43,817 nucleotides of DNA, from contig JAGXFZ010000017.1 in the NCBI GenBank assembly GCA_024637055.1, positions 1 to 43,817 of the forward strand, read 5' to 3'. Positions within the stretch are counted from its first letter, which is position 1. Every line of letters starts with the position of its first letter. Source of the stretch: Gracilibacter sp. Its GTDB lineage: Bacteria > Bacillota > Desulfitobacteriia > Desulfitobacteriales > Syntrophobotulaceae. Shown in pieces: positions 1 to 43,817 of the stretch. Made by a program: the position numbers and the translations under genes. The notes beneath the pieces are model-generated. The model ran no database searches and was not told where the DNA came from. It worked only from the letters and a program-made list of their open reading frames with translations.

Positions 1-1625
1 ACCGGCTGACTCATAACTGTGAAATCTTCAATATGACTGGCGAAAGTTATAGACTTAAACATAGAAATACAATTCTTAAAGGTTAGAAAAACAGGTAAAA
101 TTATTTGCCAAAATTCAGCCAAAAGTACTTGCCGTTTACAAATATTACCGAAAGGTGATAATTTACCCATCCAATCGGGGAATTGAAGTAATCCTCCAAG
201 GTAAACAACAAAAAATGAGTAACCTAAATAAAGCCAGATTAAGCTCGTTGTTTGCGGTATAAAGCCAATCAACAACACGGCGAAACCAGTCATTACCCAA
301 ATTGCTGGTAAATAAACCATAGCAGCCTTAAAGAGTGCACTAAAGGCAATAGGGGCATCCATTGTAGCTGTTCCGGCAGACCACAGACCAATTACCGACA
401 GTAACAGCATGAAAACTCCAACAACTAGGGAGATAAACAAATAACCACTCATTAAACGATTACGAGATACAGCTCGCGCTAATAAGTGTTCCGTACGATT
501 GTTTTTTTCTTCTCCTTTAAGCTTTAAAATCCTTATCAGAGGTGGGATGGTACAAATCATAGCAATGATAGACATCAGCATAGTTAAAAATTGTTCTGTT
601 AACGTAAATCCTGCGTTTGCTGGTAATAGATTTCTCATCATTTCATTGCCTTCAATAAAGGATTCTAAATCCCCTAACACAGATCCATAAGATATGCCCA
701 GAATAAGTACCCCAACCGCCCAAGCAATAATACTTGTCCCCTGCAATGTTAAGGCAAGACCAAACGGACTTTGCAATAAGGCTGAAGCATATTTTCTACC
801 TGGTTTTGCTGGTAAAAATCCAGCTCCCAAATCACGAATTGCATTTAAATAAAGGGCAAATATCACTATAATAAGGGCCACACCTACTGTTAGTAAAATT
901 GGCCACCAGTAATTATTTACATACACCTCAGACCCTAAAATCCAACCAAGTGGTGAAAACCAGGATAGAGTTTCGCTGCTGACATCACCGACTGCTCGGA
1001 TAAGATAGGAAAGCCCTAATACCATAAAAGAAAAGCCAATGGTGCCTCTTGAATTTTCTGAAAGCTGCGCAAATAAGGCTGTAATTGCTGTAAAAAAAAT
1101 TCCTGTTGCACCTAAGGCAGCTCCATATAACAGCGAACCGTTCAAATCTATGCTCTCAATACCGAGCGCATATAAACCAAAACTTACCATCAATGCCAAG
1201 ACTATATTGGCTCCAAACAAAACAAAGGTGGTGGCACATAGATTTGATAAACGCCCAGCGGGGAGCGAACGAATCATTTCAGTACGACCGTCTTCTTCAT
1301 CGTTACGGGTATGACGCGTAACAAGTAGAATACTCATAATAGCCACAGCTATAGCGGTGAAAAGCAACATTTGATGAGACATCATCGCTCCAGCCGTATA
1401 GTTATCTAATCCATATCCAGGACCTACCATTGCTGTCATAGCAGGATTGCGCATGGTTTCAGCAATGGCTTGTCTGTCTAGCTCAGTCGTATATAAACTG
1501 GATAAGGCTGGAGCAGTTATAATTGTAATAAAAGTTATAGAGACTAACCAGATTGGAAGGCGAATACGATCTCGGCGTAAAATAAAACGAGCAAGTATTC
1601 CCGTATGATAGTACTGATTGTACAT
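1..1625 (-). CDS. ABC-2 type exporter permease, polyketide/tetronasin exporter type (C-terminus cut by window)
   Basis: An open frame of about 541 codons runs leftward from an ATG at 1625 and leaves the window without a stop. The translation starts MYNQYYHTGILARFILRR and holds many hydrophobic membrane segments, in two blocks separated by a charged stretch. The size and the repeated-block layout match the large permeases annotated as 'exporter of polyketide antibiotics'. The start overlaps the stop of the upstream ATPase gene, so the two are translationally coupled and should form one exporter. The substrate cannot be read from sequence. I infer efflux of a drug-like or amphipathic compound. 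The end of the protein lies outside the window. Confidence 0.82.
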   Translation of the reverse strand, partial: MYNQYYHTGILARFILRRDRIRLPIWLVSITFITIITAPALSSLYTTELDRQAIAETMRNPAMTAMVGPGYGLDNYTAGAMMSHQMLLFTAIAVAIMSILLVTRHTRNDEEDGRTEMIRSLPAGRLSNLCATTFVLFGANIVLALMVSFGLYALGIESIDLNGSLLYGAALGATGIFFTAITALFAQLSENSRGTIGFSFMVLGLSYLIRAVGDVSSETLSWFSPLGWILGSEVYVNNYWWPILLTVGVALIIVIFALYLNAIRDLGAGFLPAKPGRKYASALLQSPFGLALTLQGTSIIAWAVGVLILGISYGSVLGDLESFIEGNEMMRNLLPANAGFTLTEQFLTMLMSIIAMICTIPPLIRILKLKGEEKNNRTEHLLARAVSRNRLMSGYLFISLVVGVFMLLLSVIGLWSAGTATMDAPIAFSALFKAAMVYLPAIWVMTGFAVLLIGFIPQTTSLIWLYLGYSFFVVYLGGLLQFPDWMGKLSPFGNICKRQVLLAEFWQIILPVFLTFKNCISMFKSITFASHIEDFTVMSQP

Positions 1626-2542
1626 TATGATGCACCTCCACCCCCTATACTTGGAGTTTCTTCGACTACTTCATAATGACGCAAAAATAAATCTTCTAAA
1701 TTTGGTGGCGAACTTTCTAATTTTATAACATCAAATTGACTCACATATTTAATAACATTACTTAATTCTTCTCCATCTACTTGGAAGAAAAAGCCTTGGT
1801 CCTGCTTTTCAATATCATAAACACCTTTTACTCGATTTAGGGCTGTAATTGGTTGTTTTGTCTCAATAAGTAAACTTATTCTTGTTAAATGACGCAACTC
1901 GCTTAAAGTACCCGTCTCAATAATTTTACCTTGACGGATGATACCGATTTTGTCACATAGCTTCTCCACTTCAGATAAGATATGACTGGAAAGCAGGACA
2001 CTTTTTCCTGAGATTTTGGCATCCATTATACATTCTTGGAAAACTCTTTCCATCAGCGGATCAAGTCCTGATGTCGGTTCATCTAAAATATAAAGATCTG
2101 CATCCGATGAAAAAGCAGCCACCAAGGCCACCTTTTGTCGATTACCTTTGGAATAGGTTTTGCATTTTTTTGTTGGGTCCAGATCGAACTTCTGAATAAG
2201 CTCTTCTCGACGGCTTTTATTATTGGAACCACGCAGCCTTACAAATAAATCGATAACTTCACCACCAGTGAGATTACTCCATAAGTTTACATCACCAGGC
2301 ACATAGGCAATTCGCTTATGAATCTCAACGGCATGATTCCAAACATCTTTACCGAAAACTTTCGCTTCACCCTCACTTGCTTTTAGGATACCAAGTAAAA
2401 CACGGATTGTGGTAGATTTACCAGACCCGTTGGGGCCAATAAAGCCATAAACTTCACCTTTATTAACTTCAATGTTAACTCTATCTAAAGCAGTAAATTT
2501 GCCAAACCTTTTGATTAAATCACTTGTTTTTAGAACTGTCAT
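1625..2542 (-). CDS. ABC-2 exporter ATP-binding protein
   Basis: This 305-residue single-domain ATPase powers the permease encoded directly downstream. Walker A is GPNGSGKST at residues 36-44, an ABC signature variant YSKGNRQK lies near residue 129, and Walker B is LYILDEPTSGLD near residue 150, followed by the switch histidine in LLSSHIL. About 75 residues beyond the nucleotide-binding core form the CcmA-type C-terminal extension usual in ABC-2 exporters. The protein ends in a glycine-rich tail (GGGGAS). The ATG start has a GAGGTAA-like ribosome site just upstream. The stop codon shares a base with the permease start. The substrate is unknown; many homologues of this pair confer drug resistance. 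Confidence 0.9.
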   Translation of the reverse strand: MTVLKTSDLIKRFGKFTALDRVNIEVNKGEVYGFIGPNGSGKSTTIRVLLGILKASEGEAKVFGKDVWNHAVEIHKRIAYVPGDVNLWSNLTGGEVIDLFVRLRGSNNKSRREELIQKFDLDPTKKCKTYSKGNRQKVALVAAFSSDADLYILDEPTSGLDPLMERVFQECIMDAKISGKSVLLSSHILSEVEKLCDKIGIIRQGKIIETGTLSELRHLTRISLLIETKQPITALNRVKGVYDIEKQDQGFFFQVDGEELSNVIKYVSQFDVIKLESSPPNLEDLFLRHYEVVEETPSIGGGGAS

Positions 2543-2654
2543 CTTATTACCTCCTCATATAAAGTAGTATTGTTTTTAATGTTGCAAGATATTCAGAAGA
2601 GAAGGTCAGACAGAGGCAGACGGATGGACAGGGACTTGTCTGGAAAAAAATATA

Positions 2655-2697
2655 AAGGAGCTAGCCGAGCGTTAATTCGCCTGGCTAGCTCCTTTTT
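2655..2697 (-). terminator. Intrinsic terminator after the amidase-domain lipoprotein gene
   Basis: A perfect 12-bp stem, AAGGAGCTAGCC (2655-2666) with GGCTAGCTCCTT (2683-2694), is followed on the minus strand by TTTATATTTTTTT. It sits directly after the stop of the 2711-3910 gene. A shorter T run on the plus side could let it act in both directions. Confidence 0.85.
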
Positions 2698-2710
2698 AGC
2701 ATTTAAGCAA

Positions 2711-3910
2711 TTACCGGGGATTAAAGAACCTGGCATCCACATTAACTAGGTCGGAATAATATACAAAGCAATCAGGGGAATTCTGCGCCAAGAGTTGGGT
2801 AGAACTGTCAACAAGAATTAGGCTGTGGTTAAAGTTTTCATCGTTTCTACCCGTTTTTCCGGTACGTACCTGAAGAATACCTCCAAGTTCAAGCTGTGAA
2901 ATTGAATCAACTACTTCACCGTTAATCCCCTGTCCCTGAGATGAGGTAGCATAATCCCAGAAGTATTCTACATTTTCCCAGGCGGGAGAGCCGCCGCCTT
3001 CTCCTGCGTACCACTGGGATGTCATATTTTCCCGTTGTATCCCAGTCTGTTCACCGGTTCCTAAACCGTAAAGAACCGATTGAGAGATGAAGTTTGCACA
3101 GTTACCTAACCAGTCTTCAATGCTATAATAGGCAGGATTACGCGATTCTGTAAAGGTCTTCGCATATTCAGCCGCTCGGGCACCATCGTAAGAACCATTA
3201 GCTAATGGAGTTGCTTTAGGAGAAGAAGCACTTGCAGAAAAGCCACGAAATTCTTCTTGCAGATCTGTCAACATTTCCTCCTTAGTAAGCAAAACAAGGT
3301 TATTGTTTTGGTGGAATCTACGTGTCGCACCTGGAAAATAATGAAACGTAATTTTCCATACACCATTAGTCTCTCTGAGACGCATTGTATGCTGGGAATT
3401 TACAGCCATAAATGGAGAATAACCTCGCCCTTTTTCTCCAGTAATAGTAAAATGCACAATTACCTCATCTTCATTAACAAGGCCTCTCCTACTCCAGAAA
3501 TCCATTCGCTGATCCCTAGGTTCCTTATCGTAAGTTATGGTATAAGGATACTTTGTTGTTTCAACATAACTGAGTTGGTGCTGTTTAATTAATGCCCTAC
3601 GTTGAATTAGGGTTTCCAGCCATACTAGCGAATTACGAAGCCGCGCTTGATCCATATCTAATAGATAACTAATGTCTATGTATTGCAGACCAGTATAAGC
3701 CATGTACTGTTGTTCGAAAAATTGCTCAATGGTTTCCTCCATTGTTAACGGGTGAGCGGGTGTATATACGACAGTTTCTCCTATGGCTGGACTTCCTTGA
3801 AAAGGAGGTTTAGGGGACTCATCGGAAGGTGTACGGTTTACGCTATCAGCAGAACAAGCTGATAAGAGAAGTGTTATGCTTAATAACAATATAAATAAAA
3901 ATCTTTTCAT
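2711..3910 (-). CDS. Lipoprotein with C-terminal putative amidase domain (Amidase_6 type)
   Basis: This 399-residue exported lipoprotein has a hydrophobic signal ending in a lipobox (LLSAC, lipidated Cys19). Residues about 60-225 hold a helical region and an NTF2-like-looking segment. The C-terminal part, from about residue 240, carries YDGARAAEYAKTF, then NCANFISQ with a candidate catalytic cysteine, and NHSLIL with a candidate catalytic histidine. That pattern is typical of the Amidase_6 (PF12671) domain of Firmicutes, a papain-like fold thought to act on cell-wall peptides. The start has a good AAAGGGGA ribosome site. It is monocistronic, with a strong terminator. The family is a confident call; the cell-wall substrate is inference. 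Confidence 0.8.
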   Translation of the reverse strand: MKRFLFILLLSITLLLSACSADSVNRTPSDESPKPPFQGSPAIGETVVYTPAHPLTMEETIEQFFEQQYMAYTGLQYIDISYLLDMDQARLRNSLVWLETLIQRRALIKQHQLSYVETTKYPYTITYDKEPRDQRMDFWSRRGLVNEDEVIVHFTITGEKGRGYSPFMAVNSQHTMRLRETNGVWKITFHYFPGATRRFHQNNNLVLLTKEEMLTDLQEEFRGFSASASSPKATPLANGSYDGARAAEYAKTFTESRNPAYYSIEDWLGNCANFISQSVLYGLGTGEQTGIQRENMTSQWYAGEGGGSPAWENVEYFWDYATSSQGQGINGEVVDSISQLELGGILQVRTGKTGRNDENFNHSLILVDSSTQLLAQNSPDCFVYYSDLVNVDARFFNPR

Positions 3911-4126
3911 AACGAGTCCCCTTTATTATTTAATATAGTCAATTGATTTTACCACGTCTCGTTATTATTATGTTAATCCAAAAAAAAGTTATCCTGAAAA
4001 ACTAACTAGGTAAACGAGAAAATGTAATTGCAGTAGAGATTATTATAGAATTTGCTATACATAAAGGATATAATGTAAAAATTAGTAGCTATTTAACAGA
4101 TAATAAAGAATATTGGAGGATAAAAA

Positions 4127-4770
4127 GTGAGTATAAGAATAGTAACGGATAGTGGTTCAGACCTATTAAAAGAAACTGCAGAAAAGTATAATATTGAGAT
4201 AGTACCTTTAAAAATACAGTTTGGTGAAGATGTTTTTGTAGATGGAATAGATATAGATAATGAATTGTTTTACAAAAAAATGGCTGAATCTAAAAAAATA
4301 CCAATCACAGCTCTTCCGTCTCCCCATGATTTCATGAATGCGTTTAAAAAGATAGGACCGGAAAATGAAATAATTTGTATAACAATTTCCTCGGTAACTA
4401 GTGGGACTAATCAAAGTGCACATCTGGCTAAAGAAATGCTGCCTGAATATAAAATCGAAATAATTGATTCTCTACATATAAGTATGTCGACAGGAATGTT
4501 AGCGTTGAATGCTAGCAAAATGGCTCAAGAAGGCATAAGCATGGAAGAAAAAAGCAACTTAAAGGTGTTTTGGAATTAATTGAAATGGCTGGTAAGGATT
4601 TAGTGAAACTTCCGCTCTATATCTTACATGCAATGGCTCCGGAAAATGAATTGGATTTTTTACAAGCAGAAATAAATAAAAGATTTAACCCAAGAGAAAT
4701 AATAATCTATCCCCTAGGTCCTATTATGGGATCTCATGGAGGTTTCCGAGCAATAGGGATAGCTTTTTAA
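4127..4770 (+). pseudogene. DegV family fatty-acid-binding protein, internal deletion plus frameshift
   Basis: The GTG start at 4127 follows GGAGGA. The first ORF encodes a good DegV N-terminal domain (IRIVTDSGSDL, then TALPSPHDF and ITISSVTSGT), about 141 real residues. It then leaves frame near 4560. A second frame up to 4770 encodes the DegV C-terminus, including a variant of the GP-x-x-GSH-G end motif (GPIMGSHGG). Intact DegV proteins are about 280 residues; here about 70 central residues, including the expected LEYLKKGGRI region, are absent. One deletion that also shifted the frame explains both observations. No functional product is expected. Confidence 0.8.
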
Positions 4771-4816
4771 CAATCACTTAACATCAATTAGTATCGAGTA
4801 ACATATAAAGAAATTA

Positions 4817-4853
4817 AAACCCAGAGTGTTCATTTCAATACTCTGGGTTTCTC
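4817..4853 (+). terminator. Intrinsic terminator after the DegV pseudogene
   Basis: An 11-bp perfect stem, AAACCCAGAGT (4817-4827) with ACTCTGGGTTT (4840-4850), is followed by TCTCC. The T run is short. The remaining 4854-5067 shows no convincing gene, only AT-rich spacer with the upstream region of the ABC exporter operon. Confidence 0.7.
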
Positions 4854-5067
4854 CTAAACAAATATAGACAAAGCAGGCACCAAATAACTAAAGCTATGTG
4901 TTACGGAGAGGACTCTATGACAGACAGCTTATGACATCTTAAATAATTAATAATACATTTTTTATAAAGAAGAAGGTACAATAGAAATAATTCACAGTGA
5001 TTAGTTATCTAACAAGCTTATATGTTAAAATACTTAGTTACAAAAATATTCAAGGAGACCGTAAAAA

Positions 5068-7167
5068 GTGCTAAAGCTGATAAAATACTTAAAACCATTT
5101 GCGGTGACTATTATAGCAATTATCATGCTGCTTTGTGTCCAGGCATTAAGTGACCTTTCGCTTCCCGATTATATGTCTAACATTGTAAATGTAGGTATTC
5201 AACAAGGCGGAATAGAGAATGCCGTTCCAAAAGTAATACGTCAAAGTGAGTTAGATAAGATGAAAGCTCTTATGAGCGACGCAGAGCAAGCAAAAGTATC
5301 AGAAAGCTATGTTTTGCTGGAAAAGAGTAGCTTATCTAAAGACGACTATGACGAATACGTGAAGGAGTATCCTAAGCTCGTAGAGGAATCAATATATAGG
5401 TTGAATGTCAAAGCTAAAGAGAAGATAGAAGAGCTGAATATAATTATGGGTAAGTCTATTCTTCTTGCCGAATCAGGAATTGAAAAAAGTCAAATGCCTG
5501 ATTCGATGGTTACACAAGCAGCAGTTTCGTACATTCATCAAGAATACGAGATCCTCGGGCTGGATACCAATAAAACACAAAGAAACTACATCCTTTATAC
5601 AGGCGTCGTCATGCTGCTTATCGCCTTATTAAGTATGGCGGCCACCGTAATTGTAGCCTATCTTGGAGCCAAAGTTGCGGCATCTCTTTCCAAAAATCTG
5701 CGTAGAAATGTGTTTAGAAAGGTAGCCGATTTTTCCAACTCGGAGTTTGATAAGTTTTCGACTGCAACCTTGATTACTAGAAGTACAAATGATGTTCAAC
5801 AGATACAAATGCTGATGGTAATGCTTTTAAGAATTGTCTTTTATGCTCCGATTTTAGGGATAGGAGCCATCTTCAAAGTCTTAAATAGTGACTCCTCTAT
5901 GGGGTGGATTATTGCAGTTGCTGTTTTCGCCATTTTAGCATTAGTTGTCATTCTCTTTAGTGTAGCAATTCCAAAATTCAAGATAGTGCAAAAGCTAATC
6001 GATAAATTGAATCTAGTGACAAGGGAAATACTCACCGGATCTTTAGTCATCCGTGCATTTAATACCCAAAAACATGAAGAAAAGAAATTTGAAGCTGCCA
6101 ATAAAGATCTGACAAGAACAAACCTGTTTATCAACAGAATCATGGCCTTGATGATGCCGGCGATGATGCTGATTATGAATGGGATTACACTCTTAATCGT
6201 TTGGGTCGGTTCACATCAAGTTGATCAAGGCGTGATGCAGGTCGGTAACATGATGGCCTTCATCCAATATGCAATGCAGATTATCATGGCGTTTTTGATG
6301 ATTTCCATGGTTTCCATTATGCTTCCACGAGCAACTGTTTCAGCAGAACGCATAGGGGAGATTCTGGATGCTGATATTTCGGTGAAAGATGATCTGGATT
6401 TACAACATCTAAGTTCCAATTATAAAGGCTATCTTGAGTTTGAAAATGTATATTTTAGATACCCAGGAGCGGAAGAAGATGTTCTTAAAAATATAAATTT
6501 TATTGTCAGACCTGGACAAACAACAGCCTTCATTGGTAGTACTGGAAGCGGAAAGACAACCATCATCAACTTGATTCCGCGATTTTATGATGTAACGGGC
6601 GGGAAAATTTTGATTAATGGTACGGATATACGAAAGGTATCTCAGCATGACCTTAGAGAACAAATCGGATATGTCCCTCAAAAAGCTGTTCTTTTCTCGG
6701 GAACCATTGAAAGTAATTTGAAATACGGTGTTGAAAAGGCAACTGAAGACGAATTGGTAAGGGCGTCAGAGATATCCCAGGCTATGGATTTTATCAGTGA
6801 AAAAAAGGAAGGCTTTGCAACAAATATTTCTCAGGGAGGAACTAATGTTTCGGGCGGACAGAAACAGCGTCTATCAATAGCTCGGGCACTTACTAAGAAA
6901 CCGCAGATATATCTATTTGATGACAGTTTTTCTGCACTTGACTTCAAAACAGATGCAGCACTACGCAAGGCTTTAAAGACAGAAACTGGAGGAAGCACCA
7001 TCATAATCGTGGCCCAAAGAATAAGCACTATTATGAATTCGGATCAGATTATTGTTCTTAATGAAGGGAAAATAGTTGGTAAAGGTACACATCAAGAACT
7101 GATGAAAAACTGTGAGGTGTATCAGCAGATTGCTTTATCCCAGCTCTCCAAGGAGGAACTCGCCTAA
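5068..7167 (+). CDS. Heterodimeric ABC exporter, subunit with degenerate ATP site
   Basis: This 699-residue half-transporter has an N-terminal membrane domain and a C-terminal ATPase. After the first membrane helix it carries a long, charged, extracytoplasmic insertion (about residues 40-165), common in one subunit of Firmicutes exporter pairs. Walker A GSTGSGKTT lies near 490-498 and the signature VSGGQ near 594. Walker B reads LFDDSFSALD, with Asp where the catalytic Glu is expected, and the switch residue is Gln (VAQRIS, about 650) instead of His. These substitutions mark the non-hydrolysing site of TM287/288- and BmrCD-like heterodimers. The GTG start follows AAGGAGACC. The gene overlaps its partner by one base. 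Multidrug or lipid export is inferred. Confidence 0.92.
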   Translation: MLKLIKYLKPFAVTIIAIIMLLCVQALSDLSLPDYMSNIVNVGIQQGGIENAVPKVIRQSELDKMKALMSDAEQAKVSESYVLLEKSSLSKDDYDEYVKEYPKLVEESIYRLNVKAKEKIEELNIIMGKSILLAESGIEKSQMPDSMVTQAAVSYIHQEYEILGLDTNKTQRNYILYTGVVMLLIALLSMAATVIVAYLGAKVAASLSKNLRRNVFRKVADFSNSEFDKFSTATLITRSTNDVQQIQMLMVMLLRIVFYAPILGIGAIFKVLNSDSSMGWIIAVAVFAILALVVILFSVAIPKFKIVQKLIDKLNLVTREILTGSLVIRAFNTQKHEEKKFEAANKDLTRTNLFINRIMALMMPAMMLIMNGITLLIVWVGSHQVDQGVMQVGNMMAFIQYAMQIIMAFLMISMVSIMLPRATVSAERIGEILDADISVKDDLDLQHLSSNYKGYLEFENVYFRYPGAEEDVLKNINFIVRPGQTTAFIGSTGSGKTTIINLIPRFYDVTGGKILINGTDIRKVSQHDLREQIGYVPQKAVLFSGTIESNLKYGVEKATEDELVRASEISQAMDFISEKKEGFATNISQGGTNVSGGQKQRLSIARALTKKPQIYLFDDSFSALDFKTDAALRKALKTETGGSTIIIVAQRISTIMNSDQIIVLNEGKIVGKGTHQELMKNCEVYQQIALSQLSKEELA

Positions 7168-9041
7168 TGAGTAATCATCAAACTGACAATAAGCATAGCA
7201 ATACTACAAATAGGGGACCAGGAGGTGGAGGTCCGCATGGGATGGCAATCATGGAGAAGCCTAAGGATTTCAAGACAACAATTAAAAAACTAATGGATTA
7301 TATGAAGCCTTACCGTACATCAATTATTATTGTCATTCTCTTAGCCATTGGAAGCTCAATCTTCGCTATTGTAGCACCTAAAATTCTTGGTAAGGCCATA
7401 ACCAAGATTTATGAAGGACTGATAAGTAAAGTTTCAGGAGTCCCGGGGGCAGGGGTGGACTTTGGATATGTTGAAAATATTATTTTACTTTTACTTGGGT
7501 TATATGTCGTCAGCGCAGTATTTGCTTTCGTACAAGGGTTCATTATTTCAGGAGTGGCTCAAAAGGTATCCTTCAATCTAAGAAGAGATATTTCGGAAAA
7601 AATTAACCGAATCCCACTGAAGTATTTTGATACCAAAACCCATGGAGAAGTGTTGTCTAGAGTGACCAATGATATCGATACAGTTAGCCAAACCCTAAAC
7701 CAAAGCATGTCCCAGATCATTACATCAGTCATAACCCTAATCGGAGTTTTCATCATGATGCTCACTATTAGTTGGTTAATGACGCTCGCAGCTGTAATAA
7801 TGTTACCATTGTCTATAATCTTTATATCTTTGATTGTTAAAAGGTCTCAAAAATACTTTAAACAACAGCAAGCTTATTTGGGACATATCAACGGACATGT
7901 GGAAGAGATATTTAGTGGGCATATAATCATGAAGGCCTTCAACGGTGAAAAGAAAGCCATCCAAGAGTTTGATGACCTGAACGAACGGTTATACGATTCC
8001 GCATGGAAGTCTCAATTCTTCTCCGGAATGATGATGCCGATCATGTCCTTTATTGGAAATTTGGGATTTGTTATGGTCAGCATCCTAGGTGGCTGGCTAG
8101 CCATTAAGAGGGCGATTGAGGTTGGGGATATCCTCGCCTTTATTCAATATGTACGTCAATTTACACAGCCTATTGCTCAGGTAGCTCAAATATCGAATGT
8201 CATTCAATCGACCGTTGCTGCGGCCGAAAGGGTATTTGAATTCCTAGAAGAGGAGGAAGAAGTTCCCGAGACTGAGAATCCGGTCAGCACAGAGAATATA
8301 GCAGGTAAAGTATCCTTTAAGGACGTTCATTTTGGCTATAGTCAGGATAAGGTGATTATCAATAGCTTAACCGCTGATATTAAACCTGGCCAAAGAATTG
8401 CTATCGTAGGTCCGACAGGAGGAGGGAAGACGACTATCGTCAAACTTTTGATGAGATTTTACGATGTAAGTGGTGGTACCATAGCCATTGACGGAATTGA
8501 CATCAGGAAATTTAAACGAAATGAACTGAGAAGTATGTTTGGAATGGTTCTGCAAGATACCTGGTTATTTAATGGTAGCATCATAGATAATATCCGTTAT
8601 GGCCGACTTGATGCAACTGATGACGAAGTCATTGAGGCAGCCAAAGCCGCCTATGCTCACCCTTTCATTAAGACGTTACCACATGGCTATCAGATGGAAA
8701 TAAATGAGGAAGCCGACAACATATCTCAAGGACAAAAACAACTCTTAACCATTGCCCGGGCAGTTTTAGCCAATCCTAAAATACTAATCCTAGATGAAGC
8801 AACCAGCTCCGTAGATACCCGCACTGAAGTTCTCATTCAAAAAGCGATGGAGAATCTGATGAAAGATAGAACCAGCTTCATTATCGCGCATCGTTTGTCC
8901 ACTATCAGGGATGCCGATTTAATTTTAGTAATGAAAGAAGGAGACATCGTAGAACAAGGCAAGCACGAAGAATTATTAGCTGCGAAAGGTTTCTATGCTT
9001 CCCTGTATTACAGCCAATTTGAAATTGGAGATGCTTCCTAG
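7167..9041 (+). CDS. Heterodimeric ABC exporter, catalytic subunit
   Basis: This 624-residue partner of the preceding gene starts at an ATG that overlaps the upstream TAA, with AAGGAGG at 7150-7156. A hydrophilic Gly-rich start (about 25 residues) precedes six membrane segments and an ATPase domain. Walker A GPTGGGKTT lies near 415-423, Walker B LILDEATSSVD has the catalytic Glu near 543, and the switch His is in IIAHRLST. The signature is ISQGQ, a degenerate LSGGQ. The full catalytic site is therefore built from this Walker motif pair plus the VSGGQ of the partner, as in asymmetric exporters. A terminator follows. The next operon encodes an ECF sigma system, which may respond to the same stress; that link is only positional. 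Confidence 0.92.
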   Translation: MSNHQTDNKHSNTTNRGPGGGGPHGMAIMEKPKDFKTTIKKLMDYMKPYRTSIIIVILLAIGSSIFAIVAPKILGKAITKIYEGLISKVSGVPGAGVDFGYVENIILLLLGLYVVSAVFAFVQGFIISGVAQKVSFNLRRDISEKINRIPLKYFDTKTHGEVLSRVTNDIDTVSQTLNQSMSQIITSVITLIGVFIMMLTISWLMTLAAVIMLPLSIIFISLIVKRSQKYFKQQQAYLGHINGHVEEIFSGHIIMKAFNGEKKAIQEFDDLNERLYDSAWKSQFFSGMMMPIMSFIGNLGFVMVSILGGWLAIKRAIEVGDILAFIQYVRQFTQPIAQVAQISNVIQSTVAAAERVFEFLEEEEEVPETENPVSTENIAGKVSFKDVHFGYSQDKVIINSLTADIKPGQRIAIVGPTGGGKTTIVKLLMRFYDVSGGTIAIDGIDIRKFKRNELRSMFGMVLQDTWLFNGSIIDNIRYGRLDATDDEVIEAAKAAYAHPFIKTLPHGYQMEINEEADNISQGQKQLLTIARAVLANPKILILDEATSSVDTRTEVLIQKAMENLMKDRTSFIIAHRLSTIRDADLILVMKEGDIVEQGKHEELLAAKGFYASLYYSQFEIGDAS

Positions 9042-9110
9042 AGAGCTTTCGATAAGAAGACTACTTTTTTGATATTTCTATAAATGATTGAGAATCAATA
9101 TTAGCATGTA

Positions 9111-9147
9111 AGCTGTAATCCTCTATAGAATAGGATTACAGCTTTTA
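9111..9147 (+). terminator. Intrinsic terminator of the ABC exporter operon
   Basis: A 13-bp perfect stem, AAGCTGTAATCCT (9111-9123) with AGGATTACAGCTT (9133-9145), runs into TTTATTTACTATTTT. It closes the two-gene ABC exporter unit. Confidence 0.88.
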
Positions 9148-9271
9148 TTTACTATTTTATTGTTAAGCTACACTGTATAATGTAGATCGATAAAAATAAT
9201 TATCACTAAATTCATTATAGTTGTAGCGAAATACGCTTATTTGTGACTAATTTAATGAGAGGGGGCTGGAA

Positions 9272-9760
9272 GTGGATACGATAGAGAAGTTATACAGGCA
9301 ATATAAACGAGATGTCTATGGCTATCTACTGGGTCTTACCCATGACCCTACCCTCTCAGAGGATTTATTGTCCGAAACATTTCTAACCGCCATTCGTGCG
9401 TTACCTACTTTTAAGCAGAATTCTACCGTAAAAACCTGGCTCTGTGGTATTGCCAGAAATATGTGGTTACAGCACTTGCGAAAACTTAAGCCCCAGGTAG
9501 AATATAATGACCTCATAGGGCTATATATTACCCAAAGCATAGAGAAAAATTTTATCAATAAACAAACTGTAGAACGGATATATACACTCCTAGAGACCAA
9601 AGATGAACGAACGCGCAAGATTGTTGGGATGCGTGTAGAGGGGCTGTCTTATAGTGAGATTGCTGAAAGAGCCGGGGTTGCCGAAAGCTCCGCTCGCGTC
9701 ATTGACTATAGAGCTAAGAAATGGTTAAGAGCTGTATTGGAAAAGGAGGGATTACTATGA
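9272..9760 (+). CDS. ECF-type RNA polymerase sigma factor
   Basis: This 162-residue protein has only sigma regions 2 and 4, as expected for the extracytoplasmic-function group. Region 2 spans about residues 8-70 (SEDLLSETFLTAIRALPTF, then KTWLCGIARNMWLQHLRK). Region 4 holds a helix-turn-helix near 125-155 (VEGLSYSEIAERAGVAESSARVI). The GTG start at 9272 sits after GAGAGGGGG. The stop overlaps the ATG of the anti-sigma gene. Sigma factors of this type direct polymerase to stress promoters and usually activate their own operon. No certain ECF promoter could be assigned upstream. Confidence 0.9.
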   Translation: MDTIEKLYRQYKRDVYGYLLGLTHDPTLSEDLLSETFLTAIRALPTFKQNSTVKTWLCGIARNMWLQHLRKLKPQVEYNDLIGLYITQSIEKNFINKQTVERIYTLLETKDERTRKIVGMRVEGLSYSEIAERAGVAESSARVIDYRAKKWLRAVLEKEGLL

Positions 9761-10308
9761 ACAAAAAAATAAATATATCTTGTGATGTTTGCCTTGACTT
9801 GATCCCCCTTGTGCGTGATAAGGTAGCCAGCGAGGATAGTAATGGGTTAGTTTATGAACATATAGATAAATGTGACAGCTGTAAAGCAGAGTTTGCATAT
9901 ACCGACAATAATCAAGACATCATTGATGATAAGAAGATTATCCACTCCATTAGAAAAAGTTTGTTTCTAACTGCTCTTATCTTTATAGCTTGTGGAGCTT
10001 TGCTCGGGGTGTATCTTTCAAACTCCATGAATATGTTTTATAATTTTTTGATTATGCCCATAGTTGGTGGGTCCGGATACCTAATCTTAAAGAAAAAGTG
10101 GGTCTGGACTCCTCTATGGATTTTCATTTTGTCTTATGTCTGGCTCTTTATCCAGAATGCCTTTGAAGGAATGCTGTCATCTGGATTTACAGTAGAGACA
10201 TTATATATTCCGCTGTTTTATAGCGGTATTTATGCAGGGCTCACCATCCTGGGAGTAGTGATTGTAGCACTTCTGAAGTATGCGTTTAGGAAAGAGGGGA
10301 CAGAATGA
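9757..10308 (+). CDS. Membrane anti-sigma factor with zinc-finger domain
   Basis: The start at 9757 is chosen because AAGGAGG lies at 9743-9749 and the ATGA overlaps the sigma stop; a longer frame inside the sigma gene is not needed. The 183-residue protein begins with a zf-HC2-like domain holding the HxxxCxxC zinc motif (HIDKCDSC) plus an N-terminal CDVC. About four hydrophobic membrane segments follow. Such proteins hold the cognate ECF sigma factor at the membrane until a signal arrives. The gene overlaps the next by four bases. The signal is unknown. Confidence 0.82.
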   Translation: MNKKINISCDVCLDLIPLVRDKVASEDSNGLVYEHIDKCDSCKAEFAYTDNNQDIIDDKKIIHSIRKSLFLTALIFIACGALLGVYLSNSMNMFYNFLIMPIVGGSGYLILKKKWVWTPLWIFILSYVWLFIQNAFEGMLSSGFTVETLYIPLFYSGIYAGLTILGVVIVALLKYAFRKEGTE

Positions 10309-11123
10309 AGAATAAAACAAAAGCTTTAAAAATTGCGGCACTCATCATCGCCGTAGCGCTTATAGGAATGATATTATTCATAACGAATGCTTTCGTGGGC
10401 AATCCCATATCGTCTGCTTTAGCAGATAAAGGTATTAAAGAGTATGTGGCTCAAAACTATTCGGACTTAGATTTGGAAGTTGAGAAAGCACGTTACAACT
10501 TTAAGTCTAATGAATATATGGCCAGAGCCAAGTCAAAATCAAGTATCGATACCCACTTCGCCATTTATTATCGGGGAGGACAAGTGACAAGGGATGATTA
10601 TGAGACCTATGTATTAGGGAAATATAACACACTTAGTAGGTTAGAACAGGAGTGTTCAAAGCTTGTAATCCCAATCTTGTCTAAGATTCCAGAGCTAGAA
10701 AATAATACAACCATGGTGCAAATAGAAAAGTGGGAATATGAAAAGGCCAGAGATGATATTAAGCTCGATATGAAGTATGAGAAGAACCTTCCCGTTGATA
10801 TGAAAGTTAACATTAGAGCTGATTTAAGTGATTTATCACTCAAGAACATGGCCGAAATTCTCGAGAATTCGTATCAGATTCTGCTGAACAATGATTTCCG
10901 ATTCACAGCCTATGATATCTTCTCTGAGTACGATGGGGTAATAGTAATGATTAATGACGTGACGCCTGAAGATATAGAAAGTGGAGAGCTTGAGAATTTG
11001 CTAAATGATGCCAAAAATTATGTCGATCCCCAATTAGATAAAGTCATTGAAAAGGGTGATGAAAAGCCTGAGCCTGTTAAAAGGATAAGGGTATTCATTA
11101 AGGATGGAAAAGAGCAACGTTAA
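10305..11123 (+). CDS. Membrane-anchored YfjL-like protein of the sigma/anti-sigma operon
   Basis: This 272-residue protein has one N-terminal membrane helix (about residues 8-30) followed by NAFVGNPIS, which resembles the start of the YfjL-like family of Firmicutes, and then a hydrophilic exterior domain rich in Lys, Glu and Tyr. It overlaps the anti-sigma gene in an ATGA-style arrangement, so the three genes are co-translated. A role in sensing or in modulating the anti-sigma factor is plausible from position only. The family assignment comes from recall of the N-terminal motif, not from a search. Confidence 0.6.
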   Translation: MKNKTKALKIAALIIAVALIGMILFITNAFVGNPISSALADKGIKEYVAQNYSDLDLEVEKARYNFKSNEYMARAKSKSSIDTHFAIYYRGGQVTRDDYETYVLGKYNTLSRLEQECSKLVIPILSKIPELENNTTMVQIEKWEYEKARDDIKLDMKYEKNLPVDMKVNIRADLSDLSLKNMAEILENSYQILLNNDFRFTAYDIFSEYDGVIVMINDVTPEDIESGELENLLNDAKNYVDPQLDKVIEKGDEKPEPVKRIRVFIKDGKEQR

Positions 11124-11215
11124 TTGCTAATCAGAATCTTCTGGGGATATATCTACACGTTTAATCAGTCTTCTTACTTTGATAATCAAAAGTCTGGTTT
11201 ATTTTGTCATATCTG

Positions 11216-11244
11216 TTGATAATACATCAAAAATGATTTATAAT
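11216..11244 (+). promoter_or_regulatory. Promoter for the XRE regulator / spoVS unit
   Basis: TTGATA (11216-11221), a 17-base spacer, then a perfect TATAAT (11239-11244). The spacer contains the first copy of a 13-base direct repeat that is likely an operator. Confidence 0.72.
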
Positions 11245-11269
11245 AATATTAGCAAAACATCAAAAATGA
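11224..11269 (+). repeat. Two 13-base direct repeats, candidate operator of the XRE regulator
   Basis: ACATCAAAAATGA occurs at 11224-11236 and again exactly at 11257-11269, 33 bases apart start to start, close to three DNA turns. One copy lies between the -35 and -10 boxes and the other just after the expected transcription start. This is the geometry of a repressor site and suggests autoregulation by the gene at 11334. Confidence 0.6.
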
Positions 11270-11333
11270 AGTATGTTATGAATAAAATTAGAAAATATTT
11301 GTAAAAAGTGATTACAAAAAGGAGATTTCGACT

Positions 11334-11678
11334 ATGCCGTTTATCAAGATAGATGTCAAAGAAGAAGTTGAACAAATAAAAAAAGAAGACTCGGAATTTA
11401 TTAAAGTCTACGAGATATTAGAGCGAAAACTACTTGAAGATGTTAGAAGATTGAGGAAAGAATTAGGTATAACACAACCAGATATTGCTAAAGAAACAGG
11501 ATTAAGTCAACAAAACATTTCAAGGATGGAAAAAGTAGGACACTCTCCCACTCTTAGAAATTTTTTAAGATATTTATCAGGAGCTGGATTGGAGATAGAA
11601 GTCAAAAAAAGAGAACCTGCCCCAAGTAGTATAGATGATAACAGTGGAGTTACAGTTACAGATAGTGACTCAGAATAA
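11334..11678 (+). CDS. XRE-family helix-turn-helix regulator, HigA-antitoxin-like
   Basis: This 114-residue protein has a Cro/CI-type HTH at about residues 37-85 (LRKELGITQPDIAKETGLSQ then QNISRMEKVG). The N-terminal stretch (EFIKVYEILERKLLEDVRRL) is like that of HigA-type antitoxins that follow a RelE toxin. No toxin gene lies beside it: the upstream gene is the sigma operon and the downstream gene is spoVS. The C-terminal tail is acidic and low-complexity. AAGGAGAT precedes the ATG. It probably represses its own promoter through the direct repeats upstream and may be co-transcribed with spoVS, 19 bases downstream. Confidence 0.8.
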   Translation: MPFIKIDVKEEVEQIKKEDSEFIKVYEILERKLLEDVRRLRKELGITQPDIAKETGLSQQNISRMEKVGHSPTLRNFLRYLSGAGLEIEVKKREPAPSSIDDNSGVTVTDSDSE

Positions 11679-11697
11679 AACTAGGGGGATCTTAAAT

Positions 11698-11958
11698 ATG
11701 GAAGTATTAAAAGTAGCTGCAAAATCTAATCCTAATTCTGTAGCTGGAGCTTTGGCAGGAGTTATAAGGGAAGAGGGGAAGGCAGAAATGCAGGCAATTG
11801 GTGCAGGGGCGCTCAATCAGGCAATTAAAGCAGTGGCTATTGCCAGAGGGTTTGTAGCTCCCAGCGGGATTAACCTTGTTTGTATTCCAGCCTTTGTTGA
11901 TGTGGAGATTGACGGGGAAGAGAGGACTGCAATAAAATTAATTATTGGGCCTCGTTAG
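11698..11958 (+). CDS. spoVS: Stage V sporulation protein S
   Basis: This 86-residue protein has the same length as known SpoVS and the same Alba-like pattern: VLKVAAKSNPNSVAGALAG, GAGALNQAIKAVAIARGF, and a C-terminus ending KLIIGPR. The start at 11698 is chosen because AGGGGGAT lies just upstream and the product matches family length; a longer frame starting at 11635 only overlaps the XRE gene. SpoVS is a small nucleic-acid-binding protein needed for proper sporulation and coat assembly in Bacillus. Its placement directly after an XRE regulator gene is unusual. It supports the view that the organism makes endospores. Confidence 0.95.
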   Translation: MEVLKVAAKSNPNSVAGALAGVIREEGKAEMQAIGAGALNQAIKAVAIARGFVAPSGINLVCIPAFVDVEIDGEERTAIKLIIGPR

Positions 11959-12032
11959 TTAATATTTATTCACTGTTGGGATAAGGCAGTGAAGCAGAAG
12001 CGTTAAACTAAGACGGAAGGAAAATCAGCATA

Positions 12033-13142
12033 ATGACAAGTGAAACGCTTATTATTTCACGGTTTAAAAGAATGAGGACCAGAATCATTAAGGCTTGTGA
12101 AACTGTTATCAATACAAGAATAGTACCCGAAAACGAACGTTTGGATAGTGCGCCATTGCTATACTTGGAATGGCCATTATCTGTTCCTAAGCCGTTTGTT
12201 GCTCTAGTCAAATCACAACGAGGGACTAGCGCATACTGGCCAAAGTTTGAACGGTTTCTTAAAGCAAATGATATTCCTTATAAAGAACTTGATATTAAAG
12301 CTTCGAGTTTCATATCCGAATGCAAGGATTTTGATATTGTCGCTTGGAGAACTTTATCAACTTATGTTGATCAGTGGGAGGCGGCGGATAAAGTTGAGTT
12401 CATTCAGGAATACCTTGGAAAAATGATTTTACCACCGCGACAAGCCCTGTGGTTGGACGAGGATAAAATTAGAGCACAATGGGTGCTTGAGTTAAACCAG
12501 CTTCCGGTTATAAACACTTTTATATCATACTCCAAAGAAGAAACAGAAAACTATATTGAAAGTTGCCAATATCCTTTTATATCAAAAGAGAAAACTTGTT
12601 CGAGGTCTGAAGGTGTTCAATTGATAAAAAACAAGAGTCAAGCAAGAAAACTTGTCAGACAAGTATTTAATGGTGGCTTGAAACTTAATAATTCATATGT
12701 TAAACAGAAGAACTATGTATATTTTCAGGAATTTGTACCAAATAAAGGTTTTGATCTCAGAGTAATTATGGTAGGAAATTCATACTTTGGTTATTATAGG
12801 TTCCCTAAAGCTGGTGATTATAGAGCTTCTGGTTCAGGAATAGTTACCAAAAAAGATATACCATTAGAAGTATTGCTATTAGCTAAGAAAGCACGTGAAT
12901 GTCTACCTAAGTCGTATTTGTCAGCGGTTGACTTCTTACAGGATACGCGTGATAACAAATTTTATATTATAGAGACATCAAGCTTTATTAGTATAGAATC
13001 TTGTGAACAACTAGTTGTAGACGGTGTAGCGGGACGGCATGTTGAACAAGATGGAGACTTCACTTTTGAGCCAGGTCGTTTTTGGGTTGAAGAGCTTATG
13101 ATGCAAGAATTAATGAAAGATTGGATTACGAAAAACTCATAA
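12033..13142 (+). CDS. ATP-grasp domain ligase
   Basis: This 369-residue protein has an N-terminal pre-ATP-grasp part (about residues 50-130) and an ATP-grasp fold. Visible features are DEDKIRAQWVLELNQLPV (central start of the domain), YPFISKEKTCSRSEGVQLI (the first ATP-binding lysine region), VYFQEFVPNKGFDLRVIMVG, YRASGSG, and a metal-binding end FYIIETSSF. ATP-grasp enzymes join a carboxylate, activated as an acyl phosphate, to an amine or thiol. The stop is 14 bases before the start of a carboxyethylornithine-synthase-like gene, so the ligase probably uses that product or its precursor. The specific substrates are not known. Base composition is AT-rich compared with much of the window. The ATG follows AAGGAAAATCAGCATA. 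Confidence 0.8.
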   Translation: MTSETLIISRFKRMRTRIIKACETVINTRIVPENERLDSAPLLYLEWPLSVPKPFVALVKSQRGTSAYWPKFERFLKANDIPYKELDIKASSFISECKDFDIVAWRTLSTYVDQWEAADKVEFIQEYLGKMILPPRQALWLDEDKIRAQWVLELNQLPVINTFISYSKEETENYIESCQYPFISKEKTCSRSEGVQLIKNKSQARKLVRQVFNGGLKLNNSYVKQKNYVYFQEFVPNKGFDLRVIMVGNSYFGYYRFPKAGDYRASGSGIVTKKDIPLEVLLLAKKARECLPKSYLSAVDFLQDTRDNKFYIIETSSFISIESCEQLVVDGVAGRHVEQDGDFTFEPGRFWVEELMMQELMKDWITKNS

Positions 13143-13156
13143 ACGAGGAGCAATAT

Positions 13157-14179
13157 ATGATGAAAAGTATGGGGTTTTTAATCAGCACAAAAGAAAATGA
13201 AAAAAGAAGAGCATTGTTACCGGAACAAGTAAGTAGTATTAAGAATAAAAGCTGTTTATTTTTTGAAAAAGGTTATGGAGACGTATTAGGATATACAGAT
13301 GCAGATTATATTAGGCAAGGCGCTAATATATTATCTAAACAAAAAATTATTAAAAAAGATATTATTTGTGATCCAAAGATAGGAGATGCTGACTACCTTT
13401 TGCAACTAAAAAAAGATCAAACTATTTTTGGTTATGTTCATGCCGTTCAAAATAGAGATATTACAGATAAAATAGTTAGTAAATCGTTAACCGCAATTGC
13501 GTGGGAGGAAATGTATGATAGCGGCAGACATATTTTTTGGAGAAATAATGAACTTGCTGGAGAAGCAGCTATCATGCATGCGTTTATATTATACGGAAGG
13601 ATGCCTTATGAATGTAAAGTTGCGTTAATCGGAAGGGGAAATATTGCTCGTGGAGCATATAGAATATTATCTTCTTTGGGTGCTGAAATAGTTGTCTATG
13701 ATAGAAAAATGGAATGTTTATTAAGAAAAGAAATTGCTGATTATGATGTCATTATAAATGCTGTTTCATGGGATACTCTGAGGGAAGATCACGTAATTTA
13801 TAGTGAAGACGTAAGAAATATGAAAAAAAACTCAATGATTATCGATATTAGTTGTGATAATTCTGGATGTATTGAAACGAGTGTACCGACAACCATTGAG
13901 GATCCAGTATATTTTGCCAAAGGTGTATTACATTATGTGGTTGACCATACGCCAACGTTGATATTCAATACAGCATCAAAGGTATTCGGCAGTGTACTTG
14001 TTGAGTATATTGATGATATTATTGAGGGCAATACTGAAAGTAATACAACGATAAAAAATGCAACGATTATAAATAAGGGTATTATCCTTGACCCCAAAAT
14101 TGTAAACTTTAACAAAAGATCAATTGGTGTGAGAACAAGGTCCAGTGGATTGGCAGCCGTTGTAGGTGGCCTTGAGTGA
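13157..14179 (+). CDS. N5-(carboxyethyl)ornithine synthase homologue (alanine dehydrogenase/PNT fold)
   Basis: The 340-residue product starts with GFLISTKENEKRRALLPEQV, typical of the alanine dehydrogenase / transhydrogenase N-terminal domain and close to the Lactococcus carboxyethylornithine synthase as I recall it. A nucleotide-binding motif GxGxxxxG is seen in LIGRGNIARGAYRIL, followed by the acidic end VVYDR. That enzyme reductively joins pyruvate to the side-chain amine of ornithine with NADPH, giving an opine-like amino acid. Start 13157 (or ATG 13160) is chosen for the GAGGAG at 13145-13150; an upstream frame start at 13121 lies within the ligase gene. A strong hairpin follows the stop at once. 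The family call is good; substrate identity (ornithine, lysine or other) is inferred. Confidence 0.75.
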   Translation: MMKSMGFLISTKENEKRRALLPEQVSSIKNKSCLFFEKGYGDVLGYTDADYIRQGANILSKQKIIKKDIICDPKIGDADYLLQLKKDQTIFGYVHAVQNRDITDKIVSKSLTAIAWEEMYDSGRHIFWRNNELAGEAAIMHAFILYGRMPYECKVALIGRGNIARGAYRILSSLGAEIVVYDRKMECLLRKEIADYDVIINAVSWDTLREDHVIYSEDVRNMKKNSMIIDISCDNSGCIETSVPTTIEDPVYFAKGVLHYVVDHTPTLIFNTASKVFGSVLVEYIDDIIEGNTESNTTIKNATIINKGIILDPKIVNFNKRSIGVRTRSSGLAAVVGGLE

Positions 14180-14216
14180 GAATAGGTGAATTCGTCCGCG
14201 AATTCACCTATTCTTT
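14180..14216 (+). terminator. Terminator of the ATP-grasp / CEOS unit
   Basis: A perfect 14-bp stem, GAATAGGTGAATTC (14180-14193) with GAATTCACCTATTC (14200-14213), starts right at the stop codon. The T stretch after it is weak (TTTGC), so termination may be partial. Confidence 0.7.
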
Positions 14217-14316
14217 GCAAGAAAGGGCCATTAGGTTATATATTAATGTTATATTGAACTAATTTAGCTATTGACCATATAAAAGAAATCTAAAGCTTCG
14301 TGGAGTTGAAATAAAA

Positions 14317-14762
14317 ATGAAAGAAAACGCAAAAGGGTTACAAGTTACCCGCAGAAGGTTCCTAAGGCTGGCTTGTCTTGCTGGTATTGGCTTATCTGCA
14401 CCGGTATTAGTATCTTGTAGTTCTAAAGATCAGATAATTCCGCTAAAATTGATCGGGTACAGGGGATATAACTATATGAATGAACTTCACGGCTCTCCCA
14501 ATATGAGAAAGATGATTAAAGATGATTGCTGAGATAAACTTAGCTTATCAACCTGATTTTGTCCTCATGGATGGCTATCTTAAAGGATCTTGGAAGCAAT
14601 AAGACGATTATGAAGACACCAATCTTCCAACATGAACAAATATCTAGGGCTGTGGAATTGGGTCTTGGTGTTTCCATTCCGGAAGAGATTGAAATTATCT
14701 CAGATGATTCGAAGGGAGAGGAGTATGGACGGCGGTTACATGAGATTATAAGAAGCAGTTAA
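14317..14762 (+). pseudogene. Tat-exported DUF362-like protein, degraded
   Basis: The first 71 codons encode a twin-arginine signal (RRRFLRLA) with a lipobox-like VLVSC, then sequence that stops at 14532. In a shifted frame the stretch IAEINLAYQPDFVLMDG continues, as expected for a DUF362 domain, and stops again near 14602. A third stretch (14559-14762) holds IFQHEQISRAVELGLGV, like the C-terminus of that family. Much of the middle of an intact protein of about 300-400 residues is missing. I infer at least one frameshift plus a large deletion. DUF362 proteins are often Fe-S proteins of unknown role. The family call rests on motif recall. Confidence 0.6.
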
Positions 14763-14784
14763 ACAGGACGGAATTCGAATGCAA

Positions 14785-14819
14785 AAGCCCTAGCCAATAA
14801 AAAGGCTAGGGCTTATTTT
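14785..14819. terminator. Bidirectional terminator between DUF362 pseudogene and SurA_N gene
   Basis: An 11-bp stem, AAGCCCTAGCC (14785-14795) with GGCTAGGGCTT (14804-14814), has ATTTT after it on the plus strand and TTTGC on the minus strand. It separates two genes that converge here. Confidence 0.8.
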
Positions 14820-14843
14820 AAAAATTCTCTAATGAGACCTGTA

Positions 14844-15542
14844 CTAGATTAAGATCTCAATCTCACTATCTTTTTTTAGAGATTCGAGGAAATCATTTTT
14901 AGCTTCGAGAAATTTTTGCTCCTCGAGGAACGCTACTATTTGAGGTCTTAATACTTCGTATTCGGGGACAGTTCCTCCCTGCTGAGATTGTTCATATTGT
15001 TCTTTAAAATAATTGTAGTAAGAACTGATTTCTTCTTCGGAAACGGTATTTTCCACAGGAATAGCTTGTGCCAAATATTGTTCGATTATTAGTGAATCAG
15101 AGATCTCCTTTTCTAATTCCGCAAGATGCAGACCATTAGCTTTAAGTGCCTCTTGGAATTGAGCTTCATCCGAAAATTGAGACTTGATTATTGTAACTTG
15201 TTCTTGAATATCATTTGCTGAAGATTTTATTCCTTCTTTTTGGGCTTCCTGCAGGAGCAAGGTTTGAGTAATCATCTCGTCTAAGAGTATCTGTTTAACC
15301 TGTTTTAGAGCTTCCTTGTTTTCTTCAGCATCTAAATCCAAGCCCTGCTGCTGTTTATAGGCAACTTTAGTCTGTTCGAGCTGTTGGGTATAAACAGATA
15401 AACCCAGCGGTTTGCCGTTGACGATAGCAACCTTATCTAATTGTTCTGCACTACTGCCAACTACAAGAACCCCAGTAAGCAACACTAAAGTAAGCGACAC
15501 TAAAAAAATTAAATACGTAAACTTTCTTAATCTAAAAATCAT
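14844..15542 (-). CDS. Membrane-anchored SurA N-terminal-like chaperone
   Basis: This 232-residue protein has a long hydrophobic N-terminus (about residues 8-30) followed by VAIVNGKPLGLSVYTQQL and a helical region (ILLDEMITQTLLLQEAQKEG) that match the SurA_N / PrsA chaperone fold. There is no parvulin PPIase domain: the protein ends soon after the second helical segment. It probably binds unfolded exported proteins at the membrane, acting as a chaperone without isomerase. No lipobox cysteine is visible, so it is a membrane-anchored or secreted protein and not a PrsA lipoprotein. It faces the DUF362 remnant across a shared terminator. Confidence 0.75.
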   Translation of the reverse strand: MIFRLRKFTYLIFLVSLTLVLLTGVLVVGSSAEQLDKVAIVNGKPLGLSVYTQQLEQTKVAYKQQQGLDLDAEENKEALKQVKQILLDEMITQTLLLQEAQKEGIKSSANDIQEQVTIIKSQFSDEAQFQEALKANGLHLAELEKEISDSLIIEQYLAQAIPVENTVSEEEISSYYNYFKEQYEQSQQGGTVPEYEVLRPQIVAFLEEQKFLEAKNDFLESLKKDSEIEILI

Positions 15543-15697
15543 ATCCTGCCCCCTAAGAGATATTTATTTCCTAACTTAACATAATACTAAATGCCGTTCA
15601 CTAGAATTCAATCGTTAATAATGTAACAAAGATAATAAATAGCGTCAAGGAATACTGAAAACTTTACATAATCTGGAGCATGACAATGGGCCGAGTG

Positions 15698-16480
15698 TTA
15701 CTTATCTGGATCTGCTATATTTTGCTTTTTGGCTTTATAATATATAAAAATTGATGCAACAATAATGGATACAACACTGACAACCTGTGCTACCCGTAAT
15801 GGTCCCAACATCAGGCTATCTGTTCTCATTCCTTCCACAAAAAAACGACCTAAGGAGTAGAGGATTAAGTAAGACATAGCGACGAACCCATCAGGTAAGG
15901 ATTTCCGCCGGATCATCCAAAGCAAGATAAGAAAGACTAGGCCACTCCATAAAGACTCATAGAGAAAAGTGGGATGGTAATACTGCCCGTCAATCAACAT
16001 CCCTTTTTGGATAAAATCCGGGAACTTACTTATAAACTCTGAGGAAACAGGACCACCGTGAGCTTCCTGATTGAAGAAATTGCCCCATCTCCCAATAGCC
16101 TGTCCGAGAATCAGACTGGGAGCGATGATGTCAGCAACCGGCCAGACTTTTAAGTTTTTGGTGCGACGAATGTACCAATAACCAGCTAGAAACCCTCCGA
16201 TAATACCGCCATGAATTGCCAAACCACCGTGCCAAACAGCCGGGATTTCCAAAGGATTAGCGGCGTAATATCCCCAATTAAAGACGACATAATAGAGCCT
16301 GGCTCCAATGATAGCAGCTGGCATTACAATCAGTAATAGATCGGCAAGCTTATCTGTGTCTATTTGGCGACGGATAGCATGGTAATTTGCAAGGATCATT
16401 CCTAAACCGAAAGCTAGAGCAATGAAAATACCATACCAAGCAACTGATAGAGAACCGAGATGAAAAGCTATTGGATTCAA
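15698..16480 (-). CDS. lgt: Prolipoprotein diacylglyceryl transferase
   Basis: This enzyme moves a diacylglyceryl group from phosphatidylglycerol to the lipobox cysteine of prolipoproteins at the membrane. The 260-residue product has about seven membrane segments and the family motifs HGGLAIHGGIIGG and the Lgt signature GRWGNFFNQEAHG, plus YHPTFLYES and the C-terminal GRFFVEGMRTD. I chose the TTG at 16480 because AGGAGG lies nine bases before it and the protein then begins NPIAFHLG as in relatives; an upstream ATG at 16543 would add 21 residues not seen in the family. Lipoproteins elsewhere in the window (2711-3910, 25087-27912) are likely substrates. It appears monocistronic. Confidence 0.95.
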   Translation of the reverse strand: MNPIAFHLGSLSVAWYGIFIALAFGLGMILANYHAIRRQIDTDKLADLLLIVMPAAIIGARLYYVVFNWGYYAANPLEIPAVWHGGLAIHGGIIGGFLAGYWYIRRTKNLKVWPVADIIAPSLILGQAIGRWGNFFNQEAHGGPVSSEFISKFPDFIQKGMLIDGQYYHPTFLYESLWSGLVFLILLWMIRRKSLPDGFVAMSYLILYSLGRFFVEGMRTDSLMLGPLRVAQVVSVVSIIVASIFIYYKAKKQNIADPDK

Positions 16481-16601
16481 GACGAATGTCCTCCTGTTTA
16501 TTTTTAATGCGATTATTATAGCATTTTTTATGTTCTTGTGCATTGTTGGTTGGGACTAGAAGGTTGGTGAAAACACATAAACTTAATTTTGCAAAATATT
16601 A

Positions 16602-16630
16602 CTTCTTCTTTTATAAGAAGAAGCTTTTCC
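16602..16630 (+). other. Hairpin with pyrimidine tail in the lgt / ABC-F intergenic region
   Basis: A 9-bp stem, CTTCTTCTT (16602-16610) with AAGAAGAAG (16615-16623), is followed by CTTTTCCTTT. It resembles a weak terminator ahead of the ABC-F gene. It could be an attenuator if transcription starts upstream, or unrelated. Confidence 0.4.
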
Positions 16631-16660
16631 TTTACTACGCTACATCTATATGGTTATAAT
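16631..16660 (+). promoter_or_regulatory. Possible promoter of the ABC-F gene
   Basis: TTTACT (16631-16636), an 18-base spacer and TATAAT (16655-16660). The -10 box is perfect, the -35 box weak. A second TTGACA at 16688 has no well-spaced -10. Confidence 0.45.
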
Positions 16661-16728
16661 GGTCTAGGAAAAAAACTACAAGATTTTTTGACAAGATAAT
16701 TTTAATTATAATCAAAGGGGTCAACCAA

Positions 16729-18285
16729 ATGAGTATCCTAACTGTAAAAAATTTAAATCACGGATTCGGTGATCGGGCGATTTTTAATAATGTTTCATTT
16801 AGACTCTTAAAAGGTGAACACATTGGTCTTATAGGGGCAAATGGTGAAGGTAAGTCAACCTTTATGGATATAATTACCCGCAAACTAGAGCCAGATGAAG
16901 GACAGGTCGAATGGGCTAAGAATATGCGCGTAGGTTATCTGGATCAACATACCGTTCTGGAAAAGGGTTCTACTATCCGTGATGCTCTTAAGAATGCGTT
17001 CAAATACCTTTTCGATTTGGAAACAGAGATGAATGAGATTTGCGATAAGATGGCTGAGGCATCTCCTGAAGAGTTGGAGACATTGATGGAAGACTTGGGG
17101 AATATTCAAGAGCTATTGGATAATAATGGTTTTTACATTATTGATGCCAAAGTCGAGGAGGTCGCAAGAGGATTAGGGTTAAATGATATCGGTTTAGACA
17201 AGGATGTTGATGATCTAAGTGGTGGACAACGAACAAAAGTTCTGCTCGCCAAGTTGCTTCTAGAGAAACCTGATATTCTACTCCTTGATGAACCTACAAA
17301 CTATCTAGACGAGAACCATATAGAATGGTTGAAGCGTTACTTACGGGAGTATGAAAATGCGTTTATCTTGATATCTCATGATATACCTTTCTTGGATAGC
17401 GTGATCAACCTAATCTATCACATGGATAACCTGCAGTTAAACCGTTATGTAGGGAACTATGAAAACTTCCAGAGTTCATATGAAACAAAAAAACAACAGG
17501 TGGAAGCTGCTTACAAGAAACAACAACAAGAGATCTCGGAACTGGAAGACTTCGTTGCTAGAAATAAAGCTAGAGTTTCTACCAGAAATATGGCGATGTC
17601 TCGCCAAAAGAAGCTTGATAAGATGGATAGAATTGAATTGACGAAGGAAAAGGTAAAGCCTCAATTTAATTTTAAAGCAGGTAGAACATCTGGAAAACAA
17701 GTTTTTGAGACTAAGGATCTGATTATAGGCTATGATGAACCACTTTCCAACACGTTAAATATCTCCTTGGAACGTGGTCAAAAAATTGCGCTAACTGGTG
17801 CTAACGGGATAGGGAAAACAACTCTATTAAGAAGTATCCTTGGAGAGATTACACCTATTTCAGGTGGTGTCGAGCTTGGAGAGTTTCTAGAAATAGGGTA
17901 TTTTGAACAGGAAATTAAGGGGTCTAATTATAATACATGTATTGATGAGTTCTGGGAGTCTTTTCCTGGTTATACCCAGTATGAAGTCAGAGCAGCCCTT
18001 GCTAGATGCGGTTTAACTACCAAGCATATAGAAAGTAAGATATTGGTGTTAAGCGGGGGTGAACAAGCTAAAGTACGTCTAAGCAAACTCATCAACAAAG
18101 AAACAAATCTTCTTGTGCTTGACGAACCGACTAACCATCTGGATGTTGAAGCCAAAGCGGAACTCAAACGTGCTCTTCAAGTATATAAAGGTAGTATTGT
18201 ATTAATCTGTCATGAACCAGAGTTTTACAATGATATCGTAACGGATATCTGGGACTGTGAGTCTTGGACTACAAAAGTGGTGTAA
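16729..18285 (+). CDS. ABC-F family ATPase (YkpA/YbiT-like)
   Basis: The 518-residue protein has two ABC domains and no membrane segment, so it is a ribosome-associated ABC-F factor and not a transporter. Domain 1: Walker A GANGEGKST (36-44), LSGGQ, LLLLDEPTNYLD. Linker of about 80 residues rich in Lys, Glu and Gln (about 240-315), the P-site tolerance motif region. Domain 2: GANGIGKTT, LSGGE, LLVLDEPTNHLD. ABC-F proteins bind the ribosomal E site and either tune translation or relieve antibiotics bound to the ribosome. The linker length and overall pattern are nearest to the YkpA/YbiT group; a resistance role cannot be decided from sequence. The ATG follows AAAGGGGTC. Confidence 0.9.
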   Translation: MSILTVKNLNHGFGDRAIFNNVSFRLLKGEHIGLIGANGEGKSTFMDIITRKLEPDEGQVEWAKNMRVGYLDQHTVLEKGSTIRDALKNAFKYLFDLETEMNEICDKMAEASPEELETLMEDLGNIQELLDNNGFYIIDAKVEEVARGLGLNDIGLDKDVDDLSGGQRTKVLLAKLLLEKPDILLLDEPTNYLDENHIEWLKRYLREYENAFILISHDIPFLDSVINLIYHMDNLQLNRYVGNYENFQSSYETKKQQVEAAYKKQQQEISELEDFVARNKARVSTRNMAMSRQKKLDKMDRIELTKEKVKPQFNFKAGRTSGKQVFETKDLIIGYDEPLSNTLNISLERGQKIALTGANGIGKTTLLRSILGEITPISGGVELGEFLEIGYFEQEIKGSNYNTCIDEFWESFPGYTQYEVRAALARCGLTTKHIESKILVLSGGEQAKVRLSKLINKETNLLVLDEPTNHLDVEAKAELKRALQVYKGSIVLICHEPEFYNDIVTDIWDCESWTTKVV

Positions 18286-18310
18286 AGTTATAAGCGAAGG
18301 GGATATCCAT

Positions 18311-18340
18311 ATTAAGCGTGAAAACACGCTTAATTTTTTT
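18311..18340 (+). terminator. Intrinsic terminator of the ABC-F gene
   Basis: Stem ATTAAGCGTG (18311-18320) with CACGCTTAAT (18325-18334), four-base loop AAAA, then TTTTTT. A textbook terminator. Confidence 0.92.
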
Positions 18341-18386
18341 ATAAACTTACTGCCTGTCAATGATAGCTAATAGGTACTTACTGGTA

Positions 18387-18436
18387 TTGACAATTCTGGA
18401 TTACAGCTGTAAGATCAAGTTATACTTACACTTGTA
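18387..18436 (+). promoter_or_regulatory. Promoter with two BlaI/MecI-type operators
   Basis: TTGACA (18387-18392), a 17-base spacer, and TAAGAT (18410-18415). Two sites fit the BlaI/MecI operator TACAnnTGTA exactly: TACAGCTGTA at 18402-18411, overlapping the -10 box, and TACACTTGTA at 18427-18436, over the transcription start area. This strongly predicts autorepression by the BlaI-type gene at 18456. Confidence 0.88.
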
Positions 18437-18455
18437 ATCCAAAGGAGATGGCAAC

Positions 18456-18833
18456 TTGAATAATCAAATTCCCCAAATATCTGAAGCAGAACTAGAAGTT
18501 ATGAAAATCCTCTGGGAGTTTGGCCAGGCAACCAGTTCCAAGATCATTGATAGACTCACGGAAACGAGCGAATGGAAGCCTAAGACTATTCAGACCCTGA
18601 TTTCTCGTCTGGTAGCAAAGGGAGCCATAAAGCCAGAGAGCACAGACAGCAAAGCTTTCTTGTATCTTCCATTGGTCGGTGAAGATGAATTCAGAGCCTT
18701 AGCCAGTAAATCCTTTCTCCAAAAGGTATTCGATGGGTCTTTAAATCTTATGGTTGCCAGCTTTATAAAGGAAGAAAAAATGACCAAGGAAGAAATCCAA
18801 AGTCTTAAGAGATTGTTGGATGATGAGGGATAG
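18456..18833 (+). CDS. BlaI/MecI/CopY-family repressor
   Basis: The 125-residue protein has the winged-helix pattern of the family (ISEAELEVMKILWEFGQATS, then WKPKTIQTLISRLVAKGAI) and a C-terminal dimerisation part. It starts at TTG 18456 after AAAGGAG and lies two operators downstream of its own promoter. It is followed, two bases after its stop, by an M56 peptidase gene. In the paradigm the M56 protein is activated by a signal and causes cleavage of the repressor. No beta-lactamase gene is nearby, so the regulated function is not beta-lactam resistance as far as seen here. Confidence 0.92.
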   Translation: MNNQIPQISEAELEVMKILWEFGQATSSKIIDRLTETSEWKPKTIQTLISRLVAKGAIKPESTDSKAFLYLPLVGEDEFRALASKSFLQKVFDGSLNLMVASFIKEEKMTKEEIQSLKRLLDDEG

Positions 18834-18835
18834 AC

Positions 18836-21382
18836 GTGGAAGGGATTTTTAAAATAATCATCACGACCTCTTTTTATGCATCTATTGTAGGCCTTATCAT
18901 TATTTTGATCAAACATATGCTAAGCAATAGATTGAATCCTAAATGGCATTTTCTAATCTGGTCTGTTCTGCTTGTTAAGCTGATTGTCCCTTTCGGGCCT
19001 GAAAGCCCCTTCAGCCTGTTCAATGCAGTTTCACGAGTAACGGATAGCCCTCCTGTTACCATGGTTTACGAACAAACCTACCCAGCAACAACTCCAACTG
19101 AACTTACCCAACAGCAATATCAGCCAAACCCATCCCAGAATCTTGAAACGCAAGTTCAACAAACTTCCGGGCTTACTTCCGGGGTTGAGAAAGGCTTGCC
19201 ATATATCTGGCTCTTTGGAGCAACTGTATTGATGCTTTGGCTTCTCTATACCAACTTCACACTGCATAGAAGGCTCCGGAATAGCCAAACGCAAGTACCA
19301 GAGCCAATTAACGTGATCTTTGAAGAATGTAAACGGCGAATAGGAATAAGCCGAGAGATTGAAATCATTGTTCAGGATACGATTGAAACGCCATCTATTT
19401 TTGGGATGATAACTCCCAAAATATTAATCTCACCAAAAACATTAGAGTTAAACGATACGGAAATATCCTATATATTGCTTCATGAACTGGCCCATTACAA
19501 AAGAAAAGATCTGCTGACAAACTATCTGTTACTTGGACTACAGGTCATTCACTGGTTTAATCCTGTAATCTGGTATTGTTTTAGAATGATCAGAAGGGAT
19601 ATGGAAATAGCTGCAGATGACAAAGTTTTGTCTGTTCTCAAGCGAGGGGAAGAAAAAGAATATGGTAAAGCCTTGCTTACTGTGCTCGAAAGCTTTAACA
19701 CCTCAAGGTTTCTTCCTAAGCTTATTGGTATGGTAGATGATAATAGGAATATAAAGCGAAGAATCAACATGATTAAAACTGCGGAACTATTCAAATCTAA
19801 GAAAAGTATTTTCCTCTTTACCGGTGTTCTTAGTGTGGTCTTGCTGAGCATATTTCTCTTAACCAATCCCTTAACCGCTAAAGATCCGTATGAGGTCGAG
19901 GAAACGAAAGTATACCATGCCGATACCCTTATCGAATTTAAGAATCCCTATGTAGGAGACGCCAGCAACGTTGGTAACCTAATCAGTCATCTGCCTTATG
20001 CTGAGTTTAGAGATGGAATGTCTCTTCAAACAGAGAATAATCCTTATGGAATAACTGTCAAATATGACTTCACTTCATCAGATATTGATCGGAGTCTGTT
20101 TGAGTCGAACTTGCATAATAATGCGCTGGTAATTTTTGCCCTCATAGACAACGTTGATAAAATTGATTTTAATTTGACGATGGGTAGTGAGGAACGAAAA
20201 TTTCATTTTTCTAGGGAACAGCTCCAACAAAACTTTGAAAATGACTTAAGGGAGTATGCCACAGATAGAAGTGATTTTGAAATTTTACTAAACAGTATCG
20301 GTTTAAAATTCCAGATCAATACCCCAAAGTATACGCCAGCGATGTCCAGTACCCCAGGTATTCGTATAATCGCTAAGTATAAGGGGACTGCGGATGAAGT
20401 GCGTTATTCTACCCCAAGTGGTAGTTTTCTGAGCTGGCATGGAAAAGTAAGCCAACTCGGTAGTAGTACTGAACTACCCTATGACTCAGCGATTTATTGG
20501 AGTCCGTTGGACGGGAGCGGTAACTATGTTGAACTTGATAAGACTTCAGGCATACCTGTTTATGTTTCAGTCTATAGTTACGGAGCTAAAGTAGCCGAGA
20601 AACAGCTACTCATTCATAACGACGATGTAGGTTTTTATACTGTTAAACCTGGGCACGATGTATTGGTTGGGCAAACCATCGATCAAGCTATAAGTCAGGC
20701 AGTTAAAGACCAAGGGCATTATCGAGTCGGTGAAGTAGCTACAGAAGGGCATATTCTGCTAGATACAGAAGTGGAAGATGGTGTAACCACAGCTTATACA
20801 ATTGCGAGCTTTGGGTATTTTGGTTTTGAGAATGGTATCTTTACAAAAATTAGCGGCAGTGGGGCGATTCCGACAGTTATTACTTTTAAGCAAAACGAAT
20901 ACGGCCAGTATATAATGCTCACCTACCAGGAACCCATGGATGGAGCAGGATACTTGGATTCTGTGAAAAAGATGTTTCCAGAGAGATATTGGACTGATGT
21001 CTTTCCAGAAGGGAACAGATATCTCGGACTCCAACAGCAACAGGAAGAACAGGCTAGCGAATACTTGAAGAGTATTGGAAGAACGGCAACTGTCCAAGCA
21101 TCACATGTTGAGAAGAAGTTGCCACAAATTTCTGTACCTGCTTCCAATACCCTGTTCGCGAAGTACACCAAGTATGATTCTTTCCTGAATACCTGTCCAT
21201 ATTGGATAGGCTCTACGGAAACAATCGAAAATGGGGAAAGATATATTTACGAAACGACTCAGAGCAAAACAGACGATGGCTATGATTTGGTTTCCTTTTT
21301 CAAGAGTAAGGAAGACGGAACTGTTGTCCAGGAGGCTCGCTATAAAATCGTTGGCGATGAGCCACAGCTAATAACTCCCTAA
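18836..21382 (+). CDS. M56-family membrane peptidase (BlaR1-like antirepressor) with a large non-PBP exterior domain
   Basis: The 848-residue protein begins with BlaR1-type membrane helices and a zinc peptidase domain: HELAH at residues 216-220, with the third ligand Glu in RRDMEIAADDK. A fourth membrane helix ends near residue 345. The remaining 500 residues are exterior. They start with VYHADTLIEFKNPYVGD, which matches my recollection of DUF4825, and continue through a beta-rich region with no SxxK / SxN / KTG penicillin-binding motifs. In BlaR1 the exterior part senses beta-lactams; here the sensed signal must differ. GTG start at 18836. It is co-transcribed with the repressor and likely degrades or triggers loss of it. 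Confidence 0.85.
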   Translation: MEGIFKIIITTSFYASIVGLIIILIKHMLSNRLNPKWHFLIWSVLLVKLIVPFGPESPFSLFNAVSRVTDSPPVTMVYEQTYPATTPTELTQQQYQPNPSQNLETQVQQTSGLTSGVEKGLPYIWLFGATVLMLWLLYTNFTLHRRLRNSQTQVPEPINVIFEECKRRIGISREIEIIVQDTIETPSIFGMITPKILISPKTLELNDTEISYILLHELAHYKRKDLLTNYLLLGLQVIHWFNPVIWYCFRMIRRDMEIAADDKVLSVLKRGEEKEYGKALLTVLESFNTSRFLPKLIGMVDDNRNIKRRINMIKTAELFKSKKSIFLFTGVLSVVLLSIFLLTNPLTAKDPYEVEETKVYHADTLIEFKNPYVGDASNVGNLISHLPYAEFRDGMSLQTENNPYGITVKYDFTSSDIDRSLFESNLHNNALVIFALIDNVDKIDFNLTMGSEERKFHFSREQLQQNFENDLREYATDRSDFEILLNSIGLKFQINTPKYTPAMSSTPGIRIIAKYKGTADEVRYSTPSGSFLSWHGKVSQLGSSTELPYDSAIYWSPLDGSGNYVELDKTSGIPVYVSVYSYGAKVAEKQLLIHNDDVGFYTVKPGHDVLVGQTIDQAISQAVKDQGHYRVGEVATEGHILLDTEVEDGVTTAYTIASFGYFGFENGIFTKISGSGAIPTVITFKQNEYGQYIMLTYQEPMDGAGYLDSVKKMFPERYWTDVFPEGNRYLGLQQQQEEQASEYLKSIGRTATVQASHVEKKLPQISVPASNTLFAKYTKYDSFLNTCPYWIGSTETIENGERYIYETTQSKTDDGYDLVSFFKSKEDGTVVQEARYKIVGDEPQLITP

Positions 21383-21459
21383 AAGGTTATTATAGCCTCA
21401 AAAGTTATTAACTGACAGAAGAGAACATGAGACTTATGCAGCTAAGCTATTGTGTTTGA

Positions 21460-21488
21460 TTGACTACAGCTGTGTTCGGTTGTATGAT
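21460..21488 (+). promoter_or_regulatory. Promoter of the Uma2 gene with a BlaI-like site
   Basis: TTGACT (21460-21465), 17-base spacer, TATGAT (21483-21488). The bases TACAGCTGTG at 21465-21474 differ from the perfect BlaI operator found at 18402 by one position and lie directly behind the -35 box, suggesting that the same repressor may control this gene. Confidence 0.6.
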
Positions 21489-21508
21489 AGCAGTGGAGGT
21501 GGTCTCTC

Positions 21509-22264
21509 ATGGAGAAATTGCTCACTGCTCAAGAATTGGCGGAGATTTTAAACTTGTCGGTAGATACGATTTGGAGGTATACCAGGCAAAAAAAGATCCC
21601 CGCAGTAGAACTGGGAGAAAAACAATACCGGTATGAAAAAGAAGCCGTGCTGGCTGCTTTAGCTAGTAGAAACCTATCTGTAAAAGAAGAAGGTCCATTA
21701 TACAAGCAGGGTAGGTATACCTATGAGGATTATTTGAAGCTTCCAGAAAAGCCAGGATATCGTTTTGAGATTCTGGAAGGATTTCTAATAAAAGAACCAT
21801 CACCTTCGATGCACCATCAGAGATTATCGCGAGAAATTGGACGTCGGTTGATGGCTTTTTTTGATGATTATGACCCGGATGGTGAACTCTTCTTTGCCCC
21901 TTTAGATGTTACTTTGAGCATCAATAATGTAGTGCAGCCGGACATTCTGTTTGTCTCCAGTAACCGCAGGGAAATTATGCGTGAAGACCGTATTGATGGA
22001 CCTTGTGATTTGGTGGTGGAAATTATGTCCCCAACAAATCGCCGCAAAGATCGCTTACAAAAGATGGAGATATATCGAAAGGCAGAAATCCCTCATTATT
22101 GGATTGTGGATCCCGAGGAGAACACATTGGAAGCTTTTATGCTGAAAGATGGAAGTTATACCCTCGCTATTGCAGGTGGTCCAGGTGACAGATTCACCCA
22201 TCCTGTTTTTCCGGGGCTGGATCTGGATCTTGTTAAGATATTTCATAGACCTGTATCCGAATAA
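21509..22264 (+). CDS. Uma2-family nuclease-like protein with N-terminal excisionase-type HTH
   Basis: The 251-residue protein is a fusion. Residues 1-50 form a MerR/excisionase-type HTH (LTAQELAEILNLSVDTIWRY). Residues about 70-245 match Uma2 (DUF820), a PD-(D/E)XK-type fold: YEDYLKLPEKPGYRFEILEG, VQPDILFV and VVEIMSPTNRRKD carry the usual acidic residues, and YWIVDPEE follows. Uma2 proteins are very common in cyanobacteria and some Firmicutes; their function is unknown and DNA cleavage has been proposed from the fold. The HTH suggests it is targeted to a DNA site. The ATG has GGAGGTGG before it. It stands alone, just after the BlaI/M56 unit. Confidence 0.85.
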   Translation: MEKLLTAQELAEILNLSVDTIWRYTRQKKIPAVELGEKQYRYEKEAVLAALASRNLSVKEEGPLYKQGRYTYEDYLKLPEKPGYRFEILEGFLIKEPSPSMHHQRLSREIGRRLMAFFDDYDPDGELFFAPLDVTLSINNVVQPDILFVSSNRREIMREDRIDGPCDLVVEIMSPTNRRKDRLQKMEIYRKAEIPHYWIVDPEENTLEAFMLKDGSYTLAIAGGPGDRFTHPVFPGLDLDLVKIFHRPVSE

Positions 22265-22360
22265 TTTTTTATTATTATTTCAAAAAATATCAAAATGATA
22301 TGTTATAGATAGGTTAAGATTCAGCAACAATAATACTTCCTAGTTAAAGATGCAGAATAC

Positions 22361-22888
22361 ATGACAGCACATGATAATTGGAAAAAGAATATCGTACTCT
22401 TTCTGGCAAGCCAGACTTTGTCGCTATTTGGATCGGCATTAGTTCAGTATGCGATAATGTGGTATATTACCTTATCTACGCAATCGGGCGTAATGATGAC
22501 TATATCTATTATTTGTGGCTTTCTGCCAACTTTTTTCCTATCTCCGTTTGCTGGGGTCTGGGCCGATCGTTACAATAGGAAGCTTCTTATCATTTTTGCG
22601 GACTCTGTGATTGCCTTGAGCACCCTTGTATTAGCCGTCCTTTTCTACTTAGGATATGATGCAATCTGGTTACTCTTTCTGATGTCTGCTATTCGTTCGC
22701 TTGGTGCAGGAGTTCAAATACCAGCAGTAAATGCTTATATACCCCAGATTGTGCCCCAAGATAAACTAATCAAAGTGAACGCCACTAATGGAACCATCCA
22801 AGCCATGGTTATGCTAATATCTCCAATGATTAGTGGTGCCCTACTCACAGTGGCATCGCTTGAATCCATATTTATTATCGATGTTGAA
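22361..22888 (+). pseudogene. MFS efflux transporter, 3' part lost
   Basis: The frame encodes the first five or six membrane segments of a major facilitator drug-efflux protein: WYITLSTQSG, PFAGVWADRYNRKLLII (the loop 2-3 motif A) and AIRSLGAGVQIPAVNAYIPQI. After SLESIFIIDV the homology stops at about 22888 and the frame runs on in foreign DNA to 22981. Normal MFS proteins are about 400 residues; only about 176 remain. The break coincides with the start of the mobile DNA remnants. I did not find the missing half to the right. Confidence 0.8.
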
Positions 22889-22895
22889 TTTATAA

Positions 22896-22929
22896 GTGGA
22901 GAGCGTTTTTATCGCTCTCCACATTTTAG
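22896..22929 (+). terminator. Strong hairpin with TTTT tail at the left edge of the mobile DNA
   Basis: Perfect 10-bp stem GTGGAGAGCG (22896-22905) with CGCTCTCCAC (22913-22922), followed by ATTTTAG. It looks like a terminator, perhaps from the IS element. Class C group II introns insert just after such hairpins, and intron-like sequence begins immediately to the right. Confidence 0.65.
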
Positions 22930-23100
22930 TTTGCGACGCATGTTGTCGAGCCGATGGTTTGAAAGAAAATCTGTCACCTAGCTAATTGGAAGACAAGCTG
23001 TAGGCAAGGGCGTTTTCGGTGACGAAAGGGTCTGAAGGAAGCTGATGGCGGTTGTTGGAACGGAACGCAAGTGAACCAAGGTTGGTATATGTATTGCAAA
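22930..23100 (+). mobile_element. 5' part (domain I) of a group II intron
   Basis: The stretch GCAAGGG ... GGTGACGAAAGGGTCTGAAG, then GAAGCTGATGGC, and finally CAAGGTTGGTATATG follows the order of conserved domain I segments of bacterial group II introns (compare the Oceanobacillus class C intron as I recall it: GCAAGGGUG, TCTGAAGGAAGC, GACGGC). A possible 5' boundary lies near GTTTGCGACG at 22929-22938, right after a terminator-like hairpin. The intron is cut off near 23100 and no intron-encoded protein is present here. Confidence 0.6.
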
Positions 23101-23129
23101 CGAATGAACCGATTATCTTTGTATCAATC

Positions 23130-23790
23130 TTTTGCTTCATTTCCTCTGAATAGTTTCTCTTATCAATATGGTCGATGATAAAGAGAGTTCGACATTTAGC
23201 TTTGGGAGATTGAAGACATTTAGCTCGTAACTCACAGGCGCTACCTTTTGTTTAGCTTCATATCTTCTTGGAACCGAAGGCTTCCGCATACACGATAACT
23301 TGATGCTTAGAATCGAATACAGCCAGCCCATTATACCCTTGGACAACTCTTTAGAGGTTTGCATCTTAGCACTTTCGTTATCAGTAATATTACTTTGATT
23401 TTCCCTCCCGCGTTTGCCGTCTTTTCGTTTAGACTCTTGGAGGAATTTTTCTATTTTTTCTACTTTCTTAAGAATACGGTCTATCTGTTTACGAGCTTTT
23501 TCCTTTTCAGAGTAGTCCTTTTCATCTTGATCATTGATCTTGTGCTTTTCTAGAAGAAACCTAGCGGATCTCTCGAACTTCTCCTTTTTCTTTTTGAGGT
23601 TAGCAAATGTACCGCTCCATTCCTTGGCTGCATTTGAACTTAATTTGCAGCCATCAATAGCAAAAGTACACGCCCTCGATAAGGCATACCATGAGGATAC
23701 TGCGGAAGATAGGTAGAATCTCTTCTTTCATTTCAGAAATAAAAGAAGCAATGGTTACTTCATTTATACTAGATAGAGAGGTAATTATTG
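23130..23790 (-). mobile_element. IS1182-family transposase remnant
   Basis: Read on the minus strand, conceptual translation gives AFAIDGCKLSSNAAKEWSGT, a long Lys/Glu helix, then NITDNESAKMQTSKE, and in a shifted frame YNGLAVFDSKHQVIVYAEAF, all typical of IS1182-family DDE transposases. A further shifted piece gives RNYSEEMKQKIDTK. At least two frameshifts and loss of both ends make it inactive. Terminal repeats could not be defined. It separates the MFS remnant from the AbrB/PIN pair. The stretch 23791-23992 holds no gene that I can see, only the AT-rich upstream region of the AbrB gene. Confidence 0.8.
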
Positions 23791-23992
23791 GGGTTTTTCT
23801 ACAGACTCAACCCGGTGTTACCGTAACTTTGTCAATATGAATACGGCTGGAACGCTAAGGTAACGCTAATACGTTATATGAAATACCATGCAAATTTATT
23901 TCTATAAGAAGATGTAAGTAAGTGGTTGATATAGCATAATATATGGTATAATAGTAAGTAAAGTAAGGAAAGTAAGGAATGGAGTGGTTTCA

Positions 23993-24268
23993 ATGGAGCT
24001 TGCTAGAATAACATCAAAAGGACAAATTACAATACCAATAGGAATAAGGAAAAAACTCAATTTAAAAGAAGGGGATAAAGTCATCTTCATTGAAGAAGGC
24101 GATAAGATAGTTTTTGCTAATTCCTCCATGATAGCGTTGAAAGAAATACAAGAAGGAATGCAAGGGGTGGCTGAAAAGCAAGGTATTTATAGTGAAGACG
24201 ACGTAAATAACTTAGTTAAAGATATAAGAAAAGAGATTTGGGAGAAGAAATATGAGAATAATGACTGA
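23993..24268 (+). CDS. AbrB-family antitoxin (SpoVT/AbrB DNA-binding domain)
   Basis: The 91-residue product begins with the swapped-hairpin AbrB motif (ARITSKGQITIPIGIRKKLN, then EGDKVIFIEEGDKIVF). The C-terminal tail (SEDDVNNLVKDIRKEIWEKK) is the usual toxin-binding helix. The ATG at 23993 follows GGAGTGG. The gene overlaps the PIN gene by 17 bases, as in VapBC pairs. Upstream are TTGATA and TATAAT with a short 15-base spacer, and a run of AAGTAA/AAGTAAGG repeats (about 23955-23980) that may serve in autoregulation. Confidence 0.85.
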   Translation: MELARITSKGQITIPIGIRKKLNLKEGDKVIFIEEGDKIVFANSSMIALKEIQEGMQGVAEKQGIYSEDDVNNLVKDIRKEIWEKKYENND

Positions 24269-24608
24269 TACCAACGTGATTATCTCAGCTATTCTTTTCC
24301 CAAAGTCTCAGATCACCAAAGTTATTCAAAATGTGACAGAGGACCATACTCTTGTACTCTGTCCACATATCATTGATGAACTTCATGAGATTTTTAAGAG
24401 AAAATTTAAAGAGAAAAGCTATTTGCTTGATAAGTTTTTGAGTAAGCTTTCCTTTGAGTTTGTTTACACTCCAGCTGATATTGATTCTGCAAGGAAACAC
24501 CTACCGGACATGCAGGATCGGATAAATGGTGCAAACCTCACTGCGGAGAATAGCAAGAAAGTTATGTACCAGCAGTGCATAACAGATTACGGAAGCGAGC
24601 ATACCTGA
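24252..24608 (+). pseudogene. PIN-domain toxin (VapC-like), 3' end replaced by intron sequence
   Basis: The frame starts IMTDTNVIISAILFP, with the first conserved Asp of the PIN nuclease, and keeps CPHIIDELHEIFKRKF and the conserved Glu. After ARKHLPDMQD (about 24516) a PIN protein should continue with a sequence like RDKKDYPVLVSAI and a later catalytic Asp; instead the frame runs through group II intron sequence and stops at 24608. At least one catalytic acidic residue and the last strand are lost, so the toxin is very likely dead while its antitoxin stays intact. Confidence 0.75.
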
Positions 24609-24690
24609 AGAGTCCGGTGCGGTAGTTCCGCACGCCGGGATTCTGAGCGGGTTGCGTCGGGCAACCGACGCGTCTACCGTGACTACGAAC
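24517..24690 (+). mobile_element. 3' end (domains IV-VI) of a group II intron
   Basis: CATACCTGAAGAGTCCGGTG then CGGTAGTTCCGCACGCCGGG and ATTCTGAGCGGG form a domain V-like hairpin (two stems, GNRA-like loop region) with the usual CTGAG tail. It is followed by a domain VI-like stem GCGTCG/CGACGC and the ending GTCTACC. No intron-encoded protein or 5' part is joined to it. It interrupts the PIN gene. The sequence from 24690 to 24720 (GC-rich) is unassigned. Confidence 0.7.
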
Positions 24691-24734
24691 CGTACGGAGC
24701 CGCGCGTCCATGCACTAAATAATTTTTGGAAAGG

Positions 24735-24953
24735 GTGAGCCGTTTGTCAAAGCTATATGCTATTTATTCAATAGATGAAACCGATGAGCGATTTTTGGGT
24801 CAAGCATATTTAACAGAAAAGGACCTACAGGTCATTGAACAAAGTTTTGCTGGTCAGCTTCAATCGGAATATCAGATTACGCTTAGGGATGGAGACGCTG
24901 TTAACATCAATATGGTTGATTCAATCGAAGAGATTAAAGCCGACGAGGAGTAA
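24735..24953 (+). CDS. Small acidic protein of unknown function
   Basis: A 70-odd residue frame with no family that I recognise. It is acidic, with YAIYSIDETDERFLGQAYLT and a C-terminal EEIKADEE. Possible starts are GTG 24735 and TTG 24744; GGAAAGGG at 24728-24735 fits the TTG better. No signal peptide or membrane segment. It lies between the intron remnant and the lipoprotein gene and may be a leftover of a larger gene or a true small gene. Confidence 0.45.
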   Translation: MSRLSKLYAIYSIDETDERFLGQAYLTEKDLQVIEQSFAGQLQSEYQITLRDGDAVNINMVDSIEEIKADEE

Positions 24954-25086
24954 CAGATTTTTTCAAAATTAGTGTTCTCTAACTGCCAGTTATCCATAAT
25001 ATGGAAAGCGAATCATAAGTTACGAATAAATTTAAAAATACTTGGATATCTGACTATTGTAAGAATTACATATTAGGAGGTCTAAA

Positions 25087-27912
25087 GTGAGATTAAAGCA
25101 CGTAGTATTTGTTGTTTTACTAATAAGTCTCTTAGGCTGTAGTGATGGACAAAATGAAGCTCTGACAACGGATGAAACGGTACAGTTAAAACCAGATCTT
25201 GAGTACGTTATCTATCCCAAGCCTTTGCCTGATCGAGCCGAACCAAAAGAGATTACAGGTGGGATTAATCTCCTTATCATAAAGGAAGAAGGTGAATGGA
25301 TAAATATTCAATATGAAGGGGGAGGAGGCTATATCCCAAAATGGTATGCTTCGACTGAAGCTAAGCAAATCCAAGCGATCTTCTCCGAAGCTATGGTTCT
25401 AGAACAGGACTATAAGGGAAGTCTTTATCCCAATGGACCGCAGATAGTTGATCTTAAACAAGGGAAGCTTCTCAAACCTCTGAAAGAATGGAATGGCTGG
25501 TATGAAGTGGGTATTCTCACCTTAAATAGACCTGCTGTACAATTTGCCTGGGTTCCTGCAGATGAATTAGTGTCTGTACATGAAATGCGACCGGTAGAAG
25601 GCTATCTCAGAACGGGAACGGAGGTTTATCTTGAAGAAGAGTTCGAGAAAATTCCGTTATCTAAACCTGCAAGTATTCCCTATGAAATGATTGCGAGTAT
25701 TATCTCAGAACAAGATGACTACCTTAGGCTAGAAGCACACAATGGATGGAAGGCTTGGACAGCAAGAGAGAACCTTGTATATAACAAATCCAGTGGGATT
25801 CCAAAAGAACTTCCATCTGCCTTAGTCAATGATGAACGTATCGTTTTTAGCGATGAATCTAGTACGTATAATAACAGTGAATTAACGGAGTTAAACACGG
25901 AAATAGAAAAAATCTTCAGCGAAAATGAGAAAAGATTTGTAAGCGGAGATATTTGTTTCGTCGATAATAACAATATTATCTTTTCAGTTTACAACGGACA
26001 TTATAATGACATACCTGAAAAGAATCATGACATTTATAAATATAACTTAGAAACCAAGAAGCTAAAGCTGCTTTGCCAAGAATTTATGATCTATTATGAC
26101 AGTACTGTCAACATTAGGGATGCACGCAACTTTTCAATTATAAGAGGTGGCTCTTATCTACTTATCGAAGATGACAACGTCAAGACAAAAAGGTATCTTC
26201 GTTCTGAAGCTAAAGAGGTTTTCCAATATCCAAACGATGTTATTTATAATGAAAGTAATGATAAAATACTCATTCTAGAGAATGATCTGATAACAAAAAC
26301 GAACCGAGCTTTTGTAACTGCAAATGATTTTACTTCACCGATAAAATTACCGTTTAACAATATCTACAGAGTTCAGTGGGCAGATAATGATAATGTACTT
26401 ATAGCTTATAAGGACAGTAACTATAATAGCTATTTAGTTAAATATAATCTTAAAAATAAAAGTAAGGTCTCCATATCTATGCCGGACAATTACTGGTTCA
26501 TAGATCCTGTGATTTCAGATAATGGAATAATAAAATTTTTATATTTAAATCAACCAATAAACGAAACTCCGTGGGGATTCTATGATACCACCACGGGGGA
26601 GATAAACTATCTATTTTTTGAGTGCCCTGTTGGTGTTACTCCGGTTAGGAACGGAAGAATTGCCGGCTATATACCGTCTTTTTATAAAGATTTGAATCAA
26701 AACAATCAACTGTTCATCTATAACAACACAACCAAAGAAATCTCACTCCGAAATCGCTCAATTGACCGCCCTCATAATGTAGCAGTTTCACCGGATGGAA
26801 CCAGGATTATTTATACTATCAATGCGAAAGGGGAAAGCAAGTTCATTCTTAACGAGCCAACCTCGTCAGTCAGAAAAGAGACTTATAGAGATGTTTATAA
26901 TATTTTTGAAATCGACATTGAGACGGGGGTTAGAAGTGAACTTGGTGCAATTCAAGATTTGCAATACCGGTATTTTAACCTATCACCCAATCGAAAGTGG
27001 ATGTCTATGATTAAGATAACTTCTAGTGTTGGGGATGGTGAAGAGGGGATTCCTTTTCTTTATCAGCTATCTGACGGAAAACTTATGAGCCTCGAAGAAA
27101 AGGTTAAGAGATGGGATTACGAGACCAAATGGTTTAGTGATTCTTCCCGAATTATGTTTGGTAGGGAGACTATTTATAATCTGTATGACAGAGAAGTGTC
27201 CGACTGTCAAATTCCAGAAAATATGATTCCCTTAAGTAGGGAACCTTCACCGGATGGAAATAAAATTGTTGTTTTTGCTTATGAACAAGAGGAGCAAACT
27301 GGAAGACAACAAGGGCCGTTAATCTTATATTTTTTGGATAGTCAGAACATGAAAGTCATCAAAACAATTGAAACATCCCTTGGGACCTTAGAAGGTAAGC
27401 TAGGGAATCCCGAACCTATAAGATTTACATGGATGCAAGACAGTCAGGGTCTGATTGTTGAATCTTGGGTAGCGGAAGAATATTGGGAATCTTCTTTATG
27501 GAAGATTAATTTAACAGATGGTTCAGTGGCTAAATTCAGTGAGCTTGGGCAGTATCCTCTTGTCTCACCCGATGGCCAAAAAGTAGTTTATTTGACCCAA
27601 GAATATACCAACGAGGAACACAATCTTAATCCCAATACAATATTAAAAGTCGTTTCCCCAGAGAATGATGTGCTAAGCACTTTTGATATGGCACACTATG
27701 GAGTTTATGCTTTTGCAGGCCAGATGCTCTGGGACAGTTCATCTGATTTAATTGTGGCAACTGCCCATTTTTACGAAGACGGGATACAAAACAAATACCT
27801 GCTTTGTTGGGATACTTCGGTAAGGTCTATAAAAAAAATATTAGTTGATTATTCCACAACATTACTATACAGCGAAGACGGCAAAGTAGTTTGTGTTGAT
27901 GGGAGTATTTAA
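25087..27912 (+). CDS. Large lipoprotein with SH3-like and WD40/TolB-type propeller repeats
   Basis: The 941-residue protein has a signal ending in LLGC (lipidated Cys18). Residues about 50-250 hold three similar beta-rich units (EEGEWINIQYEGGGGYIPKW, then WNGWYEVGIL, then AHNGWKAWTARENL) like bacterial SH3 domains. The rest is a beta-propeller-like part with PD40 motifs (VSPDGTRIIYTI, PSPDGNKIVVFAY, VSPDGQKVVYLT). It would sit on the outer face of the membrane; the ligand is unknown, and cell wall or peptide binding is a guess. GTG start after AGGAGG. It is intact although the genes on both sides are decayed. Confidence 0.75.
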   Translation: MRLKHVVFVVLLISLLGCSDGQNEALTTDETVQLKPDLEYVIYPKPLPDRAEPKEITGGINLLIIKEEGEWINIQYEGGGGYIPKWYASTEAKQIQAIFSEAMVLEQDYKGSLYPNGPQIVDLKQGKLLKPLKEWNGWYEVGILTLNRPAVQFAWVPADELVSVHEMRPVEGYLRTGTEVYLEEEFEKIPLSKPASIPYEMIASIISEQDDYLRLEAHNGWKAWTARENLVYNKSSGIPKELPSALVNDERIVFSDESSTYNNSELTELNTEIEKIFSENEKRFVSGDICFVDNNNIIFSVYNGHYNDIPEKNHDIYKYNLETKKLKLLCQEFMIYYDSTVNIRDARNFSIIRGGSYLLIEDDNVKTKRYLRSEAKEVFQYPNDVIYNESNDKILILENDLITKTNRAFVTANDFTSPIKLPFNNIYRVQWADNDNVLIAYKDSNYNSYLVKYNLKNKSKVSISMPDNYWFIDPVISDNGIIKFLYLNQPINETPWGFYDTTTGEINYLFFECPVGVTPVRNGRIAGYIPSFYKDLNQNNQLFIYNNTTKEISLRNRSIDRPHNVAVSPDGTRIIYTINAKGESKFILNEPTSSVRKETYRDVYNIFEIDIETGVRSELGAIQDLQYRYFNLSPNRKWMSMIKITSSVGDGEEGIPFLYQLSDGKLMSLEEKVKRWDYETKWFSDSSRIMFGRETIYNLYDREVSDCQIPENMIPLSREPSPDGNKIVVFAYEQEEQTGRQQGPLILYFLDSQNMKVIKTIETSLGTLEGKLGNPEPIRFTWMQDSQGLIVESWVAEEYWESSLWKINLTDGSVAKFSELGQYPLVSPDGQKVVYLTQEYTNEEHNLNPNTILKVVSPENDVLSTFDMAHYGVYAFAGQMLWDSSSDLIVATAHFYEDGIQNKYLLCWDTSVRSIKKILVDYSTTLLYSEDGKVVCVDGSI

Positions 27913-27993
27913 TTCAAAATTATTTAGATAATAGTATAGAACAACAAGGGTTTAGTCAAAGCACTTAGAGACCATATAAGGGGGAAACTAACT

Positions 27994-28216
27994 ATGTCAA
28001 ACGTAGCACCACTTGAAGCATTGAAAGCCCGTTTTGAGAAAAACATGGACCGCCATAAAGGTCTTGTATGGACTAAAATACAAGCAAAGCTGGGAGCTAA
28101 TACTGAAAAACTGTGGTCACTCAATGAAATGGAAAAAACCGGTGGTGAACCGGATGTTGTTGGTTATGATGAAACGTCGGATGAATACATTTTTTATGAT
28201 TGTTCAGCAGAAAGTC
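27994..28216 (+). pseudogene. DUF4256 protein, 3' end deleted
   Basis: The frame encodes the N-terminal 72 residues of a DUF4256 protein: LKARFEKNMDRHKG, KLWSLNEMEKTGGEPDVVGY and EYIFYDCSAES match this family as I recall it (normal length about 180-190). It breaks off right after CSAES and runs into the end of the convergent GGDEF gene. The function of the family is unknown. The ATG follows GGGGGAAAC. Confidence 0.75.
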
Positions 28217-29660
28217 TTATCTATTAATTCTTCTATCTTGATATCTTTGTCTTCCGGAACCGAAGTTGATATACCAAAGGCTTACAGTCACTCTAATTAT
28301 TTTTCCTTTGGAGAGTATATCTAAGCCGGCAATTTTTTGTCTTATATCTTCAGCGACAGAAATAGCTTGTTCACTATTCGTTTCTGCTAGGATAATCAAA
28401 AATTCCTCGCCACCATACCTACCAATAATGTCTGTTCTTCTTATTCGTTTCTTACACTCTTCAACTACGTTGACAATGACTTCGTCCCCTGCGAGATGTC
28501 CATACTGATCATTTGTTCTTTTAAAGTAATCGATATCAATCATTAATACTGATGTGTGTTTAGAATATCTTTGGGCTCTTAGTAATTCTTTCTCAGCTTC
28601 TTCCATCAGCTTTCTTCTATTGTATATATCCGTTAGTGAATCGTTGTAAGCCATATAGTTTAGTTTATTTAGCATATCTTTTTCCTTGGTTATATCCTGA
28701 AAAATATAAACACTGCACACGCTATTTTTATTCTCTTTGATAGCAGAAACATGGTATTTGTAGTACTTTTTTTGTCCGTTCTTCATGATTTCAACTTTAT
28801 GGATATCATCAGCATTTTCAATAATCTTCTTTCCTTCTTCAAAGCAGGTTATGCTTTTACCTATATTAGTTGCATTAAGCCAGGAAAAAGTTTTTTGTCC
28901 AGAATTGTTAAAGTCAATTAATCTTCCATTGTCATCGATAACGATTATGCCCTCGCTTATTTCCGAGAACACAATACTTCTAATGATTTCTTTCATTTCT
29001 AGAAAATTATACCGGAATAAGGCAATGAAATAGGAAATGGCCATAACGAGAAATCCGAAAGGCGTTAGGTCCAGTCCCATCGGAGCCATACCTAGGAGGT
29101 AAATCGAAAAGACAATTGTTAAAGAAACAGATCCAAAAAGCATCCAAAATGACTGCGTACTTAGGCTATATTTAGCAGCCTTCCATAATTTATAAAAAAC
29201 AAAAATACTAAATAGCAATATAGAATAGGAGTACGTGGCAAACACAAAGTACCATGGACCTTTCATCAGGTGTGCTATAAGATGGCCATTAAACTCAATT
29301 ATGGACACATCCGCATAGTATAAATGATGATATTCATTTGTTGTGCTCATAAACAAGGTAAGGAATGGAATAATTAAGGCTAGGCTAATGAGTCTGAAAG
29401 ACGGATATTTATTGTAATTAACTTTATAAGCAAACAGAAACCAAAAAACCGGAAGAAATGATAATCCAAAGTACTCCATCTTGAGGAAAAACTTTATTTG
29501 TTCTAAAAAAGTAAAGTAGTAGTATTGATAAAGGGTAAAATGTCTGGTAATATATGAATTGTGAAGAATGGTATTAAGTTCAATTATTGACGAACTATTT
29601 TGATGCTTAACTAATTTAATCTTAAATTTGAATATGATAAATGCAATGTATCTGTATGCA
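28217..29660 (-). pseudogene. Membrane PAS-GGDEF diguanylate cyclase, both ends damaged
   Basis: Residues in the middle are well kept: an N-terminal multi-membrane region of the histidine-kinase 7TM type (EQIKFFLKMEYFGLSFLPVF), a PAS domain (SEGIIVIDDNGRLIDFN) and a GGDEF domain with the inhibitory RxxD (RRTD) and the active motif GGEEF. Near the end, VTVS should continue FGISTSVPEDKDIKIEELIDK but the frame slips, and the gene stops at the junction with the DUF4256 remnant, losing the last GGDEF helix. The 5' part also lacks a recognisable start; the boundary near 29660 is approximate. If read-through occurred it would have made c-di-GMP at the membrane. Confidence 0.75.
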
Positions 29661-29701
29661 CTTAAAAGTGCCTGGGGATACAGGGCTTGTTTCTTTACCT
29701 G

Positions 29702-29829
29702 ACCGCAAGGTGTTTCCAAGCGGGAAGGCGCGCATGCGGTATGTGTGTTGTTTCTTTAGTATTTATTATGCCGTTCTGCTCCCTTTCTGTGTAAATTTGC
29801 GGAAAGGGAGTTTTTATTATGAAAGGGAG
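29702..29829 (+). promoter_or_regulatory. Structured leader of the hydrogenase maturation operon
   Basis: The leader holds several possible stems: CCGC (29704-29707) with GCGG (29720-29723), CGGTAT (29737-29742) with ATGCCG (29768-29773), and a terminator. GAAAGGGAG occurs twice, at 29802-29810 in the terminator stem and at 29821-29829 as the ribosome binding site of the first gene. The same CTCCCTTTC (29779-29787) can pair with either copy. This points to transcription attenuation or control of translation start. It matches no riboswitch class that I could name. Confidence 0.55.
29779..29815 (+). terminator. Intrinsic terminator in the hyd operon leader
   Basis: Stem CTCCCTTTC (29779-29787) with GAAAGGGAG (29802-29810), loop of 14 bases, then TTTTT. 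It lies 25 bases before the first start codon, so it would act as an attenuator if transcribed from upstream, or as the terminator of an upstream transcript. Confidence 0.8.
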
Positions 29830-29839
29830 ATGATGGCGA

Positions 29840-30085
29840 ATGGATAAACGAATAGGCATTGTAGGTATTGTGATTGAAGACCTGTCATGCGTAGAACGGG
29901 TCAATTTGGTATTACATGAATATGCAGAGCTGATTGTGGGGAGGATGGGAATTCCCTACAGGGAACGCGGCGTATCTGTCATATCGTTGATTGTTGACGG
30001 CAGCAACGATCAATTCAGTGCATTGACCGGTAAACTTGGCAGAATCTCGGGGGCCTCGGTCAAGTCAATGGTTACTAAAAATTGA
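29840..30085 (+). CDS. TM1266-family iron-only hydrogenase system putative regulator
   Basis: The 81-residue protein fits the small ACT/NikR-C-like family found beside [FeFe]-hydrogenase maturation genes: IGIVGIVIEDLSCVERVNLV, then IVGRMGIPYRERGVSVISLI and KLGRISGASVKSM. The exact role is not known; it is called a regulator from its fold. It is the first gene of the operon, with GGGAGATG as ribosome site that can be masked by the leader. Confidence 0.9.
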   Translation: MDKRIGIVGIVIEDLSCVERVNLVLHEYAELIVGRMGIPYRERGVSVISLIVDGSNDQFSALTGKLGRISGASVKSMVTKN

Positions 30086-30123
30086 AATATCAAGCGTTTG
30101 ACGTGTTGATAGGAGTGTGACCT

Positions 30124-31215
30124 ATGCAATTTATGACCAAGAGCGACTATGAATTTTCCCGCTATTTGAATACAGCTGGTAAGAAAGAACTTTCTGGCAT
30201 AATCCGCTATTTTTGTGCGGAAACGCCGCAGGAGGAGCTGTCCGAGCTCGCTGCCTGTGCAAATAGATTGCGAGAAAAGCATTATGGACGCAGGGTCTAT
30301 TTTCGGGGGCTGATCGAATTTTCCAGCCACTGCCGAAAAGACTGCTATTATTGCGGTATACGCAAGAGCAATTTTAACGCTCGCCGCTACCGCTTGTCAG
30401 AAGAGGAGATCCTGAGCTGTTGCCAAAACGGCTATAACCTCGGGTTTCGTACCTTCGTGCTTCAAAGCGGTGAGGATAGCTATTTTACTGATGAGAGACT
30501 GTGCTCCCTCGTAGCAGAAATCAAACAGCGTTTTGCGGATTGTGCGGTGACGCTTTCGGTGGGCGAGCGACGTAGCGACTCCTATAAACGGCTCTACGAT
30601 GCCGGTGCCGACCGCTATCTTTTACGTCATGAAACAGCGGATGTGGCCCACTACGATAAGCTCCATCCACCCATGATGAGTCTCGAGAACCGTAAGCAGT
30701 GTCTGTATAGCCTGAAGGAAATAGGTTATCAGGTAGGTGCAGGCTTTATGATGGAGTCTCCGTTTCAAACTTTTGATACCTTGGCCGAGGATCTCATATT
30801 TTTACGAGATCTTAAACCACATATGATTGGCATCGGCCCTTTCATTCCGCACATGTATACAAGGTTTGCAGGCCTTGACACTCCTTCCTCCGGCAGAACG
30901 GTCGTTATGCTGTCGCTTATTCGTATCATGCTGCCTAAAGTCCTGCTGCCATCCACCACTGCGCTCGGTACCATCGATCCACAAGGTCGGGAAAAGGGTC
31001 TGAAAGCTGGTGCCAATGTCGTGATGCCTAACTTATCCCCCGTTGCGTACCGCAGTGACTATTCCCTGTACGACAACAAGATATGTACGGGAGAGGAAGC
31101 GGCGGAGTGTCTGCATTGTCTGACAAACCGCATTGAGTCGGCAGGTTTTGAGCCTGATTTTTCCCGTGGTGATCATGTGGATTTGCAGAAAGGGGGAGAC
31201 CTGATATGCGGATAG
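30124..31215 (+). CDS. hydE: [FeFe]-hydrogenase maturase HydE (radical SAM)
   Basis: HydE is a radical S-adenosylmethionine enzyme that takes part in making the H-cluster dithiolate ligand and iron complex. The 363-residue protein has the CxxxCxxC cluster motif at Cys70, Cys74 and Cys77 (CRKDCYYCG), then GFRTFVLQSGEDSYFTD, the SAM-binding region VTLSVGERRSD, and the conserved GIGPFIPH. The ATG is preceded by a weak ribosome site (GGAGTGTG). Its stop overlaps the aspA start by ten bases. The GC content is clearly higher than in genes on either side of the operon. Confidence 0.95.
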   Translation: MQFMTKSDYEFSRYLNTAGKKELSGIIRYFCAETPQEELSELAACANRLREKHYGRRVYFRGLIEFSSHCRKDCYYCGIRKSNFNARRYRLSEEEILSCCQNGYNLGFRTFVLQSGEDSYFTDERLCSLVAEIKQRFADCAVTLSVGERRSDSYKRLYDAGADRYLLRHETADVAHYDKLHPPMMSLENRKQCLYSLKEIGYQVGAGFMMESPFQTFDTLAEDLIFLRDLKPHMIGIGPFIPHMYTRFAGLDTPSSGRTVVMLSLIRIMLPKVLLPSTTALGTIDPQGREKGLKAGANVVMPNLSPVAYRSDYSLYDNKICTGEEAAECLHCLTNRIESAGFEPDFSRGDHVDLQKGGDLICG

Positions 31216-32606
31216 AACATGATATTCTGGGCGAGATGCCGATAGACGATAGCTCTTATTATGGGATTTACACGGCGCGTGCCGTACAGAATTTTGCCAT
31301 CACGGGTGTTCCTTTTCATTCGGCTCTAGTAGAAGCCCTTGTTATAGTTAAAAAGGCGGCAGCACTTACTAATTGCACCATTGGTGCCTTAGACAAATCT
31401 ATTGCGGGGGCGGTTGCCTCGGCATGTGACGAAATCCTGGCCGGCGGTCTGCGTGACCAATTTGTTGTTGACTGCCTGCAGGGCGGGGCCGGTACTTCTG
31501 CCAATATGAATGTGAACGAAGTGATTGCCAACCGGGCTATCGAGTTGTTGGGCGGGTACAAAGGCGATTACGGCTTGGTCCATCCATTGGACCATGTCAA
31601 TTTGCATCAATCCACCAACGATGTATTTCCTACAGCAGTCCGCATTGCCGCTATCCGTCTATTAAAGCCGGTGACGGATTGTTTTGCCGACCTGCAAACC
31701 GCCCTGCAGGAAAAGGAAGAAGAGTTTTCCACCGTTTTAAAGATTGGCCGGACCCAGTTACAGGATGCAGTGCCCGTCACGCTCGGTCAGGAGTTCGGGG
31801 CCTGGGCGGCAGCCATTGCGCGCGACCGATGGCGCCTTTACAAGGCAGTGGAGCGGCTGCGGCAGGTAGATATCGGCGGCACCGCCGTGGGGACGGGGAT
31901 AAACGCACCAAGAATATATATTTTTACTATGATTGAGCAGTTGCGGGAAATGAGCGGCATCGGGCTGGCACGTACCGAGTATATGATGGATCCCACGCAA
32001 AACTGCGATGTGTTTGTGGAGGTCTCGGGGCTACTAAAGGCTTCGGCGGTAAATCTCACCAAGATTTCCAATGACCTCAGGCTTTTATCGTCGGGGCCTC
32101 GTGCCGGGATCGGGGAGATTACCTTGCCCGCCGTGCAGGCAGGCTCCTCGATTATGCCGGGTAAAGTAAATCCTGTGATTGCTGAGGCGGTTAACCAGAC
32201 GGCGTTTCAGATCATGGCTGATGATCTGGCCATCACCCTTGCATCTCAGGCCGGTCAATTGGAATTAAACGCATTTTTGCCGCTTATTGCCAAGAACCTT
32301 TTGGAGATGCTGGATCTTCTGCAAAACATGCTGCCCCTGTTTACCAATCGCTGTATCCGGGGAATCAAAGCGAACAGGCAGAGCTGCCTGCAAAAATTAA
32401 ATGAGAGTTTCGCCCTGGTGACGGCTCTGATTGGCTATATCGGCTATGACAAAGCATCCGAGGTAGCGCTGTTATGCCAAGAGACCGGCAGGCCGGTGCG
32501 CGAGATTGTACTCGAGCAGGGCTATGTGGATTCTGAAACCCTGGATGAAATATTCCGACTGGAACGGTTAACTGCTCCGGAAGTTTTAAAGGTAAAGGTA
32601 AGATGA
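31206..32606 (+). CDS. aspA: Aspartate ammonia-lyase within the hyd maturation operon
   Basis: The enzyme interconverts aspartate with fumarate and ammonia. The 466-residue product has the family landmarks GRTQLQDAVPVTLGQEF, DPTQNCDVFVE and the lyase signature AGSSIMPGKVNP near residues 312-323. It overlaps hydE at its start and hydF at its end (ATGA), so it is made together with the maturases. An aspartase-like gene is found in hyd maturation clusters of many Firmicutes; a role in supplying ammonia for the bridging azadithiolate of the H-cluster has been thought possible, but I treat that as inference. Its third codon positions are very GC-rich. Confidence 0.9.
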   Translation: MRIEHDILGEMPIDDSSYYGIYTARAVQNFAITGVPFHSALVEALVIVKKAAALTNCTIGALDKSIAGAVASACDEILAGGLRDQFVVDCLQGGAGTSANMNVNEVIANRAIELLGGYKGDYGLVHPLDHVNLHQSTNDVFPTAVRIAAIRLLKPVTDCFADLQTALQEKEEEFSTVLKIGRTQLQDAVPVTLGQEFGAWAAAIARDRWRLYKAVERLRQVDIGGTAVGTGINAPRIYIFTMIEQLREMSGIGLARTEYMMDPTQNCDVFVEVSGLLKASAVNLTKISNDLRLLSSGPRAGIGEITLPAVQAGSSIMPGKVNPVIAEAVNQTAFQIMADDLAITLASQAGQLELNAFLPLIAKNLLEMLDLLQNMLPLFTNRCIRGIKANRQSCLQKLNESFALVTALIGYIGYDKASEVALLCQETGRPVREIVLEQGYVDSETLDEIFRLERLTAPEVLKVKVR

Positions 32607-33850
32607 AAATGCAAAATATGAATGAAACCCCTCTAGCAAACAGGTTTACCATCGGCCTTTTCGGCAGGCGTAACGCCGGAAAATCTTCTCTGATTAATGC
32701 TCTGACCGGACAGCCGGTAGCTGTTACGTCCGAGGTGGCGGGAACAACGACTGATCCGGTTTACAAAGCCATGGAACTTTTGCCCATCGGGCCGATCGTG
32801 CTGGTCGATACTGCCGGACTCGATGACACAGGTAAGCTTGGCGAACTGCGGATCGAAAAAACCTACGAGGTACTGCGCAAAACAAACCTGGCTCTCGTGA
32901 TTGTCGATGCTGAAGCTGGTATTACCGAGTTTGAGACGGAATTTATAAGCGAGCTTGTCCAGCGGAAAATCTCGTCTGTCTGCATTTTAAACAAATGTGA
33001 CAAGTATACCGCAGACGATGAAGAGCTTAAAAGGATAGGGGAGCTAATAAAAATACCTGTGTTAGGCGCTAGCGCCCAGGAAGGTACGGGAATCGATCAG
33101 GTCAAAGAACAGATCATCACCAGCTCAAAATATGAAGATACTGAGCCTGCGCTGGTAGGAGACCTGATTAATGCGGGAGACATCGCCGTACTTGTGACAC
33201 CCATAGACAAGGCGGCGCCTAAGGGACGACTGATTCTACCCCAACAGCAGACGATCCGCGATATTATTGAAAGTGACGCGGTGGCGGTTGTTACCAAAGA
33301 GCATGAGCTTAGACTGACGCTGGAACGCTTGACTGCCCCTCCTGCCATCGTCATTACAGATTCACAGGCCTTTTTAAAGGTTTCCGCCGACACGCCTAGG
33401 GATGTTCCCATGACGTCCTTTTCAATTCTTTTTGCGCGGCAGAAGGGGGACCTTGCGGAAATGGTTCGCGGCCTTAAGCGTATAGAGAGGCTTAAGCAGG
33501 GAGACAAGGTTCTCATTGTCGAGGGCTGCACTCATCATCGTCAGGCGGATGATATTGGGTCAGTAAAAATCCCGCGCTGGATACGTCAGATTACGTGCGG
33601 TGACATCCGCTTTGAGTGGGCTTCCGGTGCTCATTTCCCGAAGGATATCGCTCAGTATGCAGCGATAGTTCACTGCGGCGGCTGTATGCTTAACCGCAGA
33701 GAAATGCAGTACCGGGTGGAAAAAGCACGCGAACAGGACGTTTTTATCACTAACTACGGTATGCTCATCGCCTATGTGCAGGGCATTTTGGACCGTGCTT
33801 TACAGCCCTTTCCCGCGGCAAGGCTTGCCCTTGAGGCTAATGAGCTATAA
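32603..33850 (+). CDS. hydF: [FeFe]-hydrogenase H-cluster scaffold GTPase HydF
   Basis: HydF assembles the diiron subcluster and passes it to the hydrogenase. The 415-residue product has a GTPase domain (G1 GRRNAGKSS at 21-29, G3 DTAGL, G4 NKCD) and the C-terminal Fe-S domain with the ligands in EGCTHH and HCGGC, matching the CxHx(46-53)HCxxC pattern of the family. It overlaps aspA by four bases. It is complete and shows no lost motif. Confidence 0.96.
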   Translation: MKMQNMNETPLANRFTIGLFGRRNAGKSSLINALTGQPVAVTSEVAGTTTDPVYKAMELLPIGPIVLVDTAGLDDTGKLGELRIEKTYEVLRKTNLALVIVDAEAGITEFETEFISELVQRKISSVCILNKCDKYTADDEELKRIGELIKIPVLGASAQEGTGIDQVKEQIITSSKYEDTEPALVGDLINAGDIAVLVTPIDKAAPKGRLILPQQQTIRDIIESDAVAVVTKEHELRLTLERLTAPPAIVITDSQAFLKVSADTPRDVPMTSFSILFARQKGDLAEMVRGLKRIERLKQGDKVLIVEGCTHHRQADDIGSVKIPRWIRQITCGDIRFEWASGAHFPKDIAQYAAIVHCGGCMLNRREMQYRVEKAREQDVFITNYGMLIAYVQGILDRALQPFPAARLALEANEL

Positions 33851-33882
33851 TATACTATTTTTATTTGAAAGGGGCCAAAGAG

Positions 33883-35304
33883 ATGTATAACGTGAAATCT
33901 ATGGACTCCAATGAATTTATTGATGATGGAGAAGTTTTATCATCAATTGCTGAGGCCAAAAAGCTTGCTCAACAAAAAACAGAAATCGACCGGATTCTGG
34001 CCAAAGCAAGGGAGTGTAAGGGTCTTTCGCACAGAGAAGTAGCTGTATTGCTGGAAATTGACGATGATGAAACCTTGAATATGATGTATAAAATAGCAAG
34101 GGAAATTAAGGAAAAAATCTATGGCAAGCGGATTGTGCTGTTTGCGCCACTGTACCTTTCCAACTATTGTGTGAACAATTGCCAATACTGCGGCTACAAG
34201 TGTGCCAACAAAATCGGCCGGCACAAGCTTACTCAGCAGGAACTACGGGAGGAAGTCCGGGCCCTGGAGGCCATGGGCCACAAGCGGCTGTTGCTTGAGG
34301 CTGGTGAGGATGACGAGAAATGTCCCATCGAGTATATATTGGAGTGCATCCAGACCATCTACAACGAACAATTTCAAAACGGCGCGATCCGAAGAGTCAA
34401 TGTGGATATCGCTGCGACCACCGTGGAGAACTACCGGAAACTGAAAGACGCTAAAATCGGTACCTATATCTTGTTTCAGGAAACTTATCATAAGTCCACC
34501 TATCTTGCCTTGCACAGCGGGCCCAAGCGCAATTACGAGTGGCATACCGAGGCCATGGACCGGGCGATGCACGGCGGCATAGACGATGTGGGCATCGGTT
34601 CCTTGTACGGTCTGTACGACTACCATTATGAAACAGTGGCACTCATGATGCACTCCGAGCATTTGGAAGCGGTTTATGGGGTAGGCCCGCATACCATTTC
34701 ATTTCCGCGGCTGCTGCCGGCTGAAGGTATTGATTATGACAGTTTTCCGCTGGTAAAAGACAGGGATTTCAAAAAAGTGGTGGCAACTATCCGCTTGGCG
34801 GTCCCCTACACGGGGATGATTGTTTCCACGAGAGAGGGGATTGATTTCCGCAAAGAGCTTCTGGAAATCGGCATATCACAGATGAGTGCTGGTTCCTGTG
34901 TCGGAGTCGGAGGATACGCCGAGAGAAAGACCGTGGATGAAACCGGGGTTGAGGAAAAGCCGCAATTTTATCTTGCTGATCATAGAAAGCCAGTTGATGT
35001 GATCAAGTGGCTGGTTCGGGATGGCTATGTGCCAAGTTATTGCACGGCATGCTACCGCCAGGGCAGGACGGGCGACCGCTTCATGCCTCTAGCCAGATCG
35101 GGTCAGATCGGAAATTTCTGTCTGCCGAATGCGCTACTTACCTTTGAGGAATATCTGAAAGACTATGCGGATGACGAACTAAAGGACTTGGGCAAGGAAC
35201 TGATTGAGTGTGAGATTCAAAACGTTCCCGATGAAAAACGGAGGGCGATGGCAGTGGATTATCTAAACCGGATTCGTAGTGGAGAAAGAGACCTGAGGTT
35301 CTAA
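33883..35304 (+). CDS. hydG: [FeFe]-hydrogenase maturase HydG (radical SAM tyrosine lyase)
   Basis: HydG splits tyrosine to give the CO and CN ligands and the iron of the H-cluster. With the start at ATG 33883 (AAAGGGG upstream; an in-frame TTG at 33865 is inside the ribosome site) the protein is 473 residues. The SAM cluster motif is Cys96, Cys100, Cys103 (CVNNCQYC). The C-terminal cluster follows the exact CxxCx22C spacing (CTAC ... NFC). Both signatures identify HydG and separate it from ThiH. It is the last gene of the operon. No hydrogenase structural gene is in this window, and no terminator is visible before the adjacent IS element. Confidence 0.96.
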   Translation: MYNVKSMDSNEFIDDGEVLSSIAEAKKLAQQKTEIDRILAKARECKGLSHREVAVLLEIDDDETLNMMYKIAREIKEKIYGKRIVLFAPLYLSNYCVNNCQYCGYKCANKIGRHKLTQQELREEVRALEAMGHKRLLLEAGEDDEKCPIEYILECIQTIYNEQFQNGAIRRVNVDIAATTVENYRKLKDAKIGTYILFQETYHKSTYLALHSGPKRNYEWHTEAMDRAMHGGIDDVGIGSLYGLYDYHYETVALMMHSEHLEAVYGVGPHTISFPRLLPAEGIDYDSFPLVKDRDFKKVVATIRLAVPYTGMIVSTREGIDFRKELLEIGISQMSAGSCVGVGGYAERKTVDETGVEEKPQFYLADHRKPVDVIKWLVRDGYVPSYCTACYRQGRTGDRFMPLARSGQIGNFCLPNALLTFEEYLKDYADDELKDLGKELIECEIQNVPDEKRRAMAVDYLNRIRSGERDLRF

Positions 35305-35458
35305 AAACTCTAGTAATATATTATCATTTATCATTATACGGCGAGAATACTCCCACCTCTCTAGGTGGTGAGATGAATCGCAGTCCCGAAATATTACGAA
35401 CATCTGTTCCTTTTGGGCCCTTTCTATGGTAAAATAAGGATAGGATGGATGAAAGAGG

Positions 35459-36509
35459 GTGTTTGAAATAATTCGGGCCCTAAAAACTAAATTCTATACC
35501 TCTAAAAATAATCTGAATCGTCTCTTCACCTGCAACCGCATCTCAGCTCAAGTATACAACGATTGCCTGAATCTAGCCAAAACGCACTTTCTACAAACAG
35601 GTAACTGGATCGACCGGAGTGCTTTGCACTTGGCCACTAAAGGAGAGTATCCCATCCACAGCCAATCCATCCAGGCAGTGTTCGAGAAATACATTAACGC
35701 CAGGGACAATGCTCAAAAAGCCAGAACACTCGGCTATACCCAAGTCCGCTATCCGTACAGGGAAAAGAAGAACTTCAATACGAAATGGAAAAAAGATGGC
35801 TTCCGAATCGGTGAAAACGGAAAAATTGAATTAAGCCTGGGAATCTTTCATGGTAAACGTCAAAAGCCAATCGTAGTACGGGTAAAAGAGTTGCCGCCAG
35901 GCCAAATCAAAGAGATCGAACTTATCTATGACCGTGGTCTGAAACTTGCTATTGCTTACGATGACGGTAAGTATGCCAAAGAAAAATGAGCAAATGTCAA
36001 AAGGGTTCCCGGCAATGGAAAAAAACCGACGAGCCTTACATTACATCCTGAGCAAGAGCGATGCCCAGTTGACCGATACCCTCCATAAAACCACCCGCGC
36101 GTTTGTTAACTGGTGCCTAGAAAATCAAGTCAAACAAGTCGTTGTGGGCGAAGTAGAAGGTGTTCAGCGCAACACCTCATGTAAGAAGAAACAAAACAAA
36201 CACAAAAAAAGATCAGCAAGACACAATCAAAAAATGTCTCAATGGCAATTTGGCCGAATCACAAGCTACCTTCAGTATAAACTGGCAGCCGAAGGCATAA
36301 GCCTGGAAAAAGTAAACGAAGCTTACAGTACACAAACGTGTCCCGTTTGTGGGAGAAAGAAGAAACCTTCCTCCAGAAATTACAGTTGCCGGTGCGGATA
36401 CCGGGAACACAGGGATATTCACGGAGCGAAGAACATCTTAAGCAAATACAAGTACGGAGAGTTCCGGGAAATCACTTCAGTTGAATACAGGTATCTACGG
36501 GTCGCTTAA
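35459..36509 (+). pseudogene. TnpB RNA-guided nuclease, deletion removes the RuvC-I aspartate
   Basis: Two frames make up the gene. The first (35459-35989) gives the N-terminal helical and wedge regions (YPIHSQSIQAVFEKYI, RVKELPPGQIKEIELIYDRG). The second (to 36509) gives ALHYILSKSDAQLTDTLHKT, VVVGEVEGVQRNT with the RuvC-II Glu, the zinc ribbon CPVCG ... CRCG and HRDIHGAKNIL with the RuvC-III Asp. About 60-70 residues between YDDG and the KNRRALHYIL segment, holding the DLGE-type RuvC-I Asp, are missing and the frame changes at the same place. It cannot encode an active nuclease. Confidence 0.85.
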
Positions 36510-36695
36510 AGCGAGAAGTAGTAGATGCCATGAACCTGGCCAGTATACTCAAGGAGTATGCTGTTGCCGGCTCTACCAGAATGATGTACTCACACCCATT
36601 GGGGTGAGGTATCTCTAACCGGGATAACATTGAGACATGCATTTTGAAATGGCCGGAAGCCCCTACCTCAACACGAGGTGTAGGTGGGGGAGGTT
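36420..36695 (+). ncRNA. Candidate omegaRNA region of the tnpB element
   Basis: In TnpB elements the guide RNA scaffold covers the 3' end of tnpB and the DNA up to the right end, with the guide taken from flanking DNA. Here the stretch after the stop (36510-36690) has no protein frame but several stems, such as ACTCAAGGAGTATGCT around 36546-36562 and CACCCATTGGGGTG at 36594-36607, and ends in the right-end hairpin. The guide would begin shortly after 36690. The boundaries are inferred from the family. Confidence 0.5.
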
Positions 36696-36764
36696 CACGA
36701 CAGAATTAAAGTTAAGTGGTATATGTTGTTAATCAGAGCAATTGTATGACGGAGGAGTGATTTT

Positions 36765-37469
36765 TTGAACATACTAGTTGCAGAGGATGAAAGAGATATT
36801 AGAAACCTTTTAAAGCTAAATCTCGAGCAGGAGGGGTACTTTGTCTTTGCTGTAGAGGATGGGTTGAAAGCTTTAGAGGTTATACAGAAGCAAACTATTG
36901 ATCTTGCCGTCCTAGATGTTATGATGCCGCAGATGGATGGATTCAATTTATTGCGTAAAATTCGTAATATTAGTAACCTCCCCGTAATCGTCCTTACTGC
37001 TAGAGGGGATGATATGGATAAGATTCTAGGACTGGGGATCGGTGCAGATGACTATCTTGTAAAACCATTCAGTATGGCAGAATTGCTAGCAAGGGTTAGT
37101 GCACAGCTAAGAAGAAAGCTTGAATACTCTTCCCCAAAGCAAGAGGTATCTTCTCAAATTGCTTATGGCAGTTTGGTATTGGATATGGACGGTTGCTGTG
37201 TATATAAAGAAGGTTTGCCGGTGGAACTCAATGCCAAGGAATTTAAGTTATTGAAACACCTGATGGAGAACCCAGGAAGAGTTTATACCAAGAAGCAGTT
37301 ATATGGAGCGGTCTGGGAGGAGGACTATTATTATGACGATAACACCATTATGGTACATATCAGTCATGTAAGAAATAAGATAGAAACTGATCCCAAGAAC
37401 CCGGAATACGTAAAAACAATCCGCGGTATTGGCTATAAATTTTCCAAACAGAATGAGGGTAAATTATGA
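36765..37469 (+). CDS. OmpR/PhoB-family response regulator
   Basis: The 234-residue protein has a receiver domain (acidic pair near ED8/E9, phosphoacceptor Asp51 in LAVLDVMMP, Lys near 101 in LVKPF) and a winged-helix DNA-binding domain (ELNAKEFKLLKHLMENPGRV, then VHISHVRNKIE and IRGIGYKF). Start TTG 36765 follows ACGGAGGAG. The stop overlaps the kinase start by four bases (ATGA). The target genes are not obvious, since the next gene after the kinase is on the other strand. Confidence 0.93.
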   Translation: MNILVAEDERDIRNLLKLNLEQEGYFVFAVEDGLKALEVIQKQTIDLAVLDVMMPQMDGFNLLRKIRNISNLPVIVLTARGDDMDKILGLGIGADDYLVKPFSMAELLARVSAQLRRKLEYSSPKQEVSSQIAYGSLVLDMDGCCVYKEGLPVELNAKEFKLLKHLMENPGRVYTKKQLYGAVWEEDYYYDDNTIMVHISHVRNKIETDPKNPEYVKTIRGIGYKFSKQNEGKL

Positions 37470-38875
37470 AGCGTACAATAGCGAACCAATTTTTAATTAA
37501 CTATGCACTTATGTTTATTATCTCTATTATGGTTGCCGTATTTGCGCTGATACTTATGGATTTCTCCAGTGATGTCTTATCTAAAACCCTCTCAAAGAAC
37601 AAATATTCTGCAGCCAGTTTAATGCAGGATGATTACAATAGGATCAATACAACGACAGTCTTGGAAAATGGTGGCGGGGTGCAGGTAATCAGTAAAGACT
37701 ATGAAGTTGTATTCTCTTCAGGGCTTAACACTCTACCAAAAGATAAGCTTACCACATCAGAGTTTACTGAATTTCTAATGGCTACCAATAGCAGAGACAT
37801 ACCTTACGGTTATAGTATTGAATATAATGACACGGAACAGTTTTGGTTAGTTGTTACCTTCCCGACTTCTATCAGACTTGAGTTCGCCATTGTACATAAT
37901 AAAGATTTTGCCTCGGCGGATATGCAAAATGTAGCTGGCGCTATAGTGGCTATTGTCTTATTCTACCTGCTGTTGCTGGCAATCAGCACATTGATTTATT
38001 CTAAGATAACGTCAATCGGTATAGTGAACCCTTTGAAAAAACTAAGTATTAGCGCACGACGTCTTAGAGATGGGGATTATTCTGCAAGAGTTGACCTTAA
38101 TCTTAAAAATGAATTTGGAGAGTTACAGGATACATTCAATGCGATGGCAGAAAAGATTGAACAGGAAACATCACTAAGAAAACAGTCAGTAGAGAACCGT
38201 AAAAAACTGATTTTGGATATTTCCCATGATCTCAAGAATCCTTTGGCAAGCGTTATGGGGTATGCAGACCTTTGTAGCAATAAACAAAATTTAACCAAAG
38301 AAGAACAGGACGCTTACTTGGATATTATTTATGAAAATAGTGCTCGGGCTAATAATTTAATCACTGACCTGTTTGAACTATCTAAGATGGAAAGTTCCGA
38401 ATATGCAATAAATAAAACTAGGATAGATGTTTGTGAATATATACGGGAGAAAATGGGGAGGGCTATTCCAATCTTTGATAAGGCTGGTTTCAGCTATGAT
38501 TTTGACATCCCTGAAAAAGAAATTATGGTAATGCTTGATATAGCGCAGATGGATAGGGTATTTCAAAATCTAGTTGATAATTCAGTGCAATATAATCCGC
38601 ATGATACCAAAATCAAGGTTAGTGTTATGCAGAGGGAAGATGAAGCCGTCATTATATTTAAAGATAATGGGATTGGAATCTCTAACGAACTATCTAAGGA
38701 CATATTTAAACCGTTTGTGAGAGCGGATAGGGCGAGAAATTCACAGACAGGTGGTACAGGTCTAGGGCTGGCAATCGTAGAGAAAATCATTGTGGCACAT
38801 GGTGGAAAAATAAGACTTATAACCGATAAAAACAAGGGATGTGAGTTTATAATTACCTTACCAAAGGCTAATTAA
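37466..38875 (+). CDS. Membrane sensor histidine kinase
   Basis: The 469-residue kinase has a membrane helix at about 9-31, an exterior sensor part to about 155, a second helix at about 157-180, a HAMP linker, the phosphoacceptor His254 in the H-box (LILDISHDLKNPLAS) and the ATPase domain with N (FQNLVDNSVQYN), G1 (FKDNGIGIS) and G2 (GGTGLGLAIV) boxes. It pairs with the response regulator with which it overlaps. Overall it is like VanS/PhoR-type kinases of Firmicutes. The signal is unknown. Confidence 0.93.
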   Translation: MKRTIANQFLINYALMFIISIMVAVFALILMDFSSDVLSKTLSKNKYSAASLMQDDYNRINTTTVLENGGGVQVISKDYEVVFSSGLNTLPKDKLTTSEFTEFLMATNSRDIPYGYSIEYNDTEQFWLVVTFPTSIRLEFAIVHNKDFASADMQNVAGAIVAIVLFYLLLLAISTLIYSKITSIGIVNPLKKLSISARRLRDGDYSARVDLNLKNEFGELQDTFNAMAEKIEQETSLRKQSVENRKKLILDISHDLKNPLASVMGYADLCSNKQNLTKEEQDAYLDIIYENSARANNLITDLFELSKMESSEYAINKTRIDVCEYIREKMGRAIPIFDKAGFSYDFDIPEKEIMVMLDIAQMDRVFQNLVDNSVQYNPHDTKIKVSVMQREDEAVIIFKDNGIGISNELSKDIFKPFVRADRARNSQTGGTGLGLAIVEKIIVAHGGKIRLITDKNKGCEFIITLPKAN

Positions 38876-38918
38876 AAGAAATTCCAGCCAAATAATAATG
38901 TGAACAAAGGTTCTAATA

Positions 38919-38952
38919 AAACCAATAGCTAGCAAATGAACTATTGGTTTTT
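38919..38952. terminator. Bidirectional terminator between the kinase and tetR genes
   Basis: Stem AAACCAATAG (38919-38928) with CTATTGGTTT (38941-38950) has TTTATTT after it on the plus strand and TTTTATTAG on the minus strand. It serves both converging genes. Confidence 0.85.
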
Positions 38953-38954
38953 AT

Positions 38955-39572
38955 TTATGCTTCAAATAGGGGTTCTTTGGAACCCAACGTCTGGTTGAGT
39001 AAATCCTTAAATGCCATAAAATATTTTGTGGCTATATCAGGATTGTTCTGGTGAAAGAAACTATCATTCATCACAAAAGAGAAAGCGGTCATAAAAAATG
39101 CTGATAGTTCTTCAGGGTATCTCACATCAAATATACCTTCGTTATTCCCTTGATTGATGATATGAGTAAAGTAACCAAACATAGTATAAACGAGTTTATG
39201 ACAAATCTTATCCATCAAAAAAGAATTTTCTGGGGATTGAACGATGTCTTGCACTAGAGAATCTTTTGGATCAGGGGGCTCTGTATTTACTGTACTATTT
39301 AAAAAATCTGTAATTTTTTCTTTAGCAGAAAGGCTTTCGTCATAGGTGATAATTTTTAATTTGGCAAGCATAGGCTCAGCTTGCCTTTCTACAATCCAAA
39401 AGAGAATATCCTCTTTAGAATTAAAATGATAATACAATAATCCCCTTGAAATCTTCAAGGCGTCCACGATATCTTGGGTAGTTGTTTGTTCATAGCCTTT
39501 ATTAAAAAAAAGTTCTTTGGCAGCAGCTATTATTTCGGATTTACGAACCTCTACATCTTTTACCTCTCGCAT
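38955..39572 (-). CDS. TetR/AcrR-family regulator
   Basis: The 205-residue protein has the N-terminal TetR HTH (RKSEIIAAAKELFFNKGYEQ then TTTQDIVDALKISRGLLYYH) and an all-helical C-terminal ligand domain. The ATG at 39572 has AAGGAGGTGT just before it; a frame start at 39605 would add 11 residues without a ribosome site. Its promoter contains a palindrome that is a likely autoregulatory site. It is divergent from the 39777 response regulator gene and may also control it. Confidence 0.88.
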   Translation of the reverse strand: MREVKDVEVRKSEIIAAAKELFFNKGYEQTTTQDIVDALKISRGLLYYHFNSKEDILFWIVERQAEPMLAKLKIITYDESLSAKEKITDFLNSTVNTEPPDPKDSLVQDIVQSPENSFLMDKICHKLVYTMFGYFTHIINQGNNEGIFDVRYPEELSAFFMTAFSFVMNDSFFHQNNPDIATKYFMAFKDLLNQTLGSKEPLFEA

Positions 39573-39595
39573 ATATGACACCTCCTTACAATGGA

Positions 39596-39624
39596 AATAT
39601 AACACCCGACTGACAAAGTGTCAA
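39596..39624 (-). promoter_or_regulatory. tetR promoter with overlapping palindromic operator
   Basis: On the minus strand TTGACA (39624-39619), an exact 17-base spacer and TATATT (39601-39596). The palindrome TGACA-AAG-TGTCA (39611-39623) covers most of the -35 box, the usual placement for a TetR repressor site. Confidence 0.72.
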
Positions 39625-39776
39625 TAATAAATATATAAGTAATAAAAAAGTTTTTAGTATATATCAGTTTTGAAAAACAGTTTACTTTTAAGGTAAATTC
39701 TGTTAAATTATATCCGATTCATTAGGCTGTCTGATAGTGGGCTATTGATAACGTTAGATCTAAGGAGGAGTAAGCT

Positions 39777-40472
39777 TTGAACAAGATCTTGCTGGTGGAA
39801 GATGATTTGAGCTTGATTGTAGGACTGGAATTTTCCTTGCAAAAAAACGGGTTCCTGGTGGAGATAGCCAGAACAGTAAAAGAAGCATTTTCCAGAATTG
39901 AAGATTCTAAATATGACTTGTTGATTCTTGATCTTACTCTACCCGACGGTAGCGGTTTTGATATCTGCCGAAAGATAAGGCAATCTTCTGCAGTACCGAT
40001 AATATTTTTGACCGCTTCTGATGAAGAAGTAAATATTGTCATGGGGCTGGATATCGGCGGCGATGATTACATAACAAAGCCTTTTAAACTTAATGAACTT
40101 GTCTCCCGTATTCAGGCCCTGCTTCGGCGGGCCGGGCTGACAGATAGAGAGCAGATTGAGTTGCAATCTAATGATTTAACTGTCAAGTTGTTAGAAAGCA
40201 GGGTGTGGAAAGGGAAGCAGGAACTGGAGTTCACTACTGCCGAATACAGGCTCTTATGTCTATTAATGAGAAACCCAAATATTGTTCTGACCAGAGAACA
40301 AACTTTAGATAGACTTTGGGATCACAATGGCAGTTTTATTGATGACAATACTTTGTCGGTATATGTACGTAGATTAAGAAGCAAAATTGAAGATGACCCG
40401 GAAAAGCCAAAGCTCCTCATGACCGTAAGAGGATTAGGCTACCGCTGGAATGTTATAAAGGAAAGAGATTGA
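39777..40472 (+). CDS. OmpR-family response regulator of the ABC exporter module
   Basis: The 231-residue protein has a receiver domain (ED8-D10 region, phosphoacceptor Asp52 in LLILDLTLPDG, Lys in ITKPF) and a winged-helix output domain (EFTTAEYRLLCLLMRNPNIV, VYVRRLRSKIE, VRGLGYRW). Start TTG 39777 follows AAGGAGGAG. It overlaps the kinase gene by four bases and precedes an ABC exporter, the standard order for antimicrobial-peptide or envelope-stress modules in Firmicutes. A likely promoter, TTTACT-17-TAAATT, lies near 39681-39709. Confidence 0.92.
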   Translation: MNKILLVEDDLSLIVGLEFSLQKNGFLVEIARTVKEAFSRIEDSKYDLLILDLTLPDGSGFDICRKIRQSSAVPIIFLTASDEEVNIVMGLDIGGDDYITKPFKLNELVSRIQALLRRAGLTDREQIELQSNDLTVKLLESRVWKGKQELEFTTAEYRLLCLLMRNPNIVLTREQTLDRLWDHNGSFIDDNTLSVYVRRLRSKIEDDPEKPKLLMTVRGLGYRWNVIKERD

Positions 40473-41719
40473 AGATGGGTATATTCAGTGATAAAGATCT
40501 GAAAAAACTATTAATTATCTTAATAGCCGCCCTCTTGAGCACGGCTATTTTGGGGCAGATAGCCGCCAGATTCCTTGCTGAGGACTATAAAAGTAAGTTG
40601 ATGGACCATGATTATACCCTTGCCGGATTTTTAGTCCAAAATGGAATGGAGAAATCAGTAATTCTGGAGGCTTTTACTTCCGACAAGACGGATGGGGATT
40701 ATAAGGCGGGACAAGAGCTTTTAGCAAAGGCGGGATATCAAGCAAGCATCTCCACTAGATTTTTGCCTGAGGTAAAAAGTGTACAACATCAATATGCATT
40801 AGTATTCCTAATGGTTTCTCTTATTTTGGTTGTAGTCATCCTAACTATTATATTTAGATATGCTCTTCACCAGGATAAAAAGCTGCAAACAGCCAATGAA
40901 GCTATTATCGCGTTTCGGAATGGAGATACTAGTAGGCGTCTAGAGGATAATGAAGAAGGCAGCTTAGCTAAACTCTTTGCTTCGGTCAATTCTCTGGCAA
41001 CCTCTTTGACGTCTCATGTCGCCAAAGAGAAGGAAAATAAAGAATTTCTTAAGGATACGATTTCAGATATTTCCCATCAACTAAAGACTCCCCTAGCTGC
41101 TTTACAAATGTATAACGAGATTATTCAGGATGAGAATACTGGAAATAGTGTGGTGGCTGACTTTACGGTCAAAAGTGAGAATGAATTAAAGCGGATGGAA
41201 GACTTGATTCAAAATCTGCTCAAACTGGCAAGGCTGGATGCAGGCGTAATTGAGTTAGAGAGACGAAACCATCCTCTCCAAGAATTCTTATTAAAAACCG
41301 TTCATAGATTTAGTACGCAAGCTGAGGTGGAACATAAATTTTTGCACTTACAGGGGAATGATTCTATTACCTTGAGCTTTGATGAAGGATGGCTGGGAGA
41401 AGCTATCGGGAATCTTATTAAGAATGCCCTCGACCATACAGTAGCTAATGATAATATTGAGATTAGCTGTGAAGAGACACCGGTTGTAATTAGAATAGTG
41501 ATTAATGACTCTGGACAGGGGATTCATCCAGATGATATTCATCATATCTTTAAAAGATTTTACCGAAGCCGTTTTTCGCAAGATCGCCAAGGAGTTGGAA
41601 TCGGACTGTCTCTTTCCAAAGCAATCGTGGAAAAACATGGAGGCTCACTAACGGTTGAGAGCGAATTAGGGAGAGGAACAACATTCTCTATAACGTTTCC
41701 AAAGCTTACAAATATGTAA
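40469..41719 (+). CDS. Sensor histidine kinase of the ABC exporter module
   Basis: The 416-residue kinase has two membrane helices (about 12-34 and 111-135) around a 75-residue exterior part, a short HAMP-like linker, His203 in the H-box (DISHQLKTPLAA), and ATPase boxes GNLIKNALDH, INDSGQGI and GVGIGLSLSK. The exterior part is too long for a BceS-type intramembrane kinase, so it probably senses its signal directly. The start is TTG 40469, overlapping the regulator stop, or ATG 40475. It is co-transcribed with the regulator and likely drives the exporter downstream. Confidence 0.92.
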   Translation: MKMGIFSDKDLKKLLIILIAALLSTAILGQIAARFLAEDYKSKLMDHDYTLAGFLVQNGMEKSVILEAFTSDKTDGDYKAGQELLAKAGYQASISTRFLPEVKSVQHQYALVFLMVSLILVVVILTIIFRYALHQDKKLQTANEAIIAFRNGDTSRRLEDNEEGSLAKLFASVNSLATSLTSHVAKEKENKEFLKDTISDISHQLKTPLAALQMYNEIIQDENTGNSVVADFTVKSENELKRMEDLIQNLLKLARLDAGVIELERRNHPLQEFLLKTVHRFSTQAEVEHKFLHLQGNDSITLSFDEGWLGEAIGNLIKNALDHTVANDNIEISCEETPVVIRIVINDSGQGIHPDDIHHIFKRFYRSRFSQDRQGVGIGLSLSKAIVEKHGGSLTVESELGRGTTFSITFPKLTNM

Positions 41720-41725
41720 GCTTTG
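41700..41725 (+). repeat. Inverted repeat at the end of the kinase gene
   Basis: CAAAGCTTAC (41700-41709) and GTAAGCTTTG (41716-41725) form a perfect 10-bp stem over the kinase stop codon. There is only TTTC after it, so it is at most a weak terminator; it may lower read-through or stabilise the message ahead of the ABC genes. Confidence 0.5.
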
Positions 41726-41784
41726 TTTCACTTGTCTGTAAGGTAGGTATGTTATGATTTGCCAAAATAGCAGTGAGGTGTCAA

Positions 41785-42468
41785 ATGGAAATACTAATAA
41801 CAAATAAACTATCTAAAACATATGGTACAGGTGAGACAAAAGTTGAGGCTCTTAAAGATGTTTCCTTCTCCGTGGCTAAAGGAGAATTCGTGGCTATTGT
41901 CGGACCGTCTGGTTCAGGGAAAAGTACCCTTCTCCATTTGCTGGGAGGGTTGGATTATCCGACTGTAGGGCAAGTATTCTTGGACGGCAGAGGACTATTC
42001 AGTATGCGTGAGAAGGAACTGGCGGTTTTGCGTAGACGTAATATCGGGTTTATCTTTCAAGCCTATAATCTAGTTCCAGAATTAAATGTGGAGGAGAATA
42101 TCGTCCTACCGTTGCTGTTGGACTCGCAAAAGCCAGATAAGGAGTACATAGATGAACTTCTTAACACCTTGGGGCTCCAAGACCGTAAACATCATTTGCC
42201 AAACCAACTGTCTGGTGGGCAGCAGCAGCGGATAGCCATAGGACGAGCCTTAGCTGCTAGACCGGCTATTATTCTGGCAGATGAACCAACAGGCAACCTG
42301 GACAGTAAAAACAGCAGAGATGTGGTCAATCTTATGAAACTGTCGGTGGAAAAGTATAAACAGACCCTAATTATGATTACACATAATGAGAACTATGCTT
42401 CTTTTGCAGATAGGGTGTTATATGTGGAGGACGGTATGGTGAGCGAATTAGGGGGTAACACGCGATGA
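41785..42468 (+). CDS. MacB/LolD-type ABC ATPase
   Basis: The 227-residue protein has Walker [10 protein letters not shown], a Q-loop [21 protein letters not shown] typical of the MacB/LolD/FtsE group, the signature LSGGQQQR, Walker [14 protein letters not shown] and the switch His in MITHNE. The ATG at 41785 is chosen over a GTG at 41773 because GAGGTG lies right before it. It overlaps the permease gene by four bases. It powers a mechanotransmission-type or efflux exporter together with the next gene. Confidence 0.93.
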
Positions 42469-43817
42469 AGAGTTACCTCTCTCTTGTTACTAAGTATCTG
42501 TCTGCTCATAAGAAAAAAACTAGGTTGACTCTGATAAGCGTGGTTATTTCGGTAACTTTAATCACTGGGATTTTCTCTATGTTTGAGGGGTTTATAAAAT
42601 TTGAAAAGCTTCAGATTATTCACGACTATGGCAACTATCATATTCTGGTCAAAGATGCCACTGAAGAAGAAAAAAACGCTATTGCCGCTCGTCCTGATGT
42701 ACAAAACTCTGGTAGATGGAAAGAAGTAGGGAAGGCAAATATCAATGGCCAGCCCTGTGTACTGGGGGCTGTAGACAGTAACTTTGCTCCCAATATGAAC
42801 ATTAATGTTATTGAGGGAAGTTACCCTAACGGAAAGAACCAGATTATGCTGGAAAAATGGGCCCTGGAGAATTTTTCTCCAGATTTAAATGTGGGCGATG
42901 CAGTTAAACTTACTCTCTCTAATAATCAGGAAAGTGAATTTATTATAAGCGGTGTATACAATGACCTTGGAAATATGAAAGCCCAGGGAGTACCAGGTGT
43001 TCTAATATCTAATGAATTGGCTGAGAAGATTGCACCTGATAAGACTGAATTGTTCCTTATCGAGTTCAAGAATAAAGCGGATATTATTAAGGCAGAAGAA
43101 GAAATCAAGCACAACTTAAATATTGCTGCCGAAAGAATAGGACACAATGAACGCCTGCTGGCAGTTATCGGACAGAGTGCCCATGAAGCCGCTATGGGGT
43201 TATACACCATAGGAGGTGTTTTATTTTTCATCGTCCTATTGGCAGGCGTAGTAATGATTTATAATACATTTAACATTTCGGTGATGGAAAGAATCCGGCA
43301 GTTTGGTCTCTTAAGATGTATAGGGGCCTCCCAATCCCAGATAGAGAAATTGGTTAAAAGGGAGGGGCTCTATATTACCCTAGCTGCAATTCCCATCGGA
43401 ATATTGTTGGGCCTTCTTATGACCCTGGTTTGTTCAGCCATTCTTAAGTTTTATAATCCAGGCATTTTTGGACTGATGCCTTTATTCACCTTCAGTTTAT
43501 CGGGGATAGGGGCAGGTATTCTGGTAGGATTTATGACTGTCTTTACAGCTGTGTTCTTACCAGCAAAAAAAGCAGGCAGGGTCTCCCCAGTTAATGCCGT
43601 AACCGGAAGTAATGAAGTTAAGGTTTCCAAAAAGCTAAAAAGAGGTTATCTGACCAGAGCTTTTCCCGTTGACATGGCTATGGGGATTAATAATGCTTTG
43701 GTGAAGAAGAAAACCTTAATCCTGATGTCCTGTTCCATTGCTCTCAGTATTATCATGTTTTTGGGTTTTCAGGTGTTTGTTGATTTTATGCATAGTTCTT
43801 TGAAGACAACCAAGCCC
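42465..43817 (+). CDS. FtsX/MacB-type ABC permease (C-terminus cut by window)
   Basis: The frame is open from ATG 42465 to the window end (about 451 codons). It has one N-terminal membrane helix (about 22-44), a large exterior MacB-type domain to about residue 245, then three helices of the FtsX core (GGVLFFIVLLAGVVMIYNTF, NISVMERIRQFGLLRCIGAS, and others) and the start of a second module (INNALVKKKTLILMS). Such permeases export peptides or antibiotics or act on the envelope. The start overlaps the ATPase stop (ATGA). Its end lies outside the window. Confidence 0.9.
   Translation, partial: MKSYLSLVTKYLSAHKKKTRLTLISVVISVTLITGIFSMFEGFIKFEKLQIIHDYGNYHILVKDATEEEKNAIAARPDVQNSGRWKEVGKANINGQPCVLGAVDSNFAPNMNINVIEGSYPNGKNQIMLEKWALENFSPDLNVGDAVKLTLSNNQESEFIISGVYNDLGNMKAQGVPGVLISNELAEKIAPDKTELFLIEFKNKADIIKAEEEIKHNLNIAAERIGHNERLLAVIGQSAHEAAMGLYTIGGVLFFIVLLAGVVMIYNTFNISVMERIRQFGLLRCIGASQSQIEKLVKREGLYITLAAIPIGILLGLLMTLVCSAILKFYNPGIFGLMPLFTFSLSGIGAGILVGFMTVFTAVFLPAKKAGRVSPVNAVTGSNEVKVSKKLKRGYLTRAFPVDMAMGINNALVKKKTLILMSCSIALSIIMFLGFQVFVDFMHSSLKTTKP

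Follow-up and report, generated by a model that had tools for sequence, protein, structure and literature searches.

Alanine dehydrogenase and the N5-(carboxyethyl)ornithine synthase (CEOS, EC 1.5.1.24) of Lactococcus share one protein fold, and the Lactococcus enzyme is NADPH-dependent. Ligases of the LysX/ArgX type, which belong with RimK to one ATP-grasp family, join the amine of an amino acid to the carboxyl group of a larger partner. A Gram-positive precedent for amino acids on a surface polymer is the teichuronopeptide of alkaliphilic Bacillus, in which they are carried by a cell-wall uronic acid polymer and to which TupA has been linked. The O-antigen of Providencia rustigianii O14 contains N-epsilon-[(S)-1-carboxyethyl]-L-lysine in amide linkage to galacturonic acid (PMC10609480). 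A survey of Proteus O-antigens assigns ugd and gla, and its main text names no carboxyethyl-lysine enzyme (PMC5560731); our literature search found no genes assigned to the carboxyethyl-lysine (alaninolysine) residues of O-antigens. The gene pair described here encodes a ligase and a reductase of these families, and such enzymes would be expected both to form the P. rustigianii O14 residue and to link it in place. From sequence comparisons we tentatively propose that the pair is a mobile two-enzyme module that makes an opine-type amino acid and attaches it, most likely to a surface polysaccharide; we regard this as a serious possibility, somewhat short of probable.

The two genes lie in a 43,817-nucleotide stretch of Gracilibacter sp. 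DNA (contig JAGXFZ010000017.1), referred to below as the window. Both are intact open reading frames on the plus strand. The mechanically called frame of gene 2 begins within gene 1, at TTG 13121. A ribosome-binding-like GAGGAG stretch precedes ATG 13157 (or the next ATG, at which the homologues of gene 2 begin), and the gap to gene 1 is therefore 14 bases, as the original prediction stated. The single hairpin said to close the operon was also found: its stem of 17 bp is perfect, with a folding energy of -28 kcal/mol and a z-score of -6.6, none of 200 shuffled sequences folded as well, and it occurs only once within the window. No Rfam match was obtained in the window or around the related pairs described below, and no sporulation-sigma consensus was matched upstream of the pairs. 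Just downstream of the hairpin, positions 14316-14700 hold an apparent gene remnant that begins with a Tat-like signal and is interrupted by stops, which suggests that the region has been rearranged.

Features of the gene pair and of related loci (positions without a prefix are those of the window; L numbers denote loci in other genomes)
Feature	Position	Strand	Description
spoVS-like gene	11698..11958	+	directly upstream of gene 1; PF04232, 3e-39
Gene 1	12033..13142	+	RimK/LysX-type ATP-grasp carboxylate-amine ligase, 369 aa, ATG start
Gene 2	13157..14179	+	AlaDH/transhydrogenase-fold reductase, NNE-x-AG / DHTP type, 340 aa; start perhaps 13160
Hairpin closing the operon	14178..14214 (about)	+	terminator-like, weak T tract
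Inverted-repeat regions	L040:6461-6760 and L036:11410-11709		no Rfam match

Both genes are AT-rich, as had been claimed. Their third-position G+C contents are 0.29 (gene 1) and 0.24 (gene 2), compared with 0.36-0.41 in the unrelated neighbours checked and 0.53-0.58 in two genes at 30-32 kb, far above both. The count of 11 G/C in the 60 bases at 13321-13380, which had been offered in support, is exact, but the window has 12 places with a 60-mer of equally low G+C, and the count alone is therefore no evidence.

The assignment of gene 1 to the ATP-grasp ligases was borne out by a match to PF08443 (RimK) of 8e-10, with 39.1 bits against a gathering score of 21. Gene 1 fell below the NCBIfam cut-offs of the narrower families, scoring 61 against 143 bits for the RimK subfamily (rimK_fam) and 58 against 276 bits for the LysX equivalog. 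The best solved relative in a profile search was 3vpb/3vpc (6e-16), whose record is titled 'putative acetylornithine deacetylase' and which we take to be a LysX/ArgX-type ATP-grasp chain, followed by LysX itself (1uc8/1uc9, 1e-8). The conserved lysines, arginine, aspartate and glutamate of the family are kept, and a serine stands where ATP-grasp enzymes usually have a metal-binding asparagine. Gene 1 differs from the LysX, ArgX and RimK ligases in its long N-terminal extension, and no gene for a LysW-type carrier was found among the adjacent open reading frames.

Gene 2 matched both Pfam domains of the alanine dehydrogenase fold (AlaDh_PNT_N, 4e-16; AlaDh_PNT_C, 6e-26), again as predicted, and thus has the whole two-domain architecture of that enzyme. 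It scored only 102.2 bits against the alanine dehydrogenase equivalog TIGR00518, far below the cut-off of 391.85. In a tree that included alanine dehydrogenases, Lactococcus CEOS and other relatives, the alanine dehydrogenases formed a separate clade (support 100/100) with gene 2 outside it. The remainder of the tree comprised three types: that of the window, that of Lactococcus, and a third from an E. coli plasmid and chromosome, Streptomyces and two further genomes of our set (G133 and G293). Sister grouping of the window type with this E. coli type received a support of only 67/36. The window and Lactococcus types were not grouped in the best tree, and their grouping was not rejected (p 0.34).

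These enzymes can also be told apart by motifs. Alanine dehydrogenases carry PMSE-x-AG and N-M/I-P, and Lactococcus CEOS carries NSFYAG and PNTP, whereas NNE-x-AG together with DHTP or DHSP is common to the window and E. coli types, G072 being the sole variant; in gene 2 the letters are NNELAG and DHTP. The cofactor loop of gene 2 reads VVYDRK, with an aspartate, where Lactococcus CEOS has MYYRK, and this aspartate suggests the use of NADH. Gene 2 resembles Lactococcus CEOS in its length (310 aa in CEOS), in its position outside the alanine dehydrogenase clade and in lacking two insertions of alanine dehydrogenase. The original prediction that gene 2 is closest to CEOS therefore stands in placing it with CEOS-like proteins and apart from ordinary alanine dehydrogenases. 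As to Lactococcus CEOS itself it holds only loosely: gene 2 is no closer to that enzyme (31% identity) than to the type found in polysaccharide clusters (33%), and departs from it in two conserved motifs as well as at the position that governs cofactor specificity. On its sequence, gene 2 appears to be neither an ordinary alanine dehydrogenase nor a plain CEOS, and has motifs of its own. The NNE-x-AG/DHTP signature is shared by the window and E. coli types in spite of an overall identity of 31-33%, which suggests that they act on a common substrate.

Gene 2 could instead encode a divergent dehydrogenase that forms an unusual amino acid from a 2-oxo acid and ammonia and so supplies the ligase. 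The catalytic positions of alanine dehydrogenase are kept (R17, K74, H95 and D234, mapped on the alanine dehydrogenase row of the alignment), the aspartate of the NAD site is as in alanine dehydrogenase, and a tree with the gene 2 type and alanine dehydrogenase on one side of a branch was not rejected (AU p 0.26). These catalytic residues are shared across the superfamily, however, and so do not single out alanine dehydrogenase; the well-supported separate clade, the replacement of both of its motifs and the missing insertions speak against this explanation, and we consider it improbable. More improbable still is a logic like that of PylC and PylD, in which the ATP-grasp enzyme would join two amino acids and the dehydrogenase would then oxidise the product, perhaps with ring closure. 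The pairing of an ATP-grasp enzyme with a Rossmann dehydrogenase is the same, and gene 2 has a weak match to PylD (E 0.016), but that match is limited to the Rossmann part of a protein with the full two-domain architecture, and both E. coli-type and CEOS relatives of gene 2 occur without a ligase. Structure models of the two proteins, built from one or two input sequences each, were unusable (mean pLDDT 33 and 35).

The original prediction depended on the pair being conserved in other genomes, and this was found to be so. Among 299 genomes of the phylum, close relatives of gene 2 (49-77% identity) were present in five further genomes, all from other families. Gene 1 lay immediately upstream in three of the five, G047 (78/77% identity), G116 (60/75%) and G080 (64/74%; its gene 2 is cut by the contig end), so that the pair keeps its gene order in three genomes, which represent two other families, at 60-78% identity; the relatives in G156 and G072 were without gene 1. 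In 40 sampled genomes of the Gracilibacter genus, family and order, gene 1 gave only weak ATP-grasp hits, and within the order gene 2 gave hits only at the level of ordinary alanine dehydrogenases. A gene 1 profile scan of genome contigs yielded one relative, in the same MAG as G080 (Bacillota Soudan_17). A search of phage records with gene 2 gave only distant matches (<25% identity), and relatives of either gene were not found in viral contigs.

Comparison with G047 gave a dN/dS of about 0.17 for each gene, which indicates purifying selection. Synonymous divergence from a relative of a different family was moderate, at 0.7-0.8, and this, together with the low third-position G+C and the patchy distribution, points to horizontal transfer of the pair. 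The upstream neighbour of the pair in the window, sought for an empty-site comparison, had no match in six relatives. A link to sporulation was considered on the grounds of the spoVS-like gene 5' of the pair in the window and of a SpoIIP-like gene (read from ORF starts) after the pair in G047, and was dropped because the neighbours of the pair differ between genomes. The spoVS-like gene was not seen around the pairs of G047 and G116, and the Gracilibacter genome has a second copy (G000:C57:155-412), 81% identical to that of the window.

In G116 and G080 a small Phd/YefM-like protein is encoded upstream of the pair (loci L036:11653-11934, minus strand, and L040:5938-6219, plus strand), and in G133 a 64%-identical protein upstream of a lone E. 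coli-type reductase (L064:13415-13696, minus strand); this protein may have a regulatory role connected with these reductases. The regions upstream of the G116 and G080 pairs also have in common an inverted repeat with the arms GGCACTTACGAT and ATCGTAAGTGCC.

More diverged pairs were found in E. coli. On plasmid NZ_AP027746.1 the pair (31% identical to the window for gene 1 and 31-33% for gene 2) is flanked on one side by a WecA-like transferase and on the other by a Wzx-type flippase. Downstream are genes for glycosyltransferases, an EpsG-type polymerase, a GalE/TviC-like epimerase and UDP-glucose 6-dehydrogenase, and a near-identical cluster is present on a second E. coli plasmid. Three E. 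coli chromosomes carry a pair that is 71% identical in DNA; in each of the two examined, an island beside tRNA-Phe contains the pair along with a flippase and a fragment of a TupA-type ATP-grasp gene. These E. coli pairs (NZ_AP027746.1, NZ_JCAPTY010000003.1 and NZ_CP148570.1) agree with that of the window in their families, gene order and NNE-x-AG and DHTP motifs, and differ in their low identity, their capsule- or O-antigen-like surroundings, a longer reductase of 371 aa and the absence of the cofactor-site aspartate. In the plasmid examined, Lactococcus CEOS has no ATP-grasp neighbour, in contrast to gene 2.

Relatives of gene 1 with 37-40% identity were found in the Firmicutes G133, G188, G213 and G251, in each case without an adjacent gene 2 and beside glycosyltransferases, flippases, a TupA ATP-grasp gene or an epimerase. 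As three of these four genomes belong to one genus, the associations with polysaccharide genes number about three to four independent cases, which by estimate rather than computation exceeds the chance expectation from the share of such genes in a genome. E. coli-type reductases without a ligase occur in G293, G133 and on a Streptomyces plasmid, as close gene 2 relatives do in G156 and G072, and the reductase product may therefore have a use of its own. The clusters of G133, G188 and G213 (L054, L056 and L057) also hold, around the ATP-grasp gene, related genes of about 268 aa whose products start ..PPARPSKEM.. and look methyltransferase-like by eye, with at least two copies in G133 and in G213.

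The original prediction envisaged a free opine-dipeptide, osmolyte or metal ligand. If gene 1 coupled the carboxyethyl amino acid from gene 2 to a small amine or amino acid, a soluble opine-dipeptide would result, and among PDB entries the ATP-grasp L-amino acid ligases BL00235 and BacD are indeed distantly related to gene 1. The close pair, moreover, stands alone in all four Firmicute carriers: no glycan genes adjoin it in the window, G116 or G080, nor in G047, where a FemX-like gene and MurE-like frames (read from ORF starts) lie some 4-6 kb away. However, the nearest relatives of gene 1 that lack a gene 2, and the diverged pairs, sit in polysaccharide clusters or beside their remnants, and apart from the Phd/YefM-like gene of G116 and G080 no transporter, resistance or regulator gene accompanies the pair. 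We therefore consider a free small molecule rather unlikely; the surroundings of the relatives favour a role in modifying a polysaccharide.

For attachment to a surface polysaccharide, the reaction would run as follows. Judging by its fold and relatives, the gene 2 enzyme would carry out an NAD(P)H-dependent reductive condensation, in which a 2-oxo acid (pyruvate being the likeliest) would condense with a diamino acid, for instance lysine or ornithine, at its side-chain amine, and the resulting imine would be reduced to an N-(1-carboxyethyl)-diamino acid. The gene 1 enzyme, in the manner of LysX and RimK, would use ATP to activate a carboxylate and form an amide bond with an amine. Since relatives of both genes lie inside polysaccharide clusters, the sugar coat of the cell is the most likely target, and in those clusters a uronic acid is the obvious amide partner; the new amino acid would most likely be joined, through its alpha-amine, to a uronic acid carboxyl group, either in a surface polysaccharide or in a precursor of one. 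Points that weigh against this scheme are the lack of glycan genes next to the close pair, the reductases that occur without a ligase, the suggested use of NADH by gene 2 where Lactococcus CEOS takes NADPH, and the serine of gene 1 at the metal-binding position.

A wider proposal is that an undescribed subfamily of opine-type synthases, with a dedicated ATP-grasp partner, makes N-(carboxyethyl)-diamino acids and joins them by amide bonds to surface glycans in anaerobic Firmicutes and Enterobacteria, spreads between phyla as a two-gene cassette, and supplies the missing genes for carboxyethyl-lysine in O-antigens. Taken as a whole this is doubtful, if worth stating. Annotation pipelines label the reductase family inconsistently: in two E. 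coli loci (L059:12983-15099 and L042:11040-13116) RefSeq names members of the one family 'alanine dehydrogenase' and 'N(5)-(carboxyethyl)ornithine synthase'. The pair provides a candidate enzyme for each step of O-antigen decoration of the carboxyethyl-lysine type, and suggests that such decoration of glycans may extend to the Firmicutes.
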